Origin: an uncultured Pelagibacteraceae bacterium
GTDB taxonomy: Bacteria > Pseudomonadota > Alphaproteobacteria > Pelagibacterales > Pelagibacteraceae
Length of the DNA: 64,000 bases
Assembly (NCBI GenBank): GCA_902525935.1
Contig: CABZJA010000005.1
Span: forward strand, 1 to 64,000
Direction of reading: 5' to 3'
Shown: positions 1-64,000 of the stretch, one piece after another
Numbering within the stretch: position 1 is the first letter of the stretch
Layout: every line of letters starts with the position of its first letter
Position numbers and translations under genes: made by a program
Notes under the pieces: model-generated
What the model saw: only the letters and a program-made list of their open reading frames with translations
Databases searched by the model: none
Told to the model about the DNA's origin: nothing

Positions 1-54
1 TACAACTCTTTAGACGAAAAGATTTATAACTTTAGTACAGAGGGACATGAATAA
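1..54 (+). CDS. C-terminal end of a probable methylisocitrate lyase (partial)
   Basis: Only the last 17 codons are in the window, ending YNFSTEGHE and TAA at 52-54. The stop overlaps the ATG of the next gene by one base (TAATG), so the two are one transcriptional and probably translationally coupled unit. The tail has the Tyr-x-x-Leu-x-Glu-Lys spacing seen near the end of methylisocitrate lyases, and prpB-prpC order is common in the methylcitrate cycle. Identity therefore rests mainly on context; too little sequence is present to prove it. Confidence 0.45.
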   Translation, partial: YNSLDEKIYNFSTEGHE

Positions 55-1178
55 TGAGTGAAGAAGTAAAAAAAGGTTTATTAGGAATTGTTGTTGATGA
101 AACCGAGGTTTCTAAAGTTATGCCTGAGATCAATTCTTTAACCTATAGGGGTTATGCTGTTCAAGATTTATGTGAATTTTGTAGATTTGAAGAGGCCGCA
201 TATCTTATTTTAAAAGGCGATCTACCAAACAGTATTGAGCTTAGACAATTTGAGAAAATTGAAAGAGGACATAGAGATTTGTCAAAAAATCTTTATGAAA
301 TAATTAAACATATGCCAAAAAAGTCTCATCCTATGGATGTTGCTAGAACAGCGGTTAGTGTAATGGGATTAGAAGATAAAGAGACGACTGATAATTCTCA
401 GGAAGCAAATACAAGAAAAGCTTTAAGAATTTTAGCTAAAACTCCAACTGCTTTAGCAGCGTTTTACAGAATACGAAAAGGTAAAAAGATTATTAAGCCA
501 AAAAAAGAACTGACTTTTACAGAAAATTTTTTCTATATGTGTTTTGGAAAAGTTCCTCAAAAAGATATTGTGAAGGCATTTGATGTATCTTTAATTTTAT
601 ATGCAGAACATAGTTTTAATGTTTCAACATTTACTGCTAGAACTATAACAAGTAGTTTATCTGATATTCATGGTGCAATCACGGGTGCTATAGCTAGTTT
701 AAAAGGACCATTACATGGTGGAGCCAACGAAGAAGTAATGCACATGATGAATAAGATTAAAACGCCAAAATACGCTTTGAAATGGATTAAAAATGCACTT
801 AAGAAAAAAGAAGTTGTAATGGGATTTGGTCATAGAGTTTATAAAAGTGGAGACTCTAGAGTACCAACAATGAAGCAATATTTTGAGAATGTATGTAGAA
901 TAAAAAAAGATAAAAAATTTTTAAAAATTTATGAAATTGTGGAGAAAGAGATGATTGATAAAAAAAATATTCATCCAAATGTTGACTATCCTACTGGTCC
1001 AACTTATCACTTAATGGGTTTTGATACCGATTTTTTTACTCCAATTTTTGTAATGTCAAGAATAACTGGCTGGTCAGCTCACATAATGGAGCAACATGCA
1101 TCAAATAAATTGATCAGACCGTTAGCAAAATATAAAGGTAATAAGCATAGACAAGTTATGCTTTTAAATCAAAGATAA
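54..1178 (+). CDS. prpC: 2-methylcitrate synthase (citrate synthase family)
   Basis: Condenses propionyl-CoA with oxaloacetate to 2-methylcitrate in the cytoplasm, the entry step of the methylcitrate cycle. The 374-residue length fits the PrpC branch, which is shorter than housekeeping GltA. The catalytic triad is visible: His221 in LHGGANEE, His260 in GFGHRVYK and Asp311 in NVDYPTG. The N-terminal SLTYRGY and YAEHSFNVSTF motifs are typical of the family. It follows the probable prpB gene by a TAATG overlap, which supports methylcitrate over citrate synthase. A role as a second citrate synthase cannot be excluded from sequence alone. Confidence 0.88.
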   Translation: MSEEVKKGLLGIVVDETEVSKVMPEINSLTYRGYAVQDLCEFCRFEEAAYLILKGDLPNSIELRQFEKIERGHRDLSKNLYEIIKHMPKKSHPMDVARTAVSVMGLEDKETTDNSQEANTRKALRILAKTPTALAAFYRIRKGKKIIKPKKELTFTENFFYMCFGKVPQKDIVKAFDVSLILYAEHSFNVSTFTARTITSSLSDIHGAITGAIASLKGPLHGGANEEVMHMMNKIKTPKYALKWIKNALKKKEVVMGFGHRVYKSGDSRVPTMKQYFENVCRIKKDKKFLKIYEIVEKEMIDKKNIHPNVDYPTGPTYHLMGFDTDFFTPIFVMSRITGWSAHIMEQHASNKLIRPLAKYKGNKHRQVMLLNQR

Positions 1179-1194
1179 GTCTATTTTGGTTTGA

Positions 1195-1965
1195 GTGGTA
1201 ATTTTTAATATGATTAATAAAATTATTTTAAGAGTCTATATGTCCTGGTGTATTCATTTATTGACGTGTTCAGGTTTGGTGGCTGGTTTTTTATCACTAA
1301 TAAATGTTTTTGAAAATAATCAAGCAGGTGCATTTCTTTGGCTAGGAGTGGCATTAATTATTGATGCAATTGATGGATCACTTGCAAGGAAATTTGAAGT
1401 TGCAAAGAATGTTAAAAATATTGATGGTAAAATGCTTGATAGTGTTATTGATTTTTTCAATTACATAATAATCCCATCAATAATGATATATTGGTTCGAT
1501 ATTGTTCCTATGTATTTTGAAATTATTATACCTCTAATCATTCTTGTTATATCTGCAATTTCTTATTCTAATAACAATTTAATGAGTTCAGATAATTTTT
1601 ACAAAGGTTTTCCTTGCATTTGGAATATTCTCTTACTTTATATTTATTTTTTTGATTTTAACCCTATAACAAACTTATTTTTGATTTCATTTTGTATAAT
1701 ACTTAAATTTATACCTTTAAAATATGTTCACCCTCTTCGTGTTAAAAAATATAAAATTCAATCTACAATTTTTATGGCTTTATGGTTTATTTCAACTCTT
1801 AAATTACTTATAGATTCCATTTATAAATTAGATAATTTATATGATTACTTAGTAATAACTATTTGGGTCATTTCAAATTTCTATTTTATATCATTAACAA
1901 TTTACGAATTATTAATTGATATATTTAAAAGCACTTCAATAAAATTGAAAAAACTACAATTTTAA
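1195..1965 (+). CDS. pcs: Phosphatidylcholine synthase (CDP-alcohol phosphatidyltransferase)
   Basis: Membrane enzyme that joins choline to CDP-diacylglycerol to give phosphatidylcholine in one step. The CDP-alcohol motif is present at about residues 60-86 as DG-x2-AR-x12-G-x3-D-x3-D; the 12-residue spacing is that of bacterial Pcs rather than the usual 8. The VHPLRVKKYK segment before the last membrane spans is another Pcs hallmark. About seven or eight hydrophobic helices are seen in 256 residues. The start is uncertain: GTG at 1195 or ATG at 1210, neither with a clear ribosome binding site. It lies 16 bases after prpC on the same strand and converges on the MmgE/PrpD gene with four bases between stops. 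Confidence 0.82.
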   Translation: MVIFNMINKIILRVYMSWCIHLLTCSGLVAGFLSLINVFENNQAGAFLWLGVALIIDAIDGSLARKFEVAKNVKNIDGKMLDSVIDFFNYIIIPSIMIYWFDIVPMYFEIIIPLIILVISAISYSNNNLMSSDNFYKGFPCIWNILLLYIYFFDFNPITNLFLISFCIILKFIPLKYVHPLRVKKYKIQSTIFMALWFISTLKLLIDSIYKLDNLYDYLVITIWVISNFYFISLTIYELLIDIFKSTSIKLKKLQF

Positions 1966-1969
1966 ATTA

Positions 1970-3394
1970 TTACTTAGATAATAATTTTCCTAAAATTCTA
2001 ATATCTTTAAGCTTCTCTAAATTTCTGACTGTATCAATAATTTTTTTCGACTTTATAGATGGCCACTTAGCAAATTCTGTACATCCTAAAAATTTATCGG
2101 CCACTTCATCATATGTCATTGGAATTGCAGGACTTCCTTTACCAAAATCACCTCTGCCAGATATTCTTTTTCCATTTTTTAAATAAATATCAATAATAGT
2201 TGTCATCTTATCGTAACCAGCGGCTTCGGCTATTTTATTTTTATAGAAATTTACTTTTTTGAGCATTTGTTGCACATCTGGTTTATTAATTCTCATATCT
2301 TGGTATTCTGGTATGTAAGCTCTTCTATCCAATAACAATATTGCCATTGAATATTCCATACTGAACTTTGCTTGAAATTCATTTTTTGGTCTATGATGTA
2401 TTAAAGCGTTCTGCATATTATGGTTTGTGCCTACATCGATCTTTAAAACTTGTTCAGGTTTAATATCGAATTTTTTTATCAACTCTAGCATTTTAGTCAT
2501 CCCAGGATGTGTTAAGGATCCACAAGGATGTGGTTTAATCGAAATTCCAGGTGATTTAAAAGTCCATGGTCTTCCAAGCTTACCTTTCAAAGAATTAATA
2601 TTATACCCTCCTCCATGTGCCTGAAAAAAACCTCTTGGAGATTCTAAAATTTTATCAGTAGATGACCATCCAAATCTTACTAGATCACAAGCTATAACTC
2701 CACTTTCTGCAGCTCTACCTGCATGCAAAGGTTTAGTCATTGTTCCAAAGTTTTCTCTTAGACCTGCACTAAGTGATGCAGCAATTCCTAAAGATTTTAC
2801 AATTTTATTTAAATCATATTTTCTTATTTTAGCTGCTGCAGAAGCAGAAGCAAATGTTCCACAAGTAGCTGTTGAATGAAATCCATGTTGATAATGACGT
2901 GGAGACATGGCTTCTGAGATTTTGCATTCAACATCAACACCTATCAAATATGAATTTAGAAAATCTTTTCCATTTATTTTATTAACCTCTCCTTCAGCAA
3001 AAGCACTGGGCAAACAAGGGGCTGTTGGATGTGTTAAAAGACCATAAACTCTATCTTTTGCTACTGCTAATTGTGTATCATCATAATCATCAGAATGTAT
3101 CCCAACACCATTTGCTAATGCTGCAAAGTGAGTAGGTACTTTCATTTTAGATCCTATAACAGTTGCTTTTCCTTTAGCTGAACTTTTTTTAATGTGTGCA
3201 AATAAGTAGTTGCCCGTTCTTGCAACTGAACCTGATAATGCTAGACCGAAACCATCTAAAATATGTTTTTTTGCTAATTCAACTACATCTTTTGGAATGC
3301 TTTTAAACTTTGTTTTGTATACAAAGTTTGCAACATATTTTGTTAAGTCCTTCCCTCTTTTAGATTTAATATTTGGTGTAAAAGCTTTGGTCAT
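1970..3394 (-). CDS. MmgE/PrpD family protein (2-methylcitrate dehydratase-like)
   Basis: 474 residues with the family signatures GVGIHSDDYDDT (about residue 97), GFHSTATCGTF and MTKPLHAGRAA. Members dehydrate or epimerise branched polycarboxylates such as 2-methylcitrate. The signatures resemble the broad MmgE-like group more than E. coli PrpD, which has WLDFNDTW at the first position. The gene is the last in the tctCBA operon; its ATG overlaps the tctA stop by one base. That coupling suggests it acts on whatever the transporter imports. With prpC close by, 2-methylcitrate dehydratase is the leading guess, but an unrelated tricarboxylate-modifying role is possible. Confidence 0.8.
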   Translation of the reverse strand: MTKAFTPNIKSKRGKDLTKYVANFVYKTKFKSIPKDVVELAKKHILDGFGLALSGSVARTGNYLFAHIKKSSAKGKATVIGSKMKVPTHFAALANGVGIHSDDYDDTQLAVAKDRVYGLLTHPTAPCLPSAFAEGEVNKINGKDFLNSYLIGVDVECKISEAMSPRHYQHGFHSTATCGTFASASAAAKIRKYDLNKIVKSLGIAASLSAGLRENFGTMTKPLHAGRAAESGVIACDLVRFGWSSTDKILESPRGFFQAHGGGYNINSLKGKLGRPWTFKSPGISIKPHPCGSLTHPGMTKMLELIKKFDIKPEQVLKIDVGTNHNMQNALIHHRPKNEFQAKFSMEYSMAILLLDRRAYIPEYQDMRINKPDVQQMLKKVNFYKNKIAEAAGYDKMTTIIDIYLKNGKRISGRGDFGKGSPAIPMTYDEVADKFLGCTEFAKWPSIKSKKIIDTVRNLEKLKDIRILGKLLSK

Positions 3395-4866
3395 TATTTT
3401 CCTTTCATTATTAGATTTTTAATTGGTCTGTAAAATAAACTTAAAAAAGTTAATGCAAAAAATACTAGTACTATTGGTCTTGTGAAAAACATAAATATAT
3501 TTTGATCAAAAATTATTATTGACTGAGCTAGTGAATTTTCAACTAATTCTCCAAGTACAATTCCCATTATAATTGGTGCGGGAGAAAAACCGTATCTCCT
3601 TAAAAAGAAACCGGCTACACCTGAAATTAACATAATATAAACATCAACCATAGATTGGGATAAACCATAAGATCCAACCAAGCAAAATACAAAAACTGAC
3701 GGCCATAAATAGCCTCTTGGTATTAATGATATTCTTGAAAATATTTTTGCTCCAAGTAGTCCAAAAATTAAAAATATAAAGTTAGCCAATAACATTCCAT
3801 AAAAAATTGTGTACAAAAGATCAGGTTGCTGTTCAAAAAGATAAGGGCCAGCTCTTAAACCATGAATTTGAAAACCACCTAAAATCACCGCAGTTGTTGC
3901 TGAACCTGGAATACCTAAAGCAAGAGTAGGTATCATTGCTCCACCAGTTGCAGCATTATTTGCGGACTCGGGCGCAGCAACACCTTCTATTTCACCTTTG
4001 CCAAAATTATCCTTATTTTTAGACCATCTTCTAGCTTCATTGTATCCAATCATTGCACTAACCGTTCCCCCTTCAGCAGGAAGAATACCAATAAATGTTC
4101 CAATACCTGAAGATCTTAGAATTGTCTTTGCGCAATTTTTAAATTCTGAAATTGAGGGAAGCTTAATTGCTGAAAATTTAATCCTCTCTAATAGTAATTC
4201 ACTTTTAGATGCTTGAACTAAAATCTCAGACATTGCAAATAAACCTATTAAGACTGGAACAAAGCTTATTCCTTCAAATAATTCTGCTACTCCAAATGTA
4301 AACCTTGATACACCAGTTGTTAAATGAACTCCTATTGTTGCAACAAACAAACCAATTAAACCACCAATTAAATTTTTTACAGGGGATTTTGAACTAATTG
4401 ATGCAAGCATGGATAATCCAAATATTGCTAGTGCAAAATACTCTGGCGGACCAAACTTATATGCAATTCTAGCCAACGTTGGAGCGAAAATAATTAATAC
4501 AATAAGAGATAGTATTCCTCCAACTACACTTGATACAGCTGCCATTCCTAAAGCTCTTCCTGCTTCACCTTTTTGTGCCATTGGAAAACCATCAAATGCA
4601 GTAGCAGCAGCTGGTGGTGCTCCTGGAGCATTGATTAATATTGCAGTTATTGAACCACCAAAAGTGCCTCCACAATATAAAGCAGCCATTGCAGCTATTG
4701 CTTGGCTTGGTTCCAAGTAAATTGTAAAAGGTAATAATAATGCAATTGCCATACCTGAACTTAATCCTGGTAGCGCACCTATTAAAACTCCAACAATTGT
4801 GGAACCTAAAATTAGACCAAATGTTGTATAATTTAAAATTAAAGAAATATTAGACAAAAAATCCAT
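3394..4866 (-). CDS. tctA: Tripartite tricarboxylate transporter large permease TctA
   Basis: Large membrane subunit (490 residues, about 11-12 helices) of a TTT secondary transporter that takes up di- or tricarboxylates delivered by the periplasmic TctC protein. The TctA glycine-rich motifs are present: GALPGLSSGMA near residue 31, GTFGGSITAILINAPG near residue 68, and the repeat in the second half, AATGGAMIPTLALGIPG. Its ATG overlaps the tctB stop (TAATG) and its own stop overlaps the ATG of the MmgE/PrpD gene, so the three are coupled. Substrate cannot be read from sequence. Confidence 0.93.
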   Translation of the reverse strand: MDFLSNISLILNYTTFGLILGSTIVGVLIGALPGLSSGMAIALLLPFTIYLEPSQAIAAMAALYCGGTFGGSITAILINAPGAPPAAATAFDGFPMAQKGEAGRALGMAAVSSVVGGILSLIVLIIFAPTLARIAYKFGPPEYFALAIFGLSMLASISSKSPVKNLIGGLIGLFVATIGVHLTTGVSRFTFGVAELFEGISFVPVLIGLFAMSEILVQASKSELLLERIKFSAIKLPSISEFKNCAKTILRSSGIGTFIGILPAEGGTVSAMIGYNEARRWSKNKDNFGKGEIEGVAAPESANNAATGGAMIPTLALGIPGSATTAVILGGFQIHGLRAGPYLFEQQPDLLYTIFYGMLLANFIFLIFGLLGAKIFSRISLIPRGYLWPSVFVFCLVGSYGLSQSMVDVYIMLISGVAGFFLRRYGFSPAPIIMGIVLGELVENSLAQSIIIFDQNIFMFFTRPIVLVFFALTFLSLFYRPIKNLIMKGK

Positions 4867-5330
4867 TAGTAGAAATTCCTTATTATGAATTCCTCAAGAA
4901 TTCCTTGTGGAAATTTTAGTTGTAGAACTAATGTAAAAAAAACAAATACAAATATTGATATTACAAGAGAATAAAAAAATATTTTTATATAATCTTTCCT
5001 TTGCCACAAGATTGGCATTACAAGTGTGTATAAAAGTATAGAGATAAAAAAACCTAATTTATCTGCTATCAAAACTATAAAAAGAGTATAACCAAATGTA
5101 ATGAAGGCGTTTCTTCTTATTAGTTCTTTTGATTCAGACTTTAACTTCTTATTTTGGACTAATTGAAATACACAAAGAAAAATTATTAATGAAAAAATTA
5201 ATCTAGGCATCATTGTAGGTTGCATACCTTGTGCCAATATTTCCGGTACTTCATCAAATGTGAAAGTATATCCAAATAATGCAACAGAAATAATAATTAT
5301 TACACTAAGAACTTTTATATCTTTTATCAT
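4866..5330 (-). CDS. tctB: Tripartite tricarboxylate transporter small permease TctB
   Basis: Small membrane subunit of 154 residues with four predicted helices, the usual TctB plan. The long loop rich in Lys and Glu after helix 2 is also typical. It sits between tctC, 46 bases upstream, and tctA, which it overlaps by one base. Sequence conservation in this family is low, so the call relies on size, topology and position. Confidence 0.88.
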   Translation of the reverse strand: MIKDIKVLSVIIIISVALFGYTFTFDEVPEILAQGMQPTMMPRLIFSLIIFLCVFQLVQNKKLKSESKELIRRNAFITFGYTLFIVLIADKLGFFISILLYTLVMPILWQRKDYIKIFFYSLVISIFVFVFFTLVLQLKFPQGILEEFIIRNFY

Positions 5331-5342
5331 TGTGATGACTAA

Positions 5343-5361
5343 CGGGGGATCTGCTCCCCCG
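5343..5361 (-). terminator. GC-rich hairpin between tctC and tctB
   Basis: A perfect seven-pair stem CGGGGGA/TCCCCCG (5343-5349 with 5355-5361) closes a five-base loop, six bases of the stem on each side being G or C in an otherwise very AT-rich genome. It lies between the binding-protein stop and the permease start. On the transcribed minus strand no run of T follows, so it is more likely an mRNA 3' end stabiliser or processing signal than a full terminator. Such an element would give more TctC than TctBA. Confidence 0.7.
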
Positions 5362-5376
5362 CTATTATTTTTGATA

Positions 5377-6348
5377 TTATTTAGCTAAACCTAAACTTAC
5401 TAAAGCTGCACGCGCTTCTTTGTAAATAGATTTAATTTCTGCATCCCATGCTGCTGCTCCTGCAACACTAGACGAATCTAATCCAGCACCTTGTAGGTAG
5501 TTTTGATAAACTGGATGCTTCATAGCTTTTAAGAAACCTTTTTCAAGAGTATTGATAGTTTCTTGAGGTGTTCCTTTAAGAACAACTACACCTCTAACAG
5601 TCGCAAATGATGCGTTTATCCCTTTTTCTTTTAAAGTAGGAGTATCTGGTAAAGCTGACATTCTTTGATCAGACATTACAGCTAATACTCTTAATTCACC
5701 TGCATCTAATTGATCTTTACCTTCGTCTAAGTTTAATCCAGCAGCCTCAATTTGATTTCCAACCAAGCTAGTCATTATAGCTCCACCACCTTCAAAAGGT
5801 ACAAAAGCAATTTTTGTTTTTGCTTCTCTTGCAAAAATCAAACCTGAAATATGGTCAACACTTCCAACGTTTGTTCCACCATACTTAATTGGCTTTTTGT
5901 TTCCTGCTTTAATTAAATCCTCAATTGTTTTGTAAGGGCTTTTTGCATTAACAAATATCACTATTGGATCAACTGTTGTTCTTGCAACTCCCACAAAGTC
6001 ATCAATTTTTAATTCAGCGTTTCCTCTAGCCATTCTAAATAAGTGAGTTGGAGTAATTGCTAAGACAGTATGACCATCTCTTGGCTTTGATTTAACATAA
6101 GCCATAGCTTTATTTCCACTGTCCCCTTTTTTTGGAGTGATGTAAGCATTATTTTTTAAATTTTTTCTTGTTCTAATAAGCAACATTCTCGCTGTTGTAT
6201 CTGTACCACCGCCTAATCCAGCATGTGTTACAACTTCAATTGGTTTTGATGGAAAACCATGCCCATCAGCAACAGCTATATTTCCTAATCCAATAAATGA
6301 AGTTACTACTAATATTGCACTTAGAAGCAAATTTAACGTTTTTTTCAT
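5377..6348 (-). CDS. tctC: Tripartite tricarboxylate transporter substrate-binding protein TctC
   Basis: Periplasmic binding protein of 323 residues (Bug/TctC family). A signal peptide covers about residues 1-27, with a Lys-rich start, a hydrophobic core and a cut near VADG. Family motifs include the first-strand PSKPIEVV, the glycine loop GLGGGTDTTAR and IKYGGTNVGSVDHI. A good ribosome binding site (GAGAGGAAATA) precedes the ATG. It is the first gene of the tctCBA-mmgE operon and is divergent from the alternative oxidase gene across a 142-base spacer. The ligand is likely a small carboxylate but is not defined. Confidence 0.93.
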   Translation of the reverse strand: MKKTLNLLLSAILVVTSFIGLGNIAVADGHGFPSKPIEVVTHAGLGGGTDTTARMLLIRTRKNLKNNAYITPKKGDSGNKAMAYVKSKPRDGHTVLAITPTHLFRMARGNAELKIDDFVGVARTTVDPIVIFVNAKSPYKTIEDLIKAGNKKPIKYGGTNVGSVDHISGLIFAREAKTKIAFVPFEGGGAIMTSLVGNQIEAAGLNLDEGKDQLDAGELRVLAVMSDQRMSALPDTPTLKEKGINASFATVRGVVVLKGTPQETINTLEKGFLKAMKHPVYQNYLQGAGLDSSSVAGAAAWDAEIKSIYKEARAALVSLGLAK

Positions 6349-6402
6349 TATTTCCTCTCTTAAGTTAATAAATAATTAAATCAAAGAGAACTTCTTTATA
6401 CA

Positions 6403-6454
6403 AGGTCCAATTAACCACACCTATTGGAGTTTAAGAAGATAGGTCCAACTTACC
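6403..6454. promoter_or_regulatory. Divergent tctC / alternative oxidase promoter region with repeated AGGTCCAA boxes
   Basis: The 142-base spacer holds two direct copies of AGGTCCAAnTnACC (6403-6416 and 6441-6454), 38 bases apart start to start with two mismatches. The second copy is also part of an inverted repeat ATAGGT-n7-ACCTAT (6439-6444 with 6452-6457). Repeats of this kind are typical of transcription-factor binding sites. The factor, and which of the two genes it controls, cannot be told from the sequence. Confidence 0.45.
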
Positions 6455-6490
6455 TATTTAAAAATATGAAATAATCGCCATATATAAGTT

Positions 6491-7150
6491 ATGGAAAATT
6501 TGAATAGGCATCATAAACCCCAAGATTTAAGTGATAAGATTGCTTTCGCATTTACTAAATTTTTAAGGTTTTTAGCTGATACTTTTTTTAAAAAAAAATA
6601 TGGACATAGAGCAGTTGTTTTAGAAACAGTTGCTGCTGTTCCAGGAATGGTGGCTGGAATGTTGTTACATTTAAAATCTTTAAGAAAAATGCAAGATGAC
6701 AAAGGTTGGATTAAAATTCTTCTTGATGAAGCTGCTAACGAAAGAATGCATTTAATGACTTTTATTAAAATTGCAAAGCCAACGTTTATAGAAAGATTAA
6801 TTATAATGCTTGCACAATTTATATTTATTTTGATGTATCTATTTATATATTTAATTTCACAAAAGACTGCTCATAGAATTGTTGGGTATTTTGAGGAGGA
6901 AGCAGTTATAAGCTACACTGAGTATTTAAATGAAATAGAAGAAGGCAAGATAGAAAATATTAAGGCTCCCGAAATAGCAATAAATTATTGGAACCTCCCG
7001 CTAAATTCTAGATTAAAAGATGTTGTAAAAGTGATTAGAGACGACGAGGCTGGACATAGAGATGTTAACCACAGTTTTGCAGATATTTTGAATGCCAAAA
7101 AAAATAAAGCTTTTGAAGAGGAGGATGAAAAAGAAAAAGAAAAAATTTAA
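6491..7150 (+). CDS. aox: Alternative oxidase (cyanide-insensitive ubiquinol oxidase)
   Basis: Membrane-bound diiron oxidase that passes electrons from ubiquinol to oxygen without pumping protons. All expected iron ligands are visible: Glu45 in LETVAAVPGMV, Glu84 and His87 in NERMHLM, a Glu in the FEEEAVISYT cluster (135-137), and Glu186 and His189 in DDEAGHRDVNH. Two hydrophobic segments (about 44-62 and 103-124) fit monotopic binding. At 219 residues it is compact, lacking the N-terminal extension of mitochondrial forms, and it ends in a highly charged tail. It is followed after 15 bases by a quinone reductase gene, so the two may form a short respiratory bypass. Confidence 0.95.
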   Translation: MENLNRHHKPQDLSDKIAFAFTKFLRFLADTFFKKKYGHRAVVLETVAAVPGMVAGMLLHLKSLRKMQDDKGWIKILLDEAANERMHLMTFIKIAKPTFIERLIIMLAQFIFILMYLFIYLISQKTAHRIVGYFEEEAVISYTEYLNEIEEGKIENIKAPEIAINYWNLPLNSRLKDVVKVIRDDEAGHRDVNHSFADILNAKKNKAFEEEDEKEKEKI

Positions 7151-7165
7151 GACATATATTTTTTT

Positions 7166-7774
7166 ATGAAAAAAATATTTATTGCTTATGGCCATCATAA
7201 CACTAATAATTCTTTTAATGCTGCAATTAGAGATACATTTATAGAAGAAGCACAAAAACTAGGCCATACAATTGATTTACTCAACCTTTTCGAGGAAAAA
7301 GAACAACTTCCGTTTTATAATCAAGATGTAAACCCACCACCAAAACTTGTTTTAGATTATAGAAAAAGATTAGAGGAATGTGATGTAATGATGTTAATTA
7401 GTAGTTGTCATAATTTAAGGTTAAATGCAATTTTAGAAAATTGGGTTGATTGGGTATTGCATCCAAAGTGGTTCTTTTCTTATAAATCTTTAATTCCAGG
7501 AAATAAGTATTTTAAAAATTATGGTTATCCTGTGCCAGGCGCGATGAAAGGTAAGCTTGGAATTGTATCTATTACATATGGGGGGCCTATGATAAGTTAC
7601 CAAAGTTTCTCTATATTTGACAATATTCCCTTTAGAAGAATAAAGAAAGTTGTTTTCAAATTGGGTGGATTAAGAACAAAATATATTAGATTTTATTCAG
7701 TGTTGCCAAATATGGAAAAAAAAGTATTTGATAAACATATGCAAAAAGTTAGAAAGTTAGCAAAAAGTTTATAA
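7166..7774 (+). CDS. NAD(P)H dehydrogenase (quinone), flavodoxin-like fold
   Basis: 202 residues of the Flavodoxin_2 / MdaB-type family: strand-loop start KKIFIAYGHHNTNNSFNAA (flavin phosphate loop), a middle segment with ISSCHNLRLNAILENWVDWVL, and GKLGIVSITYGGP. Homologues reduce quinones by two electrons with NAD(P)H using FMN or FAD. It lies 15 bases downstream of the alternative oxidase on the same strand, so it may feed quinol to it. Its stop overlaps the stop of the converging ABM-domain gene by six bases. Confidence 0.8.
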   Translation: MKKIFIAYGHHNTNNSFNAAIRDTFIEEAQKLGHTIDLLNLFEEKEQLPFYNQDVNPPPKLVLDYRKRLEECDVMMLISSCHNLRLNAILENWVDWVLHPKWFFSYKSLIPGNKYFKNYGYPVPGAMKGKLGIVSITYGGPMISYQSFSIFDNIPFRRIKKVVFKLGGLRTKYIRFYSVLPNMEKKVFDKHMQKVRKLAKSL

Positions 7775-8071
7775 AATTACCTCAAAACCCTCGAAATTTG
7801 GAGCTCCTAAATATAAGTCTTTGTGTTGACCTGCATTTTTATGAGCTAGCTTAAAAGCTTCTGATTTAGTCCAGTTAATAAAATCAGCTTTTGAATTCCA
7901 AATACTATGTGAAGCATACAACGAAAATTCATCGTTTTTTTCTCCTTTAACTAAATGAAAATCTTTAAAACCAGGAACTTCACTTAAATGAGTATCCCTT
8001 TCTCTCCAAACTTTCTCAAATTCATGTTCCTTACCAGGAACAATTTTAAATCTGTTCATTGCAATAAACAT
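7769..8071 (-). CDS. Antibiotic biosynthesis monooxygenase (ABM) domain protein, HmoA/IsdG-like
   Basis: A 100-residue single-domain ferredoxin-like protein. It begins MFIAMNRFKIVPGKE and carries VPGFKDFHL, SIWNSKADFINWT and AFKLAHKNAG. These match small cofactor-poor monooxygenases, including haem-degrading HmoA/IsdG relatives in which Asn, Trp and His are important; Asn6, the Trp of FINWT and His77 are candidates. A haem-iron role is plausible but unproven. It is two bases downstream of the nitroreductase gene on the same strand. Confidence 0.7.
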   Translation of the reverse strand: MFIAMNRFKIVPGKEHEFEKVWRERDTHLSEVPGFKDFHLVKGEKNDEFSLYASHSIWNSKADFINWTKSEAFKLAHKNAGQHKDLYLGAPNFEGFEVIL

Positions 8072-8073
8072 AA

Positions 8074-8643
8074 TTATAAATACGATATAACTTTCTGAGG
8101 ATCAGGTCTTCTTCTTTCGTTTGGTTCATCTTTTTTATGGCCTAAGTAAATAAATCCAGCAATGCGGTCTTTTTTTAAATCTCCACCTAAATATTCAAGC
8201 ATTTTCTCGTTATAGGCATACCATTCTGTTAGCCATTGAGCTGCATACCCCATTGATTGTGCACAAGATAATAAGTTCATACAAACTGCTCCTGATGATA
8301 ATCTCATTTCCCACTCTGGTATTTTTGGGTGTTCTGCAGGTGAGGATATTACAGCTAATACCGCCCCAGCTCTTTGAAGCCTTTTAGATTCAGTCTCTAA
8401 TTGTAATTGTTCAGCTTTAGGATTTAGTCTTTCAAATTCACGAAGAATAATTTCTTCATCAACCATTTTTAATTTTTCGCCAACTATAACTTTTATTTTC
8501 CAAGGGTTAAGAGCACCATGATCTGGCACTCTTATTCCAGCTGCTAAAATTGTTTCTAAATCTTTTTTTGGGATGTTTTCGTTAGACATCATTCTAGCTA
8601 ATACAGATCTTCTTTTTAGATAAAAATTATCACTTGTGCCCAT
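8074..8643 (-). CDS. Nitroreductase family protein (YdjA-like)
   Basis: 189-residue FMN-dependent oxidoreductase of the nitroreductase fold. FMN-phosphate binding Arg residues are in LKRRSV near the start; RVPDHGALNPWKIKV, the GAVCMNLLSCAQSMGYAAQWLT helix and the C-terminal GFIYLG follow the short YdjA subfamily. These enzymes use NAD(P)H to reduce nitro groups or other electron acceptors; the natural substrate is unknown. The gene lies between nrdB (31 bases upstream) and the ABM gene. Confidence 0.85.
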   Translation of the reverse strand: MGTSDNFYLKRRSVLARMMSNENIPKKDLETILAAGIRVPDHGALNPWKIKVIVGEKLKMVDEEIILREFERLNPKAEQLQLETESKRLQRAGAVLAVISSPAEHPKIPEWEMRLSSGAVCMNLLSCAQSMGYAAQWLTEWYAYNEKMLEYLGGDLKKDRIAGFIYLGHKKDEPNERRRPDPQKVISYL

Positions 8644-8674
8644 TCAACTATCTTTCTTCCGCACATGTATTTTA

Positions 8675-9688
8675 TCAACTAAAAGCGTCTATCCAACTAC
8701 CTTGGGTAGAAGCTTTTGAATATTCAGTAGCTCTTCCTTCAAAGAAGTTCATATGCTCTACTGCATTTAACATTGTGTCTAACCAAGTTAGTGGATTTTT
8801 CTTAATATCATAAATTGGCTCTAAACCTAATTGAGACAATCTTCTGTTTCCTATAAATCTTATGTAGTCTTTAACTTCTTGTGCAGTTAAACCTTGCATT
8901 GGACCCATTTCAAAAGCTAAATCAATAAATGCATCTTCATGCTCAATTATTGTTCTGCAAGCTTCATAAAGTTCTTTTTTAAGTTGTGGAGTCCATATTT
9001 CAGGATTTTCTTTAATGAACTCTTTAAAAATTCTTATCATAGAATTACAATGAAGAGTTTCATCTCTTACGGACCAAGTTACTATCTGACCCATTCCTTT
9101 AAGTTTATTATGTCTTGGAAAGTTTAATAAAATTGCAAAACTTGCAAACAATTGAAGGCCTTCAGTAAAAGCACTAAATACAGCTACAGTTTTTGCAATA
9201 TCTTCTTTTGAGTTTACATTAAAGTTTTGCATGTAATCATATTTATCCTTCATCTCTTTATACTTCATGAATGCGGAGTATTCAGACTCTGGCATACCAA
9301 TAGTATCTAATAGATGCGAATAAGCAGCCACATGAACTGTCTCCATAGATGCAAATGCTGTCATCATCATCAAAACTTCAGTTGGTTTAAAAACAGAAGT
9401 GTAATGTCTTAAATAACAGTTGTTAACTTCTACATCAGCTTGAGTAAAAAATCTGAAAATTTGAGTTAGTAAATTTTTTTCAGATTGTGATAAATTTTTT
9501 TGCCAATCTCTGACATCGTCACCTAGTGGAACTTCTTCTGGTAACCAGTGAATTCTTTGTTGAGTTAACCAAGCATCGTAACACCACGGATACCTAAATG
9601 GTTTGTAAACAGGGTTCTCTACTAGTAATCCCATTTTTTTTGGTTCGATAATTTTTTGTTTTGCTTCTTTTAGATTTTCTACTGACAT
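8675..9688 (-). CDS. nrdB: Ribonucleotide reductase class I beta subunit
   Basis: Diiron radical-generating subunit that works with NrdA to make deoxyribonucleotides. Metal ligands are seen in QADVEVNN (Asp/Glu), SMETVH (Glu, His), EGLQLFASF (Glu) and RDETLH (Glu, His). The tyrosine two residues after VHVAA is in the place of the radical tyrosine. I chose the ATG at 9688 (337 residues) over an in-frame GTG at 9697 because GAGGAG (9697-9702) lies eight bases before the ATG. The start overlaps the nrdA stop by ten bases, so translation is coupled. Confidence 0.95.
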   Translation of the reverse strand: MSVENLKEAKQKIIEPKKMGLLVENPVYKPFRYPWCYDAWLTQQRIHWLPEEVPLGDDVRDWQKNLSQSEKNLLTQIFRFFTQADVEVNNCYLRHYTSVFKPTEVLMMMTAFASMETVHVAAYSHLLDTIGMPESEYSAFMKYKEMKDKYDYMQNFNVNSKEDIAKTVAVFSAFTEGLQLFASFAILLNFPRHNKLKGMGQIVTWSVRDETLHCNSMIRIFKEFIKENPEIWTPQLKKELYEACRTIIEHEDAFIDLAFEMGPMQGLTAQEVKDYIRFIGNRRLSQLGLEPIYDIKKNPLTWLDTMLNAVEHMNFFEGRATEYSKASTQGSWIDAFS

Positions 9689-11616
9689 GATAAACACTCC
9701 TCGTATTCTGGTTGTTGATTTTCTTGTTTTTTTGATTTGTAAACATTTGTAGTTACATCTGTTGAACTTGCATCGTTTACATTTTCCGCTCTTTGTATTG
9801 ATTTAGATCTGCAGTAATAAAGACTCTTCAAACCTTTTTTCCATGCTTGGAAATGAATTTGGTGCAAGTCTCTTTTGTGAATGTCTGCAGGTATAAATAT
9901 ATTTATTGATTGTGCTTGTGAAATATGAGGTGTTCTATCAGCACCCAATTCTACAATCCATTTCTGATCTAGCTCAAAAGCTGTTTTAAATACGTCTTTT
10001 TCCTGTTGTGTTAAGAAATCAAGATGCGAAACGGAGCCTTGGTTAGTAGTAATAGAAGACCAAGTTTCATCGTCATTTTTACCATGAGTCTCTAACAGTT
10101 TACTTAAATACTTATTTCTTACATTAAATGATCCAGATAATGTTTTGTGTGTATAACTGTTTGCAGCTATTGGTTCAATTCCTGGAGATGTTCCTCCACA
10201 AATGATTGAAATTGAAGCGGTAGGAGCTATAGCAGTTTTATTTGAAAATCTTTCATTAATTCCATAGTCTGCAGCATCTGGGCATGCACCTCTTTCATCA
10301 GCTAAATCTTTTGATGACTGATCAACTTGTTTTTGAATATTTTCAAATATTTTTTTATTCCAAACTTTGCTCATTACAGACTCGAATGGGATCATTTTTT
10401 GTTGGAAAAATGAATGCAGACCCATTACACCTAAACCCACACTTCTTTCTTTTAAAGCTGCATAAGTTGCATCACTAAAAGACTCTGGTGCTTTTTCAAT
10501 AAAATCAGTTAATACATTGTCAAGAAATCTCATTACATCTGGTATAAAACTTTCGTCATCTTTCCACTCATCATATGTTTCAAGATTTAAAGATGATAAA
10601 CAACAAACTGCTGTTCGATCTCTGCCATCTTTATCAATACCTGTTGGTAAAGTAATTTCGCTACACAGATTTGAGGTTTTTACGGTTAAGCCTGCAAGTT
10701 TATGGTGTTGTGGTATCATTCTATTAACCGTATCAATAAAAACAATATATGGCTCTCCAGTTTCAATTCTTGCAGTTAATAATCTAATCCATAAGTTTCT
10801 TGCTGAAACTGTTGATTGAACAGATTGATCTTTTGGACTTTTTAGTGCCCATTGTTCATCTAATTCTACTGCACGCATAAATGCATCTGATACTAATACT
10901 CCGTGATGAAGGTTTAAAGATCTTCTATTCGGATCACCACCTGTTGGTCTTCTCATTTCAATGAATTCCTCAATTTCAGGATGATCAATTGGAAGATAAC
11001 ATGCTGCCGATCCTCTTCTCAAAGAACCTTGGCTGATTGCCATAGTTAATGAGTCCATAACTTTAATGAAAGGAATTATTCCTGAAGTTTTACCAACTCT
11101 ACCAATTTTCTCACCAATAGATCTTAAATTTCCCCAATAACTTCCAATACCTCCACCTTTTGCAGCAAGCCAGACGTTTTCACTCCAAAGATCTAATATT
11201 CCATTTAAACTATCACCTGCTTCGTTTAAAAAACATGAAATCGGTAATCCTCTTTTTGTTCCACCGTTTGATAAAACGGGAGTTGCTGGCATAAACCAAA
11301 GGTTACTTATATAATTATAAAGTCTTTGTGCATGTAAGTTGTCGTCTGCATAATGACTTGCTACTCTAGCAAATAAGTCCTGGAATGACTCGTTTTCACC
11401 AAGATATCTATCACTTAATGTTGCTCTACCAAAATCAGTTAGTTTGTCATCTTTTGATCTATCAATTTTGATAGTGATACCTTTTGAATTTTGAAATAAT
11501 TCTGTGTTATTATTTAAAGAAAATAAATCTGGTCTTTTGTCTTTATTGCTGATGTTTTCCGCTGGTTTAAAATCAGAGACAGCTTTCCTGATTGCCTGAG
11601 ACAATATTTTGTTCAT
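9679..11616 (-). CDS. nrdA: Ribonucleotide reductase class I alpha subunit without an ATP cone
   Basis: Catalytic subunit, 645 residues against about 760 in E. coli. The reducing and radical cysteines are present: Cys128 in PISCFLNEAGDS, Cys318 in SNLCSEI and Cys338 in AVCCLSSLNL, and the C-terminal thiol pair is ECLSCQ. The specificity-site region GGGIGSYWGNLRSIG is intact. The first 100 residues show no ATP-cone motif, so the allosteric on/off site seems absent. The short form with a CLSCQ tail is usual in alphaproteobacteria. The promoter lies in the 161-base spacer to the divergent phosphohexomutase gene. Confidence 0.95.
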   Translation of the reverse strand: MNKILSQAIRKAVSDFKPAENISNKDKRPDLFSLNNNTELFQNSKGITIKIDRSKDDKLTDFGRATLSDRYLGENESFQDLFARVASHYADDNLHAQRLYNYISNLWFMPATPVLSNGGTKRGLPISCFLNEAGDSLNGILDLWSENVWLAAKGGGIGSYWGNLRSIGEKIGRVGKTSGIIPFIKVMDSLTMAISQGSLRRGSAACYLPIDHPEIEEFIEMRRPTGGDPNRRSLNLHHGVLVSDAFMRAVELDEQWALKSPKDQSVQSTVSARNLWIRLLTARIETGEPYIVFIDTVNRMIPQHHKLAGLTVKTSNLCSEITLPTGIDKDGRDRTAVCCLSSLNLETYDEWKDDESFIPDVMRFLDNVLTDFIEKAPESFSDATYAALKERSVGLGVMGLHSFFQQKMIPFESVMSKVWNKKIFENIQKQVDQSSKDLADERGACPDAADYGINERFSNKTAIAPTASISIICGGTSPGIEPIAANSYTHKTLSGSFNVRNKYLSKLLETHGKNDDETWSSITTNQGSVSHLDFLTQQEKDVFKTAFELDQKWIVELGADRTPHISQAQSINIFIPADIHKRDLHQIHFQAWKKGLKSLYYCRSKSIQRAENVNDASSTDVTTNVYKSKKQENQQPEYEECLSCQ

Positions 11617-11646
11617 TAAACTCCCTTTTTTTCTTTATACTAAAAA

Positions 11647-11665
11647 ATCTAGTAAATAACTAGAT
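11647..11665. promoter_or_regulatory. Inverted repeat upstream of nrdA
   Basis: ATCTAGT-AAATA-ACTAGAT is a perfect seven-base inverted repeat about 30 bases before the nrdA start, in the spacer shared with the divergent phosphohexomutase gene. It could be an operator or a 5' leader hairpin of the nrdAB message. It does not match the NrdR box consensus well, so no regulator is named. Confidence 0.45.
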
Positions 11666-11777
11666 GTAGTGTGTAGATTTACCTAATATACTATATAAAA
11701 TGTAAATCAATAGAACATTTATAGAACTTTAGGAAAATTTATCAATAAAAATTTTAAAAAAATGTACATATATCCAC

Positions 11778-13232
11778 ATGAATAATTCAGTAAAAATTGA
11801 TCCTTATGGCTTTCGTGAATATGACGCAAGATGGATATACGAAAAAGACATTGATGATGGAGGACTCGATTCATTAGGAAAAGGTCTTGGCTCGCAAATA
11901 ATAAAACACACACAAAAAAATAACCCAAGAGTTGTAGTAGGACATGATTACAGATCTTATAGCGAGCATATCAAAAAATATTTGATTAAAGGTCTGATTT
12001 CAACAGGGTGTAATGTTGAAGACATAGGTTTGTCATTATCTCCGATGGTTTATTTTGCCCAATTTAATTTAGAGTCTGATGCAATAGCAATGGTAACAGC
12101 CAGTCATAATGAAAATGGTTGGACAGGTGTAAAAATGGGTATCAAAAAAGGCCTAACTCATGCACCAGAAGAAATGAAAGAGTTAAAAGAAATCACTTTA
12201 AATCAGAGTTTTGTGAAAGGTGAAGGAAATTTGAAAATAATAGATGGTTTTAAAAATATTTATAAAAATGATTTGATTAATAAAAATCGAATAAAGAAAA
12301 AAATTAAAGCAGTGGTTGCATGTGGAAATGGAACTGCAGGCATTTTTGCTCCAGATATATTAAGAGGAATAGGTTGTGAGGTGATTGAGATGGATTGTGA
12401 ATTAGATTGGACATTTCCAAAATACAACCCAAATCCTGAGGATTTAGAGATGCTACATGCTATATCAAAATCAGTTATAGAAAATAATGCTGACATTGGT
12501 TTTGGCTTTGATGGTGATGGGGATAGAGTGGGAGTAATAGACAATAATGGTAACGAAATTTTCTCGGATAAAATTGGGCTTTTGATTGCAAGAAACTTAT
12601 CTAAAGATCATAAAAATAGTAAATTTGTTGTCGATGTTAAATCTACCGGGCTTTATTCAAAGGATGAGGTTTTAAAGGAAAATAATTGTAAAACTATTTA
12701 TTGGAAGACAGGACATTCTCACATCAAAAGAAAAGTGAATTTAGATAAAGCATTAGCTGGATTTGAAAAAAGCGGTCATTTCTTTTTTAATGAACCTCTT
12801 GGATATGGATATGATGATGGAATTAACTCAGCAATACAAGTGTGCAAATTATTAGAGAGAAATGATAAACAAATTAGTAATATTCTTAAAGATTTACCAA
12901 TAACTTTCCAAAGTCCAACAATGGGTCCTTTTTGTAAAGATAGCGAAAAATATGGTGTTGTTGATGATATGATTAAAAGAATAAAAGAATTAAAAGAACA
13001 AAAATTTAAAATAGATGATCAAGTAATAAATGATGTGCTTACAGTTAATGGTGTAAGATTCTCTTTTGAAGATGGATCTTGGGGCTTAATACGAGCATCT
13101 TCAAATAAGCCTTCATTAGTAATTGTTACAGAAAGTCCAACTTCGGATTTGAGAAAAAAGAAAATATTTGACTTTATTGATGGGCTTCTCCAGCAAACCG
13201 GCAAGGTTGGGGATTACGATCAAAAAATTTAA
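11778..13232 (+). CDS. Phosphomannomutase/phosphoglucomutase
   Basis: Alpha-D-phosphohexomutase of 484 residues that interconverts 1- and 6-phosphates of mannose or glucose for nucleotide-sugar and envelope polysaccharide synthesis. The phosphoserine loop TASHNENGWTG places the active serine at 109, the metal loop FDGDGDR gives Asp245, 247 and 249, and a substrate loop GFEKSGHFFF is in domain 3. The start MNNSVKIDPYGFREYD fits the AlgC/ManB group. It is transcribed alone, divergently from nrdA, and its 3' spacer holds the structured-RNA candidate at 13287. Confidence 0.9.
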   Translation: MNNSVKIDPYGFREYDARWIYEKDIDDGGLDSLGKGLGSQIIKHTQKNNPRVVVGHDYRSYSEHIKKYLIKGLISTGCNVEDIGLSLSPMVYFAQFNLESDAIAMVTASHNENGWTGVKMGIKKGLTHAPEEMKELKEITLNQSFVKGEGNLKIIDGFKNIYKNDLINKNRIKKKIKAVVACGNGTAGIFAPDILRGIGCEVIEMDCELDWTFPKYNPNPEDLEMLHAISKSVIENNADIGFGFDGDGDRVGVIDNNGNEIFSDKIGLLIARNLSKDHKNSKFVVDVKSTGLYSKDEVLKENNCKTIYWKTGHSHIKRKVNLDKALAGFEKSGHFFFNEPLGYGYDDGINSAIQVCKLLERNDKQISNILKDLPITFQSPTMGPFCKDSEKYGVVDDMIKRIKELKEQKFKIDDQVINDVLTVNGVRFSFEDGSWGLIRASSNKPSLVIVTESPTSDLRKKKIFDFIDGLLQQTGKVGDYDQKI

Positions 13233-13273
13233 GTTTCAACTAAAAAGAGTTAAAAAGATTTGAGAGAATCGAT

Positions 13274-13279
13274 TATAAT
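13274..13279 (+). promoter_or_regulatory. Candidate -10 box TATAAT before the structured element
   Basis: A perfect TATAAT lies seven bases before G13287, the first base of the structured element, which is the usual distance from -10 to transcription start. No good -35 hexamer is seen about 17 bases upstream, so this is suggestive only; TATAAT also arises by chance in AT-rich DNA. Confidence 0.3.
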
Positions 13280-13286
13280 AATAATT

Positions 13287-13322
13287 GAGGTGGCGGAGGG
13301 AGACTGAAACCACCTCGTCTCC
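13287..13322 (+). ncRNA. Structured RNA candidate with two interleaved stems
   Basis: Stem 1 pairs GAGGTGG (13287-13293) with CCACCTC (13310-13316). Stem 2 pairs GGAGAC (13299-13304) with GTCTCC (13317-13322). All pairs are Watson-Crick, and the order 1-2-1'-2' makes the stems either a pseudoknot or two competing hairpins. The region is far richer in G and C than its surroundings. It lies between the stops of converging genes and touches the stop codon of the TauE-like gene. It may be a bidirectional terminator, a processed 3' UTR or a small RNA. It does not fold as a tRNA. Confidence 0.45.
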
Positions 13323-14155
13323 TAAGTAACCAAAAATCTATACAAAAATAAGGTCCCAATTACATATAAAAATATACCAAAAAGTCTTTGGGTTTTCATT
13401 CTATCAAGGTTTTGAACTGTTTTAGCTCCTATTCTAGCCATAACAGTTGTCACTGGCACAAATATTAGGAATGCAGGTATATTTATAAAACCAATACTTA
13501 AAGGTATGTCTGCTTTTAACATCATCCCAGACATAAAAAAACCAATTGAACCAAATAAAGCTATTACAAAACCAATAGCAGCCGAACTTCCTATTGCTAA
13601 ATTTATAGGATAACCAAAGTATCTTAATATTGGCACATTCATCATAGCACCAGTTATACCCATTGGAGCTGAAATTAATCCTGATAGAAAACCAAATATT
13701 ATTCTAGGAAAAATATTAAATTTTTTTTTTATTTTTTTTGATTTTTCACTTTGTAATAACAGGTATGCACCGAAAAAGAACACGACAGCTGAAAAAAAAA
13801 ATAACAATGTTTTTGTATTCATTAATGCTGCCATCAAGGTTCCTGTAAAAACTCCTATAATGACAAACGTTCCATAATTTTTAATTATATTAAAATCTAC
13901 AGCTTTATATTTTCTGTGCGTTAATACAGATACTGTTGATGTTAAAATTGTAATAGAGAATGCAGTTCCTACAGATAAATGCATTAAATAATCTTTATCA
14001 ACATTAAATGTTTCAAATACAAAAAATAAAAATGGAACAGATATAAGGCCACCACCTATTCCAAAAAACCCTGCAAAAAAACCAACCGGAACTGCTGCAG
14101 CCATCATCAAGAAAATAAAATAAATATTATTAATCTCTAAAAGAGTGTTATTCAA
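13322..14155 (-). CDS. TauE/SafE family sulfite/anion exporter-like membrane protein
   Basis: 277-residue integral membrane protein with about eight helices in two repeats. The glycine-rich motif GFFAGFFGIGGGLISVPFL in the first repeat and LSGLISAPMGITGAMMNVPIL in the second are TauE/SafE (old DUF81) signatures. Relatives export sulfite, sulfoacetate or other organic anions, or take up sulfur compounds. It is the last gene of the malonate-type operon and overlaps dusA by eight bases; a carboxylate substrate is possible from context. Confidence 0.82.
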   Translation of the reverse strand: MNNTLLEINNIYFIFLMMAAAVPVGFFAGFFGIGGGLISVPFLFFVFETFNVDKDYLMHLSVGTAFSITILTSTVSVLTHRKYKAVDFNIIKNYGTFVIIGVFTGTLMAALMNTKTLLFFFSAVVFFFGAYLLLQSEKSKKIKKKFNIFPRIIFGFLSGLISAPMGITGAMMNVPILRYFGYPINLAIGSSAAIGFVIALFGSIGFFMSGMMLKADIPLSIGFINIPAFLIFVPVTTVMARIGAKTVQNLDRMKTQRLFGIFLYVIGTLFLYRFLVT

Positions 14156-15149
14156 TTTGACCTGCCGATAAGGTCTGTGGATATAGTTTTACTTTATCCA
14201 TAAAGTGATCAATTTTTTTTATATCGGCATCTCTCACACACATATTTTCACTCAAATATCTTTTCCAAAAACTTGAACCTGTTTGTCCATGAAATAATCC
14301 AAGTGTGTGTCTCATAATTTGATTTAATCTTGTTCCTTTTTTTATTTGTTCTCTTACATATTCAATTAATTGTTTAACAACTTCTTGCCTTGTTAAAATA
14401 TCCTCATTATTAAAAATTTGTTTTTCAATATCAGCTAACATATATGGCGATTGATATATTGATCTACCTATCATAACTCCATCAACATTCTTTAAATGAT
14501 CGTTAATTTGATCTGTTGAAGTTATTCCTCCATTAATTATTATTTCCAAATTTTTGAAATCTTTTTTTAATTTATTTACATATTCATATTTTAGTGGAGG
14601 TATATTTAAATTTTGTTTTGGAGTAAATTTTCCTAACATTGCTTTTCTTGCATGTATTATGAATGTTTTAACACCTGTATCTTTTAGAGTATTAATGAAA
14701 TTATATAAATTTTCATATTGATCAACGTTGTCGTAACCAATCCTTGTCTTAACAGTTACTGGTAATGATGTTTTTGATATCATGTGACTTAAACAATCAG
14801 CTACTAGATTGGGCTCTTGTATTAAGCATGCTCCAAATCTATTTTTTTGAACTTTTTTACTTGGACATCCTAGGTTTAAGTTTATTTCATCATAACCAAA
14901 TTCCTCACCCAAATAAGCTGCATTTGCTAACAATTTTGGAGATGATCCCCCCAACTGCAAGGCCACAGGTTTTTCTCTCATATCAAAATCTAGTAGTTTC
15001 TTCTTATCCCCTCTATCAATAGCTTCTGATACAATCATTTCAGTATATAAAAGGACGTTCTTACTGATTAATCTTAAAAAAAATCTCTCGTGCTTATCTG
15101 TGCAATCCATCATTGGTGCAACAGAAACAGTTCTATTTAATTTACACAT
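14148..15149 (-). CDS. dusA: tRNA-dihydrouridine synthase A
   Basis: FMN/NADPH enzyme that reduces uridines in the tRNA D-loop. Seen are SVAPMMDCTDKHERFF at the N-terminus (DusA type), INLNLGCPSKKV, the catalytic cysteine in RFGACLI, IIHARKAMLGKFTPKQN, and IINGGITSTDQI in the TIM barrel. Length 333 is normal. The ATG overlaps the malonyl-CoA decarboxylase stop by eight bases (ATGTGTAA), so a tRNA-modification gene is translationally tied to a carbon-use operon, probably a by-product of compaction. Confidence 0.95.
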   Translation of the reverse strand: MCKLNRTVSVAPMMDCTDKHERFFLRLISKNVLLYTEMIVSEAIDRGDKKKLLDFDMREKPVALQLGGSSPKLLANAAYLGEEFGYDEINLNLGCPSKKVQKNRFGACLIQEPNLVADCLSHMISKTSLPVTVKTRIGYDNVDQYENLYNFINTLKDTGVKTFIIHARKAMLGKFTPKQNLNIPPLKYEYVNKLKKDFKNLEIIINGGITSTDQINDHLKNVDGVMIGRSIYQSPYMLADIEKQIFNNEDILTRQEVVKQLIEYVREQIKKGTRLNQIMRHTLGLFHGQTGSSFWKRYLSENMCVRDADIKKIDHFMDKVKLYPQTLSAGQIE

Positions 15150-16449
15150 ATTTTTTTAATTTGCTCGATAAATTTATTTTTTTATCGTTTACATATTCTT
15201 GATGATTTTGCTCAATTTTTGATAACTCGTATTTATAATTAACCATCACTCCAAATGATCTTTTAAAACCTACATCAGATACATTAGCATTTATTACCAC
15301 ATCATCGATTTCTGCCCCATTGTTTAAATGAAACCTGCATACATCATTTACTGGAAAGCCTAATTTATTTTTTTGTATTGCTAAATAATTCAGTGCTACT
15401 TTTACAATTAAATCTTTATTATCAATAAATTTTCTATCACCTATTTTTAGTCCTAACGATTTCAAAAACTCAACTTTAGGAAAATTTTCTTTTTTCACAA
15501 TTTCGCCTAATGTTTCATTATCTAAAGACTTGACCCAATCAGCAAAACCTATCATTGGGGAAAGTGTTCCAAAATTTTTAACATCAGGTAATTCTTCTTG
15601 TAGCTCGTACACTACCCTTTTTATCAAAAAATTTCCTAATGTGACCCGGGATAAACCTTCTTGACAGTTGCTAATAGAGTAAAATGTTGCAGTATCGTAA
15701 TTTTCTTTTTTTTCGTTATTTGGTCGTGTTAGTTCTTGGATAGATTTTGCCAAACCTTTTGTTAAAGCTATTTCAACAAATATAATTGGTTCCTCATCTA
15801 AGGCAGGATGAAAATAAGCAAAAAATCTTCTATTTTCCCCGAGTCTAATTTTTAATTCATTCATATCTTTCATTGAATGAACTTTTTCATATTTTAATAA
15901 CTTTTCTAATATAGCAGCTTTGGTGTCCCAAGTTATTTTTCTTAATTTCAAAAATCCTGGATTAAACCAATTTTTAAAGATATCTATCAGATCGTAATCT
16001 AAATCTTTTAATTCAGGATTTTTTATTAAAAAGCTTTGTAAATCCTCTCTCAAAGAGACTATTTCAGGTGTTCCGTTTGGAGCCATATTTAATCTTTTAA
16101 AGAGTTCTTTACGTTTACCTGACGATACTCTTGATAAATTTAAAATTGATCTACTGCTTTTATTCTGACTGTAATCCTTAATTGCCTCATCTACATTTTC
16201 AGGATTAGGCTTATATTTTTCGTTAACCTTCAAAAGAAATTTTAATTTTTCTTCTTCAGATAAGTTATGATATCTGAACAATACGTCTCTAGCTAAAGTA
16301 ATTCCAAAAGCAGCACCTTTAGACGAAAGTAAATCTTCGCAAAGTTCTATTAATTCACTTTTTTTGGTGAACTTAGTGATAGACTTCTTTTCTAATATTC
16401 TTTGGCCTGCATCTGCAATAGTCTCAAAAATTCTTTTTATATTTAACAT
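15142..16449 (-). CDS. matA: Malonyl-CoA decarboxylase
   Basis: Decarboxylates malonyl-CoA to acetyl-CoA. The 435-residue protein has the N-terminal helical domain and the GNAT-like catalytic domain of the MlyCD family; the signature FYSISNCQEGLSRVTLGNF is followed by FGTLSPMIGF and CRFHLNNGAEID, which carry the catalytic Ser and His. It lies 15 bases downstream of the TRAP permease gene dctM. Together with the CoA-transferase divergent from dctP this makes a coherent malonate route. Confidence 0.93.
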   Translation of the reverse strand: MLNIKRIFETIADAGQRILEKKSITKFTKKSELIELCEDLLSSKGAAFGITLARDVLFRYHNLSEEEKLKFLLKVNEKYKPNPENVDEAIKDYSQNKSSRSILNLSRVSSGKRKELFKRLNMAPNGTPEIVSLREDLQSFLIKNPELKDLDYDLIDIFKNWFNPGFLKLRKITWDTKAAILEKLLKYEKVHSMKDMNELKIRLGENRRFFAYFHPALDEEPIIFVEIALTKGLAKSIQELTRPNNEKKENYDTATFYSISNCQEGLSRVTLGNFLIKRVVYELQEELPDVKNFGTLSPMIGFADWVKSLDNETLGEIVKKENFPKVEFLKSLGLKIGDRKFIDNKDLIVKVALNYLAIQKNKLGFPVNDVCRFHLNNGAEIDDVVINANVSDVGFKRSFGVMVNYKYELSKIEQNHQEYVNDKKINLSSKLKKYV

Positions 16450-16464
16450 GGTGCTTTTTATATA

Positions 16465-17796
16465 TTAAAAACCTAAACTTTTACCCATTATTTTATCAGG
16501 TAACCAAGTAACAATGTCAGGAAAAATACATAAAATTAGTATTGCTAGCGCCATGATAATCATAAAGGGTATTGATCCTTTTAAAATTTCAGACAAACTA
16601 ACATCAGGTGTAATTCCTTTTATAATATAAAGATTTAATCCAACCGGTGGAGTGATAAGACCAATTTCCATATTTATAGTAAATACAATTGCAAACCAAT
16701 ATGGATCAAAACCTAGTTGTGTAATCACTGGAAGCAATATAGCAGAAGTCATAACAATAACTGCAACCGGTGGTAAAAAGAAACCTGCAATTAAGAGGAA
16801 AATATTTATTAAAATAAATACTACCCATTTGTTTGAACTTAACTCCACCATGCTCTGTGCTAAAGACTGTGTTACGTAAAGTTGTGATAAAGTAAATGCA
16901 AATAGATAGGAGGCTGCAATGATAAACATTATCATTACACTTTCTTTCATTGAAACTTTAACAATATTCCATATTTTTTTGGGTTGATAAATTTTGTAAA
17001 CTACTGCGATTAGTACAAAAACTAAAAATGCTCCTACACCTGAAGCTTCTGATGGTGTTGCAACGCCACCATACAAAACATATAAAACGCCAGCTATGAT
17101 TGCCAAAAAAGGTAAAATTCTTGGTAGTACTTCTATTTTTTCTTTCAAAGTTGGCGGTGTTCTATTCTTTAAAGCTTTTGCAGAGTCTTTATCAATAAAA
17201 TAACTGTGAATTAAAGCCCAAATTGCAAACATACCTGCCAACATAAAACCAGGTACCAACCCACATAAAAATAATCTTCCAATAGAAGTTCCGGTTGCAA
17301 TTCCATAAACTATCAAAACGATGCTTGGTGGAATTAATACTCCTAAAGTTCCTCCAGCTGCTATTGTTCCTGTAGCAATTTGATCTGAGTAACCTCTTTT
17401 TCTCATTTCTGGTATTCCCATTGTTCCAATTGCAGCACATGTTGCAGGACTTGATCCACTTAGAGCAGCAAAAATTGAACAAGCGCCAATATTAGAGATT
17501 ACTAGGCCACCCGGAAGTCTCCAAAGCCATCTATCTAATCCTGTGTACAAATCTTTTCCTGCAGGAGAATTGGCAACTGCCATCCCCATTAAAATGAACA
17601 TTGGAATTGAAAGTAAAACAAAAGAATTTAATCCAGCGTAAAACGTTTCTGCAAAAACATCCAGCATTTGAAAACCTTCAAACGCAACCAAAAGTGCAAT
17701 TGATACAAAGCTTAAACCAAATGCTATTGGTATTCCTGAAAATAAAACTATTAAAGTAAAAACAGCAACTATTATGGCTATAAATAAAGGATCCAT
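16465..17796 (-). CDS. dctM: TRAP transporter large permease DctM
   Basis: 443-residue, about 12-helix membrane subunit of a TRAP transporter that uses an ion gradient to import an acid bound by the periplasmic DctP. Typical motifs are SIPMFILMGMAVANSP, the LSGSSPATCAAIGTMGIPEM loop, GTLGVLIPPSIVLIVYG and NMEIGLITPPVGLNLYI. The ATG overlaps the dctQ stop (TAATG). Downstream is malonyl-CoA decarboxylase, which hints at malonate or a related dicarboxylate as substrate. Confidence 0.95.
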   Translation of the reverse strand: MDPLFIAIIVAVFTLIVLFSGIPIAFGLSFVSIALLVAFEGFQMLDVFAETFYAGLNSFVLLSIPMFILMGMAVANSPAGKDLYTGLDRWLWRLPGGLVISNIGACSIFAALSGSSPATCAAIGTMGIPEMRKRGYSDQIATGTIAAGGTLGVLIPPSIVLIVYGIATGTSIGRLFLCGLVPGFMLAGMFAIWALIHSYFIDKDSAKALKNRTPPTLKEKIEVLPRILPFLAIIAGVLYVLYGGVATPSEASGVGAFLVFVLIAVVYKIYQPKKIWNIVKVSMKESVMIMFIIAASYLFAFTLSQLYVTQSLAQSMVELSSNKWVVFILINIFLLIAGFFLPPVAVIVMTSAILLPVITQLGFDPYWFAIVFTINMEIGLITPPVGLNLYIIKGITPDVSLSEILKGSIPFMIIMALAILILCIFPDIVTWLPDKIMGKSLGF

Positions 17797-18290
17797 TAAT
17801 TCTTATCCTTTTCATCATAAAGTTTGATTATTTCAGCAATGTATTGAAGTATCATTAATCCAGCACCTATCATCATGGATGAGTAAGGTATCCATAAAGG
17901 TGGATCCCAAACTGTTCCTGTGGAATAGTTTTTTGTAAAAGCTTCTTCAACCATTAAAAAACCAAAATAGAAAAGAATAAGAAAGAACAGTAAACTTAGT
18001 AATGAAGTAAAAATTTTTAGTCTTAAAATATTTTTTTGTGATAAAAAATCGTAGATCCACTCCATACTTACATGTGCTTTTTCACTTAAAACATATGCAC
18101 TTCCAATGAAAGTGGAGGCAACTAAAAGCATTGTTACAAGCTCGGTTTGCCAGGTTATTGCTCTTTGAAAAAAGTATCTTTCAAATACCAACTCAACGAT
18201 TACTAAAATTGATAAAAGTAAAGCTGCAACAGCAAAAGCACCGCAAGCTCTTGCTACTAGATCACAAAATTTTAAGTATGTATTTTTCAT
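17796..18290 (-). CDS. dctQ: TRAP transporter small permease DctQ
   Basis: 164 residues with four predicted helices, the DctQ plan, including ITWQTELVTMLLVASTFIGSAY and the HVSMEWIYDFL segment. It lies between dctP and dctM. Its ATG directly follows the T-run of a strong terminator-like hairpin, so the space for a ribosome binding site is occupied by that structure and translation must depend on read-through or refolding. Confidence 0.92.
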   Translation of the reverse strand: MKNTYLKFCDLVARACGAFAVAALLLSILVIVELVFERYFFQRAITWQTELVTMLLVASTFIGSAYVLSEKAHVSMEWIYDFLSQKNILRLKIFTSLLSLLFFLILFYFGFLMVEEAFTKNYSTGTVWDPPLWIPYSSMMIGAGLMILQYIAEIIKLYDEKDKN

Positions 18291-18327
18291 AAAAAAAACC
18301 CCTACTTACATCAAATAAATAGGGGTT
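18291..18327 (-). terminator. Rho-independent terminator/attenuator between dctP and dctQ
   Basis: On the minus strand AACCCCTA pairs with TAGGGGTT (18320-18327 with 18297-18304; eight pairs, 15-base loop), and the stem is followed by eight T residues (18298-18291 on the plus strand as A). This is a classical intrinsic terminator form. The T-run ends exactly at the dctQ ATG. It should make dctP transcripts more abundant than dctQM and the downstream genes. Confidence 0.82.
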
Positions 18328-18341
18328 CTTTATATATTATT

Positions 18342-19352
18342 TTATTTAACTGCTAAAGCCATTTCCATTAGCTTATCGCCACCTGGAACTTTTTCAGCAA
18401 AAGCTTTGTGGGATGATTTTATTGCAATATCAACCCATGCAGCGTGATCATTAGCATCCATATACACTAATTTAACACCTGCAGCTTTGTATGCTTCCTC
18501 AAACTTTTTATCTAAGTTTTCTACTTGAGCTGTCATATATTTCTCAGCGACTTTTCCTGCTTTCATCAAAGCCACTTGCTGGCTTGAATTTAATGCATTG
18601 TAGCTTTTCTTAGACATTAAAATTGGCTCATACATAAACCATAAACCAAATTTTCCTGGAGGAGTTGCACATTTTACTTGTTCGTAAATTTTGTAACTTA
18701 CAAAACTTCCTGAACTAGTGTTTGCACCTGTTAGTACACCGGTTTGTAATCCAGTATAAATTTCAGATGATGGCATAGATTGAATACCTGCACCAGCAGC
18801 CTCTAACATTTGGTTGAAAGCTTTTCCAGCAGCTCTCATTACTTGTCCTTTAGCATCACTTGGATTCTTTATACATTTAGTTTTTGATGCGAAACCACCA
18901 CCTAACCATGCATCAGATAGTACTACAACACCAGCATCACTGATTATTTTTTTAATCTCAGTCATCATTGGACCTTTATTAAATCTCAATGCATGCTCAT
19001 GATTTTTTACAGTTCCTGGCATTAATGTAGCATCAAACTCTGGATGGAATTTTGATGCATAAGCTAATGGGAAAGCAGAAATATCTAATTGACCTGTAGT
19101 CATAGGCTTCCACTGTTCTTTTGGCTTATATAGTGACTTAGCTGGATAAATTCTTATTTCTAAATCAACATTTGCTTTTTTTACTTCATCAGCAATAATT
19201 TGTACCATTTCATGACGTGGATCAAAAGAGCCATCAGCTCTTGGTGTTCCTGGCCATTGGTGACTTGCTTTTAATGTAACTGCATATGCAGACCCTACTA
19301 TTGAAAAAGCTATAATTATTGAAGACAAATATAATGTTATTTTTCTTAACAT
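18342..19352 (-). CDS. dctP: TRAP transporter substrate-binding protein DctP
   Basis: Periplasmic binding protein of 336 residues. I place the start at the ATG at 19352: it begins MLRKITLYLSSII, gives a proper signal peptide cut near AYAVTLKASHQWPG, and has AAGGGGAAAACT just upstream. A longer frame to 19502 lacks these features and would overlap the divergent gene. DctP signatures include KASHQWPG, GQVMRAAGKAFNQMLEAAGA and the ligand-anchoring Arg near residue 165. Clustering with malonyl-CoA decarboxylase suggests a malonate-type ligand. Confidence 0.92.
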   Translation of the reverse strand: MLRKITLYLSSIIIAFSIVGSAYAVTLKASHQWPGTPRADGSFDPRHEMVQIIADEVKKANVDLEIRIYPAKSLYKPKEQWKPMTTGQLDISAFPLAYASKFHPEFDATLMPGTVKNHEHALRFNKGPMMTEIKKIISDAGVVVLSDAWLGGGFASKTKCIKNPSDAKGQVMRAAGKAFNQMLEAAGAGIQSMPSSEIYTGLQTGVLTGANTSSGSFVSYKIYEQVKCATPPGKFGLWFMYEPILMSKKSYNALNSSQQVALMKAGKVAEKYMTAQVENLDKKFEEAYKAAGVKLVYMDANDHAAWVDIAIKSSHKAFAEKVPGGDKLMEMALAVK

Positions 19353-19434
19353 AGTTTTCCCCTTTTTATTTATAATGATGATATTAAATTGAACTTGAGC
19401 AGAAGAGTCAATATAAGGAAATGACGTACTTATT

Positions 19435-20577
19435 ATGGATGGTCCTTTAAAAAATTTATTAGTTGTTGATCTTACTAGGGTTTTAGTAGGTCCGTATTGC
19501 ACAATGATTTTATCTGATCTCGGTGCACGTGTAATTAAAGTAGAAGCGCCAGAAATTGGTGACGATTCAAGAAAGTTTGGACCCTTTGTTAAAGATTATT
19601 CAGCATATTTTATGTCACTCAATAGAGGAAAAGAAAGTATTGCGCTTAATTTAAAAAATGAAGATGACAAAAAAATCTTTGATAAAATTTTAGCAAAAGC
19701 AGATATTTTAGTAGAAAATTTTAAACCAGGTACTTTGGAAAAATGGGGATATGGTTGGAAAGAAGTAAGCAAAAAATATCCAAAATTAATATACGCTTCT
19801 GCATCTGGTTTCGGTCAAACCGGACCTTTAAAAGAATTACCTGCTTATGACATGGTCGTTCAAGGAATGGGTGGGCTGATGAGCGTTACAGGTCATCCAA
19901 ATAGTGAACCAACAAGAGTTGGAACCTCAATTGGTGATATTACAGCAGGTCTTTTTACTACAATTGGAATAAATGCAGCTTTGTATGATAGACAAAAAAC
20001 AGGTAAGGGAATGTTTATAGATGTTTCAATGTTAGACTGCCAAATTGCAATTTTAGAAAATGCGATTGCAAGATATTTATCTAAAAATGAAATTCCTAAA
20101 CCTATGGGATCTAGACATCCTTCAATAGCTCCATTTGAGGCATTTAAAACAAAAGATAGTTATATAATCATTGCTGCAGGTAACGATAAATTATATGAAA
20201 AACTTTGTGAAGTATTAGAAATACCTGAAATGGTCAGTGATAAAAGATTTAATACCAATTCACTGAGATGTGAAAATATGAATGAACTAAAATCAATTTT
20301 TGAAGATAAACTTTCTTCAAAAAATACTTCTGAATGGGTAAATGAAATGGAAAAATTAAAGATACCTTGTGGACCGATATTTAATATTAAAGAAGCGGTA
20401 GAAAATCCTCAAGTCGAAGCAAGAAACATGATTGTTAAAGCTTATCATAAAGTAGTTGGTGATTTTAGATTAGCAGGCAATCCTATAAAAATGTCTTCAT
20501 ACGAAGATAAAATTACTAGAGGAGATATACCTGATTTAGATGAACACAGGGAAAAAATATTAAAAGAGTTTTCTTAA
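19435..20577 (+). CDS. CaiB/BaiF family (class III) CoA-transferase
   Basis: 380 residues with the family layout: VVDLTRVLVGPYCTMILSDLGA at the N-terminus, RGKESIALNLK, VENFKPG, ASASGFGQTGP, and the catalytic Asp139 in PAYDMVVQGMGGLMSVTG. Enzymes of this group move CoA between carboxylic acids through an aspartyl-CoA thioester. It is divergent from the TRAP-MatA operon across 82 bases, so it may activate the imported acid, for instance malonate from succinyl-CoA or acetyl-CoA. No separate malonyl-CoA synthetase gene is present nearby. Its stop abuts the rpoZ stop with no gap. Confidence 0.9.
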   Translation: MDGPLKNLLVVDLTRVLVGPYCTMILSDLGARVIKVEAPEIGDDSRKFGPFVKDYSAYFMSLNRGKESIALNLKNEDDKKIFDKILAKADILVENFKPGTLEKWGYGWKEVSKKYPKLIYASASGFGQTGPLKELPAYDMVVQGMGGLMSVTGHPNSEPTRVGTSIGDITAGLFTTIGINAALYDRQKTGKGMFIDVSMLDCQIAILENAIARYLSKNEIPKPMGSRHPSIAPFEAFKTKDSYIIIAAGNDKLYEKLCEVLEIPEMVSDKRFNTNSLRCENMNELKSIFEDKLSSKNTSEWVNEMEKLKIPCGPIFNIKEAVENPQVEARNMIVKAYHKVVGDFRLAGNPIKMSSYEDKITRGDIPDLDEHREKILKEFS

Positions 20578-21105
20578 TTAGGAATTGTTTTCTTCGTCGC
20601 TTACATTATCTGAAACTTGTTCTTCTGCTTCAGAAACTTGATCTAGAGAAACGTCATCACCCTCTTCAGCTTCACTTGGAGCTTCTATATTAACATCTGG
20701 TTGAGCTAATGGTGATAATTCAGCAAGATCTTCTTTTGAAACTTGAATTTTTTCAGGAATTTTCCTAGCTCTTTTAGAAGGAAGAATTGGTACACCACTT
20801 TTTGAGATTTCACCTTTATATTGATTCTCGAAATCATCACCAATATCTTCGTCCTCTTCAGCAGTATCATCGATTTGTTCTACATGTTTTCTTAGTTTGT
20901 AAACTGCCGCTTCTGTTAAATCTGGAACTTTAATTGTTTCTTCAGCTATTTCTCTTAAAGCAATAACTGTGTGCTTATCGTTATCTCTATCTAATGTAGG
21001 TTCTATACCTGAATTAAGTTGAGTAGCTCTTTCTTTTGCAACCAAAACTAATTCATAAGGACTATCTACTTTATCTATACAGTCTTCAACGGTAACTCTT
21101 GCCAT
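20578..21105 (-). CDS. rpoZ: RNA polymerase omega subunit with long acidic C-terminal tail
   Basis: The first about 65 residues are a normal omega domain ([13 protein letters not shown], then [16 protein letters not shown] and [15 protein letters not shown]), which helps assemble RNA polymerase. The protein is 175 residues, while E. coli omega is 91; the added tail is rich in Glu, Asp and Ser with a short basic island [13 protein letters not shown] near residue 107-119. The tail is probably disordered. The ATG context is clear. It converges with the CoA-transferase gene, stop against stop. Confidence 0.92.
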
Positions 21106-21147
21106 GGGCGATTAAATATACTCCATGATCAACAAAATCAAGTATTT

Positions 21148-22356
21148 TTACACTAAAATTGGATTTAATTTTTTTCTAACTAAACAAAGTAGGATAAAAG
21201 AAATAAGTATATAAAGCGCAGATATTATAGCAATTTTCTCAATTGAAAATCCAATATCAATTAAAATTCCAAAAAGAGCAGTTCCAAAAGCTGTTGAAAA
21301 AACCATAAGTGCAGTGGTCAAAGCTTTAATAGATCCAATATGCTTCACACCATAAACTTCAGCCCAAGTAGAAGATCCCAAAACGTTTGCCAAGCCATTT
21401 GATATTCCAATTAAACCTAAAAATACAAATGCAGTAAATTGTGCATCAAAATAAATAATTACAAAAGTCGATAGAAATAGAGGAATATTCATAAAAATTA
21501 AAAGTTTTCGACTTGTGAATTTATCAATTAAAAAACCAGATATTAAAAGTGTAATTACTGAAAATACTGAATAAGACATAAAAGACTGAGCAATTACAAA
21601 TGGTCCCCAGTTTTTTGATTCAGTAATAAATGACTGATAAACGAATACACCAGTTGCAATCCAAGGCATGGCCAGCATATTTATGCTTACTATATAAAAT
21701 TTATAATCTTTTATTACTTCAATTCTTTTCCATTGCTTAATATTTTCCTCTTTAAATTCTTCACCTTCAGTGCTTTCTCTAGTATCAAGTTTAACAGTTC
21801 GCACTAAAAAGAATGAGGCAATTGGTAGAAATATTAAAATTAATACAGCGATTACTGTCCAAATATTTTGCCAAGTTGTTAATGACAACAAAAATACCAT
21901 TAAAACAGGTAAAATAAATTCAGCACTAGATAAACCAAACCAGCAAATACTTAATGCCCTACCCCTAGATTTTGTAAAATATCTTGAAACAGTTGTTGTT
22001 GCAGTATGAGACATCATTCCTTGTCCTGAAAACCTCATTAAGAAAATTGCAATGAATAAAAAAACTATTGATGAAATTTTTGAAAAGAAAAAACAAGAAA
22101 ATGATAAAAGTAATGTTACATAGATTGCAAATCGGAAAATATTTATATCATCAATTTTCTTTCCAACCCAAATGAGTAATAAACTACTGCACAATGTTGC
22201 TGATGCATATATTGAGCCAAATTGTCCATGAGTTATCGAGAGTGTATCTCTTATACTTGTATTGAATATTCCAAGAAAAAAACTCTGTCCAAAGCTTGAA
22301 AAAAATGTAAATATAAATCCAAATACAATTACTTTTAAACTTAAATTTTTAAACAT
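21148..22356 (-). CDS. Major facilitator superfamily transporter
   Basis: 402 residues with 12 predicted helices and a charged central loop (about residues 192-210), as in MFS carriers. The loop after helix 2 (WVGKKIDDINIFR) matches the usual G-x3-D/R-R position. A similar segment GFLIDKFTSRK sits in the second half. The substrate is unknown. Its ATG is only eight bases from the ATG of the divergent dehydrogenase gene, so its promoter must lie in that gene. Confidence 0.85.
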   Translation of the reverse strand: MFKNLSLKVIVFGFIFTFFSSFGQSFFLGIFNTSIRDTLSITHGQFGSIYASATLCSSLLLIWVGKKIDDINIFRFAIYVTLLLSFSCFFFSKISSIVFLFIAIFLMRFSGQGMMSHTATTTVSRYFTKSRGRALSICWFGLSSAEFILPVLMVFLLSLTTWQNIWTVIAVLILIFLPIASFFLVRTVKLDTRESTEGEEFKEENIKQWKRIEVIKDYKFYIVSINMLAMPWIATGVFVYQSFITESKNWGPFVIAQSFMSYSVFSVITLLISGFLIDKFTSRKLLIFMNIPLFLSTFVIIYFDAQFTAFVFLGLIGISNGLANVLGSSTWAEVYGVKHIGSIKALTTALMVFSTAFGTALFGILIDIGFSIEKIAIISALYILISFILLCLVRKKLNPILV

Positions 22357-22364
22357 AAAAAAAT

Positions 22365-23240
22365 ATGACTTCTAAAGTTGCTTTCATAGGTCTTGGTGTA
22401 ATGGGTTATCCAATGGCAGGATATATATCAAAAGCAGGACATAATGTAACTGTTTTTAACAGAACAAAATCTAAAGCAGAAAAGTGGATTGGTGAATACA
22501 AAGGTAATATGGCTGATACACCATCTGAAGCTGCTAAAGATGCTGATTTTATTTTTACGTGTGTTGGAAATGATGATGACTTAAAACAAGTCTCTTTAGG
22601 TGATAATGGGTTATTTCATAATGCTAAAGAAGGATGTGTATATATAGATAATTCAACAGTTTCTGCTGAAATTTCTAGAGAACTTTATAAAGCTGCAAAA
22701 GATAAAAGATTTGGTTTTTTAGATGCTCCTATATCTGGAGGACAATCAGGTGCTGAAGGTGGAATTTTAACTGTAATGGTTGGTGGAGATGACGGTGATT
22801 TTAAAAAAGCAGAGCCAGTAATTGATTGTTATAGTAAAAAAGTAACTTTGATTGGACCATCAGGTAGTGGACAATTAACTAAGATGGTTAATCAAATGTG
22901 TATAGGAGGTTTAGTTCAAGGCTTATCTGAAGCAGTAAATTTTGGAATTAATGCTGGTTTAGATATGGATAAAGTTATGGAAACTATTTCTAAAGGTGCA
23001 GCTCAATCTTGGCAAATGGAAAATAGATATAAAACCATGGTAGCTGATAAATTTGATTACGGATTTGCTGTAGATTGGATGAGAAAAGATTTAAAAATTT
23101 GTATTGAAGAAGCAAAAAGAAATGGTTCACCTGTACCAGTAACTGAAATTGTTGATAGTTATTATGCTGAAGTTCAGAAAATGGGTGGAAACCGTTGGGA
23201 TAGCTCAAGTTTAATAGCTAGATTAAAAAAGAAAAAATAA
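22365..23240 (+). CDS. 3-hydroxyisobutyrate dehydrogenase family NAD(P)-dependent oxidoreductase
   Basis: 291 residues of the beta-hydroxyacid dehydrogenase family. Seen are the dinucleotide loop GLGVMGYPMAGYI, NRTKSK after beta 2, FLDAPISGGQSGAEGG (substrate loop), and GSGQLTKMVNQM with the catalytic Lys. Candidates include 3-hydroxyisobutyrate, tartronate semialdehyde and related reductions; the C-terminal RWDSSSLIARLKKKK does not settle it. It is followed two bases later by a PNPOx-like gene. Confidence 0.88.
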   Translation: MTSKVAFIGLGVMGYPMAGYISKAGHNVTVFNRTKSKAEKWIGEYKGNMADTPSEAAKDADFIFTCVGNDDDLKQVSLGDNGLFHNAKEGCVYIDNSTVSAEISRELYKAAKDKRFGFLDAPISGGQSGAEGGILTVMVGGDDGDFKKAEPVIDCYSKKVTLIGPSGSGQLTKMVNQMCIGGLVQGLSEAVNFGINAGLDMDKVMETISKGAAQSWQMENRYKTMVADKFDYGFAVDWMRKDLKICIEEAKRNGSPVPVTEIVDSYYAEVQKMGGNRWDSSSLIARLKKKK

Positions 23241-23242
23241 TT

Positions 23243-23848
23243 ATGTCTACCACTGTTCTCTACTACGAAGATTTTTCCGAAATTAAAAAGAAAATTTGGT
23301 TAATGCTAACTGATGCAGTTACTAACAGATTATCTCCTTTTAGAATACCTGTTTTTTCATGTGGAAGTGAGAACGATATAGAAAGTAGAATTGTTGTTCT
23401 TAGAAAATCAGACGAACAAAATAATTTAGTTCAATTTCACAGTGATATTAGATCTGATAAAATTAAAATATTAGAAAAAAATCCTAATTCATCGATGTTA
23501 TTTTATGATAAAGATGAAAAAATTCAGGTTAGATTAAAAGTTGAAGCAATTATCAATCACAAAAATGATATAACAAAACAATCTTGGGAAAAAACTCAAC
23601 ATATAAGTCGTAAATGTTACTTAGTAGATAATGGACCAGGTACAGAGTCTGATATTCCAACATCTGGTTTAAAACCTGAATTAGATAATTTTGATTATAC
23701 AAAAGAACAAAGTGAAGAAGGATATAAAAACTTTACTGTTATACAATGTAAAATAAAATCTATGGAATGGCTGTATTTAGCTGCAAAAGGTCATCGTAGA
23801 GCTAGATTTGATGTTGATAATAATAAAGATACTTGGCTAGTTCCTTAA
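23243..23848 (+). CDS. Pyridoxamine 5'-phosphate oxidase-like FMN-binding protein
   Basis: 201 residues with the split-barrel plan: IESRIVVLRKSD, LVQFHSDIRSDKIKILEKNPNSSMLFYD, QVRLKVEA and, at the end, WLYLAAKGHRRARFD, all in the order seen in PNPOx relatives. Whether it makes pyridoxal phosphate or acts as another flavin reductase cannot be told; the canonical PdxH C-terminal RLxP segment is not obvious. It forms a two-gene unit with the dehydrogenase and overlaps the converging peptidase gene by four bases. Confidence 0.78.
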   Translation: MSTTVLYYEDFSEIKKKIWLMLTDAVTNRLSPFRIPVFSCGSENDIESRIVVLRKSDEQNNLVQFHSDIRSDKIKILEKNPNSSMLFYDKDEKIQVRLKVEAIINHKNDITKQSWEKTQHISRKCYLVDNGPGTESDIPTSGLKPELDNFDYTKEQSEEGYKNFTVIQCKIKSMEWLYLAAKGHRRARFDVDNNKDTWLVP

Positions 23849-24795
23849 CCAAAGATATCCTGTATCTTCAATTTCTTGCTTGGAAGTATTTTTTTAAGAT
23901 CTTTTCTTTTGTATTTACTTAACCTTTCATAAAATTCATCCAAAGTCATACCAAAAGTATTTTTAAAAGTAGTTTGCCAATTCCAGCCTGAGGGTTGTTT
24001 AGCCCTTTGTATCCAGAATTCTCTAAAAACTAACTCAAATGCTTCTTCTTCAGAAAGATTATTTTTTTTTAATTCGTTAACTAAAGCCAGCAACATGAAT
24101 GCAGAGCCAGCATAATTACTATCAAATCCATTTTTTTGTGGTGATGTCTTATGTTGTTCGTATAAATTAGGTTCTTTGGTAACCTTTTTAATACTCCATC
24201 TTTTTCTCTCTTGAATGTCGCTCTTTAAAAGGTCTTTTTTGTAATATTGCCTTGAATAGATCTCTTCTAAAACTTTAGCACCTCCCTCGACCAACCATTT
24301 TGCACTGTTGTTAGACAGACACCCAACTCTGTGAGAAAGTGCTCTTTGATAAACATGAAAATACTCATGAACAATAACAGTGTAAGTACGAATTTTATTA
24401 ATTGAACTTGTCCAATCTTGTGGAAATATATCTAGTTGCATCCATGGTTCAGGTGAATTACATCCTTCAATACCTGAGTATTTCATAGAAATACTCTTTT
24501 CCGGAAAAGGATTTTTTGTGCTTTTCCATGCATAGATATCCATATTATAGCCCTGTTTCGTATTAGTTAATTTCATATTATTCTTAACCCAATCGTTAGT
24601 GTTCTCATTTATAGGCATAACTTCTTGCACAATATTCATTATGTTTTTGAATTCAGTAACCCATTTCTTTGGTAAATTTTCATGCAAGTTATATTTGAAC
24701 TTAAATTTTTCTACAGCAACTACTGAAGTAGAATAAAAAACTAAAGCGATTAAAACTAAAAATATTTTTTTAATATGTCTTATTAGTCTTTCCAT
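23845..24795 (-). CDS. Secreted putative zinc metallopeptidase, gluzincin type
   Basis: 316 residues with an N-terminal hydrophobic signal segment (about 10-27). The motif HEYFHVYQ (His143, Glu144, His147) is followed 23 residues later by WLVEGGA with Glu170, the classical third ligand position of gluzincins (HExxH...E). Two cysteines (112 and 159) may form a disulfide. It is the last gene of a five-gene minus-strand operon and overlaps the preceding metallopeptidase-like gene by 13 bases. I do not recognise a named family; substrate is unknown. Export to the periplasm or outside is inferred from the leader. Confidence 0.6.
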   Translation of the reverse strand: MERLIRHIKKIFLVLIALVFYSTSVVAVEKFKFKYNLHENLPKKWVTEFKNIMNIVQEVMPINENTNDWVKNNMKLTNTKQGYNMDIYAWKSTKNPFPEKSISMKYSGIEGCNSPEPWMQLDIFPQDWTSSINKIRTYTVIVHEYFHVYQRALSHRVGCLSNNSAKWLVEGGAKVLEEIYSRQYYKKDLLKSDIQERKRWSIKKVTKEPNLYEQHKTSPQKNGFDSNYAGSAFMLLALVNELKKNNLSEEEAFELVFREFWIQRAKQPSGWNWQTTFKNTFGMTLDEFYERLSKYKRKDLKKILPSKKLKIQDIFG

Positions 24796-25649
24796 TTTTT
24801 AAACCAATCTTCTTTGGCATACTCAGTTAACTTATAAGTACACCATTCATTTTTTCGTCCTTTATGTAATTTTTTATGAGTATATCTTGCTGGAATTTGA
24901 TAATTTCCAGGAGGATTACCTCTTTTCTTTTGACCTAAAGCACAAGCAATTTGAAGTGGATCAAATGGATTATCTGAGGTTGGAGTTAAATAAACAGAGT
25001 CTTTTAAATCTGGACAAGTTGGATCATTGTGATCGTAAACTCCTTTTCCAAATTTTTTTGAAAGATTTTGACTAAGAATACCAGAACTTAAATGTGCTCC
25101 ATTTTTAACTCCTTTAGTACAAGGCATAGCAAAACCATTGCCATGAAGTAATTCATGAATTGAAATTTTAGTAATTTGACCTGATGCTCTTTTTATAAAC
25201 AAGTATCCATGATGAGGTCCCATTTGACCTCCATCTCCACTTGACGCATCTGTGAATGAAAAATATAATTTTTTTGGATTATTAAACCCCTGTTTTTGCA
25301 AGTAATAATCTGGATAATTAACATTCCATCCACCTTTTCTAGCTTTACGATCCATTCTTGCAAATGAGATATCTAATTTGCCATCTTGTCGATAATCAAA
25401 TTTTAATCTTTGCTTATTACCAGTCATTTTAAAAAATAAATCATCTATTTTTTTGACTTCATTTTCGATCCAACCATTAATATCTCTTTCATTATCTTTT
25501 GTTTTTTTTGCAAGAAAATAAATAAAATGAATTTGATAATCATCAGTTACATCTGGCTGATCTTCAAAAAATCTACCTGGTTTTTCATCTGATGCGAATA
25601 ATGATGAACTAAATAGTGTGATTAATAATGCTAATAATATTTTTTTCAT
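24783..25649 (-). CDS. Secreted HExxHxxG protein, paralogue 1 of a putative metallopeptidase family
   Basis: 288 residues with a signal peptide cut near residue 20. The zinc-type motif is HELLHGNG (165-172). Residue +10 from the first His, where metzincins have the third ligand, is Met175; instead a conserved His186 in KNGAH, 21 residues after His165, is shared with both paralogues and precedes SSGILS, a possible Met-turn equivalent. Other family blocks: GRFFEDQPDV, RQDGKLDISF, GFNNPKK and DSVYLTPTSDNPFDP. Conserved cysteines flank these blocks. It overlaps the DUF1330 gene by ATGA. Peptidase activity is inferred only. Confidence 0.55.
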   Translation of the reverse strand: MKKILLALLITLFSSSLFASDEKPGRFFEDQPDVTDDYQIHFIYFLAKKTKDNERDINGWIENEVKKIDDLFFKMTGNKQRLKFDYRQDGKLDISFARMDRKARKGGWNVNYPDYYLQKQGFNNPKKLYFSFTDASSGDGGQMGPHHGYLFIKRASGQITKISIHELLHGNGFAMPCTKGVKNGAHLSSGILSQNLSKKFGKGVYDHNDPTCPDLKDSVYLTPTSDNPFDPLQIACALGQKKRGNPPGNYQIPARYTHKKLHKGRKNEWCTYKLTEYAKEDWFKKWKD

Positions 25650-25936
25650 AATCCTCTAATTATTATATTAGTCCCTTCAGAATTATCGAGTCTAATTTGT
25701 TTGATAGGTTTATATTCTTCCGAATTATACCACTCTAGCGCCCTCTCATAACTTGGAAATTTTAGAACTATTATTCTTGGAAATTTAGTTTCACCATCAA
25801 ATATTTGATATTCACCATTTCTTACTAAAAACTCTCCATCAAATTTTTTTACAATTGGATTAACTTTTTCAATATACTCTTTATAATTTTCTGTATTGGT
25901 TACTTTTAATTGTGCAATTACATACCCTGCTGACAT
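25646..25936 (-). CDS. DUF1330 family protein
   Basis: 96-residue ferredoxin-like small protein. It starts MSAGYVIAQLKVTNTENYKEY and has the DUF1330 features GEFLVRNGEYQIFDGE, RIIVLKFPSYERALEWYNSEEY and a short end. The biochemical role of DUF1330 is unknown. It lies between two genes for secreted metallopeptidase-like paralogues and shares an ATGA overlap with the downstream one. It has no signal peptide, so it is cytoplasmic unlike its neighbours. Confidence 0.85.
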   Translation of the reverse strand: MSAGYVIAQLKVTNTENYKEYIEKVNPIVKKFDGEFLVRNGEYQIFDGETKFPRIIVLKFPSYERALEWYNSEEYKPIKQIRLDNSEGTNIIIRGL

Positions 25937-25955
25937 ATTAGAATAATTATTTCAC

Positions 25956-26945
25956 TTAATTCCTTTGAAATATACCAAATTCTTCTTCCCATGGAGCTTC
26001 TACGTCGTCTCGTGCATAAAAACAATCTCCACCTTCACCTCTATCATAAATATTTTCATAATTATTTTTCGTAAATTTCCATTTTTCCTTTGGCATACAA
26101 GTAACTTCAAAAGGATCAAAAGGCGTATCTGATGTAGGTGTAAAATAAACACTGTCCTGCATGTTTGGACAAGTTTTATTACTATGACCCCAATAGTCAT
26201 CATTCTTTGGGTCTAAAGTATGATTTGTGCCATCACCCGACCTACTCATCATGTCTTTTGTTTTTTTAGTATTGTGTCCTTCGGTAAAATTTGGTGAACA
26301 TTTATAAATTCCACCCATAGCATGTAAAATCTCGTGTAAGATAAAATATCCAACCTCTTTATTATTAAGTGGCCATTTTTTTTGATGTTTAGAAAATACA
26401 CTAAAAATTGGAAATCCGCCAGAAAATGGCCAATCTTTATGTGTAAAATCTCCGAAGTTAAAATATATTTTTTTAGGGTTGTTCATTCCGTTATTAATAA
26501 TGGATCTTCCAAATACATTTCCACAACTACCCCACTTAGACTTTTTCATATCTTTCTTGGTTCTGTTTATTCTAAGAAAAGTAATATCTAGCTTTCCGTC
26601 TTTACGTCTATCCCATTTTAATTTCTGACCTTCTCCATTATTAAAATTTGATTTCTTATTTGCTTTAGCAGTTGTTTTTAAAATCCATTTATCGGCGGTA
26701 TCAACCCATTTTTCCAACTCTCCATTTATATCTCCCTCTTTATCTTTGGAATCTTTTAATAAAGTGTAAACAATGTGCACTTGGAAATCATCGTTAACAT
26801 CAGGCTGATCCTCAAAATACCTTCCTGGTTTTTTGTCACTATCTAAAATAACATGTGTTGTATCGCTATCATAACATTTGTCAGCATAAACATTTGAAAT
26901 TAAGTTAAGAAAAAAAATGATTGATAACAAAATAGTTTTTTTCAT
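25956..26945 (-). CDS. Secreted HExxHxxG protein, paralogue 3 of a putative metallopeptidase family
   Basis: 329 residues with a signal peptide (about 1-21). The motif is HEILHAMG (204-211). The metzincin third-ligand position is Tyr214, while His224 in TEGH, 20 residues after His204, is conserved in all three copies and is followed by DMMSRSG, which looks like a Met-turn. Shared blocks: GRYFEDQPDV, KDGKLDITF, GMNNPKK and DSVYFTPTSDTPFDP. It is the most divergent copy, with a longer loop before HEILH. It lies between the gamma carbonic anhydrase-like gene and the DUF1330 gene. Confidence 0.55.
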   Translation of the reverse strand: MKKTILLSIIFFLNLISNVYADKCYDSDTTHVILDSDKKPGRYFEDQPDVNDDFQVHIVYTLLKDSKDKEGDINGELEKWVDTADKWILKTTAKANKKSNFNNGEGQKLKWDRRKDGKLDITFLRINRTKKDMKKSKWGSCGNVFGRSIINNGMNNPKKIYFNFGDFTHKDWPFSGGFPIFSVFSKHQKKWPLNNKEVGYFILHEILHAMGGIYKCSPNFTEGHNTKKTKDMMSRSGDGTNHTLDPKNDDYWGHSNKTCPNMQDSVYFTPTSDTPFDPFEVTCMPKEKWKFTKNNYENIYDRGEGGDCFYARDDVEAPWEEEFGIFQRN

Positions 26946-26950
26946 AAAAT

Positions 26951-27463
26951 TTAAATTACTGATTTAGAATACCTTTTCCAATTATCTTGGTAATGTTTTG
27001 CATTTTCAGTTATTTGGCTAATTTGTTCATCTGTAAGTTTTTTAATTACTCTTCCTGGAGCACCAACCACCAATGAATTGTCTGGGATTTGTTTATTTTC
27101 AGTAATTAATGCTTTAGCACCAATAATACAATTTTTACCAATTTTAGCATTGTTTAAGATGACAGCTCCAATTCCGATTAAACTATTGTCACCTATGGTA
27201 CATCCATGAAGCATGACTAGATGGCCTATGGTTACATCTTTGCCAATTTTTAATGGACATCCTGGGTCAGTATGTAAAACACTTCCGTCTTGAACATTTG
27301 AGCCTTCTCCAACATGAATGTTTTCATTATCCCCTCTAATTACAGCATTAAACCAAACACTAGAGTTTTTTTCTAAAGTTACATCTCCAATTATAGTTGC
27401 ATTTGGTGCTACCCAATTTTCGCCAGTGTTTTTTGGTTTTTTATCTTTCAAATCGTAAAACAT
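26951..27463 (-). CDS. Gamma carbonic anhydrase-like hexapeptide-repeat protein
   Basis: 170-residue left-handed beta-helix protein of the YrdA/PaaY/CaiE group: repeats such as ATIIGDV, SSVWFNAVIRGDNENIHVGEGSNVQDGSVLH, IGKDVTIGHLVMLHGCTIGD and ICIGA-type steps. The three metal-binding histidines are in SVLHTD, TIGH and MLHGC. True carbonic anhydrase activity is not assured in this branch. It heads the minus-strand operon of secreted peptidase-like genes and is divergent from the redoxin gene by 20 bases. Confidence 0.88.
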   Translation of the reverse strand: MFYDLKDKKPKNTGENWVAPNATIIGDVTLEKNSSVWFNAVIRGDNENIHVGEGSNVQDGSVLHTDPGCPLKIGKDVTIGHLVMLHGCTIGDNSLIGIGAVILNNAKIGKNCIIGAKALITENKQIPDNSLVVGAPGRVIKKLTDEQISQITENAKHYQDNWKRYSKSVI

Positions 27464-27483
27464 TATTTATATATTATTACATT

Positions 27484-28038
27484 ATGCCTATTAAAACACC
27501 AGTATGTGATTTTGAAAAAAAAGCTGAAAACTTTGAATTAAAATCTACAGAGAACAAATTAATATCATTAAATGATATCAAAGGTGAAAATGGAACATTA
27601 ATAATGTTTATTTGTAATCATTGTCCTTATGTAAAAGCAATTATAAAAGATCTAGTGGAGGATTGTAATAAATTAAATGATTTAGGAATAAATTCAGTTG
27701 CAATATGCTCTAATGATCCAGTTAATTATCCAGAAGATTCCTTTGAAAAAATGATAGAGTTTGCAATTAAACATAAGTTTAATTTTCCTTACCTAATTGA
27801 TGAAACACAAGATATTGCAAGAAAATATGATGCTGTATGTACTCCAGATTTTTTCGGATATGATAAAGATTTTGGTCTTCAATATAGAGGAAGAATAAGA
27901 GAATTAAGAGAACTAAAGGCTGTGAGATCTGGAGATAGTGATTTATTTATTGCTATGAAACAAGTTTCAGAGACAGGTAAAGGTCCTGAAGAACAATTCC
28001 CAAGTATGGGTTGTGGTATAAAATGGTCATCTAATTAA
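27484..28038 (+). CDS. Thioredoxin-fold redoxin family protein
   Basis: 184 residues from the ATG at 27484; an upstream in-frame extension would overlap the divergent gene and lacks sense. The AhpC/TSA-Redoxin layout is seen: FELKSTENKLISLNDIKG, then GTLIMFICNHCPYVKAI with a CxxC (CNHC), DPVNYPEDS and YRGRIRE. Cytoplasmic thiol oxidoreductase or peroxidase-like activity is likely. The stop overlaps the glycosyltransferase ATG (TAATG). Confidence 0.85.
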   Translation: MPIKTPVCDFEKKAENFELKSTENKLISLNDIKGENGTLIMFICNHCPYVKAIIKDLVEDCNKLNDLGINSVAICSNDPVNYPEDSFEKMIEFAIKHKFNFPYLIDETQDIARKYDAVCTPDFFGYDKDFGLQYRGRIRELRELKAVRSGDSDLFIAMKQVSETGKGPEEQFPSMGCGIKWSSN

Positions 28039-29120
28039 TGCATTTAATAATAACTAGAACTTTCCCTCCTGAAGTTGGTGGTATGCAAAATCTAATGTGG
28101 GGATTGGCAAGATCTTTATCAAAAATTGATATGGTTAAAGTTTTTGCCGATTATCACGAAGATCATAAAAAGTTTGATGATAAAGTTTCATTTACAATTG
28201 AAAGAGTTAGTGGAGTTAAATTATTAAGAAAATATAGAAAATCTCTACTAATAAATGAATATTTAAATGAAAATAAAAATGTAAATTGTATCATTGCAGA
28301 TCACTGGAAAAGTTTAGAACTTATAAAATCAAAAAAAAAGAAAATATGCTTAATTCATTCTAAAGAAATTAATCATCCTAAAGGATCTAGACTGAACAAA
28401 AAAGTTCTGGAGGTTTTAAATAATGTTGATCATGTTGTAGCAAACTCAAATTTCACAAAAAATTTAGCAGTTAGTCTTGGGGTTGAAGAAAAAAGATTAA
28501 TAGTCATAAATCCAGGTGTAGATCCCGTTGAAGAAATTCCAAAAGACGACCTTAAACAAGCAGAAGAAATGCTAAAAGGAAAAAAACAAAGGCTAATTAC
28601 TGTTTCTAGATTTGATAAAAGAAAAAATCATGAAAAAGTTATAATGGCTATTCGGAATTTAAAAGAGAAATATCCTGATATTACTTACACTTGTATAGGA
28701 TACGGAGATGAAGAAGAAAATTTGAAAAAATTAGTTATAGAACTAAAACTTGATAAATATGTAGTTTTTTTAAGTGATATCTCTAATGAATTAAAAAATG
28801 CACTAATAGCAAAGTCCAATATTTTTATTATGCCATCTGTAATTCACAAAACTTCAATTGAGGGCTTTGGTATTTCTTTCATTGAGGCTGCACAATATGG
28901 GGTACCGTCTATTGGTGGCAAAGATGGTGGTGCTTCTGATGCAATTGTTCATAATAAAACGGGTTTACTTTGTGATGGCAACAGTCTAGATGAAATTTAT
29001 TCAAGTATAGATAATTTATTTGAGGGAAATAAATATGTTGAATTTGGAAAAGAGTGCAAAAAACACTCTGAAAATTTTCTTTGGGATAAGATAATTGAAA
29101 ACTACAAAAGAATCCTATAA
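28038..29120 (+). CDS. Glycosyltransferase family 4
   Basis: 360-residue GT-B enzyme that transfers a sugar from a nucleotide sugar, probably to envelope polysaccharide or lipid. N-terminal TRTFPPEVGGMQNLMWGLARSL is typical of GT4. The C-terminal domain has LITVSRFDKRKNHEKVI, GYGDEEENLK and the EGFGISFIEAAQYGVPSIGG nucleotide-sugar motif with the E-x7-E glutamates. It is coupled to the redoxin gene by a TAATG overlap. Confidence 0.92.
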   Translation: MHLIITRTFPPEVGGMQNLMWGLARSLSKIDMVKVFADYHEDHKKFDDKVSFTIERVSGVKLLRKYRKSLLINEYLNENKNVNCIIADHWKSLELIKSKKKKICLIHSKEINHPKGSRLNKKVLEVLNNVDHVVANSNFTKNLAVSLGVEEKRLIVINPGVDPVEEIPKDDLKQAEEMLKGKKQRLITVSRFDKRKNHEKVIMAIRNLKEKYPDITYTCIGYGDEEENLKKLVIELKLDKYVVFLSDISNELKNALIAKSNIFIMPSVIHKTSIEGFGISFIEAAQYGVPSIGGKDGGASDAIVHNKTGLLCDGNSLDEIYSSIDNLFEGNKYVEFGKECKKHSENFLWDKIIENYKRIL

Positions 29121-29129
29121 AATTTACTA

Positions 29130-29546
29130 ATGCTAGATAAATTTAATGGAACAATTTATTTAAGTATTTTTATCATTCATTTTATCATTTATGCCGTTTA
29201 CGCTTTCAGAACAGTGGTTGCTACAAAATCATTTTTAGATCAATATAATATAGATCATTCTGCAGCAGTGATGGTTAGATTTTTTGGGGCGCCTTTTATT
29301 GCATCAATTTTAGTGGCACTTTACATAATGTTAATCAAAGTGGATGGTTTAGCAGGTACATGGGGTTTCTTTACACTAATTTTTGCACAAAACGTTTTAT
29401 ATTTCCTTATTGGAATATATACAATTTATGTCAATAAGCTTGGACATAACGAAAAAACAAATAGTGAAGGTGTTATTGCATCAGGAATTTTAACAGTGCT
29501 AAGTGGAATTCTTTGCTACGGTTTAGCTGATAAAATTTATATTTAA
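29130..29546 (+). CDS. Hypothetical small membrane protein
   Basis: 138 residues with four predicted membrane helices (about 9-28, 50-70, 78-98 and 116-135). I do not recognise the family. A charged loop HNEKTNSE precedes the last helix. It lies nine bases after the glycosyltransferase gene on the same strand and overlaps the stop of the converging tctA gene by four bases. Confidence 0.6.
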   Translation: MLDKFNGTIYLSIFIIHFIIYAVYAFRTVVATKSFLDQYNIDHSAAVMVRFFGAPFIASILVALYIMLIKVDGLAGTWGFFTLIFAQNVLYFLIGIYTIYVNKLGHNEKTNSEGVIASGILTVLSGILCYGLADKIYI

Positions 29547-31042
29547 TTTTTTTTTCTAAAAGTTGAAAAAATTTGCCAACCAACAATTGTTATTGTGATC
29601 AATAATATTATTAGAGTTATTGGTCTATCCCATAAAAAATTAGGTGATCCATCACTTATTAATAGTGATCTTCTCAATGTTTCCTCCATTAGACCCCCGA
29701 GTACGAAAGCCAATATTAAAGGTGGCATGGGGAAATCATAGAGCCTTAAAAAAGTTGCAACTACAGCAATAATTATCATTAAAAAAATATCAAAATTGTT
29801 AAATGACATTAGATATATTCCTGTTACTGAAAAAAATAAAATTAAAGGAATTAAGTAATTTCTAGGTACAGCTAAAATTCTTGCGATATAAGGGATTAAA
29901 GGTAAATTTAAAATCAAAAGCACTACCATACCGATGTACATTGACATAATAACTGACCAGAAAATTTCTGGGTTGGTTTGATAAAGTCTTGGACCCGGCT
30001 GAATACCAAATCCTAAAAGAGCTCCGAGCATTACAGCAGTTGTACCACTTCCAGGAATTCCTAATGTTAGCAATGGTACAAAAGAACCAGAGCAAGCAGC
30101 ATTATTTGCTGTCTCTGGTGCTGATAAACCATGAACGCTTCCTTTTCCAAATTTTTGTTTCTCCTCTTCATTTACATAATTTCTTTCCATTCCATATGCT
30201 AAGAAAGATGCAATTGTTGCACCTGCACCAGGTAAAACACCAATTAAGAAACCAAGTATTGAGGATCTAGGTATTGTTTTGGCCATTTTGATGGTTTCTT
30301 CTTTATTTACTTTAATTGAACCTAGTTCTGTTAATGAGATTTGTTTTGCGGCTCTATTTGGATCTTTCCCTCTAAAAACAATCGTCAGAGCTTCACTCAT
30401 TGCAAATGTAGCCATGACAATTAAGACAAAGCTTATTCCATCAGTTAAATTCATATTGTTAAAAGTAAATCTTGTTATATCTGACAATGAATCTTGACCA
30501 ACTGTTGCTAACATTAATCCTAAAACTACCATCATCATTGCTTTTAAAAACTGTCCTTTAGATGAAAATGCAGAAATTGCCGTTAAACCCAAAATCATTA
30601 GTGCAAAATAGTCAGGTGATCTAAAAGCTAAACTTACTTTTGACAAACTAGGCGCTGCAACTAATAAAAATATTGCAGAAATTGTTCCTCCTGCAAATGA
30701 GCTATAAGCAGCGATTGCTAAAGCCTTTCCAGCTTTACCTTGTTGCGCCATTGGATAGCCATCAAACGCAGTAGCAACAGTTCCTGGTATTCCAGGTGCA
30801 TTTAACAAGATTGATGATGTAGATCCTCCAAATACTGCACCGTAGTAAACACCAGCCATCAAAATCAAACCCGTTGATGGATCAAAGCCGTAAGTAATTG
30901 GTATCATTAATGCTATTGCAGTCATTGGTCCAAGTCCAGGTAACATTCCAATTATTGTTCCAGCAAAACAACCAACCATCACCATTAAAATATTCGTTAA
31001 CGATAGTGCAGTTGATAATCCAATTAATATTCCTTCGATCAT
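29543..31042 (-). CDS. tctA: Tripartite tricarboxylate transporter large permease TctA (second system)
   Basis: 499 residues with about 12 helices. The glycine-rich motifs are GMLPGLGPMTAIALM near residue 33, FGGSTSSILLNAPGIPGTVATAFDG near residue 70, and ETANNAACSGSFVPLLTLGIPGSGTT in the second half. It shares an ATGA overlap with the tctB gene. It is not closely similar to the copy at 3394, so the two systems probably differ in substrate. Confidence 0.94.
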   Translation of the reverse strand: MIEGILIGLSTALSLTNILMVMVGCFAGTIIGMLPGLGPMTAIALMIPITYGFDPSTGLILMAGVYYGAVFGGSTSSILLNAPGIPGTVATAFDGYPMAQQGKAGKALAIAAYSSFAGGTISAIFLLVAAPSLSKVSLAFRSPDYFALMILGLTAISAFSSKGQFLKAMMMVVLGLMLATVGQDSLSDITRFTFNNMNLTDGISFVLIVMATFAMSEALTIVFRGKDPNRAAKQISLTELGSIKVNKEETIKMAKTIPRSSILGFLIGVLPGAGATIASFLAYGMERNYVNEEEKQKFGKGSVHGLSAPETANNAACSGSFVPLLTLGIPGSGTTAVMLGALLGFGIQPGPRLYQTNPEIFWSVIMSMYIGMVVLLILNLPLIPYIARILAVPRNYLIPLILFFSVTGIYLMSFNNFDIFLMIIIAVVATFLRLYDFPMPPLILAFVLGGLMEETLRRSLLISDGSPNFLWDRPITLIILLITITIVGWQIFSTFRKKN

Positions 31043-31509
31043 CCCATAACTCCAATGTATTTTAAAAAAGGATCACGAAGATAAATGTTCAATAAACCGT
31101 GTAATAAATACATAAAAGCAGCAACAAATGGAAAAGATAAAATAAACATCAATCCCCATCTTCTTTCACCTAGGAAATAGTAAGATGCAAAAAGAAATAA
31201 AGAAGTTGATATAAAATATCCAATTTTTAAAATTACAGCTGCATATATTAGAGAGATAATTATTAAATAGATTATACTTTTATAATCTAAGTGTTTATGA
31301 TTTACCTCTTTAGTAATTTTCTCAGGTAAAATTATTTTTAAACTTGATAAAACTATTCCTGCCCAACCTAAATATATTGGAAAAGTCCTAGCATTGAATG
31401 GTGCATTCTCATCGAATGCAAATACTTGAATGTTGTAAGCTGTATATAAATAAAAGACTGATAAAACTAAAAAAAGCAGTGAGATAAATTTTGTAGGACT
31501 TATTCTCAC
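31039..31509 (-). CDS. tctB: Tripartite tricarboxylate transporter small permease TctB (second system)
   Basis: 156 residues with four predicted helices in the TctB pattern. It starts with GTG at 31509; no closer ATG keeps the first helix. It is 30 bases downstream of tctC and overlaps tctA by four bases. The call rests on size, topology and position. Confidence 0.88.
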   Translation of the reverse strand: MRISPTKFISLLFLVLSVFYLYTAYNIQVFAFDENAPFNARTFPIYLGWAGIVLSSLKIILPEKITKEVNHKHLDYKSIIYLIIISLIYAAVILKIGYFISTSLFLFASYYFLGERRWGLMFILSFPFVAAFMYLLHGLLNIYLRDPFLKYIGVMG

Positions 31510-31525
31510 TGCTTTACATTCTTTA

Positions 31526-31543
31526 ATAATCTATAAAGATTAT
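31526..31543 (-). other. Weak AT-rich hairpin at the tctC-tctB junction
   Basis: ATAATCT and AGATTAT (31526-31532, 31537-31543) form a seven-pair stem with a four-base loop that includes the tctC stop codon. It holds only one G-C pair per side, so it is far weaker than the hairpins at the other binding-protein junctions and may be chance. Confidence 0.3.
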
Positions 31544-32514
31544 ATTACACCAAGTTTTTTCATCAAAGCTGTCATTTCAACAGTTTGTTTTTCTAAGAAC
31601 GCATCAAATTTAGAACCTGGGTTATAAATATTTACCCAAGCATTTCTTTTTCTAACAGCTTCCCACTCTGATGTTTTTTGAACATCACCAAGCATTTTAG
31701 AGATTTTGTTATAGTCGCTCATGCTCATGCTTTTTGGTGCAAAAAAACCTCTCCAGTTAACAAACTGAACATCATATCCTTGCTCTTTTAATGTTGGAGC
31801 TTCTGGTGCATCACCTACTCTTTCAGGAGCAGTGATACCAATTATTCTTACTTGATCTCTAGCACCCATTACTTCACCTAAACCCGTTGAAAGTATTTGA
31901 GTTTCTCCAGATAAAAGTCCAGCAAGTGCCTTTCCACCAGCATCATATGGAACATAAATCACATCGTTAGGATTTGCTCCAGCTGCTTGGAAAGCTAACG
32001 CACCAATTAAATGGTCCATGCTTCCTCTTACAGATCCACCAGCCATTTTTATTGATTTTGGATCTTTTTGATATTGATCAACTGCATCTTTGAAATTTTT
32101 GATAGGTGAATTTTTTGCAACAACTATTGCACCATAATCACCAATTACACCTGCAATTGGTTTAACATCTTTATAAGATAATGTACCAGTACCTTTTACA
32201 TAACCTTTGTGTCTTGTAATAGATCTTAAAACCAATGGTGTTGACTGAACTAAAACTGTATCTTTTGGAGCGTTATTGATTAGGTAAGCTAAAGCTTTAC
32301 CACCTCCACCACCTGACATATTTTCAAATGATGCACTTTTCAAAAAACCAGCTTTTGTTAATGCTTCTCCAGTACCTCTAGCAGTTCCATCCCAACCACC
32401 ACCAGCACCACCGCCAATTAAAAAATGTAATTTTTCAACTGCAAATGAACTTGTTGATGAAAATAGAAGGAAAGCAGAGAATAAAACTGAAATAAAAGTT
32501 TTAATTAGTTTCAT
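31540..32514 (-). CDS. tctC: Tripartite tricarboxylate transporter substrate-binding protein TctC (second system)
   Basis: Periplasmic binding protein, 324 residues from the ATG at 32514, chosen because GAGGAGA lies just upstream and because the product then begins with a signal peptide (MKLIKTFISVLF, cut near SSFAVEKL). Mature features are FLIGGGAGGGWDGTARG, ENMSGGGGGKALAYL and MAGGSVRGSMDHLIGAL, as in the Bug family. It is divergent from an AbrB-family membrane protein gene by 61 bases, a common pairing for TTT systems. Ligand unknown. Confidence 0.92.
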   Translation of the reverse strand: MKLIKTFISVLFSAFLLFSSTSSFAVEKLHFLIGGGAGGGWDGTARGTGEALTKAGFLKSASFENMSGGGGGKALAYLINNAPKDTVLVQSTPLVLRSITRHKGYVKGTGTLSYKDVKPIAGVIGDYGAIVVAKNSPIKNFKDAVDQYQKDPKSIKMAGGSVRGSMDHLIGALAFQAAGANPNDVIYVPYDAGGKALAGLLSGETQILSTGLGEVMGARDQVRIIGITAPERVGDAPEAPTLKEQGYDVQFVNWRGFFAPKSMSMSDYNKISKMLGDVQKTSEWEAVRKRNAWVNIYNPGSKFDAFLEKQTVEMTALMKKLGVI

Positions 32515-32575
32515 TATTTCTCCTCTTATTATATTTATGAAACTATCATTAAACATAAGTTATAAATTTTAGTCA

Positions 32576-33655
32576 ATGCTCAAATATAATTTTTCCAAAA
32601 ACATAAAGGAATATTTTTTAGCGTTAGTAGGTAGTTATAAAGCTCTATTTATAGGACTTGTTGGTGGATACTTAGGTACTTTAATTAATTTACCTTTGCC
32701 CTGGTTATTAGGATCTCTTGGTTTAAATTTATGTTTCGCATTTACAAATTTTAAAATAGTTTTTCCAACTAAATTATTAAATCCTATATTTTTAATAGTT
32801 GGTATAATTCTTGGTGGAACTTTAAACGTAACACTTTTGTATAAAATTCATTTATGGTTTTTTTCATCATTAGCGATGTTAATCTGTACAATAGTCAGTA
32901 CTATTCTTGCTGGTTATTATTTTTTTAAAGTTTGTAAATTTAGTAAATTCATTTCAGTTTTAGCAGCGCTTCCAGGTGCATTTGTTCCAATATCTGCAGC
33001 ATTATTAGAATTTGGTAAAAGCAAAAATGATAAAGGTGTATTAATCCCTCAGGCTACTAGAGTGATATTTATTGTAAGTTTTGTTCCTATTTTTTTTATT
33101 AACAATTTAGGCTTTTCAGAAATGACAGGTTACAATTATGAAAATATCTATAACGAAAGATATTTTTTAGAAATATTATTTTTGTTAATAATTTGTTTTA
33201 TTTTTGCAAACATCTTAAAAAATTATAAAATTCCATCACCTTCTCTAGTTGGTGCGATGGCTTTATCTGGTGCTTTTTATACCTTTGAAATAATTAATGC
33301 CAGATTTCCAGATGCATTTATAAATATTGCATTTATATTTCTTGGAACAGCTTTAGGCACAAGATTAAATGGATTAAAAATTAAAGAATTATTTTTTTAT
33401 ATATTTCATGGAATAATTGTAAGTTCAATTTTAGTTATTGTTGCAATGATAACTGCTTATTTGCTCTCTTATATAGGGTTTGAATTTATCCCAACTTTTT
33501 TAAGTTTTGCTCCTGGAGGAATTCATGAAATGGTTGTTATTAGTGTCGCTTATAACATTGATCCAATATTTGTGAGCTACCATCATTTTTTAAGAATTTT
33601 TTTAATAGTTTTATTTTTACCTTTTTTATTATCAAAATTTAGAAAAACTAATTAA
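32576..33655 (+). CDS. AbrB family putative membrane transporter/regulator
   Basis: 359-residue membrane protein with about ten helices in two repeats; GLVGGYLGTLINLPLPWLLGSLG near the start and APGGIHEMVVISVAYNIDP near the end match the AbrB family (ammonia monooxygenase-like/DUF). Members are often next to TTT transporter genes, as here. Its function is not established; E. coli AbrB was linked to aidB expression. The stop overlaps the converging glycosyltransferase stop region by eight bases. Confidence 0.85.
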   Translation: MLKYNFSKNIKEYFLALVGSYKALFIGLVGGYLGTLINLPLPWLLGSLGLNLCFAFTNFKIVFPTKLLNPIFLIVGIILGGTLNVTLLYKIHLWFFSSLAMLICTIVSTILAGYYFFKVCKFSKFISVLAALPGAFVPISAALLEFGKSKNDKGVLIPQATRVIFIVSFVPIFFINNLGFSEMTGYNYENIYNERYFLEILFLLIICFIFANILKNYKIPSPSLVGAMALSGAFYTFEIINARFPDAFINIAFIFLGTALGTRLNGLKIKELFFYIFHGIIVSSILVIVAMITAYLLSYIGFEFIPTFLSFAPGGIHEMVVISVAYNIDPIFVSYHHFLRIFLIVLFLPFLLSKFRKTN

Positions 33656-34589
33656 TGGCTTCCTGCATTCTTTGAAATACTTTATCTACTGAAAGTTTGG
33701 TCAAATCTGTAACTTGAATTGCTTTAAAATGTTCTCGCTCAATACTAACTTTTTTAGCGGTAGTATGCGATCCAAATAAAACTAATCCTTTTACATTCAA
33801 ATGCGCTGCCATATGTGCTGGACCTGTATCATTAGATATAACAAAATAACTATCTTTTATTAATGATGAAAGTTGAGAAATATTGAGTGCTTTGTCATTA
33901 TCTAAAATAATATTAGCATCAATATCGTTAGCTAATTTGATTTCATTTGGACCTGGGGCAATTAAAATTTGGATTTCATCTCTAAATGAAGATTTAATTT
34001 TTTTTATCAATTCATTGTAATATGGCCATCTTTTTATAGTTAAATGAGATGATGAAAAAGGAAATAGAATTATATACTTGTTTAAATTATATTTTTTTTT
34101 GATTTCTGAAATATCTTCACAGCTCCAAGAAAAGTCTGGTTTTGTTACTTTATCAGTTTTAATTCCAGAAAAATTCAGTTGATGTGCAAAGCGATTTAGA
34201 ACAGAGTCTTTATCAAAATCAATCTTATTAGTTCCTTCAGGTAGTGTTGTTTCTGTCGAAGACCAGACGTCTGAGGTAACTTTTGGGAAGAGAACTTTTT
34301 TATAAAAACTAGTTCTTTTAGAATTTTGAAGGTCATAAACTTTAACAAATTTATATTTTTTTATTTTTCTCATTAATAAATATAAATAAATTAAGTTAAA
34401 TTTAGAAAGGCGTTTGTCTAAAATAACATCTATTATATTTGGGTTTTTTTTTAATAAATCAAAATATGGTTTAGTCGTTAGCATATAAAGATCATCATTT
34501 GGATGGTTATCGGATATATCTTGAATTGCACCACTTGCCTGGGCTATATCACCTAAAGATCCATGTTTAATAATAAGTATATTAGACAT
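33648..34589 (-). CDS. Glycosyltransferase family 9 (heptosyltransferase-like)
   Basis: 313 residues with the GT9 plan: N-terminal ILIIKHGSLGDIAQASGAI, middle YIILFPFSSSHLTIKRWPY, and C-terminal VISNDTGPAHMAAHL with the conserved D-T-G-P-x-H segment. Such enzymes add heptose or related sugars to the lipopolysaccharide core using an ADP-sugar. Acceptor and donor are not defined. It is divergent from the DUF6165 gene by 32 bases. Confidence 0.9.
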   Translation of the reverse strand: MSNILIIKHGSLGDIAQASGAIQDISDNHPNDDLYMLTTKPYFDLLKKNPNIIDVILDKRLSKFNLIYLYLLMRKIKKYKFVKVYDLQNSKRTSFYKKVLFPKVTSDVWSSTETTLPEGTNKIDFDKDSVLNRFAHQLNFSGIKTDKVTKPDFSWSCEDISEIKKKYNLNKYIILFPFSSSHLTIKRWPYYNELIKKIKSSFRDEIQILIAPGPNEIKLANDIDANIILDNDKALNISQLSSLIKDSYFVISNDTGPAHMAAHLNVKGLVLFGSHTTAKKVSIEREHFKAIQVTDLTKLSVDKVFQRMQEAIN

Positions 34590-34621
34590 ATTTTTAACAA
34601 CTTAACATAATATCAATTTAT

Positions 34622-35011
34622 ATGAATAAAATTTTAATAGAAATATCAGTTGGAGAATTGCTGGATAAAATTTCAATTTTAGAAATTAAATCAGAAAAAA
34701 TTAAAGATCCTGAGAAACTAAACTTTATAAATGATGAATATAAAATTTTAAAAAATCAATTAAATACAAATATTAAAAATTACGGTGAAATCGAAAGTTT
34801 ATATAACTCACTAAAAGAAATTAATTCAAAGCTTTGGGTAATAGAAGATGATAAAAGATTATGTGAAAAAAATTCTGATTTTGGTGAAAAATTTATTAAA
34901 TTATCGAGAGATGTTCACTTCCTAAATGATGAAAGGGCAAAATTAAAATTAGAAATAAATAATAAAACTGGTTCTAAAATTAGAGAAATTAAAGAATACA
35001 CCAAATATTAG
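34622..35011 (+). CDS. DUF6165 family protein
   Basis: 129 residues, mostly helical, with the signature ISVGELLDKISILEIKSEKIKD at the N-terminus and LWVIEDDKRLCE in the middle. The function is unknown, but homologues are frequently found beside glycosyltransferase genes for lipopolysaccharide, as here. No signal peptide. Its stop is two bases from the stop of the converging Anbu gene. Confidence 0.8.
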   Translation: MNKILIEISVGELLDKISILEIKSEKIKDPEKLNFINDEYKILKNQLNTNIKNYGEIESLYNSLKEINSKLWVIEDDKRLCEKNSDFGEKFIKLSRDVHFLNDERAKLKLEINNKTGSKIREIKEYTKY

Positions 35012-35013
35012 TT

Positions 35014-35736
35014 TCATTCCCAATCAAACCTTTGAAAAGAGTCAAATATCTTGAAAATACCTTGTGACCATTGATTACAAACTTTAGAAAATTCAGGGTC
35101 ATTCATATTTAAACATTTAAGCGATGCTATTTTGATTTCATCTTTTTTTATCACAGCAAAGTCTATTGGTGGACCAACAGTTAAATCGCTTTTTAATGTA
35201 GAGTCCATTGATATCAGTGCACATCTCGATGCATCTCCAATTGAGACCTTTGGTGTGATTACTCTATCTAAAATAGGTTTTCCATATTTTACTTCACCTA
35301 TAACTAAATATGGTTTGCTGTCTGCTGGACGAATATAATTACCTTGAGGGTAAACTAAATATAGTTGAGGTGTTTGATTTTTTATTTGACCACCAACAAT
35401 AAAGGTGGATCCTAGTAAAACACTATCAGTGTTAATTCCTTGTGGAGAAGAATGCTCAATATTTAAGGAGCCTATATACGAAGCAATTTGTTCAAAATCA
35501 CTGCATGTATTTAAATTCATAATACCTGTTTCACTTTTTAAATCCTTTTTAATTGAATTATAAACAGCTTGAGAAGTTCCAAGATTTCCTGAAGTAACAA
35601 TTACAATTGATCTATCTCCAACATCGTGTGTTAGCATTTTGGAATATATATTTACATTATCAAGTCCAGCGTTTGTTCTAGAGTCAGATGCAAATACTAA
35701 TCCAGTCTCTGTTATAATACCAATACAATAAGTCAT
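35014..35736 (-). CDS. Proteasome-type peptidase Anbu
   Basis: 240 residues starting at the ATG at 35736, which gives MTYCIGIITETGLVFASDSRTNAG. Removal of Met would expose Thr2 as the N-terminal nucleophile; Asp and Ser of ASDSRTNAG and Lys of SKML are in the usual places. This is the Anbu branch of the 20S proteasome/HslV fold. An in-frame TTG two codons upstream was not used because it would bury Thr2. The divergent gene, 114 bases away, encodes the ATP-grasp protein that usually accompanies Anbu. Confidence 0.9.
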   Translation of the reverse strand: MTYCIGIITETGLVFASDSRTNAGLDNVNIYSKMLTHDVGDRSIVIVTSGNLGTSQAVYNSIKKDLKSETGIMNLNTCSDFEQIASYIGSLNIEHSSPQGINTDSVLLGSTFIVGGQIKNQTPQLYLVYPQGNYIRPADSKPYLVIGEVKYGKPILDRVITPKVSIGDASRCALISMDSTLKSDLTVGPPIDFAVIKKDEIKIASLKCLNMNDPEFSKVCNQWSQGIFKIFDSFQRFDWE

Positions 35737-35850
35737 GATCAATTAACTGTTTAAATTATATGTTATCACAATAAAACCCATTTATTTCATATCAGGTATC
35801 TAATTTAATCATTTGCTTATTTAACTCTTATGTAAAAAAATTAAGTAATT

Positions 35851-37299
35851 ATGTCGGATTTTTGGAAAAATTATGATTCAAGATCAACTTTTGACGGATA
35901 CATTAACAAAGATAAAAAGTTAAGAAGTCATGCTAAAATTATTTCAAGTATTCTCGAAAAATATGGAAAAAAGAGACTTCAAGAGATTGAGTTAAACTGC
36001 CAAAGTACAATAAATGCTAGAGGAATAAATTTTAGAGTTTACTCTGCAAGTAATAGAGCGGAAGAAAAAAAATGGCCTTTAGATATTATACCAAGAATTA
36101 TAACGAAATCGCAATGGAAAACGGTATCTATAGGATTATCCCAAAGAATTAAGGCGTTAAATTTATTTATAGATGATGTCTATAATCAAAAAAAAATATT
36201 TAAGGACAAAATAATTCCAAAAGAATTAGTTTTTAATTCTCCACAATATTTGAAAGAATGCGATGGTTTTTCACCAAAACATAAGGCTTGGGCTAATATT
36301 TCTGGAACAGATTTAATTAAAAACATAAATGGAAATTTTTTAGTGCTTGAGGATAATCTTAGGGTTCCATCTGGTGTTTCATATATGTTGGAAAATCGAA
36401 TGGTAATGAGAGATATTTTCCCTGAATTATTTACAAGATATAAAGTATCTTCAGTTCATCAGTATGCAAATAAATTATATAATTGTATGACTGAATGCAT
36501 TCCTAAAAAAACTAATAATCCACATATGGTTTTATTAACTCCAGGAGTTTATAATTCAGCTTATTTTGAGCACGAATTTTTAGCAGAACAAATGGGTATA
36601 GCTTTAGTTGAAGGCAAAGACCTATTTGTTGAAAATGACAATGTCTATATGAAAACTGTCAAAGGGCCTCTAAAGGTAGATTGTATATATAGAAGATTAG
36701 ATGATAATTTTATTGATCCAAAAGTATTCTTTAAAGGATCTCTTTTAGGAGTTCCTGGTCTATTTAAATGCTGGAGAAAAGGTAATGTGGGTATCATAAA
36801 TGCGTTAGGGACTGGAGTCGCAGATGATAAAGCAGTCTATTCGTATGTAGAAAAGATGATTGTATATTATTTAGGAGAACAACCAAAAATTGATCAGGTT
36901 GAAACTTTTTTATGTAATATAAAAACACATAGAAATCATGTTATTTCAAATATATCTAAATTAGTTGTGAAACCCGCTAATGCATCTGGAGGATATGGTA
37001 TCATGATTGGCCCTAAGGCATCTAAAAAAGAAAAAGACGAAATGATAAAAAAAATTAAGAGAGATCCAAGAAATTATATTGCACAACCATTAGAAATTCT
37101 TTCTACTGTTCCTACAATCACACCTGATAACATTGAGCCAAGACATTTAGATTTAAGACCTTTTATTTTAACCGGTAAGTCAACTTATGTAACAACTGGA
37201 GGACTAACTAGAGTTGCTCTCAAAAAAGGTAGTACGATAGTAAACAGTTCACAAGGTGGTGGATCTAAAGATACTTTGATTGTAGACAGTAGAAATTAA
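35851..37299 (+). CDS. Circularly permuted ATP-grasp protein (DUF404/CPGATP type)
   Basis: 482 residues with a circularly permuted ATP-grasp fold. Seen are ARGINFRVYSASNRAEEKKWPLD, IPRIITKSQW, NFLVLEDNLRVPSGVSYMLENR, and KLVVKPANASGGYGIMIG with the Lys and Gly-rich ATP loop, ending in TTGGLTRVALKKGS. Homologues cluster with Anbu, an alpha-E protein and a transglutaminase-like protein and may form peptide-like products. The last two partners are missing here. It overlaps the converging nitrilase gene by four bases. Confidence 0.88.
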   Translation: MSDFWKNYDSRSTFDGYINKDKKLRSHAKIISSILEKYGKKRLQEIELNCQSTINARGINFRVYSASNRAEEKKWPLDIIPRIITKSQWKTVSIGLSQRIKALNLFIDDVYNQKKIFKDKIIPKELVFNSPQYLKECDGFSPKHKAWANISGTDLIKNINGNFLVLEDNLRVPSGVSYMLENRMVMRDIFPELFTRYKVSSVHQYANKLYNCMTECIPKKTNNPHMVLLTPGVYNSAYFEHEFLAEQMGIALVEGKDLFVENDNVYMKTVKGPLKVDCIYRRLDDNFIDPKVFFKGSLLGVPGLFKCWRKGNVGIINALGTGVADDKAVYSYVEKMIVYYLGEQPKIDQVETFLCNIKTHRNHVISNISKLVVKPANASGGYGIMIGPKASKKEKDEMIKKIKRDPRNYIAQPLEILSTVPTITPDNIEPRHLDLRPFILTGKSTYVTTGGLTRVALKKGSTIVNSSQGGGSKDTLIVDSRN

Positions 37300-38081
37300 T
37301 TTAAACTTGGAATTATTTCTCTTAAATCCATGGAAAGCCTAGGTTTAATTTTTGAATAAATCACTCCCTTCTCAAACTTTTTTAACGCCAATATTTTTCC
37401 ATCTGGCGAAATAATTGCTGAATGACCAAATGTCTCTCTCATAGGAGTGTTTTTACCTGTTTGGGCAGGTGCAAAAATATAACAAAAATTTTCAATTGCT
37501 CTTGCTTTTAATAATGTTAGCCAATGTTTTTGCCCAGTAAACTTTGTAAAAGCTGATGGTACTGCAATAAAACTCAAATTTTTTTTTGATAATTTTCTGT
37601 AAAGTTCTGGGAATCTGAGATCATAACAAATTGTAAAACCTATTTTGCCCCAGGGTAAATTAGCTGTGACTAGTTTATTTCCAGGTTTAAAAGTTTTACT
37701 TTCTTTATGTTGCTCTTTATTTGGAATTTTAACATCAAACATATTAATTTTATCATAATATTTTACAATTTTTCCATTTGGCCCAACTAATATGGATCTA
37801 TTTCTGAGTTTATTTTTAACCTTAACGCAAATTGATCCAAGTAAAATCCATTTCTTATATTTTTTTGAAACTTGTTTAATTTTCCTCAAAATTGGGTCTT
37901 TATTCATTTCAAATGAATATTTAAATAGTGTTTCTCTACTACTGGACATTAATGATGAAGTTTCAGGTGTAATTATTAAATCGGATTTATTTTTTATAGC
38001 TTGATTTACATATTTTATAATATCTTTAAAATTATTTTCATAATTTTCACTACTAGATAATTGTATACATGCTATTTTCAT
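37296..38081 (-). CDS. Carbon-nitrogen hydrolase (nitrilase superfamily, Nit-like)
   Basis: 261 residues with the catalytic set Glu40 (ITPET), Lys111 (YYDKINMFDV) and Cys152 (GFTICYDLRFPELYR). The pattern after Cys, RFPELYR, is that of the Nit1/Nit2 branch, whose members include deaminated glutathione amidase. It shares an ATGA overlap with the second amino-acid ABC permease, so it may act on an imported amide or merely be co-expressed. Confidence 0.88.
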   Translation of the reverse strand: MKIACIQLSSSENYENNFKDIIKYVNQAIKNKSDLIITPETSSLMSSSRETLFKYSFEMNKDPILRKIKQVSKKYKKWILLGSICVKVKNKLRNRSILVGPNGKIVKYYDKINMFDVKIPNKEQHKESKTFKPGNKLVTANLPWGKIGFTICYDLRFPELYRKLSKKNLSFIAVPSAFTKFTGQKHWLTLLKARAIENFCYIFAPAQTGKNTPMRETFGHSAIISPDGKILALKKFEKGVIYSKIKPRLSMDLREIIPSLN

Positions 38082-38755
38082 GTTTGGAATCCATATTTTT
38101 TTTCTAAATATTTAATTACATTATGAATTATAAAAGTCATAAACAAGTAAATACCTCCTGCTACAATAAATACCTCAACTGGCTTAAATGTTGTTGAAAT
38201 TATATATTTAGCAACTCCAGTTAAGTCCATAAGTGTGACTGTGCTTGCTAGAGATGTTCCTTTAAGCATTAAAATAATTTCATTACCATAAGCTGGCAAA
38301 GATTGTTTAATCGCAATAGGAATTTGTATCTTTGTAAAAATTATTTTAGAAGGTATACCTAGACTTCTTCCAGCTTCTAAATATCCTGGTTTTATTGTTT
38401 GAAAAGCTGATCTCAATATTTCTGATGTATAAGCACCAGTATTTAATGAAAATGCTATTATTGCGCACCAGTATGGTTCTTTTAAAACTACCCACAAAAA
38501 GGTTGTTCTTAAATATTCAATTTGACCTAACCCAAAATATATTATGAAGATCTGAACCAAAAGAGGTGTTCCTCTAAATATATAAGAATATCCATAAGCA
38601 AATTTATTAATTAATTTATTGTTATTCATTCTTAAGATCGCAAAACCTAATCCAATAAAAAGACCGACAATAAGAGATACAGACAATAGTTTAAGAGTAA
38701 TCAAAGTTGCGTTTAGTAACTTTGGAAAACTATTAATCATTAATTCAATATCCAT
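38078..38755 (-). CDS. Polar amino acid ABC transporter permease (HisM-like)
   Basis: 225 residues with about five helices; the EAA loop AGRSLGIPSKIIFTKIQIP is intact and the family segment NTGAYTSEILRSAFQTI is present. It forms a heterodimer with the HisQ-like partner encoded just upstream (TAATG overlap). The downstream gene is a nitrilase rather than the expected ATPase. Confidence 0.92.
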   Translation of the reverse strand: MDIELMINSFPKLLNATLITLKLLSVSLIVGLFIGLGFAILRMNNNKLINKFAYGYSYIFRGTPLLVQIFIIYFGLGQIEYLRTTFLWVVLKEPYWCAIIAFSLNTGAYTSEILRSAFQTIKPGYLEAGRSLGIPSKIIFTKIQIPIAIKQSLPAYGNEIILMLKGTSLASTVTLMDLTGVAKYIISTTFKPVEVFIVAGGIYLFMTFIIHNVIKYLEKKYGFQT

Positions 38756-39447
38756 TAATAACCTTTGCTAAATTTTGTTTCTAATCTATTTAATAATTGC
38801 ATACTTAAAAATGTAAGCATTAAGTATAAAACTGCTGCAAATGAGTAAAAAAATAATGGATCTCTAGTTGAACCAGCTGCAATATAGGATTGTCTCATTA
38901 TTTCAACTAAACCAGTTACGGATATAAGAGAAGTATCTTTTAATGTAATTTGCCAAACATTGCTTAAGTTTGGTATTGCTAGTCTTAGCATTTGAGGCAA
39001 AATAATTTTAAAGAAGTAAATATATTTATTAAAACCTAAAACTTTTGCGGCTTCGAACTGACCCTTATCAATTGACTGTAGGGCTCCTCTAAATACTTCG
39101 GTCGAGTACGCTCCCGATATTATCCCTATTGAAAATGAACCAGTTAAAAATGCATTAATTTCGATGTAATCATTATAACCAAATATTGAAGCAACAAACA
39201 TAATTGCTCCACTTCCACCAAAGAAAAATAAATAAATTACAAGAAGTTCAGGAACTCCCCTTATGACAGTTGTATAAGCATTTCCTATGGTATTTAAAAA
39301 TTTGTTACTAGATAATTTTAATGGAGTGAATAAAGCAGCAAATAAAAAGCCTATTATCATTGCGGTTATTGAAACAGCAATTGTCATTAATGTTGCGAAG
39401 AATAACTCATCTCCCCAACCTTTATCACCAAAATAAAGAAGTTCCAT
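38755..39447 (-). CDS. Polar amino acid ABC transporter permease (HisQ-like)
   Basis: 230 residues with about five helices; the EAA loop AAKVLGFNKYIYFFKIILP and ISGAYSTEVFRGALQSI identify it as a His/Lys/Arg/Glu-type permease. A strong hairpin ends five bases before its ATG, separating it from the binding-protein gene. Confidence 0.92.
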   Translation of the reverse strand: MELLYFGDKGWGDELFFATLMTIAVSITAMIIGFLFAALFTPLKLSSNKFLNTIGNAYTTVIRGVPELLVIYLFFFGGSGAIMFVASIFGYNDYIEINAFLTGSFSIGIISGAYSTEVFRGALQSIDKGQFEAAKVLGFNKYIYFFKIILPQMLRLAIPNLSNVWQITLKDTSLISVTGLVEIMRQSYIAAGSTRDPLFFYSFAAVLYLMLTFLSMQLLNRLETKFSKGY

Positions 39448-39452
39448 AATAC

Positions 39453-39474
39453 AGGTGGCTAATTATAGCCACCT
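39453..39474 (-). terminator. Hairpin between amino-acid binding protein and permease genes
   Basis: AGGTGGCTA and TAGCCACCT (39453-39461, 39466-39474) make a perfect nine-pair stem with a four-base ATTA loop. It ends five bases from the permease ATG. No T-run follows on the minus strand, so mRNA stabilisation of the binding-protein transcript is more likely than termination. It may also hide the ribosome binding site of the permease. Confidence 0.72.
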
Positions 39475-39486
39475 ATAAATTTTTTA

Positions 39487-40314
39487 TTACATAGAAGCGT
39501 CAAAACCAAAGTGTTTAATCGCAAGTTTACTAATAATGCCATCATCTCTAGCTTTATCAATTGCTGCATTAAAATCATTTATGAGTTTTGAGTCACCTTT
39601 TCTGATACCAACTCCAACACCATTTCCAAAGTCTCCGCCTGCAAATGTTGGTCCGGTTAACACAACTTCTTTACCAGATTTTTCCGCGTAGTCTGTAAAA
39701 GCAACTGCAGCTGCTAATGCAGCATCAATTCTTCCTGCAGATAAATCTAAGTTTACTTCATCCTGAGTTTTGTAAGTTCTAACTTTTACACTACCCATCA
39801 ATCCAGACTCTAAAAAGTTTTGATGAATGGTTGCAGTTTGAACACCGATTGTTTTACCTTTAAATGCTTTAGTCAAAACATCTAGTGTTGCTTGTTCATC
39901 AGCACTTACGTCTGATAAGTTAATAGCTGACATAGTTTTTAAACCTTCATTTTTTGAACCTTTCATAACAGCCAAAGATGCAACTTCATCTGCATAACCT
40001 TGAGAAAAGTTAATTGTTTTCATTCTTTCACTAGTGATAGACATGCCAGCCATAATAGCATCAAATTTTCTAGATACTAAAGCTGGAATCATTCCATCCC
40101 AATCTTGTTCTACTATAGTGCAATCATGTTTCATGATTTTACATAATTCATTTGCTAATTCGACTTCAAAGCCAATCAAATTTCCTGCTGCGTCTTTTGA
40201 ATTCCAAGGTGGGTAAGCTCCCTCAGTTCCAATTTTAATTTGATCTGCAGTAGAAGAAATTGTTAAAAACGATGATATTAAGATACCAAGTCCTAAAGTT
40301 TTAAATATTTTCAT
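39487..40314 (-). CDS. Amino acid ABC transporter substrate-binding protein (Lys/Arg/Orn/His type)
   Basis: 275 residues with a signal peptide (cut near TADQIKIG). The SBP family 3 pattern is seen: IGTEGAYPPWNSKDAAGNLIGFEVELANELC, VEQDWDGMIPALVSRKFDAIMAGMSIT, and ALAAAVAFTDY later. The sequence resembles basic amino-acid binding proteins most, but ligand prediction is uncertain. It is first in the operon and lies 56 bases downstream of the spermidine synthase fusion on the same strand. Confidence 0.92.
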   Translation of the reverse strand: MKIFKTLGLGILISSFLTISSTADQIKIGTEGAYPPWNSKDAAGNLIGFEVELANELCKIMKHDCTIVEQDWDGMIPALVSRKFDAIMAGMSITSERMKTINFSQGYADEVASLAVMKGSKNEGLKTMSAINLSDVSADEQATLDVLTKAFKGKTIGVQTATIHQNFLESGLMGSVKVRTYKTQDEVNLDLSAGRIDAALAAAVAFTDYAEKSGKEVVLTGPTFAGGDFGNGVGVGIRKGDSKLINDFNAAIDKARDDGIISKLAIKHFGFDASM

Positions 40315-40370
40315 TTTTCCTCCAAAATTTTTATGATTATTTCATAAAATTATTGTTTTAAAAAGAAAAA

Positions 40371-41411
40371 TTAATGATTTATTGATGATGAAAAATTCCA
40401 AGAACAATCGAAACTTGGTATGTAAACTCTGGAAAGTTTTGTATTTCCAAAAGTTTGGTTAAAGACGTTCAACCAATTATCAACTTGCTTAGGTTTTTTA
40501 TCCTGACTTCCAACTTGAGCAGTAATTACACCTTTGGGTTTTAAAATTCTTTCAAGCGATGACATATTTTTAGCTGCTAAATCAATACAAAATTGGTCAT
40601 CATTAAGATCTAGAAAAATTTGATCATAAGTATTGTCTTTGACAGATTTAATACTTTCGAAAGCATCACCCCAAACACATTTAACTGAATTTTTTTCAGT
40701 AGCTTTCTCACCAATTTTACTAAGATGTTTATCACATACTTCAACAACTTCAGGATCTAATTCATACCAATCTATAAATCCAAAGTTTTGCGAAATACAC
40801 TCTCTCGCTACTCCTCCATCACCCCCACCAATAATTGCAGCTTTTTCTTTGTTTGAATTTAAATTAAGACCTGAATTTACAAAGGTTGAGCTATATAAAT
40901 GTTCATCACTTTCAGCTACTTGTATTTCATTATCAATAAATAAAGCTTTTCCAAATTGTTTTAAATCTAGTATTTCAATATATTGACCTACTTTAGATTT
41001 AAAATTTTCTAAAACTCTATTAACAACATATGATTTTTTTAAACCTGGAGAACTATAATTGTCGTGATAAAGATCAATTGTATCCCTATTAAATTCTTTA
41101 ATAATGATATTTGTATGTTCCATCTCATCTTTTATTATATCTAGAGAAACTTTTGGAGATACCTTTCCACACGTAAAAAAATCAAAGCTTACAATTTCTT
41201 TTTCTGGAAAAGTATGAAAACTGATGTGACTTTCAGCGAGTAAAGCAACCAATGTAAATCCTTGGGGCTCGAATTTATATTTAGAAATTTTTAAAACTGT
41301 TACTTTTGCTGCTTTAGCAATTTTGTAAACTAACTTTTCATAAAATTCAGGAGTATATTCCTTTTTAGTTCCGACTATATCCAGTGCTATATGTTCCCCA
41401 ACTTTTTCCAT
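40371..41411 (-). CDS. Fused S-adenosylmethionine decarboxylase - spermidine synthase
   Basis: One 346-residue polypeptide carries both steps. Residues 1-115 are a bacterial SpeD: the self-cleavage site is Glu60-Ser61 in LAESHISFHTFPE, with His66 and Cys81 (FFTCG) in the positions needed for processing and decarboxylation. Residues about 125-346 are SpeE-like: IGGGDGGVARE (194-204) binds decarboxylated AdoMet, followed by DPEVVEVC and IFLDLND. The usual YHEML segment of SpeE is altered. The product is a polyamine plus methylthioadenosine. Divergent from the aldolase-SDR gene by 89 bases. Confidence 0.93.
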   Translation of the reverse strand: MEKVGEHIALDIVGTKKEYTPEFYEKLVYKIAKAAKVTVLKISKYKFEPQGFTLVALLAESHISFHTFPEKEIVSFDFFTCGKVSPKVSLDIIKDEMEHTNIIIKEFNRDTIDLYHDNYSSPGLKKSYVVNRVLENFKSKVGQYIEILDLKQFGKALFIDNEIQVAESDEHLYSSTFVNSGLNLNSNKEKAAIIGGGDGGVARECISQNFGFIDWYELDPEVVEVCDKHLSKIGEKATEKNSVKCVWGDAFESIKSVKDNTYDQIFLDLNDDQFCIDLAAKNMSSLERILKPKGVITAQVGSQDKKPKQVDNWLNVFNQTFGNTKLSRVYIPSFDCSWNFSSSINH

Positions 41412-41500
41412 AAGAATCTAATATATATCTTTTTTAACTAACGAAATTTTTTACTTCTTTCAAACAAAAAACTATTATAATAATTTATCGAGGATAAACA

Positions 41501-43534
41501 TTGAAAAACAATTGGTCAGAAAACGAAGCTAAAAAATATATTAAAAAGTATAAGAAATTAGGTCATTCTGAAGATATGGCTTTAAGAGTTTATACAACCA
41601 GGCTTCTAGGAAGAAATCCAGAATTGGTGTTGCATGGTGGTGGCAATACATCAGTTAAGACAAAAATCAAAGATATAGATGGTAAATATTATGATGTTCT
41701 TTGTGTAAAAGGCAGCGGATGGGATATGGCTGAAATCGAACCAGCGGGTTTACCAGCGGTTAAATTAAATCCATTGCTTACTATGAAAAAAAAGAAAACG
41801 CTCTCTGATGATGACATGGTTGCTTTTCAAAAAAAAAATTTGATAGATACAAAATCACCCAATCCATCAGTTGAAACTTTTTTACATGCATTTTTACCAT
41901 TTAAATTTGTCGATCACACTCATTCAGATGCAATAATGAAAATTACTAATAGACCAAATGGAGAAATACTATCAAAAAAAATATTTGGTAAAAAAACTGC
42001 AATAGTTCCTTATGTGATGCCGGGATTTAAATTAGCACAAAAAATAAATGAAGTTTATAAAAAAAACTCGAATATAAATTGTTTAATTTTATTAAACCAC
42101 GGTATTTTTACATTTGCTGATAATGCAAAAGATGCTTACAGTTTAATGATTAAATATATATCTGATGCTGAAAAAACTTTATCAAAACTTAAAAAGAAAA
42201 AAATAAAACAGATAAAGAAAACTAAATTTAATTTCTCAACTGCAGATATAGCTCCTATATTGAGAGGTCTTTTATCTGAAAAAAATGATAACAAATTTAT
42301 CTTAAATTTTAAAAAAAATAGTAAGTTAGATTATTTTATTAATGGTAAAGATATAAAAAGGTATTCAAATGAAGGGACAGCTACACCTGATCATGTTATA
42401 AGAGTTAAACCATTTCCTTTAGTAATATCACCAAAAGCAAACTGTGCTTTAGATGAATTTAAAAATTTAGCTGAAAAAAAATTCAAAGAATATCGGAAAA
42501 AATATAAAAAATATTTTGAAGCCAATAAGAAAAAAACTAAAGAAAAAAAAGTAATGCTTGATACATCTCCTAGAGTAATTCTTGTTCAGAATTTTGGTTT
42601 ATTTACAGTAGGAGATACCTTAAAAGCTGCAAAAATTGCTGGAGATTTAACACAAACTAATGCCAATGTAATTTCAAGTGTTGAAGAGTCGTCCAGATAT
42701 AAGTTCTTATCAAAAAAAGACCTGTTTGATGTCGAGTATTGGTCCTTAGAACAAGCAAAATTAAACAAAGCAAAAAAAGAATTGCGAGGCAACGTTGTTG
42801 TTATCACTGGAAGCACTGGTGAAATTGGTAAAGCAACTTATAAATTATTTAAAAAATATGGAGCTGAAGTTGTTTTGCTTGATATTAATAAAAGTAAGAT
42901 AAATGATTTACAGACTAAAATAAGCGATCTTTGTATTCACTGTGATGTAACCAACAAACAAAGTGTAAAAAAAGCATTTAGTAAAATTTTGGAAATATAT
43001 GGAGGTGTAGACATTTTAATATCAAATGCTGGTACTGCTATGGGTGGATCAATTGCAGAAGTTAATGATCAAATACTTAGAAAAAGTTTTGAAGATAATT
43101 TTTTCTCACACCAAAATTGTGCTTCTGAGGCTGTAAAAATTATGAAAAAACAAAATATAAATGGATGTTTGTTATTTAATATATCTAAGCAATCAGTTAA
43201 TCCTGGTAAAAATTTTGGACCATATGGACTGCCTAAGTCTGCGCTTTTAAATTTGTGTAAACAATATGCAGTTGATTATGGACATCTTGGTATTAGATCA
43301 AACGGTGTAAACGCTGATAGAATTAGAAGTGGTTTGTTAAATGATAAAATGATTAAGCAAAGAGCAAAAGCAAGAGAAGTAACAACGGATCAATATATGA
43401 GTGGCAACCTACTGCTAAGTGAGGTCAAAGCAGATGATGTGGCCAAAGCTTTTTATCATCTTGCAATATCAAAAAAATCAACTGGAGCAGTATTAACTGT
43501 AGACGGTGGAAATATTGCAGCTTCTTTAAGATAA
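41501..43534 (+). CDS. Bifunctional class II aldolase / short-chain dehydrogenase
   Basis: 677 residues. The N-terminal class II aldolase (about 20-230) has HGGGNTSVK, Glu125, the zinc ligands His139 and His141 in VDHTHSDA, and His200 in LLNHGIF. The C-terminal SDR (about 430-677) has TGSTGEIG, NAGT, Ser562 and the YGLPK pair Tyr575/Lys579. The layout matches RhaD-type aldolase/dehydrogenase fusions that split ketose-1-phosphates to DHAP and an aldehyde. It starts with TTG at 41501, preceded by GAGGA at proper spacing. Its position beside mtnA and speDE suggests methylthioribulose-1-phosphate as substrate; this is inference. Confidence 0.88.
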   Translation: MKNNWSENEAKKYIKKYKKLGHSEDMALRVYTTRLLGRNPELVLHGGGNTSVKTKIKDIDGKYYDVLCVKGSGWDMAEIEPAGLPAVKLNPLLTMKKKKTLSDDDMVAFQKKNLIDTKSPNPSVETFLHAFLPFKFVDHTHSDAIMKITNRPNGEILSKKIFGKKTAIVPYVMPGFKLAQKINEVYKKNSNINCLILLNHGIFTFADNAKDAYSLMIKYISDAEKTLSKLKKKKIKQIKKTKFNFSTADIAPILRGLLSEKNDNKFILNFKKNSKLDYFINGKDIKRYSNEGTATPDHVIRVKPFPLVISPKANCALDEFKNLAEKKFKEYRKKYKKYFEANKKKTKEKKVMLDTSPRVILVQNFGLFTVGDTLKAAKIAGDLTQTNANVISSVEESSRYKFLSKKDLFDVEYWSLEQAKLNKAKKELRGNVVVITGSTGEIGKATYKLFKKYGAEVVLLDINKSKINDLQTKISDLCIHCDVTNKQSVKKAFSKILEIYGGVDILISNAGTAMGGSIAEVNDQILRKSFEDNFFSHQNCASEAVKIMKKQNINGCLLFNISKQSVNPGKNFGPYGLPKSALLNLCKQYAVDYGHLGIRSNGVNADRIRSGLLNDKMIKQRAKAREVTTDQYMSGNLLLSEVKADDVAKAFYHLAISKKSTGAVLTVDGGNIAASLR

Positions 43535-44611
43535 TTAATTAAATAACTTTTTTAAACCCTCAGAAGATGCATCACAAACTCCTTTTTCTGTTATTAATGC
43601 AGTAACATATTTAGCAGGTGTTACATCAAAGGCTAAATTTAATGATTTGCTTTTTTCAGGATATATTAAAACTTTATCAACTTTATTATCTTTGTTAATT
43701 CCATCTACATGAGAAAGTTCTTTTGGATCTCTTTCTTCTATCGGAATATCTTTGGCGTTTTTTAAATTCCAATCTATCGTTGAACTTGGTAAAGCAACAT
43801 AAAAAGGAACCTTATTATCGTGAGCTGCGAGAGCTTTTAAATATGTGCCAATTTTATTGCACACATCTCCGTTAGATAATGTCCTATCTGTTCCAACAAT
43901 ACACATATCAACTTGTCCTCTCTGCATTAATATTCCACCAGTATTATCTGCAATAATTGTATTTGGAATTTCTTCTTCATTAAGTTCATATGATGTAAGG
44001 TTTGCACCTTGGTTTCTTGGTCTAGTTTCATCTACCCAAACATGTATTGGTATTCCTTTTTTATGTGCATGATAAATAGGAGAAGTTGCTGTTCCCCAAT
44101 CTATAGTAGCTAACCAACCTGCATTGCAATGTGTTAGAATATTTACTGTATCTTTCTTTTTATTATATATTTCTTCAATAATATTTAATCCATTTTTACC
44201 AATACTTTCACAAAAGCCCTCATCTTCTTTACAAATTTCTTTAGCTTCATTAAGAGCGACTTTAAATAAATTTTCAGGTTCAACAAATGACAATTTGTTA
44301 TTCATTCTATGAACTGCCCATTGAAGATTTATCGCTGTTGGTCTAGATGCAACTAATTCTTCTGAACTTTTTTTTATAAAATCTAAACTATTATTTTCTT
44401 TTATAGCTAGAACTAGTCCAAATGCAGCAGTACCTCCAATTAATGGAGCACCTCGGACTTCCATTGTTTTGATAGCATTTATTGCATCTTCAACTGAACT
44501 TAACTCTTTTATTAAAAATTTATGTGGCAGCTTTGTTTGATCTATAATTTTTACAACTTGTTTTTCTTCATCAAACCAAATTGTTTTATATTCAACACCG
44601 TTAATTTTCAT
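43535..44611 (-). CDS. mtnA: S-methyl-5-thioribose-1-phosphate isomerase
   Basis: 358 residues. Converts methylthioribose-1-phosphate to methylthioribulose-1-phosphate. The eIF2B-like fold shows MEVRGAPLIGGTAAFG, the catalytic Cys in ILTHCNAGWLAT, and Asp in VGTDRTLSNGDVCNKIGTY. It is last in a minus-strand operon headed by mtnP, with two genes for secreted proteins between. Its stop abuts the stop of the converging aldolase-SDR gene with no gap. Confidence 0.95.
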   Translation of the reverse strand: MKINGVEYKTIWFDEEKQVVKIIDQTKLPHKFLIKELSSVEDAINAIKTMEVRGAPLIGGTAAFGLVLAIKENNSLDFIKKSSEELVASRPTAINLQWAVHRMNNKLSFVEPENLFKVALNEAKEICKEDEGFCESIGKNGLNIIEEIYNKKKDTVNILTHCNAGWLATIDWGTATSPIYHAHKKGIPIHVWVDETRPRNQGANLTSYELNEEEIPNTIIADNTGGILMQRGQVDMCIVGTDRTLSNGDVCNKIGTYLKALAAHDNKVPFYVALPSSTIDWNLKNAKDIPIEERDPKELSHVDGINKDNKVDKVLIYPEKSKSLNLAFDVTPAKYVTALITEKGVCDASSEGLKKLFN

Positions 44612-44658
44612 TATTTTAAATTATCAATAAAATACTTTCTAGCAACTAATTTAAATAG

Positions 44659-45609
44659 TTAGCACTTTTTCTTTTTTCTTAAACTTTTTCTTCCTTTTAA
44701 ATCAGATTTATAAGTACCAACTCCATAAGTACAAAATTGATTACATTTCAAATTTAATAATTTTTTATGATTGTATCTTTTAGGAATTTCAAATTTCATA
44801 TCTGGCAAAATTCCTCTAGCGGTTTGAGCTAAAGAACACTGTATTTGAAACGGATCAAAAGCAGTATTTGATGTAGGCGTAAGATATACAGAGTCTTTTA
44901 AATCTGGACATCCATAATCTTTTTTATGATTATATAGTGCTCTAGGAAATTTATGTGATCCATCATTACTTAAAATTCCAGATTTCATATGTCCACCTCT
45001 TTCTTGTCCTTTTTGACAAGGATAAGCAAAACCTAAAGCGTGAAGAATTTCATGATTTATAGTTCTATAAATACTGGTTCCAAAGTCACCTTTTAAAAAT
45101 ACATAAGCGTGATGAAATCCTCCTTGGCCGGTATCATCTTTATGCTTTATATCGGCTAATGATAAATATATTTTTTTTGAATTATTAAATCCTTTTAAAT
45201 TCAAGTAATAATCTGGAAAGTTCATATTCCATCCACCAGTATAAAATTTTTTATGCATATAATTTGTTCTTACAAATGAAATATCTAATTTTCCATCTTT
45301 TCTGTAATCAAGTTTTAATTTTTGTTTATTTTTTGTTGCTTTAAAAAATTTCTCATTGGCTTTCATGATAATTTCTTCTGCTTTACCATTAATGTCATAT
45401 TCTCTATCTTTTTCATCTGGTCCTAAAAAATAGATCAAATGAATTTGATAATCATCGGTAACGTCTGGCTGATCTTCAAAATATCTACCTGATTTTTTAT
45501 CAGTATCTCTTATTGATAAATCTCTGCTCCTTGGATCTTTATGGCCATCAGCCAAAGCAAACGTAGATAAAATTGATACGGCAATTAAAAAATTTATTAA
45601 TCTTCTCAT
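44659..45609 (-). CDS. Secreted HExxHxxG protein, paralogue 2 of a putative metallopeptidase family
   Basis: 316 residues with a signal peptide (cut near ALADG). The motif is HEILHALG (186-193). As in the paralogues at 24783 and 25956, the canonical third-ligand position is not His or Asp (Tyr196), but a conserved His207 in RGGH lies 21 residues after His186 and precedes KSGILS. Shared blocks are GRYFEDQPDV, RKDGKLDISF, GFNNSKK and DSVYLTPTSNTAFDP, and there are several cysteines. It has a Lys/Cys-rich end. It sits inside the mtnP-mtnA operon. Function unproven. Confidence 0.55.
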   Translation of the reverse strand: MRRLINFLIAVSILSTFALADGHKDPRSRDLSIRDTDKKSGRYFEDQPDVTDDYQIHLIYFLGPDEKDREYDINGKAEEIIMKANEKFFKATKNKQKLKLDYRKDGKLDISFVRTNYMHKKFYTGGWNMNFPDYYLNLKGFNNSKKIYLSLADIKHKDDTGQGGFHHAYVFLKGDFGTSIYRTINHEILHALGFAYPCQKGQERGGHMKSGILSNDGSHKFPRALYNHKKDYGCPDLKDSVYLTPTSNTAFDPFQIQCSLAQTARGILPDMKFEIPKRYNHKKLLNLKCNQFCTYGVGTYKSDLKGRKSLRKKKKC

Positions 45610-45614
45610 TTTAA

Positions 45615-47054
45615 TTATTTTAAAGCGTTAACAAAAAATGGGACTGCTATTTCAACAGTTTCCTTTCCATGATCTCCGCCAATTGTAGTTCCTCTTTCTC
45701 CACATTTTTTGTACATTTTAACATACAGCTGTCTATATAATTTATTCGCAGCCCCTGGTTTTGTAGATGTCTTCTCAAATTTTTCCCTCCATTTTTTTAA
45801 ATCCATATTAAAGGCTTCTTTAAAAATATCGGTTTGTTTTTCATGAATAAACCCATCATCATTCATTACCCACCCTTCAGGAGCATAAATTTCACATTTA
45901 TTAAAATGTACACAATCAGAGCAGTTGTTAGCAGGTGCATCAGTATAAAAGTCATGGTGCCAACCTTCTTTTACAATTACCTCAACATCGCCTCCAGCTT
46001 TTTTCATTTTTTCCGCATAAGCAACACAAAACTTTGCAAGTGTATAATCATCAGCACCTCCAAGTAAAAATAATATTTTTGCAGGAGTTGGGGTTGGTTT
46101 ATCAAATGCTACGTTAAAACAATCTGAAGCCATTGGAAGTGAAGCTTTGTAATAATTTTCTTCTCCAAGAATTACATCTGAGAATTTTTTCTCTACTGCC
46201 ATATTTGAAGCACTTCCACCTCTTGATAAACCTGTGATACCTAATTTTTTTGCATTAACTCTTGGGTGTTGATCCAGTATTTTATAAGCTACTAAAGCAT
46301 CTAGCTCTCCAGCATTTACAGAAACTTTACCTTGATTAGAACCTGTACTTTTTGCTCCTCTACTTGTAAAATTATCTATTTCAAAAATACCAATATTATT
46401 TTTTAAAAGTTGATTTTTAAAATCTTTACGCCAAGACTGAGTTGGAGATGTAAACTCACTAGGCCCTCCGCTACTATGGACAGTTACAACAACCGGTAAA
46501 TTTTTACCTTCCTTTGGTAAAATTAATTTTCCAGACACTTCAACAGGTGAATTTACATAAGATCCATTGATTATTGGTAAGGGAATACCAGGATTGTAGC
46601 TAGTAAATTTTATTATTTCCTCTGTTGCTTCACTTAAATACTTTAAAGGAGTGAAATGTTGTGGACGATCAACTTTAAAAAACCTACCTTTGCATCTCCA
46701 TGGTTTATCATAAGGCATTCTAGCTTTTAAGGTAGCTTCATTTCCATTAATAAATTCACCTTTAATTTTTAATCTTTCTGAACCCCACTTCCATTTCCAA
46801 CTTTCAGTAATAGAAACCTTATTATCTTTAATTGTACCCTCAAATTTTATATTTTCTTTACCCCAGTGCTTTATATCAAAAGGTCCTAATTGAAATTTAT
46901 TATTTTCAACATTAACAACATAAGCAGCCTCAGCCCATTCAGATTTACCTTGTTTGCAAAGAAGATCTATTTTCCATGAATTAGGATATTGCTCAGCCAT
47001 AAGATTATTATTCCAAAGTAATGATAAAATAATTAGAATTATAATTTTTTTCAT
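45615..47054 (-). CDS. Secreted alpha/beta hydrolase (dienelactone hydrolase-like)
   Basis: 479 residues with a signal peptide (cut near LMAEQ). After an N-terminal beta-rich domain of about 130 residues, a hydrolase domain shows VVVTVHSSGGPSEF (oxyanion loop), the nucleophile elbow GLSRGGSAS, a candidate acid Asp in LGGADDYT and the catalytic His in WHHDFY. Cys residues near NNCSDCVHFNKC may form disulfides. The ATG overlaps the mtnP stop (ATGA), which is odd for an exported enzyme next to a cytosolic salvage enzyme. Substrate unknown. Confidence 0.75.
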   Translation of the reverse strand: MKKIIILIILSLLWNNNLMAEQYPNSWKIDLLCKQGKSEWAEAAYVVNVENNKFQLGPFDIKHWGKENIKFEGTIKDNKVSITESWKWKWGSERLKIKGEFINGNEATLKARMPYDKPWRCKGRFFKVDRPQHFTPLKYLSEATEEIIKFTSYNPGIPLPIINGSYVNSPVEVSGKLILPKEGKNLPVVVTVHSSGGPSEFTSPTQSWRKDFKNQLLKNNIGIFEIDNFTSRGAKSTGSNQGKVSVNAGELDALVAYKILDQHPRVNAKKLGITGLSRGGSASNMAVEKKFSDVILGEENYYKASLPMASDCFNVAFDKPTPTPAKILFLLGGADDYTLAKFCVAYAEKMKKAGGDVEVIVKEGWHHDFYTDAPANNCSDCVHFNKCEIYAPEGWVMNDDGFIHEKQTDIFKEAFNMDLKKWREKFEKTSTKPGAANKLYRQLYVKMYKKCGERGTTIGGDHGKETVEIAVPFFVNALK

Positions 47055-47923
47055 TTATTAAGTACCCTTCCTGCAATTGTTTTTAATTTATCTTTAGTTT
47101 TTTGTGTTCTTTTTTCTGGAGCAGTAATTATTGCTACATCTAAGCAATTATTAGTTGGGTCATTAGGATCTATATGATTTTCAAAGTTCTCTATCAAGTT
47201 TTTAATCATATTTTTAGCTTTTGCGGCATTATCTAAGAGTACTTTTATAACTTTTTGAACATCAACATTTTCATGATCTGGATGCCAACAATCATAATCC
47301 GTCACCATTGACACAGAAGCATATCTAATTTCAGCTTCTCTTGCTAGTTTAGCCTCTGGCATATTTGTCATTCCAATAACATCTGCTTTCCATGATCTGT
47401 ACAAATTAGATTCTGCTAAAGTTGAAAATTGTGGGCCCTCCATAACAACATATGTACCTCCTCTTTGAAAATCTATATTTTCCTTTTTTATTGCTTCCTC
47501 ACACGCATTCATTAGCCCACTTGAAGTTGGATGTGCCATTGATACATGTGCTACAATCTCATCATCAAAAAAAGTTTTGTTTCTTGCAAAAGTTCTGTCA
47601 ATGAATTGATCAACGATAACAAATTTACCTGGGGGTAAATCTTCTTTTAAAGATCCAACGGCTGAAACAGAAACTATGTCAGTAATACCAATTTGCTTGA
47701 GACCATCAATATTTGCTCTAAAATTTATTTTTGATGGAGAAATAAAATGGCCTTTTCCATGTCTTGGTAGAAAATATATTTCTTTATTATTATATTTTGC
47801 CTTTAGTATTAAATCTGAGGGTTTTCCCCATGGAGTATTTAAATCTAAAGTTTCTCTATCTTTAAATTCCTCAACATCATATAAACCGCTTCCACCAATA
47901 ATTGCCAATTTATTATTTGCCAT
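47051..47923 (-). CDS. mtnP: S-methyl-5'-thioadenosine phosphorylase
   Basis: 290 residues. Splits methylthioadenosine with phosphate into adenine and methylthioribose-1-phosphate. Family features: IGGSGLYDVEEF, phosphate and base loops PRHGKGH and VSAVGSLKEDLPPG, VVMEGPQFSTLAES, and the GMTNMPEAKLAREAEI helix whose SxTNMPE-type loop marks MTAP against purine nucleoside phosphorylases. It heads the operon mtnP-hydrolase-peptidase-mtnA and is divergent from apt by 28 bases, which suits joint regulation of adenine recovery. Confidence 0.95.
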   Translation of the reverse strand: MANNKLAIIGGSGLYDVEEFKDRETLDLNTPWGKPSDLILKAKYNNKEIYFLPRHGKGHFISPSKINFRANIDGLKQIGITDIVSVSAVGSLKEDLPPGKFVIVDQFIDRTFARNKTFFDDEIVAHVSMAHPTSSGLMNACEEAIKKENIDFQRGGTYVVMEGPQFSTLAESNLYRSWKADVIGMTNMPEAKLAREAEIRYASVSMVTDYDCWHPDHENVDVQKVIKVLLDNAAKAKNMIKNLIENFENHIDPNDPTNNCLDVAIITAPEKRTQKTKDKLKTIAGRVLNK

Positions 47924-47951
47924 AATACATTTTAGATTATAATTAAGTTTT

Positions 47952-48479
47952 ATGGATTTAAAAGAACATATTAGGTCAATTCAAGACTATCCTAAAAAGG
48001 GAATTCTATTTAGAGACATCACGACTCTTATTAAAAATGAAAAGGCTTTCAAGGAATGTATAAATCAAATTGTAGAGAGATCTAAAAAATTTAATTTTGA
48101 TAAAATAGCTGCTGTAGAGTCTAGAGGTTTTGTATTTGCTTCTGCTATTTCATATATCTTAGATAAGCCATTTATAATGTTAAGAAAAAAAAATAAATTA
48201 CCTGCAGAAGTACACTCTGTCGATTTTGAGCTAGAGTATGGAACTGCAACCATTGAAGTTCACAAAGATTCATTCAATGAAAACGATAATGTATTAATTA
48301 TTGATGATTTAATTGCTACAGGAGGTACCGCGGAAGCAGCTGCTAAATTAATTGAAATATCAAAAAGCAAAGTTGCAGGATTTATATTTGTAATTAATCT
48401 ATTTGATCTTGGTGGTAATGATAGTCTTTTAAAAAAAGGATATAAAGTTGAAAATCTTTTAGATTTTCCTGGTCATTGA
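47952..48479 (+). CDS. apt: Adenine phosphoribosyltransferase
   Basis: 175 residues. Converts adenine and PRPP to AMP. The phosphoribosyl loop is LIIDDLIATGGTAEAA, with the N-terminal FRDIT segment and ESRGFVFASAISYILDKPFIMLRKKNKLP before it. It uses adenine released by MtnP, encoded divergently 28 bases away. Its stop codon is immediately followed by the CCA end of the opposite-strand tRNA-Met gene. Confidence 0.95.
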   Translation: MDLKEHIRSIQDYPKKGILFRDITTLIKNEKAFKECINQIVERSKKFNFDKIAAVESRGFVFASAISYILDKPFIMLRKKNKLPAEVHSVDFELEYGTATIEVHKDSFNENDNVLIIDDLIATGGTAEAAAKLIEISKSKVAGFIFVINLFDLGGNDSLLKKGYKVENLLDFPGH

Positions 48480-48556
48480 TGGTAGCGGGAAGTGGGATCG
48501 AACCACTGACCTCGGGCTTATGAGTCCCGCGCTCTAACCAACTGAGCTACCCCGCC
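48480..48556 (-). tRNA. tRNA-Met (CAU anticodon)
   Basis: A 77-base cloverleaf is seen on the minus strand: acceptor GGCGGGG with TCCCGCT (G-T pairs at both ends), a D-arm with GTTGGTTA loop, anticodon stem CGGGA/GCCCG region with loop CTCATAA, a T-arm with TTCGATC, discriminator A and an encoded CCA. The sequence resembles alphaproteobacterial elongator tRNA-Met; a tRNA-Ile with modified CAU is the alternative. The CCA end directly abuts the apt stop. Confidence 0.93.
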
Positions 48557-48571
48557 TTAAAGAATTGTTGT

Positions 48572-48599
48572 TGTATACTACTTTTATTTTTTGATGCAA
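48572..48599 (-). promoter_or_regulatory. Candidate promoter of the tRNA-Met gene
   Basis: On the minus strand TTGCAT (48594-48599) and TATACA (48572-48577) are separated by 16 bases and lie about 16-21 bases before the mature tRNA 5' end. Spacing and hexamers fit a sigma-70 promoter. Confidence 0.5.
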
Positions 48600-48607
48600 A
48601 CAAGATT

Positions 48608-48721
48608 TCACTTATTGTTTTTCTTATCTTTTTTAAGTTTTCTTTTTTCTTTTAAAGACAACTTAGCTTTTTTCATTACACTTGCATCTTTAAATGATTT
48701 ACCACTATATCTTTTAGACAT
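48608..48721 (-). CDS. Small basic protein, 37 residues
   Basis: An open frame MSKRYSGKSFKDASVMKKAK and 17 further, mostly Lys residues, ending at TGA 48608. Its ATG directly follows the TAG stop of the secreted-protein gene upstream, so it may be translated by re-initiation. About 40 percent of residues are Lys or Arg, suggesting RNA or ribosome binding. Family not recognised; coding is likely because the frame fills the spacer and shows a third-position AT preference, but this needs comparison. Confidence 0.55.
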   Translation of the reverse strand: MSKRYSGKSFKDASVMKKAKLSLKEKRKLKKDKKNNK

Positions 48722-49171
48722 CTAATTTATTTGTTCAAAAAATTTATCTTTTAGTTGGTAAGTAAATGGATATTCTTTTCCAATTGGTTGAAATTTAGTC
48801 TTAATTACTATTTTATTTTCTTTATCTAATTTAAATTTCCAAGTTAATTTAATATCACCAGAAAAAACTCTCAATTTTCCCAAATTTGTAAAGCGCCAAC
48901 CATCTTCTGAGATAACTTTTCCAGCTTGATATCTCTTGTAATTATTCTCATCAAATATGTAGGTAACTTCACCTTGGTTTCTTTCATCGACTAATGTTAT
49001 TGCATAATTATTTAAAAATTCTGCAGTTTCTGATTTGTTTAGACTTCTTTTTGAAATTGATTTTAAAAAGTCTGTTGTTTTATCTATAGTTTCATCTATT
49101 TTTTCATTAGCCACTGAAAAAGAAGTTAAAATTAGCAAAACAAATACAGCATTAAATAATTTTCTAATCAT
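48722..49171 (-). CDS. Hypothetical secreted protein
   Basis: 149 residues with a signal peptide (about 1-21, cut near SVANEKID). The mature part has a helical start with DETIDKTTDFLKSI and then beta-type strands (GEVTYIF, LRVFSGDIKLTWKF). I do not recognise the family. It is last in the operon dehalogenase-dioxygenase-AEC carrier, six bases after the AEC gene, and is followed directly by the 37-residue basic ORF. Confidence 0.6.
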   Translation of the reverse strand: MIRKLFNAVFVLLILTSFSVANEKIDETIDKTTDFLKSISKRSLNKSETAEFLNNYAITLVDERNQGEVTYIFDENNYKRYQAGKVISEDGWRFTNLGKLRVFSGDIKLTWKFKLDKENKIVIKTKFQPIGKEYPFTYQLKDKFFEQIN

Positions 49172-49177
49172 ATATGT

Positions 49178-50101
49178 TTAGTTTAGTAAATTAATTGTAA
49201 ATAGAAAAGTAAATATTGAAGCAAATGTAGATATAAATATAGCTTTAATAATATTTTGCGGACTTACATTATAAGCAGAACACATAACAATTGCTGTTGC
49301 ACCACACGGGCCAATGCTTACCAATAGAGCACCCGCTATTTCAATTGGGTTAGACAAATTAAAAAATGTATATCCAAAGACTAATAAAATTATTGGTGAT
49401 ATTATTAACTTCAAAATTGATATTGAAATTGTTAATTTATTGAAAAGTTCTCTTGTGTAAAAAGACAGAATTATACCAATAGCAAACAAACCAACTGGCA
49501 TTACACATGCAGCTAATCTTGATAAAATATATTCAAATGGAGTTTCATCAATGTTAATACTTGAAATTCTAATGAATAATCCAATTAAAATAGCTAATAT
49601 CATCGGGTTAAGGATTAAGTTTTTTAAGAATTGAATTAATTTAATTTTTTTTTTTACAGTAAGTTCCAAAAAGAAACTTATTACTGATAATAAAATAACA
49701 CTATCCATTAAAATAATACTTGAGATTTGAGTAACTGTACTTCCGCCAAAAAATATTTCAGCAATAGGTAAAACTAATATTACGTGATTAGATAAAGCTA
49801 CTGTTAAAGACCAAATTATAGACTCTGGTGTTGATCTTCTAAAAATATTTTTTGTTAGTAAAAAAGCTATAATTCCACTTGTAAGTTGCATTAAAAAGTA
49901 TGAAGAAATTTGTGTTAAATCAATTTCTCCTATATCACTTAAAGCTACTAGTTTTACTATTAATGCTGGAACAGCAATATAAAATGAAAATAAATTAAAT
50001 ATTTTTGCTTTTTGTAAGTCAAAAATTTTAATTTTACCTAAAAAAAAACCAATTAAAGTTATACCTATAAAAGGTGTTAATCCTAAAAATACTTGAAACA
50101 T
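49178..50101 (-). CDS. AEC family (auxin efflux carrier-like) transporter
   Basis: 307 residues with about ten helices. The N-terminal GLTPFIGITLIGFFLGK and FSFYIAVPALIVKLVAL, and the C-terminal GPCGATAIVMCSAYNVSP, are AEC family features; bacterial members carry organic acids such as malate or malonate. It is coupled to the TauD-like gene by TAATG, so it may carry the substrate or product of that enzyme. Confidence 0.88.
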   Translation of the reverse strand: MFQVFLGLTPFIGITLIGFFLGKIKIFDLQKAKIFNLFSFYIAVPALIVKLVALSDIGEIDLTQISSYFLMQLTSGIIAFLLTKNIFRRSTPESIIWSLTVALSNHVILVLPIAEIFFGGSTVTQISSIILMDSVILLSVISFFLELTVKKKIKLIQFLKNLILNPMILAILIGLFIRISSINIDETPFEYILSRLAACVMPVGLFAIGIILSFYTRELFNKLTISISILKLIISPIILLVFGYTFFNLSNPIEIAGALLVSIGPCGATAIVMCSAYNVSPQNIIKAIFISTFASIFTFLFTINLLN

Positions 50102-50889
50102 TATTGGACTGTAATTCTATGCATAATTCTATCACCTTTATAAGCAGTTGCTTGGTGAAGCATAGATCTGTTGTCCCAAATCGCTAATTGATTTTTTTCC
50201 CACTCTAAAGAATATTGAAATTTTTTCTTTACTTGATGTTTAAATAGATAATTCTTGAACTTTTTCTCAATTTTATCATTGTTAAAACGGATAAAATGAC
50301 CAGGGCTACAATATAAAGTGTACTTATTGTTAATTTTTCTTATTAAGTTATGTTTTGAAATAAGTTCTTTTGCCTTTTTGCCTTTCTCTTTTTCTCTCTC
50401 TATTCTTGTAACAGATATAGGTCCCTCAGATGAAAAAATACATTTTTCATATTTAAATTTTTTCTTGAATTTATTTGGTAAATTTTCATATGCTAGATAC
50501 TGGGAACAAAAGTCTGTATTCGCCTGGCCTCTTTTTGGAACAAGTTTAGATAATAACATCGTAAATCTTGGCGGTTTTTTTGTGTAAATTGAGTCGGTGT
50601 GAAATTGTTCTCCAAAACTTGGGCCCTTATCTGTAGATTTTCTCTGAACAACTGTGATTTGTGGATATTTTTTATTTAAACCTTTTAATCGAGGGTAATT
50701 AGCAAGTGTACCAAATTTTCTTGCAAATTTTATATAATGATCAGAATTCAAGTTCTGATTTCTAAAATAAATCATTCCATATTTTGATAAAGCAGATTTA
50801 ATTTTCTTTAATTTTGAATTGTTAATTTTATTTAAATCACAAATTAATTCTGCGCCAATATTTTTTTTATTAGGGATAATTTTAAACAT
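50101..50889 (-). CDS. TauD/TfdA family 2-oxoglutarate-dependent dioxygenase
   Basis: 262 residues. Fe(II) ligands are His97 and Asp99 in QFHTDSIY and His245 in SMLHQAT, and an Arg (254 or 258) near the end binds 2-oxoglutarate. Relatives oxidise taurine, 2,4-D, carnitine precursors and others; substrate is not defined. The ATG overlaps the dehalogenase-like gene by eight bases, and the stop overlaps the AEC gene start, giving a tightly coupled three-gene unit. Confidence 0.88.
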   Translation of the reverse strand: MFKIIPNKKNIGAELICDLNKINNSKLKKIKSALSKYGMIYFRNQNLNSDHYIKFARKFGTLANYPRLKGLNKKYPQITVVQRKSTDKGPSFGEQFHTDSIYTKKPPRFTMLLSKLVPKRGQANTDFCSQYLAYENLPNKFKKKFKYEKCIFSSEGPISVTRIEREKEKGKKAKELISKHNLIRKINNKYTLYCSPGHFIRFNNDKIEKKFKNYLFKHQVKKKFQYSLEWEKNQLAIWDNRSMLHQATAYKGDRIMHRITVQ

Positions 50890-51757
50890 ATTTTAAAAAA
50901 AAATTTTTTAATTGTTTAATTGTTTCTTTGGGATTTTGCTCTGGTATAAAATGTCCAGATTTAACAGCTGTTCCCATAATTTTTTTATATGAATATTTTT
51001 GCCAGATCTTTACTGGTTGAAATTGTTTGCCTACGACCCCGTTTTTTCCCCATAGAACTTGGATTGGAATATTAAGTTTTTTCTTTCGATCATGTCTATC
51101 ATGTTCCAAATCAATAGTTGCTGATGCTCTGTAATCTTCACAAGAAGCATGGATTCTCTTTGGTTGCTTAAAGCATTTTAAATAACTCTCCTCTACTTTT
51201 CCAAATTTGTGATTGCCTGACCATTTGTCTAAGCAATTTTTCATCCACTTTCTAGGATCACTCATTATCATTTTTTCAGGTAGCCATTTTGGTTGAATAA
51301 GAAAAAACCAATGAAAATAAGATTTTGCAAAATGTCTAGTTGTCAATTCATACATATCCAATGTTGGACAAATATCTAGTACACTTAAAGCAATTACATT
51401 TTTTTTGTGATCTCTTGCTAGTCTATGAGCAACTCTGCCTCCTCTATCATGACCAGCAACAAAAAATTTAGAAAATCCCAAACCAATCATTAACTGTTTC
51501 ATGTCATTTGCCATTTCTCTTTTTGAATAATTAAAATGTTTAGAATCTGAACTTGGAACTAAACTATCTCCGTAACCCCTAAGATCAGCAGCAACAACTG
51601 TAAAACTTTTAGATAATTCAGGAGCTGTTTTATGCCACATCAAATGTGTTTGTGGATATCCATGAAGTAATAATAAAGGCGGACCTTCTCCTTTAATTTT
51701 ACAAAAGACCCTCCCTTTTTTTACTTTGATATATCTACTTTTAAAACCCTCAAACAT
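50882..51757 (-). CDS. Haloacetate dehalogenase-like alpha/beta hydrolase
   Basis: 291 residues. The nucleophile is Asp104 in AGHDRGGRVAHRLA, with Asp128 in VLDICPT and His269 in SGHFIPE. The carboxylate-binding arginines Arg105 and Arg108 and the halide-pocket pair His149-Trp150 in YFHWFFLIQP match fluoroacetate dehalogenases, and a Tyr is present in CEDYRASA. Epoxide hydrolase is the alternative, but HW after the first cap helix favours haloacetate. Cytoplasmic; first gene of its operon. Confidence 0.85.
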   Translation of the reverse strand: MFEGFKSRYIKVKKGRVFCKIKGEGPPLLLLHGYPQTHLMWHKTAPELSKSFTVVAADLRGYGDSLVPSSDSKHFNYSKREMANDMKQLMIGLGFSKFFVAGHDRGGRVAHRLARDHKKNVIALSVLDICPTLDMYELTTRHFAKSYFHWFFLIQPKWLPEKMIMSDPRKWMKNCLDKWSGNHKFGKVEESYLKCFKQPKRIHASCEDYRASATIDLEHDRHDRKKKLNIPIQVLWGKNGVVGKQFQPVKIWQKYSYKKIMGTAVKSGHFIPEQNPKETIKQLKNFFLKYV

Positions 51758-51880
51758 TTTATTATTTTATCTCATATTTTTATAATTCAATCAGTAATTT
51801 TCAAAAATGTTCATTTAAAAGCTTAATAAAGTAAATTATTGAATTGAATTATGACTCATTGAATGTATATCTTCATTTTT

Positions 51881-52915
51881 GTGAGAATTGAAGAAGAACT
51901 AAAACTAGATTATTCCGACGTACTTTTCAGACCCAAAAGAAGCACTCTTAAAAGTAGAAAAGACGTTAATTTGAAACGAACTTATCGTTTTAAATATAGC
52001 AATAATGAGTGGTCTGGCATCCCTATTATGGCCGCAAATATGGATGGAGTTGGTGAACTAGGTATTGCTCAAAAATTATCAGAATATGAAATGATTACAT
52101 GCTTAACAAAACAGCATGATATAAAAAAAATTAAGCAATTCAAAAAAATTAAATCTATTTATCAAAATATTGCATTAAGTATTGGAACAAAAAAGGAAGA
52201 TTTTGAAAACTTAAATAAAGTTCTAAAAGAATTCAGCTTCATAAAATTTATTTGTATTGATGTTGCAAATGGTTACTCAGAACATTTTAGTAAATTTCTA
52301 AAATCTGTCAGAGATAAATATCCTACGAAAACTATAATTGCTGGTAATGTTGTAACTGCTGACATGACACAAGAACTTATTCTATCGGGTGCAGATATAG
52401 TTAAGGTTGGTATAGGACCTGGGAGTGTTTGTACAACAAGAATACAAACTGGAGTTGGGTATCCACAATTAAGTGCAGTAATTGAGTGTGCTGATGCTGC
52501 ACATGGTTTAGGAGCTCATATCATTGCTGATGGTGGTTGTACTTGTCCTGGCGACGTAGCTAAAGCATTTGGTGGAGGAGCAGATTTTGTTATGCTTGGT
52601 GGAATGCTCGCCGGTCATGATGAAGGAAAAGGTAAACTAGTAAAAACTAACGGGTCAAAATATATTGAATTTTATGGATCAAGTTCTGAAACTGCAAATA
52701 ATAAACATTATGGTGGATTATCAGATTATAGAAGTAGTGAAGGTAGAACAGTTAGAGTTAAGTATCGTGGCAAAATAAATGACACGATTTTAAATATACT
52801 TGGAGGTGTCAGAAGTAGCTGTACATACGTAGGAGCCCCTTCATTAAAACAACTTAGCAAATGCACCACATTTGTAAGAGTAACTAAACAATTTAACGAT
52901 ACATTTTTAAAATAA
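51881..52915 (+). CDS. guaC: GMP reductase
   Basis: 344 residues from GTG at 51881, which gives the family start [20 protein letters not shown]; an ATG at 51863 would add six residues of odd sequence. It reduces GMP to IMP with NADPH. Visible are [15 protein letters not shown], the catalytic Cys in [42 protein letters not shown] and [13 protein letters not shown]. The sequence closely follows the enterobacterial GuaC type. It is coupled to the dehydrogenase gene downstream by TAATG. Confidence 0.95.
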
Positions 52916-53988
52916 TGAAAGAATATTCTATAGCTTCAATTGCTGGAGATGGAATTGGTAAAGAAGTTGTGCCAGAAGCTCAAAAAATTTTAACAGAGAT
53001 TTCACAACAACATCAATTTAAATTGAAAATCGAAGATTATGACTTTGCTTCATGTGATTATTATGAAAAGCATGGAAAAATGATGCCAGATGATTGGAAA
53101 GATAAACTCACAAAGCATGATGCAATTTTTTTTGGTGCAGTTGGTATGCCTGATAAATACCCAGATCACATTACTCTTTGGGGATCATTATTAAAATTTA
53201 GAAGAGAATTTGATCAGTATATTAACTTAAGGCCGGTAAAGCTATTTGAGGGTGTGAGTGCACCATTAGCAAATAAGCAACCAGGTGATATTGATATGAT
53301 AATTGTCAGAGAGAATACGGAAGGTGAATATTCGTCTGTTGGAGGAAGAATGTATCAAGGTACTGACAGAGAAGTAGTAATTCAAGAAACGGTTATGTCA
53401 AAATATGGAATAGATAGAGTTCAAAAATTTGCATTTGAACTTGCTTCAAAGAGAAAAAGGAAAAAATTAACCAGTGCCACTAAATCAAATGGAATATCAA
53501 TAACGATGCCTTACTGGGATGAAAGATTTAATGAAAATAAAAAAAATTATTCCAATGTTGAAACGGATCAGTATCATATTGATATTTTAGCTGCGAGATT
53601 TGTACTTAGTCCTGAAAGATTTGATGTGATTGTAGCATCTAATTTATTTGGTGATATTTTATCTGATTTAGGTCCTGCTTGTACTGGCACTATTGGGATT
53701 GCTCCATCTGGCAACATAAATCCATCTAATAAGTATCCATCTTTATTTGAACCAGTTCATGGGTCTGCTCCAGATATAGCTGGTCAAGGTATTGCAAATC
53801 CAATCGGTCAGATCTGGTCTGCTGCAATGATGCTAGATTATTTAGGTGAGAAAGAGGCTTCTAAGAGAATTGTTAAATCAATTGAGTTAACTCTTAAAGA
53901 CAAAGACAGTAGAACAAAAGATCTTCAAGGATCTAGTAATACTACCCAGTGTTCAAAAAAGATATTAGATAATCTTAGCACAGTTTAA
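52915..53988 (+). CDS. Tartrate dehydrogenase / D-malate dehydrogenase family protein
   Basis: 357-residue beta-decarboxylating dehydrogenase. Seen are IAGDGIGKEVVPEA, FGAVGMPDKYPDHITLWGSLLKFRREFDQYINLRP (the tartrate/D-malate type substrate loop), VRENTEGEYSSVGGR, the Lys/Asp metal site around FGDILSDLGP and PVHGSAPDIAGQGIANP. The HITLWG motif favours TtuC/DmlA over isopropylmalate dehydrogenase LeuB. The start overlaps the guaC stop; the next gene is an EamA carrier. Confidence 0.9.
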   Translation: MKEYSIASIAGDGIGKEVVPEAQKILTEISQQHQFKLKIEDYDFASCDYYEKHGKMMPDDWKDKLTKHDAIFFGAVGMPDKYPDHITLWGSLLKFRREFDQYINLRPVKLFEGVSAPLANKQPGDIDMIIVRENTEGEYSSVGGRMYQGTDREVVIQETVMSKYGIDRVQKFAFELASKRKRKKLTSATKSNGISITMPYWDERFNENKKNYSNVETDQYHIDILAARFVLSPERFDVIVASNLFGDILSDLGPACTGTIGIAPSGNINPSNKYPSLFEPVHGSAPDIAGQGIANPIGQIWSAAMMLDYLGEKEASKRIVKSIELTLKDKDSRTKDLQGSSNTTQCSKKILDNLSTV

Positions 53989-54002
53989 AATTTATTTAAA
54001 TT

Positions 54003-54884
54003 ATGAGATTAGTTAAAAATAAATCAATAAGTAAAGTTATAACTTTATGCATTGTAGGTTTTTTTATTTTTGTTTGCCAAGACTCTACTGCAAAATATCT
54101 TGGAGCTTTAATGCCATTAAATCAAGTTGTATGGGGAAGATTTTTTTTTCACTTTGTAATTATTTTAGTATTATTTGCAATCTTAAAACCTAAAGTAAGT
54201 CTTAAAAAAAATTTTAGTATTAATATTATAAGATCTATACTGATGGTGTTTGCTACATTTTTTTTTGTGCATTCTCTTCAAAAATTTGATCTTGTAGATA
54301 TTTATGTTGTTTTTTTTTCAGCTCCGTTAATAGTTTCTATTTTAACTGCAATATTTTTGAAAGATATACTAACACCGAAAGGTATAATTTTAATGTTATT
54401 AAGTTTTGGTTGCATAATTTATTCTATGAGTCCGAGTATGAAAATTTTAAGTTTAGATTTAGTTTTTCCACTGGTTCCTCCTCTGTGCTGGGCTTTGTAT
54501 CAATTTTTTACAAAATTTATATCTGGAGATAATGACCCATTAGTAGCATTATTTTATGCAGCTGTTGTTGGTGCAGTTGTTTTTTCTGTTTATGTTTTTA
54601 TAGATTGGACCCCTATTGAAAATAAAAACTTGTGGATTGGTTTAATTTGTCTTGGTGTGTTGGGTTTTGTTAGTCATCTTTTAATAATATATGCTATTCA
54701 ATTATCTAATTTATCATTTGTAACTAATTTTCAGTATTCTCAATTAATTTGGTCCACAATTATAAATTTTTATATTTTTGGAGTACCTTTTGATTTTAAT
54801 AAAACCTTTGGAGTTATTGGTATAATTGTTTTTGGGGTTTTATTTGTTCAGGCTGAAAGTCGAAAAAAAAAAATTAATTCTTAA
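54003..54884 (+). CDS. EamA/DMT family transporter
   Basis: 293 residues with ten predicted helices in two EamA repeats; MPLNQVVWGRFFFHFVIILV in the first and NLSFVTNFQYSQLIWSTIINF in the second are typical. Substrate unknown. It follows the tartrate dehydrogenase gene by 14 bases on the same strand. It overlaps the stop of the converging dimethylglycine-dehydrogenase-like gene by 11 bases, the longest convergent overlap in the window. Confidence 0.88.
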   Translation: MRLVKNKSISKVITLCIVGFFIFVCQDSTAKYLGALMPLNQVVWGRFFFHFVIILVLFAILKPKVSLKKNFSINIIRSILMVFATFFFVHSLQKFDLVDIYVVFFSAPLIVSILTAIFLKDILTPKGIILMLLSFGCIIYSMSPSMKILSLDLVFPLVPPLCWALYQFFTKFISGDNDPLVALFYAAVVGAVVFSVYVFIDWTPIENKNLWIGLICLGVLGFVSHLLIIYAIQLSNLSFVTNFQYSQLIWSTIINFYIFGVPFDFNKTFGVIGIIVFGVLFVQAESRKKKINS

Positions 54885-57342
54885 AATTTTTTTGATTTAA
54901 AGGTTTTTCTAATACCTCAACTGGATATTTTTGTTTTTCAATTTCAATAAATATATTTTTGCCTTTTAATGTTTCAACTGTATTCCCTGAATTGACATAT
55001 CCAAAAGAAAGATTTTTATCATAACAAAAGGAATAATTTCCCGAAGTTGTTCTACCAATTATTTTATCATCCTTATAAATTGGCTCTTCATGTAATAAAA
55101 GGGGCTTACCAGGTTTGCTATCTTTAAGAGTGAACATCATCATTCTCTTATCTAATTTTTGGTCTTTAATTTTTAATAGAGCATCTTTTCCAATAAAGTT
55201 TACATTTTTCTTATAACTAATTGCAAATTTTAAACCTGCTTGGTATTGATTTTCCTCTGGTGAAATGTCATGTCCCCAGTGAACAAATCCACTTTCCATT
55301 CTCATAATATCCATGGCATGCATTCCACAATGAGATAGTTCAAAGTTTTTCCCCTCTTCAATTAGAATTTCATATAAATCCTTAGCGGAGCTACTATCAA
55401 CATAAAGTTCAAAACCTACTTCACCCACATAAGATAATCGTTGAGCCCATATCTTAATTTCTTTTGGTTTTCCCCAAGGAGTATTTGCATCAAATATGTT
55501 TATGAATTTTCCTGTTCCAAATTTAAATTTTTCATTACTAAAATCATCTTTGCAAATTTTTGAAATCATTTCTCTGCTCTTTGGACCAAATAAACCTAAG
55601 CAGCAAAATTCCTCAGTAACATCAGAAAACTCTACATCTTTATCTAAATATTTTAATATGTGATATTTATCGTATTCTCTTGTTGCTGCTGAACTCATAA
55701 TTCTAAAGTAATTTTTATCCATGCATACAACAGTTAAATCTGTTTCTATTCCACCATCTTCATTAAGCATGTGAGTGTAAGTTGTTTTTCCAATTTCATT
55801 TTTAATATTTGCAGTACATAACTTTTGTAATTCTTGATGAGTTTTTTCACCTTTCAGGTCAAATTTTGAAAATGTTGAGAAATCGAATAAACCGACATTT
55901 TTCCTAGCATTTAAGGTCTCATGTTTTGCTGACGGATACCAATTTTGATAATTAAAACTATATTCATATTTAGGCTCATTACCATTTAGTGAATACCACA
56001 TTGGTCTTTCAAATCCTCCAGCAACTCCGAAACAAGCTCCTGCTTTTTTTAATTTTTGATGATAAGGCAAAAGTTTTTGGTTTCTTGATGTATTATGTTG
56101 TTTATAAGGCCAATGCATTCCATATAGATCACCTAATGTTTCTGTAACCCTTTCCATAATAAAGTTTTTTGAAGAATGAAATCTTTGAAACCTTTTAATG
56201 TCTACCGAAAATAGATCTTCGTTAACATGTCCATTCATCATCCATTCAGCAGTAACTCTACCCGCTCCTCCTGAGCTTGCAATTCCAATGCTATTAAAAC
56301 CACAACATGTATACAAATTTTTAACTTCTGGAGTTTCACCTAATAAATACTGTGTATCAGGTGTAAAAGACTCTGGTCCTGAAAAAAATTTTCTAATACC
56401 TGCATTTTGTAACATTGGTAATCTATGAAATGATTTCTCTAGGAATGGTTCGAAATGATCAAAGTCATCTGGAAATTCACCAAAAGAAAAGTCATCTGGA
56501 ACTCTTCCAGTTTTTTTAAAAGCAGGTTTTGCATTTGGTTCAAAAATACCAACCAGAATTTTTCCAGCATCTTCTTTTAAATATAGACAAGCATTATAAT
56601 CTCTCAATACAGGAAGATTTTGGGGTAAATCTTTAATAGGCTCTGTGATTACATAAAAGTGTTCATTTGGATATAATGGTACGCTAACATTAATATCTTC
56701 ACCCAGTTGTCTTGACCACATACCTGTCGCCATAACAACATATTCGCAGTCTATAATTCCTTTATCAGTCTCTACTCCACTTATTCTTGAGTTTTTAATA
56801 AGAATTTTTTTTACAGGAGTTTGTTCAAATATCGATGCACCATGCATTCTAGCAGCTTTAGCTAGTACATTTGTAACCCCCACAGGATCTGCCTGTCCAT
56901 CTTTAGGCATGTAAACTCCTCCTACCAGATCTTTATTATGTAATACTGGATATAACTCTTTTATTCTTTTTTGATTTAAAACTTCAACTTCAACATTAGA
57001 TAATTGTGCTGCTGTTGCTTGTCTTAATAATTCCTGCATTCTTTCATTTGTTGATGCAACAGTTATTGCTCCATTTTGTTTTAGACCAGTTGATAAACCA
57101 GTAGTTTTTTCTAATTCTTTGTAAAGATCTAAAGTGTACTTTCTAATTTTAGTAATTGTTGATGATGCACCTAACTGACCCATTAAACCCGCGGCATGCC
57201 ATGTTGTTCCAGATGTAAGTTGATCTCTTTCAAGTAAAACTACATCTTTCCATCCGAATTTAGTTAAATGATAAGCACATGAAGTTCCAGCAACACCTCC
57301 TCCTATAACAACTACTTTAGTACTTTTAGGTAACTCTTTCAT
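54874..57342 (-). CDS. Dimethylglycine/sarcosine dehydrogenase-like FAD protein with GcvT domain
   Basis: 822 residues. The N-terminal DAO half has the FAD motif VVVIGGGVAGTSCAYHL and SGTTWHAAG, in which His49 is the covalent flavin site of dimethylglycine and sarcosine dehydrogenases. The C-terminal half (from about residue 430) is a GcvT-like tetrahydrofolate domain, with VGLFDFSTFSKFDL and SYVGEVGFELYV. It would demethylate an N-methyl glycine and pass formaldehyde to folate. It lies 26 bases after the iron-ABC ATPase gene on the same strand, perhaps only by compaction. Confidence 0.92.
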   Translation of the reverse strand: MKELPKSTKVVVIGGGVAGTSCAYHLTKFGWKDVVLLERDQLTSGTTWHAAGLMGQLGASSTITKIRKYTLDLYKELEKTTGLSTGLKQNGAITVASTNERMQELLRQATAAQLSNVEVEVLNQKRIKELYPVLHNKDLVGGVYMPKDGQADPVGVTNVLAKAARMHGASIFEQTPVKKILIKNSRISGVETDKGIIDCEYVVMATGMWSRQLGEDINVSVPLYPNEHFYVITEPIKDLPQNLPVLRDYNACLYLKEDAGKILVGIFEPNAKPAFKKTGRVPDDFSFGEFPDDFDHFEPFLEKSFHRLPMLQNAGIRKFFSGPESFTPDTQYLLGETPEVKNLYTCCGFNSIGIASSGGAGRVTAEWMMNGHVNEDLFSVDIKRFQRFHSSKNFIMERVTETLGDLYGMHWPYKQHNTSRNQKLLPYHQKLKKAGACFGVAGGFERPMWYSLNGNEPKYEYSFNYQNWYPSAKHETLNARKNVGLFDFSTFSKFDLKGEKTHQELQKLCTANIKNEIGKTTYTHMLNEDGGIETDLTVVCMDKNYFRIMSSAATREYDKYHILKYLDKDVEFSDVTEEFCCLGLFGPKSREMISKICKDDFSNEKFKFGTGKFINIFDANTPWGKPKEIKIWAQRLSYVGEVGFELYVDSSSAKDLYEILIEEGKNFELSHCGMHAMDIMRMESGFVHWGHDISPEENQYQAGLKFAISYKKNVNFIGKDALLKIKDQKLDKRMMMFTLKDSKPGKPLLLHEEPIYKDDKIIGRTTSGNYSFCYDKNLSFGYVNSGNTVETLKGKNIFIEIEKQKYPVEVLEKPLNQKNFKN

Positions 57343-57368
57343 ATATATACAAATTTATATAATTAATT

Positions 57369-58424
57369 TTAAAAGCAAACAATATGGTCAATATGGATAG
57401 GTCTTTTTATACCAAATTTCTCATCAACTTCATGTTGGTGAATGTGATGTGAATGAACAAAGACTGGAATTAAATTATTACTTATTGTCTTTAATGTATA
57501 AATAAAATTTGATCCTCTGAACTTTCTATCGACTACTTCAAGTTTAAGATTGCTTGAGTCATCATGCTCTAAGTCTTCGGGTTGTATGAGTAGTTTTACT
57601 TTTGATCCAATTGGAAATGGTCTTGCAAAATTACCTGTTATTGTCCCTAAATCTTCATTTTCAAGACTTTTAGGGCTAGTGACTTCTGCTGGTATCAATA
57701 TACCTCTATTCAGAAAATTAACTACTTCTTCAGAATTTGGTAAATGATAAACATTATATGGATCATCATATTGCTTTAATTGACCATCTAAAATAATTCC
57801 ACACTTAGTTCCTAAGTAAAATGCCTCATATGAATCATGTGTAACAATTATTGTTGTTATTTTTGAATTGGTTAATATTTGCTTTAATTCAACTTGAATT
57901 TCTTCCTTAAAACTTTGATCAACATTAGACAAAGGTTCATCAAGCATTAATAAATCTGGTTGAGAAACTAACGATCTAGCCAATGATGCTCTTTGTGCTT
58001 CACCAGCGCTTATTTCGTGAGGAAACTTATTTAAAATTTTATTTAAATTCAAAAAATTAATTATGTCTTTAGAAAGTATTTTTTTATCATCTTTTACTCT
58101 TTCTGAACCAAGATTTATATTTTTCTCAATATTGTAATGAGGAAATAGACTATTTTCTTGAAATGAAAGAGCAACGTTACGATTTTCTGGTTCCACATGT
58201 GTATTGCTTGAAGATATTGTTTTTCCTTTTAGTTTTATTGTACCTTGTTTGATTTTCTCCAAACCTGCAATAGTTCTTAAAATCGTAGTCTTTCCTATTC
58301 CAGAGGGACCAAGTAAACAAACAATATCTCCCTCATTTTCAATTTTTAAAGAAACGTTATTTACTTTATTTTTCCCACCAGCAACAAAAGATACATTATC
58401 GATTTCAAAAAAATTATTAGCCAT
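57369..58424 (-). CDS. fbpC: Fe(III) ABC transporter ATP-binding protein
   Basis: 351 residues with Walker A GPSGIGKTT, Q-loop FQENSLFPHYN, signature SAGEAQRASLARSL, Walker B LLMLDEPLSNVD and the switch His in VTHDSYEA; a TOBE-like regulatory domain follows from about residue 240. Such a domain is usual in FbpC/PotA-type ATPases. The ATG overlaps the permease stop (TGATG). Confidence 0.93.
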   Translation of the reverse strand: MANNFFEIDNVSFVAGGKNKVNNVSLKIENEGDIVCLLGPSGIGKTTILRTIAGLEKIKQGTIKLKGKTISSSNTHVEPENRNVALSFQENSLFPHYNIEKNINLGSERVKDDKKILSKDIINFLNLNKILNKFPHEISAGEAQRASLARSLVSQPDLLMLDEPLSNVDQSFKEEIQVELKQILTNSKITTIIVTHDSYEAFYLGTKCGIILDGQLKQYDDPYNVYHLPNSEEVVNFLNRGILIPAEVTSPKSLENEDLGTITGNFARPFPIGSKVKLLIQPEDLEHDDSSNLKLEVVDRKFRGSNFIYTLKTISNNLIPVFVHSHHIHQHEVDEKFGIKRPIHIDHIVCF

Positions 58425-60034
58425 CAGTCTTTCAAAATAAATTTAGATGTGACCAAAATAAATGTACTCGCAATTAATATCAAGAATAATGATGGAACTG
58501 CTGCCGCTTCTAAAAGATCTTGAGATGCAAATATATAAGCTGTTGTAGCAAAAGTTTCAAAGTTAAATGGTCTCAATATTAATGTGATAGGTAATTCTTT
58601 TATTACTTCTATTGTAATTAATATTCCTATTAGAAATACAGAATTTTTTAAATAAGGAACATGAATTCCTAAAAAAGTTTTTATTTTAGAGTAACCAAGC
58701 AGATATGAACTTTCATCAATTGACCTATTTATTCTTTCGTAACCTGTTTTCAATCCGTTATAAGCTAGAGAATAAAATCTGATAAAATATACTATCACTA
58801 AACCAAAAATAGATCCTATAAATATTTTCTTTATAGAATTAAATTCAAAGGCTTTTACAAAAGTATTATCGAACCATGCAATAAAAGTGATGAATGCAAC
58901 AGCTAAAATTACTCCAGGAATTGCATATCCTGTAATAGAAAATGTTGTAAGAAAGTTTAAAAATTTACTTTTAGTAACTCTATTTCCATAATTTGAAATA
59001 AATGAAAAAACTACTAATACTATACTAGATAAAAAAACTAAATATATTGTGTTTGAAAGTAATTGAAAGGTATTTAAATCAAATAAATTTTTTGGAAAAA
59101 TTATTGTCCAATATAACATTTGTAAAACAGGAAATAGAAAACTTATAAAAAATACTAAAAAACAAAACCCAAAAGCTAAAGTCCCTTTAGAAATATTTAG
59201 TTTAATTTTCTTCTTTTCTTTGATGCCACCTTTAATTGGAGAGTGATATTGGGCGCGTTTTCTTGAGATATTTTCAATAAAAAAAAGACCTAAAATAAAT
59301 AATAGTAAAAAAAATGAGAGCTGATTTGCAAAAGCTAAATCATCAAAAGAAATCCATGAATCATATATTCCTGTAGTAAGAGTTGCTATTCCAAAAAACG
59401 ATACTGCGCCAAAATCAGATAGAGTTTCCATTGCAACTAAGGCTAATCCAGCAACTATTGCTGGTCTAGCTGATGGTAAAATGATCTTGAAAAAAGATTT
59501 ATATTTAGAAAAACCAAGATTTTGACCAAGCTCGATTAAATTTTGAGATTGATAATGAAATGATGCTCTAGTTAGAACGTAAACATATCCAAATAATGAA
59601 AAAGATACTGATAATATGGCCCCTAGCATACCATCAAATTTTGGGATTGATCTATTGTATTCACCAGGTCCAAGTAAAGATTTTAATATTGAATATAATG
59701 TTCCAAAGTTTTCAAAAAAAGCTGTTAGTGAATAAGCATAAATATAAGCAGGCACTGCAAAAGATAATATTAAGGCCCATTTAAAAAATTTAACTCCAGG
59801 AAAATCATAAAATGATACTACATAAGCACATCCAACACCTAAAATTAAGGTAAGTATTAATACTCCAATAAGTAAAGTTAAAGAGTTATAGATGTATTCA
59901 ATTAGAAAAGTATTTTTTAAAATATCGTAGTAATTTGTTGTTTCTTGGAAGAAACTTGCGAACACAGTTAAAATTGGAATTGCAACAATAAATGAAACTA
60001 TAAAAGATGATAAGTACCAGGAATTAAATTTCAT
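58424..60034 (-). CDS. fbpB: Fe(III) ABC transporter permease, fused two-domain type
   Basis: 536 residues with about 12 helices. Two permease domains are fused head to tail, each with an EAA loop: LGQNLGFSKYKSFFKIILPSARPAI in the first and SYLLGYSKIKTFLGIHVPYLK in the second. Fused permeases are normal for ferric iron (FbpB/SfuB) and thiamine systems. The start follows a hairpin and the 57-residue Cys-rich gene. Confidence 0.93.
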   Translation of the reverse strand: MKFNSWYLSSFIVSFIVAIPILTVFASFFQETTNYYDILKNTFLIEYIYNSLTLLIGVLILTLILGVGCAYVVSFYDFPGVKFFKWALILSFAVPAYIYAYSLTAFFENFGTLYSILKSLLGPGEYNRSIPKFDGMLGAILSVSFSLFGYVYVLTRASFHYQSQNLIELGQNLGFSKYKSFFKIILPSARPAIVAGLALVAMETLSDFGAVSFFGIATLTTGIYDSWISFDDLAFANQLSFFLLLFILGLFFIENISRKRAQYHSPIKGGIKEKKKIKLNISKGTLAFGFCFLVFFISFLFPVLQMLYWTIIFPKNLFDLNTFQLLSNTIYLVFLSSIVLVVFSFISNYGNRVTKSKFLNFLTTFSITGYAIPGVILAVAFITFIAWFDNTFVKAFEFNSIKKIFIGSIFGLVIVYFIRFYSLAYNGLKTGYERINRSIDESSYLLGYSKIKTFLGIHVPYLKNSVFLIGILITIEVIKELPITLILRPFNFETFATTAYIFASQDLLEAAAVPSLFLILIASTFILVTSKFILKD

Positions 60035-60070
60035 ATATTATAATCCGCCTTATAATCATGAAAATCAAAA

Positions 60071-60104
60071 GTGCCCATGGTTTAGGAGACCAAACCATAG
60101 GCAC
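60071..60104 (-). terminator. Terminator-like hairpin upstream of fbpB
   Basis: GTGCC and ATGGTTT (60071-60083, one base between) pair with AAACCAT and GGCAC (60092-60104) to give a 12-pair stem with one C-A mismatch and an eight-base loop. On the minus strand TTTTGATTTT follows. It stands between the binding-protein/small-gene part and the permease part of the iron operon and should lower fbpBC expression relative to fbpA. Confidence 0.72.
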
Positions 60105-60117
60105 AAACTTTAGAAAA

Positions 60118-60291
60118 TCAAAAATTAAATACTTTTAGGATATGCGGAACCTCCTTAGTTTTAATTTCGGACAATTTTCTATTATTTACACGTTTACTGA
60201 TTTTTTCACACTCCGAAGCACATGCAGGACAGGCTTTGGTAGATTTATTATAATCAATTTCCGTAGTAAATTTTTTTTTAACAGCTGTCAT
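60118..60291 (-). CDS. Small Cys-rich protein of 57 residues inside the iron operon
   Basis: The frame starts ATG right after the fbpA stop (TAAATG) and encodes MTAVKKKFTTEIDYN, then CPACASEC (Cys21, 24 and 28) and a basic second half ending KVFNF, with TGA at 60118. The CxxCx3C cluster suggests metal binding. There is no signal peptide, so it is probably cytoplasmic. The family is not recognised. Coding status is supported by the exact coupling to fbpA and by the Cys pattern; it could be a decoy leader for the downstream hairpin. Confidence 0.6.
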   Translation of the reverse strand: MTAVKKKFTTEIDYNKSTKACPACASECEKISKRVNNRKLSEIKTKEVPHILKVFNF

Positions 60292-61314
60292 TTATTTCCA
60301 ACCAGCAGCTAACATTACTTCTAATGCATCTGCTTGTTTTGCACCATATGACTTAACACTTGTTTTAGTATCCATTACAAAGTTCATTTCTTTGCCTGGA
60401 ACTAAATCATTAGGTGTTACACCACCAATCATTGGATACTCAAAAGTATTATTAACAATATGATTTTGAGCCTCAGTTGATAATAAAAACTCAACTAATT
60501 TTACAGCGTTGTCTTTATTTGGTGCATGTTTAAGCATTCCAGCTCCACTAATATTAATGTGCGTTCCTCTATCTTGTTGATTAGGAAAAAAAGGCATCAC
60601 TTTTTTTGCTGCTTCTTGTTGTTCAGCACCTTTTTTTCCAGATAACATCAATGCATGATAGTATGTGTTTGCAACAGCAATATCAGCTTCCCCAGCGGCT
60701 ACAGCCATGATTTGAGCACGGTCATTACCTTTTGGAGTTCTTGCCATATTTGCTACAACAGCTTTTGACCAATCTGCAGTTTTTGCTTTACCAAGATTCT
60801 TAACTAGTGAAGCAACTAAAGATTGGTTATAAATGTTGTTAGATTTTCTTATTACTAATCTACCTTTCCATTTTGGATCAGCTAGACCTTCATAAGTCAT
60901 TCCATTTAATTCATTTGCATTTACACGTTCAGGTGAATAGTAAATAATTCTAGCTCTTTTTGCTATACCTGTCCATTTTGCAGATCTGAATTGAGCTGGT
61001 ACTGCATCTTTGATTGCCTTAGACCAACCAGCATTTTGCATCATTCCTTTAGCTGCAAATGCACCTAGTCTTCCAGCATCTGCCGTGATGTATAAATCAC
61101 CAACACAGTCCGCTCCCTCTTCTGTGATTCTTTTTTGAAGAGCTTTATCTTTTCCCGAAACTACATTTACTTTTATTCCAGTTGCTGCAGTGAATTTTTC
61201 ATATAATTGAATGTCAGAATCATAGTGCCTCGCACTAAAAATATTGACTTCAGCAGCAATCGTAAAACTTGAAATTAAAGCAAAAAATAGCGAGATTATT
61301 GTGAGTTTTCTCAT
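60292..61314 (-). CDS. fbpA: Fe(III) ABC transporter substrate-binding protein
   Basis: 340 residues with a signal peptide (cut near IAAEVNIFSAR). Mature motifs NIFSARHYDSDIQLYEKFTAATGI and the tandem tyrosines of VANTYYHALM fit the FbpA/FutA/SfuA ferric-iron binding group; the periplasmic protein hands Fe(III) to FbpBC. A TCC-rich ribosome binding site (GGAGAAG on the coding strand) is seen before the ATG. Fur-like palindromes lie 70-120 bases upstream, so it is probably induced by iron shortage. Confidence 0.93.
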   Translation of the reverse strand: MRKLTIISLFFALISSFTIAAEVNIFSARHYDSDIQLYEKFTAATGIKVNVVSGKDKALQKRITEEGADCVGDLYITADAGRLGAFAAKGMMQNAGWSKAIKDAVPAQFRSAKWTGIAKRARIIYYSPERVNANELNGMTYEGLADPKWKGRLVIRKSNNIYNQSLVASLVKNLGKAKTADWSKAVVANMARTPKGNDRAQIMAVAAGEADIAVANTYYHALMLSGKKGAEQQEAAKKVMPFFPNQQDRGTHINISGAGMLKHAPNKDNAVKLVEFLLSTEAQNHIVNNTFEYPMIGGVTPNDLVPGKEMNFVMDTKTSVKSYGAKQADALEVMLAAGWK

Positions 61315-61383
61315 ACTTCTCCTTAAGTTTATGTTAATCGTTTAATTATTACTTATATGCGGATAGTAACTATTCTCAATGAT

Positions 61384-61403
61384 ATTGATAATCAATTGCA
61401 ATA
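61384..61403. promoter_or_regulatory. Fur-like box, distal copy
   Basis: ATTGATAATCAATTGCAATA is a near-perfect direct repeat of the box at 61412-61431 (one mismatch in 20). It contains the palindrome TTGAT-A-ATCAA. It lies about 70 bases upstream of fbpA. Sequence and position fit an iron-responsive operator of the Fur superfamily. Confidence 0.6.
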
Positions 61404-61408
61404 TTGTC

Positions 61409-61431
61409 GCAATTGATAATCATTTGCAATA
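61409..61431. promoter_or_regulatory. Fur-like box, second copy
   Basis: GCAATTGATAATCATTTGC (61409-61427) is a 19-base palindrome of the form GCAA-n-TGAT-n-ATCA-n-TTGC. It overlaps the second copy of the 20-base direct repeat (61412-61431). The two copies are 28 bases apart, close to three helical turns, which would put two regulator dimers on nearly the same face. Confidence 0.62.
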
Positions 61432-61453
61432 ATAATGATTTTTTGAGATTTAT

Positions 61454-62344
61454 TTAAAATTCCCACTCAGAAATTTTACTATACAGAAAATTTCTAAATG
61501 CCTGAACTCGGGCAACGTTTTTTAAAGATTGGGGATAAACAAAATGTGCCTCCGTGGTTGGGCCTTGAACGTTAGGTAGTACTTTTACTATATTTGGTTG
61601 TTTTACAGTCAAGTAATCTGGAATTGCAGCTAATCCTACACCACTTTGAACTGCTAAAAGTAAACCATAAACACTATTTACTCTCATAGCTGCCTTTCTT
61701 TTTTTGTTGTCTTTCATACCAAGTTTTAATGCCCAATCAGGATTATAAACTGGCGAAGGAGCTCCTCTACCAAAAGATATAAAATGATGCTTATTTAAAT
61801 CATTAATTGTTTTGGGATATCCATGTTTTTCTAAATATTTAGGCGACCCGTATATGTGGTAATTAATATCGATCAGTTTTTTTTGAATATAATTTAATTG
61901 TTTTGGCCTTCTCATAAATAGACCAATATCAGCTTGTCGTGTGCTTAAATCTAACTCCTTATCGTCAAATATCAACTCAACCTCTATTTCTGGGTTAAGC
62001 TGCATAAATTCTTGAATTCTTGGAGTTAACCAAGTGGTTCCGAAACTCACAACTGTGGTAACAGTTAGTTTTCCTGATGGCTTATTTTTCTTGTCTCCTA
62101 GTGTAGTTTCAACTTCTTTTAGTTTGGAGATTACTTCATGTGCTGTTTTAAATACATATTCCCCATTTTCAGTGAGTGTTAATCCTCTTGCATGTCTTTC
62201 AAACAATTTAACTTTTAAATCCTCTTCTAAGGACTGAATTTGTCTACTTATAGCTGATTGACTAAGATTTAGTATTACTGTTGCGCTGGTAAAACTACCC
62301 GCTTCAGCAACTGCATGAAATATTTTTAGTTTATCCCAATCCAT
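61454..62344 (-). CDS. LysR family transcriptional regulator
   Basis: 296 residues. The N-terminal winged helix is clear (LKIFHAVAEAGSFTSATVILNLSQSAISRQIQSLE), followed by a linker helix and a periplasmic-binding-like effector domain. The start overlaps the acuI stop by one base (TAATG), so it is co-transcribed with acuI and might regulate that gene or the iron operon downstream; no evidence decides. Confidence 0.93.
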   Translation of the reverse strand: MDWDKLKIFHAVAEAGSFTSATVILNLSQSAISRQIQSLEEDLKVKLFERHARGLTLTENGEYVFKTAHEVISKLKEVETTLGDKKNKPSGKLTVTTVVSFGTTWLTPRIQEFMQLNPEIEVELIFDDKELDLSTRQADIGLFMRRPKQLNYIQKKLIDINYHIYGSPKYLEKHGYPKTINDLNKHHFISFGRGAPSPVYNPDWALKLGMKDNKKRKAAMRVNSVYGLLLAVQSGVGLAAIPDYLTVKQPNIVKVLPNVQGPTTEAHFVYPQSLKNVARVQAFRNFLYSKISEWEF

Positions 62345-63345
62345 TATTTATTAACATCTACTACTATTTTATTTTTTAGCTTTCCATGGAGCATATCAGG
62401 AAATATATTAAGTAAATCATCAAGACCAACTGTATTTACAGATTTTTCTAAAATATCAAAATCAAGTAATCCTGGAAACTCATTCCATATAAATTCTTTT
62501 CTTTTTTTGCTAATATTTACTGAGTCTACTCCCCACAATTTTACAGCTCTTAAAATGAATGGGATTACAGAAGTATTTAATTTATTTCCACTTGCATTGC
62601 CACATATGGCAACAATACCTTTTGGTTTTGTTTGAGCTATTGCGTTTGCTAAAATATTTCCACCAACTGTATCAACAACACCATCCCATGTACCTTTATC
62701 AATTAGCCTTGCATCACCCTCAAATTCTTTACGATCTACAACGTTTTTTGCACCAAGTTCCTTTAGGTAATCAGCTTTATCTGGCTTACCAGTTATTGCG
62801 GTTACATCCATTCCCATTTTTGCTAAAACCATTACAGCTACCATTCCAACACCACCCGTTGAACCTGTAACAAGAACATCATTAACTTTACTTTGCATTA
62901 ACAATTCCTCTTTAGCTTTAACTGCAAAAGCACATAACAATGCTGTTAGTCCAGCAGTTCCCAAAATCATAGCTTGTCTATTATTAATCCTTTCAGGTGT
63001 CTTTGTAATATGTTCACTTTTTACCTTTGTATATTGTGCATACCCACCATCAAATAGTTCACCTGCTCTACAACCTGTTAATATAACTCTATCTCCTTCT
63101 TTAAATTCTACACCATAACCTTGTACAACCGTACCTGAAAAATCAATTCCTGGGATTCTCGGATATTCTTTAACTAATTTTCCTCCATCTTTAAGTATCA
63201 TTGCATCTTTCCAATTAAGATCAGAATAATCAATTTTAACTAAGACCTCTCCATCTTTAAAATGATCTAAATTTAACTCTTTAACTTCTCTAGTAAAATT
63301 TTCTCTTTCGTTGTTTATTACAACTGCTTTAAATGAGTCTGACAT
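62344..63345 (-). CDS. acuI: Acrylyl-CoA reductase (AcuI/YhdH family MDR)
   Basis: 333-residue zinc-independent medium-chain reductase. Seen are SDLNWKDAMILK, YPRIPGIDFSGTVV, CRAGELFDGGYAQYTKV, and the NADPH loop VTGSTGGVGMVAVMVLAKMG. AcuI reduces acrylyl-CoA to propionyl-CoA, a step in DMSP use and acrylate detoxification in marine alphaproteobacteria. That product could enter the methylcitrate route whose genes are at the start of the window. The YhdH label alone would not prove the substrate. Confidence 0.82.
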   Translation of the reverse strand: MSDSFKAVVINNERENFTREVKELNLDHFKDGEVLVKIDYSDLNWKDAMILKDGGKLVKEYPRIPGIDFSGTVVQGYGVEFKEGDRVILTGCRAGELFDGGYAQYTKVKSEHITKTPERINNRQAMILGTAGLTALLCAFAVKAKEELLMQSKVNDVLVTGSTGGVGMVAVMVLAKMGMDVTAITGKPDKADYLKELGAKNVVDRKEFEGDARLIDKGTWDGVVDTVGGNILANAIAQTKPKGIVAICGNASGNKLNTSVIPFILRAVKLWGVDSVNISKKRKEFIWNEFPGLLDFDILEKSVNTVGLDDLLNIFPDMLHGKLKNKIVVDVNK

Positions 63346-63360
63346 GACTATGAGTAAATA

Positions 63361-63963
63361 TTATTTCGCAATAAATCGCAAATATCTATTTTGATAACTT
63401 AAGTCGTGTTTAAATTGTCCAAGATAAAAATTAGTAACTGTAGTTGCTTGTTCTTTTTTTATACCTCTCATAGTCATACACTGATGAGTTGAATCAATAG
63501 TGACAGCTACACCTTTTGCATCTAAAGCTTCCATTAATGTGTTTGCTATTTGAACAGTTAATCTTTCCTGTGTTTGTAATCTTTTTGAAAAAACTTCTAC
63601 AACTCTTGCAATCTTGCTTAATCCTACAACTCTCTCATTTGGAATATATGCAACGTGAGCAATACCAATAATTGGTGCCATGTGGTGTTCGCAGTGACTT
63701 TGAACAGAAATATTTTTTTGGACAACCATATCGCTGTAACCCTCAACATCTCCAAACGTTTTATCTAGAATTGCTTTTGGATCTTCATGGTATCCTTTAA
63801 AATATTCTTTAAATGCTTTGGTAACTCTTTTGGGTGTTTCCAGTAAACCTTCTCTAGTTGGATCCTCTCCCATCCATTTCAAAATTTTAACAAAAGCTTC
63901 TTCAGCCTCTTTATCAGTTACTTGATCAGCTTTTTTTTCGTTTTCATTTTTTACTAATTTCAT
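63361..63963 (-). CDS. folE: GTP cyclohydrolase I
   Basis: 200 residues. First step of folate/pterin synthesis, GTP to dihydroneopterin triphosphate. Zinc and catalytic residues are in SVQSHCEHHMAPIIG (Cys, His) and STHQCMTMRG (Cys); LSKIARVVEVFSKRLQTQERLT is the substrate helix region. Length and sequence are standard. It is first in a unit folE-acuI-lysR with 15 bases before acuI. The 37 bases upstream to the window end hold only its leader. Confidence 0.95.
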   Translation of the reverse strand: MKLVKNENEKKADQVTDKEAEEAFVKILKWMGEDPTREGLLETPKRVTKAFKEYFKGYHEDPKAILDKTFGDVEGYSDMVVQKNISVQSHCEHHMAPIIGIAHVAYIPNERVVGLSKIARVVEVFSKRLQTQERLTVQIANTLMEALDAKGVAVTIDSTHQCMTMRGIKKEQATTVTNFYLGQFKHDLSYQNRYLRFIAK

Positions 63964-64000
63964 GACGTGTTTTTATATATATAAATCCTTAATTTTAAAA

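Follow-up and report, generated by a model that had tools for sequence, protein, structure and literature searches.

A compensated hairpin behind a conserved promoter-like block, a probable short RNA gene of SAR11 bacteria

A short intergenic element in a 64,000-nucleotide stretch of DNA from an uncultured Pelagibacteraceae bacterium (the whole stretch analysed, hereafter the window) is probably a gene in its own right that specifies a very short, trans-acting RNA of SAR11 bacteria (Pelagibacteraceae). Three features of it are conserved by comparison, namely a hairpin whose stem is maintained by compensatory changes, a nearly invariant loop, and an upstream promoter-like block that stands at a nearly fixed distance from the stem. 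An earlier note on this DNA had named a small RNA among its options for the site, and the compensation in the stem, the promoter-like block, the T run that follows the hairpin in many relatives and the varied neighbouring genes all argue for this option.

The genome to which the window belongs, as its contig 5, is 77% complete and carries a single copy of the element. The element lies within 13232-13322 on the plus strand, downstream from a gene of the phosphomannomutase/phosphoglucomutase family (11778..13232, plus strand; PgmG-like, below the curated cut-off), and faces a convergent gene for a 277-aa membrane protein (13322..14155, minus strand) whose stop codon adjoins the element's end. 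The NCBIfam match of the membrane protein is weak and to another family; we take the protein to be TauE/SafE-like. Re-reading of the sequence confirmed the two stems described earlier, of seven and six pairs in the order 1-2-1'-2': on the plus strand, stem 1 pairs GAGGTGG (13287-13293) with CCACCTC (13310-13316), and stem 2 pairs GGAGAC (13299-13304) with GTCTCC (13317-13322). The sequence TATAAT is likewise found where it had been placed, at 13274-13279, seven bases ahead of 13287. The G+C content of 13287-13322 is 64%, and that of the window 30%. It had further been argued that this is the only spacious convergent spacer, every other convergent junction having at most four spare bases. Among the twelve convergent junctions between the main ORFs that we selected from the ORF list, ten have at most four and the junction 48479/48722 has 242, so that the argument is partly wrong. 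This second roomy spacer (48479-48722) carries a tRNA on the minus strand (48483-48556).

Folded alone, the hairpin (13283-13316) has a predicted energy of -12.4 kcal/mol and a z-score of -2.95; folding energy by itself is weak evidence for structure here, since z falls to only -1.58 when GTCTCC is included. It is the comparison across genomes that settles stem 1 as the structure of a putative RNA. We used two alignments: A2, composed of 88 rows that all belong to the genus g1 (90 loci minus two exact duplicates), and a diverse alignment of 54 hand-picked rows, of which 35 come from the first 90 loci and 19 from a further 20. In A2, 98.7% of the cells of stem 1 are paired (99.0% for the whole structure), two-sided changes occur in six of the seven pairs, and stem 1 far exceeds every slid control. 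The two-sided cells number 73 in A2, compared with 23.0 for the shuffles, none of which (0 of 500) reached 73, and again 73 in the diverse rows, compared with 29.2 and distributed over eight of nine pairs, all of these counts being inflated by kinship among the sequences. A measure of further pair types was not above the shuffles, 226 of 500 for A2 and 498 of 500 for the diverse set. On the plus strand, G-U cells outnumber A-C cells (19:5 in the inner seven pairs, 39:15 in all nine and 12:4 in A2), an imbalance that favours the plus strand as that of the predicted RNA, with the G-U cells concentrated mostly in pairs 31-58 and 37-52 and 13 of the 19 in a single pair.

The hairpin supported by covariation and folding thus spans 13287..13316 (plus strand), with an outer stem of 13287-13293 and 13310-13316 and an apical part of 13294-13309. 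Stem 1 encloses a loop with AGGGAGACU, identical in all 88 genus rows, as is the loop core AGGGAGACT at 13297..13305 (plus strand), which all 90 genus loci contain with at most two mismatches; across the diverse rows, GGGAGACT of the loop is constant (54/54). RNAfold and RNAalifold agree in predicting two inner pairs (13298-13299 with 13304-13305) that close a GAGA tetraloop, below which a predicted 3 x 3 internal loop consists mostly of G.A and A.G oppositions, a G.A being replaced by U.G in 3 of the 54 diverse rows. The two inner pairs never vary, and pairing at these positions is therefore a prediction.

The second stem behaves differently. Over the 88 rows it displays no two-sided change at all; its C-G pair is present in 19 rows and missing from 69, and all six Watson-Crick pairs are found in only 14, which are L001-L014, the clade of the window. 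By eye, stem 2 is also perfect in L117 and L118. Most other cells of stem 2 are G-U or A-U pairs formed with a T run, which in many relatives occupies the place that GTCTCC, the 3' strand of stem 2, takes at 13317..13322 (plus strand) in the window's clade, L117 and L118. The covariation check that the earlier note had proposed thus gave compensatory changes for stem 1 and none for stem 2, and its idea of interleaved stems or of a switch found no support. A switch between exclusive hairpins, or a pseudoknot of interleaved stems, would account for the perfect six pairs of stem 2 in the window and in these relatives, but the minimum-energy prediction in the window is stem 1, and an interleaved pseudoknot would, on geometric grounds, need zero nucleotides to span the 7-bp stem. 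Since stem 2 lacks any two-sided change and is complete in 14 of 88 rows only, pseudoknot and switch are not supported by the comparison, and we regard both as very improbable.

Four or more consecutive T follow the stem in 55 of the 88 genus rows and in 26 of the 54 diverse rows; such a run is absent in the remaining 33 genus rows, including the window and L002-L014, and in 28 diverse rows. The nine bases past the stem hold on average 6.4 T on the plus strand and 3.4 on the other. Where the T run exists, transcription would stop just past it. Members of the window's clade have no T run, and there the predicted RNA must obtain its 3' end in another way. The proposal of a bidirectional terminator was accordingly at most half right, the T-rich side being confined to the plus strand and the window itself having no T run.

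The genes around the element were recorded by proxy, as the longest open frame within 350 bases on each side, in 110 loci (the 90 genus loci and 20 more). In 108 of them the gene downstream is convergent; the gene upstream is directed at the element in 77, points away from it in 27 and is of unclear direction in 6. In the genus, 74 of 90 loci have the end of a co-directional pmm upstream, at most 120 bases from GAATC in 52 of them and more than 1 kb away, at most 1,270 bases, in 14. Other loci have other neighbouring genes, and ARAGORN found a tRNA-Ser(GGA) just upstream in four of the eight loci scanned (L121, L124, L130 and L132). To judge from these contexts, the element appears to be independent of the adjacent genes. 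The orientation of the neighbours, together with the hairpin and T run of the 55 genus rows, could also fit a conserved intrinsic terminator of the upstream gene, perhaps of the convergent gene as well, that yields no RNA product of its own. We consider this unlikely: a terminator would not require an invariant loop, whereas nine bases of the loop are constant in 88 rows, and the terminator reading leaves unexplained the conserved upstream block described below (element A, GAATC and a -10-like box). Moreover, the upstream gene lies on the other strand in the 27 loci where it points away, and the loop and the promoter persist in the 33 rows that have no T run.

The promoter-like block consists of three parts on the plus strand. 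Element A, TTCAACTAAAAAGAGTT in the window and TTCAAYTAWWAMGWGTT as the family consensus (13235..13251, delimited by per-column conservation in 110 loci), occupies positions of about -51 to -35 relative to the predicted start; a CcrM-type GANTC site follows as AGAATCG (13265..13271), and then the sigma70-like -10 box TATAAT (13274..13279), for which relatives tend to TAWWWT with only the first T and A invariant, the last T being present in 35 of the 54 diverse rows. GAATC-N3-TA, with the site three bases before the -10-like box, occurs in 110 of 110 loci; the script required both GAATC and TA, yet 90 + 20 loci entered and 110 passed. Upstream conservation is restricted to a short block and drops to background ~45 bases above GAATC. 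In a scan of 12 genomes, the combined pattern of element A and GAATC was found once in ten, was absent in two and never occurred twice, and the reversed control gave 0. The first T of the -10-like box stands 11-15 nt from the stem in all 54 diverse rows, and because of this near-fixed distance the predicted start falls at the foot of the stem (13286..13287, plus strand, as placed from the -10-like box), which is consistent with the 5' end at 13287 proposed earlier. A sigma70 RNA polymerase would thus begin transcription at the base of the hairpin, and in loci with the T run the product would be an RNA of ~36-45 nt made of a single hairpin and a U tail.

The sequence conservation of element A and GAATC may also be taken to mean that they are transcribed, in a longer RNA of ~80-90 nt that starts upstream of element A or at the 3' end of the upstream mRNA, as an sRNA processed from it or derived from its 3'UTR; the block of the window begins three bases past the upstream stop codon. 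We think this improbable, for no conserved pairing is predicted in the part holding element A and GAATC, and the fixed GAATC-N3-TA fits a promoter. Although a co-directional pmm ends upstream in the 74 genus loci mentioned above, it is more than 1 kb off in 14 of them, and other loci have a tRNA or a gene of the opposite strand in the upstream position.

The fixed GANTC site is notable because GANTC is rare in the window, with 72 sites compared with 168 expected from shuffles. This rarity is in line with CcrM methylation and is no proof of it; CcrM is described in SAR11, and similar pentanucleotide biases occur without CcrM (both from the part of PMC3973325 available to us). GAATC is preceded by A or C in all 110 loci and followed by A or G in 107, which reads YGATTCK on the other strand. 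By its sequence, the flanked site fits YGAKTCK, the extended motif proposed for GcrA-activated promoters; according to the same partly available text (PMC7987155), the extension was not recovered for GcrA-activated genes in Brevundimonas. At ctrAP1, GcrA protects the region from -35 to -10 when the site is methylated (PMC3667746, available in part). With a Pfam model, GcrA was found in 35 of 41 relatives and was not found in the window's own genome (77% complete). The same model was unexpectedly above cut-off in the control genome of Sulfolobus acidocaldarius. In sequence, the element resembles the GcrA/CcrM promoters of Caulobacter crescentus in having a GANTC in the predicted core promoter, flanks that fit YGAKTCK and GcrA in the group, whereas the available portion of PMC2877005 reports no ctrA orthologue for Pelagibacter. 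Perhaps, then, the putative RNA gene is under GcrA/CcrM control.

In seven single-contig genomes (G012, G082, G203, G217, G226, G235 and G243), the element is located 0.45-0.59 Mb from dnaA. This position, the fixed GANTC, the usual single copy per genome and, in several loci of genus g4, a DnaA-box-like TTATCCACA or a near match to it by element A might be expected of a site that acts as DNA, either a methylation-gated element for protein binding or chromosome organization, or a hairpin of single-stranded DNA. A constant distance from dnaA also follows from synteny, however, and a DNA site accounts poorly for the compensatory changes in the stem, the bias of G-U pairs to the plus strand, the enrichment of T on one strand only and the promoter-like spacing; we give such a site little credence.

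A 121-base stretch of the element matches 110 of 201 genus genomes, 90 of which were taken as loci; in G126 the match is limited to sequence upstream of the hairpin. With a covariance model built from A2, matches were obtained in 163 of 297 family genomes, from 6 of 14 genera. A search of the order with the A2 model matched 136 of 247 genomes at E<=0.1, four of them with a best E of 0.04-0.1 that are likely chance, and every match belongs to the family f1, an unstated number of the 247 lying outside f1. In the class, the model from the diverse rows matched 3 of 289 genomes: that of the window, a second from its genus, and G567, a marginal match (E 0.007) for which the stretch inspected has no loop. 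A pattern scan of genomes of named species gave at least 120 stretches, all those listed belonging to Pelagibacteraceae, Pelagibacterales or Candidatus Pelagibacter (SAR11).

Not every genome of the family carries the element. At E<=0.001, with strict filters that lose weak matches, no match was obtained in 46 of the 127 near-complete genomes of the family, and by this count the RNA appears to be dispensable. When 20 of the 46 were searched again with laxer filters, the best E was 0.02, the best places, inspected in 13 of the 20, bear no likeness to the element, and a pattern check of the collected loci likewise gave none. Thirteen of the 20 have a full or nearly full pmm, downstream of which no element was present in the stretches fetched from 12 (G350 was excluded, its contig ending there). 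Three genomes have a second match to the model. In G545 (L351, G545:C12), two intact tandem copies lie 480 bases apart and have the same hairpin and differing element A and spacer sequences. The second copies of G258 (L352, G258:C4) and G389 (L353, G389:C2) have lost GAATC, and their loop is changed or partly lost, a joint loss that is as expected if promoter and RNA decay as a unit.

Several other identities were considered and rejected. A riboswitch or other cis-acting leader would require a co-directional gene, and the downstream frame is co-directional in 1 of 110 loci; because the downstream gene is convergent and the neighbours differ, the element is not a leader or riboswitch. The reverse strand resembles the end of a tRNA-Ser, as a tRNA 3'-end or attachment-site remnant might, and loop, promoter and stem are nevertheless conserved as a unit; no convincing match came from viruses or phages, with 0 exact pattern matches in viral contigs and a single weak match (E 0.3) in phage records. 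A TTG-started frame is open across the hairpin of the window, and by eye a TGA interrupts it in L015, which disfavours a small ORF. A mimic of the Shine-Dalgarno sequence fails as well, the GGAGG of the loop not being maintained and AGAGG, GTAGG and GGCGG variants occurring. In Rfam 15, the whole window gives one tRNA only, the sub-threshold matches in 13150-13400 are all far under the gathering scores, and no family was found in seven relatives.

To return to the reading that we favour, a short trans-acting RNA, the loop with its G.A-rich internal loop and GAGA cap would be the part offered to a partner. The antisense of the loop, AGTCTCCCT, is not enriched, with 32 matches in 12 genomes compared with 45 for the reversed control. 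Of 30 antisense matches fetched, 11 are the element itself, and one other site recurs (4 genomes), the opposite strand of which reads Glu-Gly-Asp-Ser-Ala-Gly-Gly. This peptide is a GyrB/ParE motif. As it is read on the opposite strand, the mRNA of this recurrent site holds the loop's own sequence and not its complement. No conserved 9-nt antisense target having been found, we lean weakly towards a protein as the partner rather than a single conserved mRNA. As for regulation, the GANTC upstream of the -10 box would be methylated by CcrM and read by GcrA, and this reading would make synthesis of the RNA follow replication. Put together, these steps suggest a methylation-gated promoter that drives an RNA hairpin of ~40 nt, the GAGA-capped loop of which binds a protein and reports the state of replication or of the cell cycle, the terminator hairpin being the functional molecule; this fuller scheme is tentative, and we hold it to be possible rather than probable.

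Bacterial small regulatory RNAs that end in an intrinsic terminator form a general class. The element is like them in having its own predicted promoter, a hairpin followed by a T run in many relatives and an intergenic, non-leader context, and unlike them in that its terminator-like hairpin seems to be the whole RNA, with the loop as the most conserved part. If true, this would be a clear case of a terminator hairpin as nearly the whole product of a gene. SAR11 bacteria rank among the most numerous cells of the ocean. Because their transcriptional regulators are considered to be few (PMC13198564), a conserved regulatory RNA with its own promoter would be a concrete handle on their gene control. 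If the GANTC works as in Caulobacter, the promoter would also be an easily measured read-out of GcrA/CcrM in a lineage reported to be without CtrA.

The closest prior work is the screening of SAR11 intergenic regions published in 2009 and 2019, both considered here from the portions of text available. Among the structured-RNA candidates of Cand. Pelagibacter ubique (Meyer et al. 2009, PMC2704228), the rhtB element comes nearest; it is described as a hairpin with bulges that occurs next to rhtB, proC or liv genes and is followed by poly-U in about half of the examples. It is, like our element, a SAR11 hairpin with a conserved loop; rhtB, proC and liv were not recognized near our element among the part of the neighbours that could be named. 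The motifs of HIMB5 (SAR11), found by GC-rich intergenic screening and including a single sRNA (Stav et al. 2019, PMC6429828), are likewise SAR11-confined, a comparison that rests on the main-text description, the motif list being supplementary. CcnA, a cell-cycle ncRNA of Caulobacter, is 182 nt long, lies in the replication origin, has a CCCC loop and is thought to be under CtrA (available text of PMC8959179). Our element is similar in that we propose a small RNA tied to cell-cycle regulators and acting via its loop, and differs in its predicted length of ~40 nt and in lying about half a megabase from dnaA in seven genomes. We did not recognize the element in the available main text of PMC2704228, PMC6429828, PMC5069720, PMC7403470, PMC9111926 or PMC2864753, supplements and most subscription journals being outside this scope, nor in the available parts of PMC7987155, PMC3973325, PMC8959179, PMC3667746 or PMC2877005.

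Two minor observations concern sequences elsewhere. The window ORF 40371-41411 (minus strand) encodes a fused polyamine enzyme, with matches to adenosylmethionine decarboxylase (residues 3-109) and spermidine synthase (117-339). In the genus g4, the DnaA-box-like TTATCCACA lies directly before element A in L123 and L132, and a near variant with TATCCACA precedes element A in L121, L122, L124, L125 and L135; TTATCAACA is found before element A in L130, L136 and L137.
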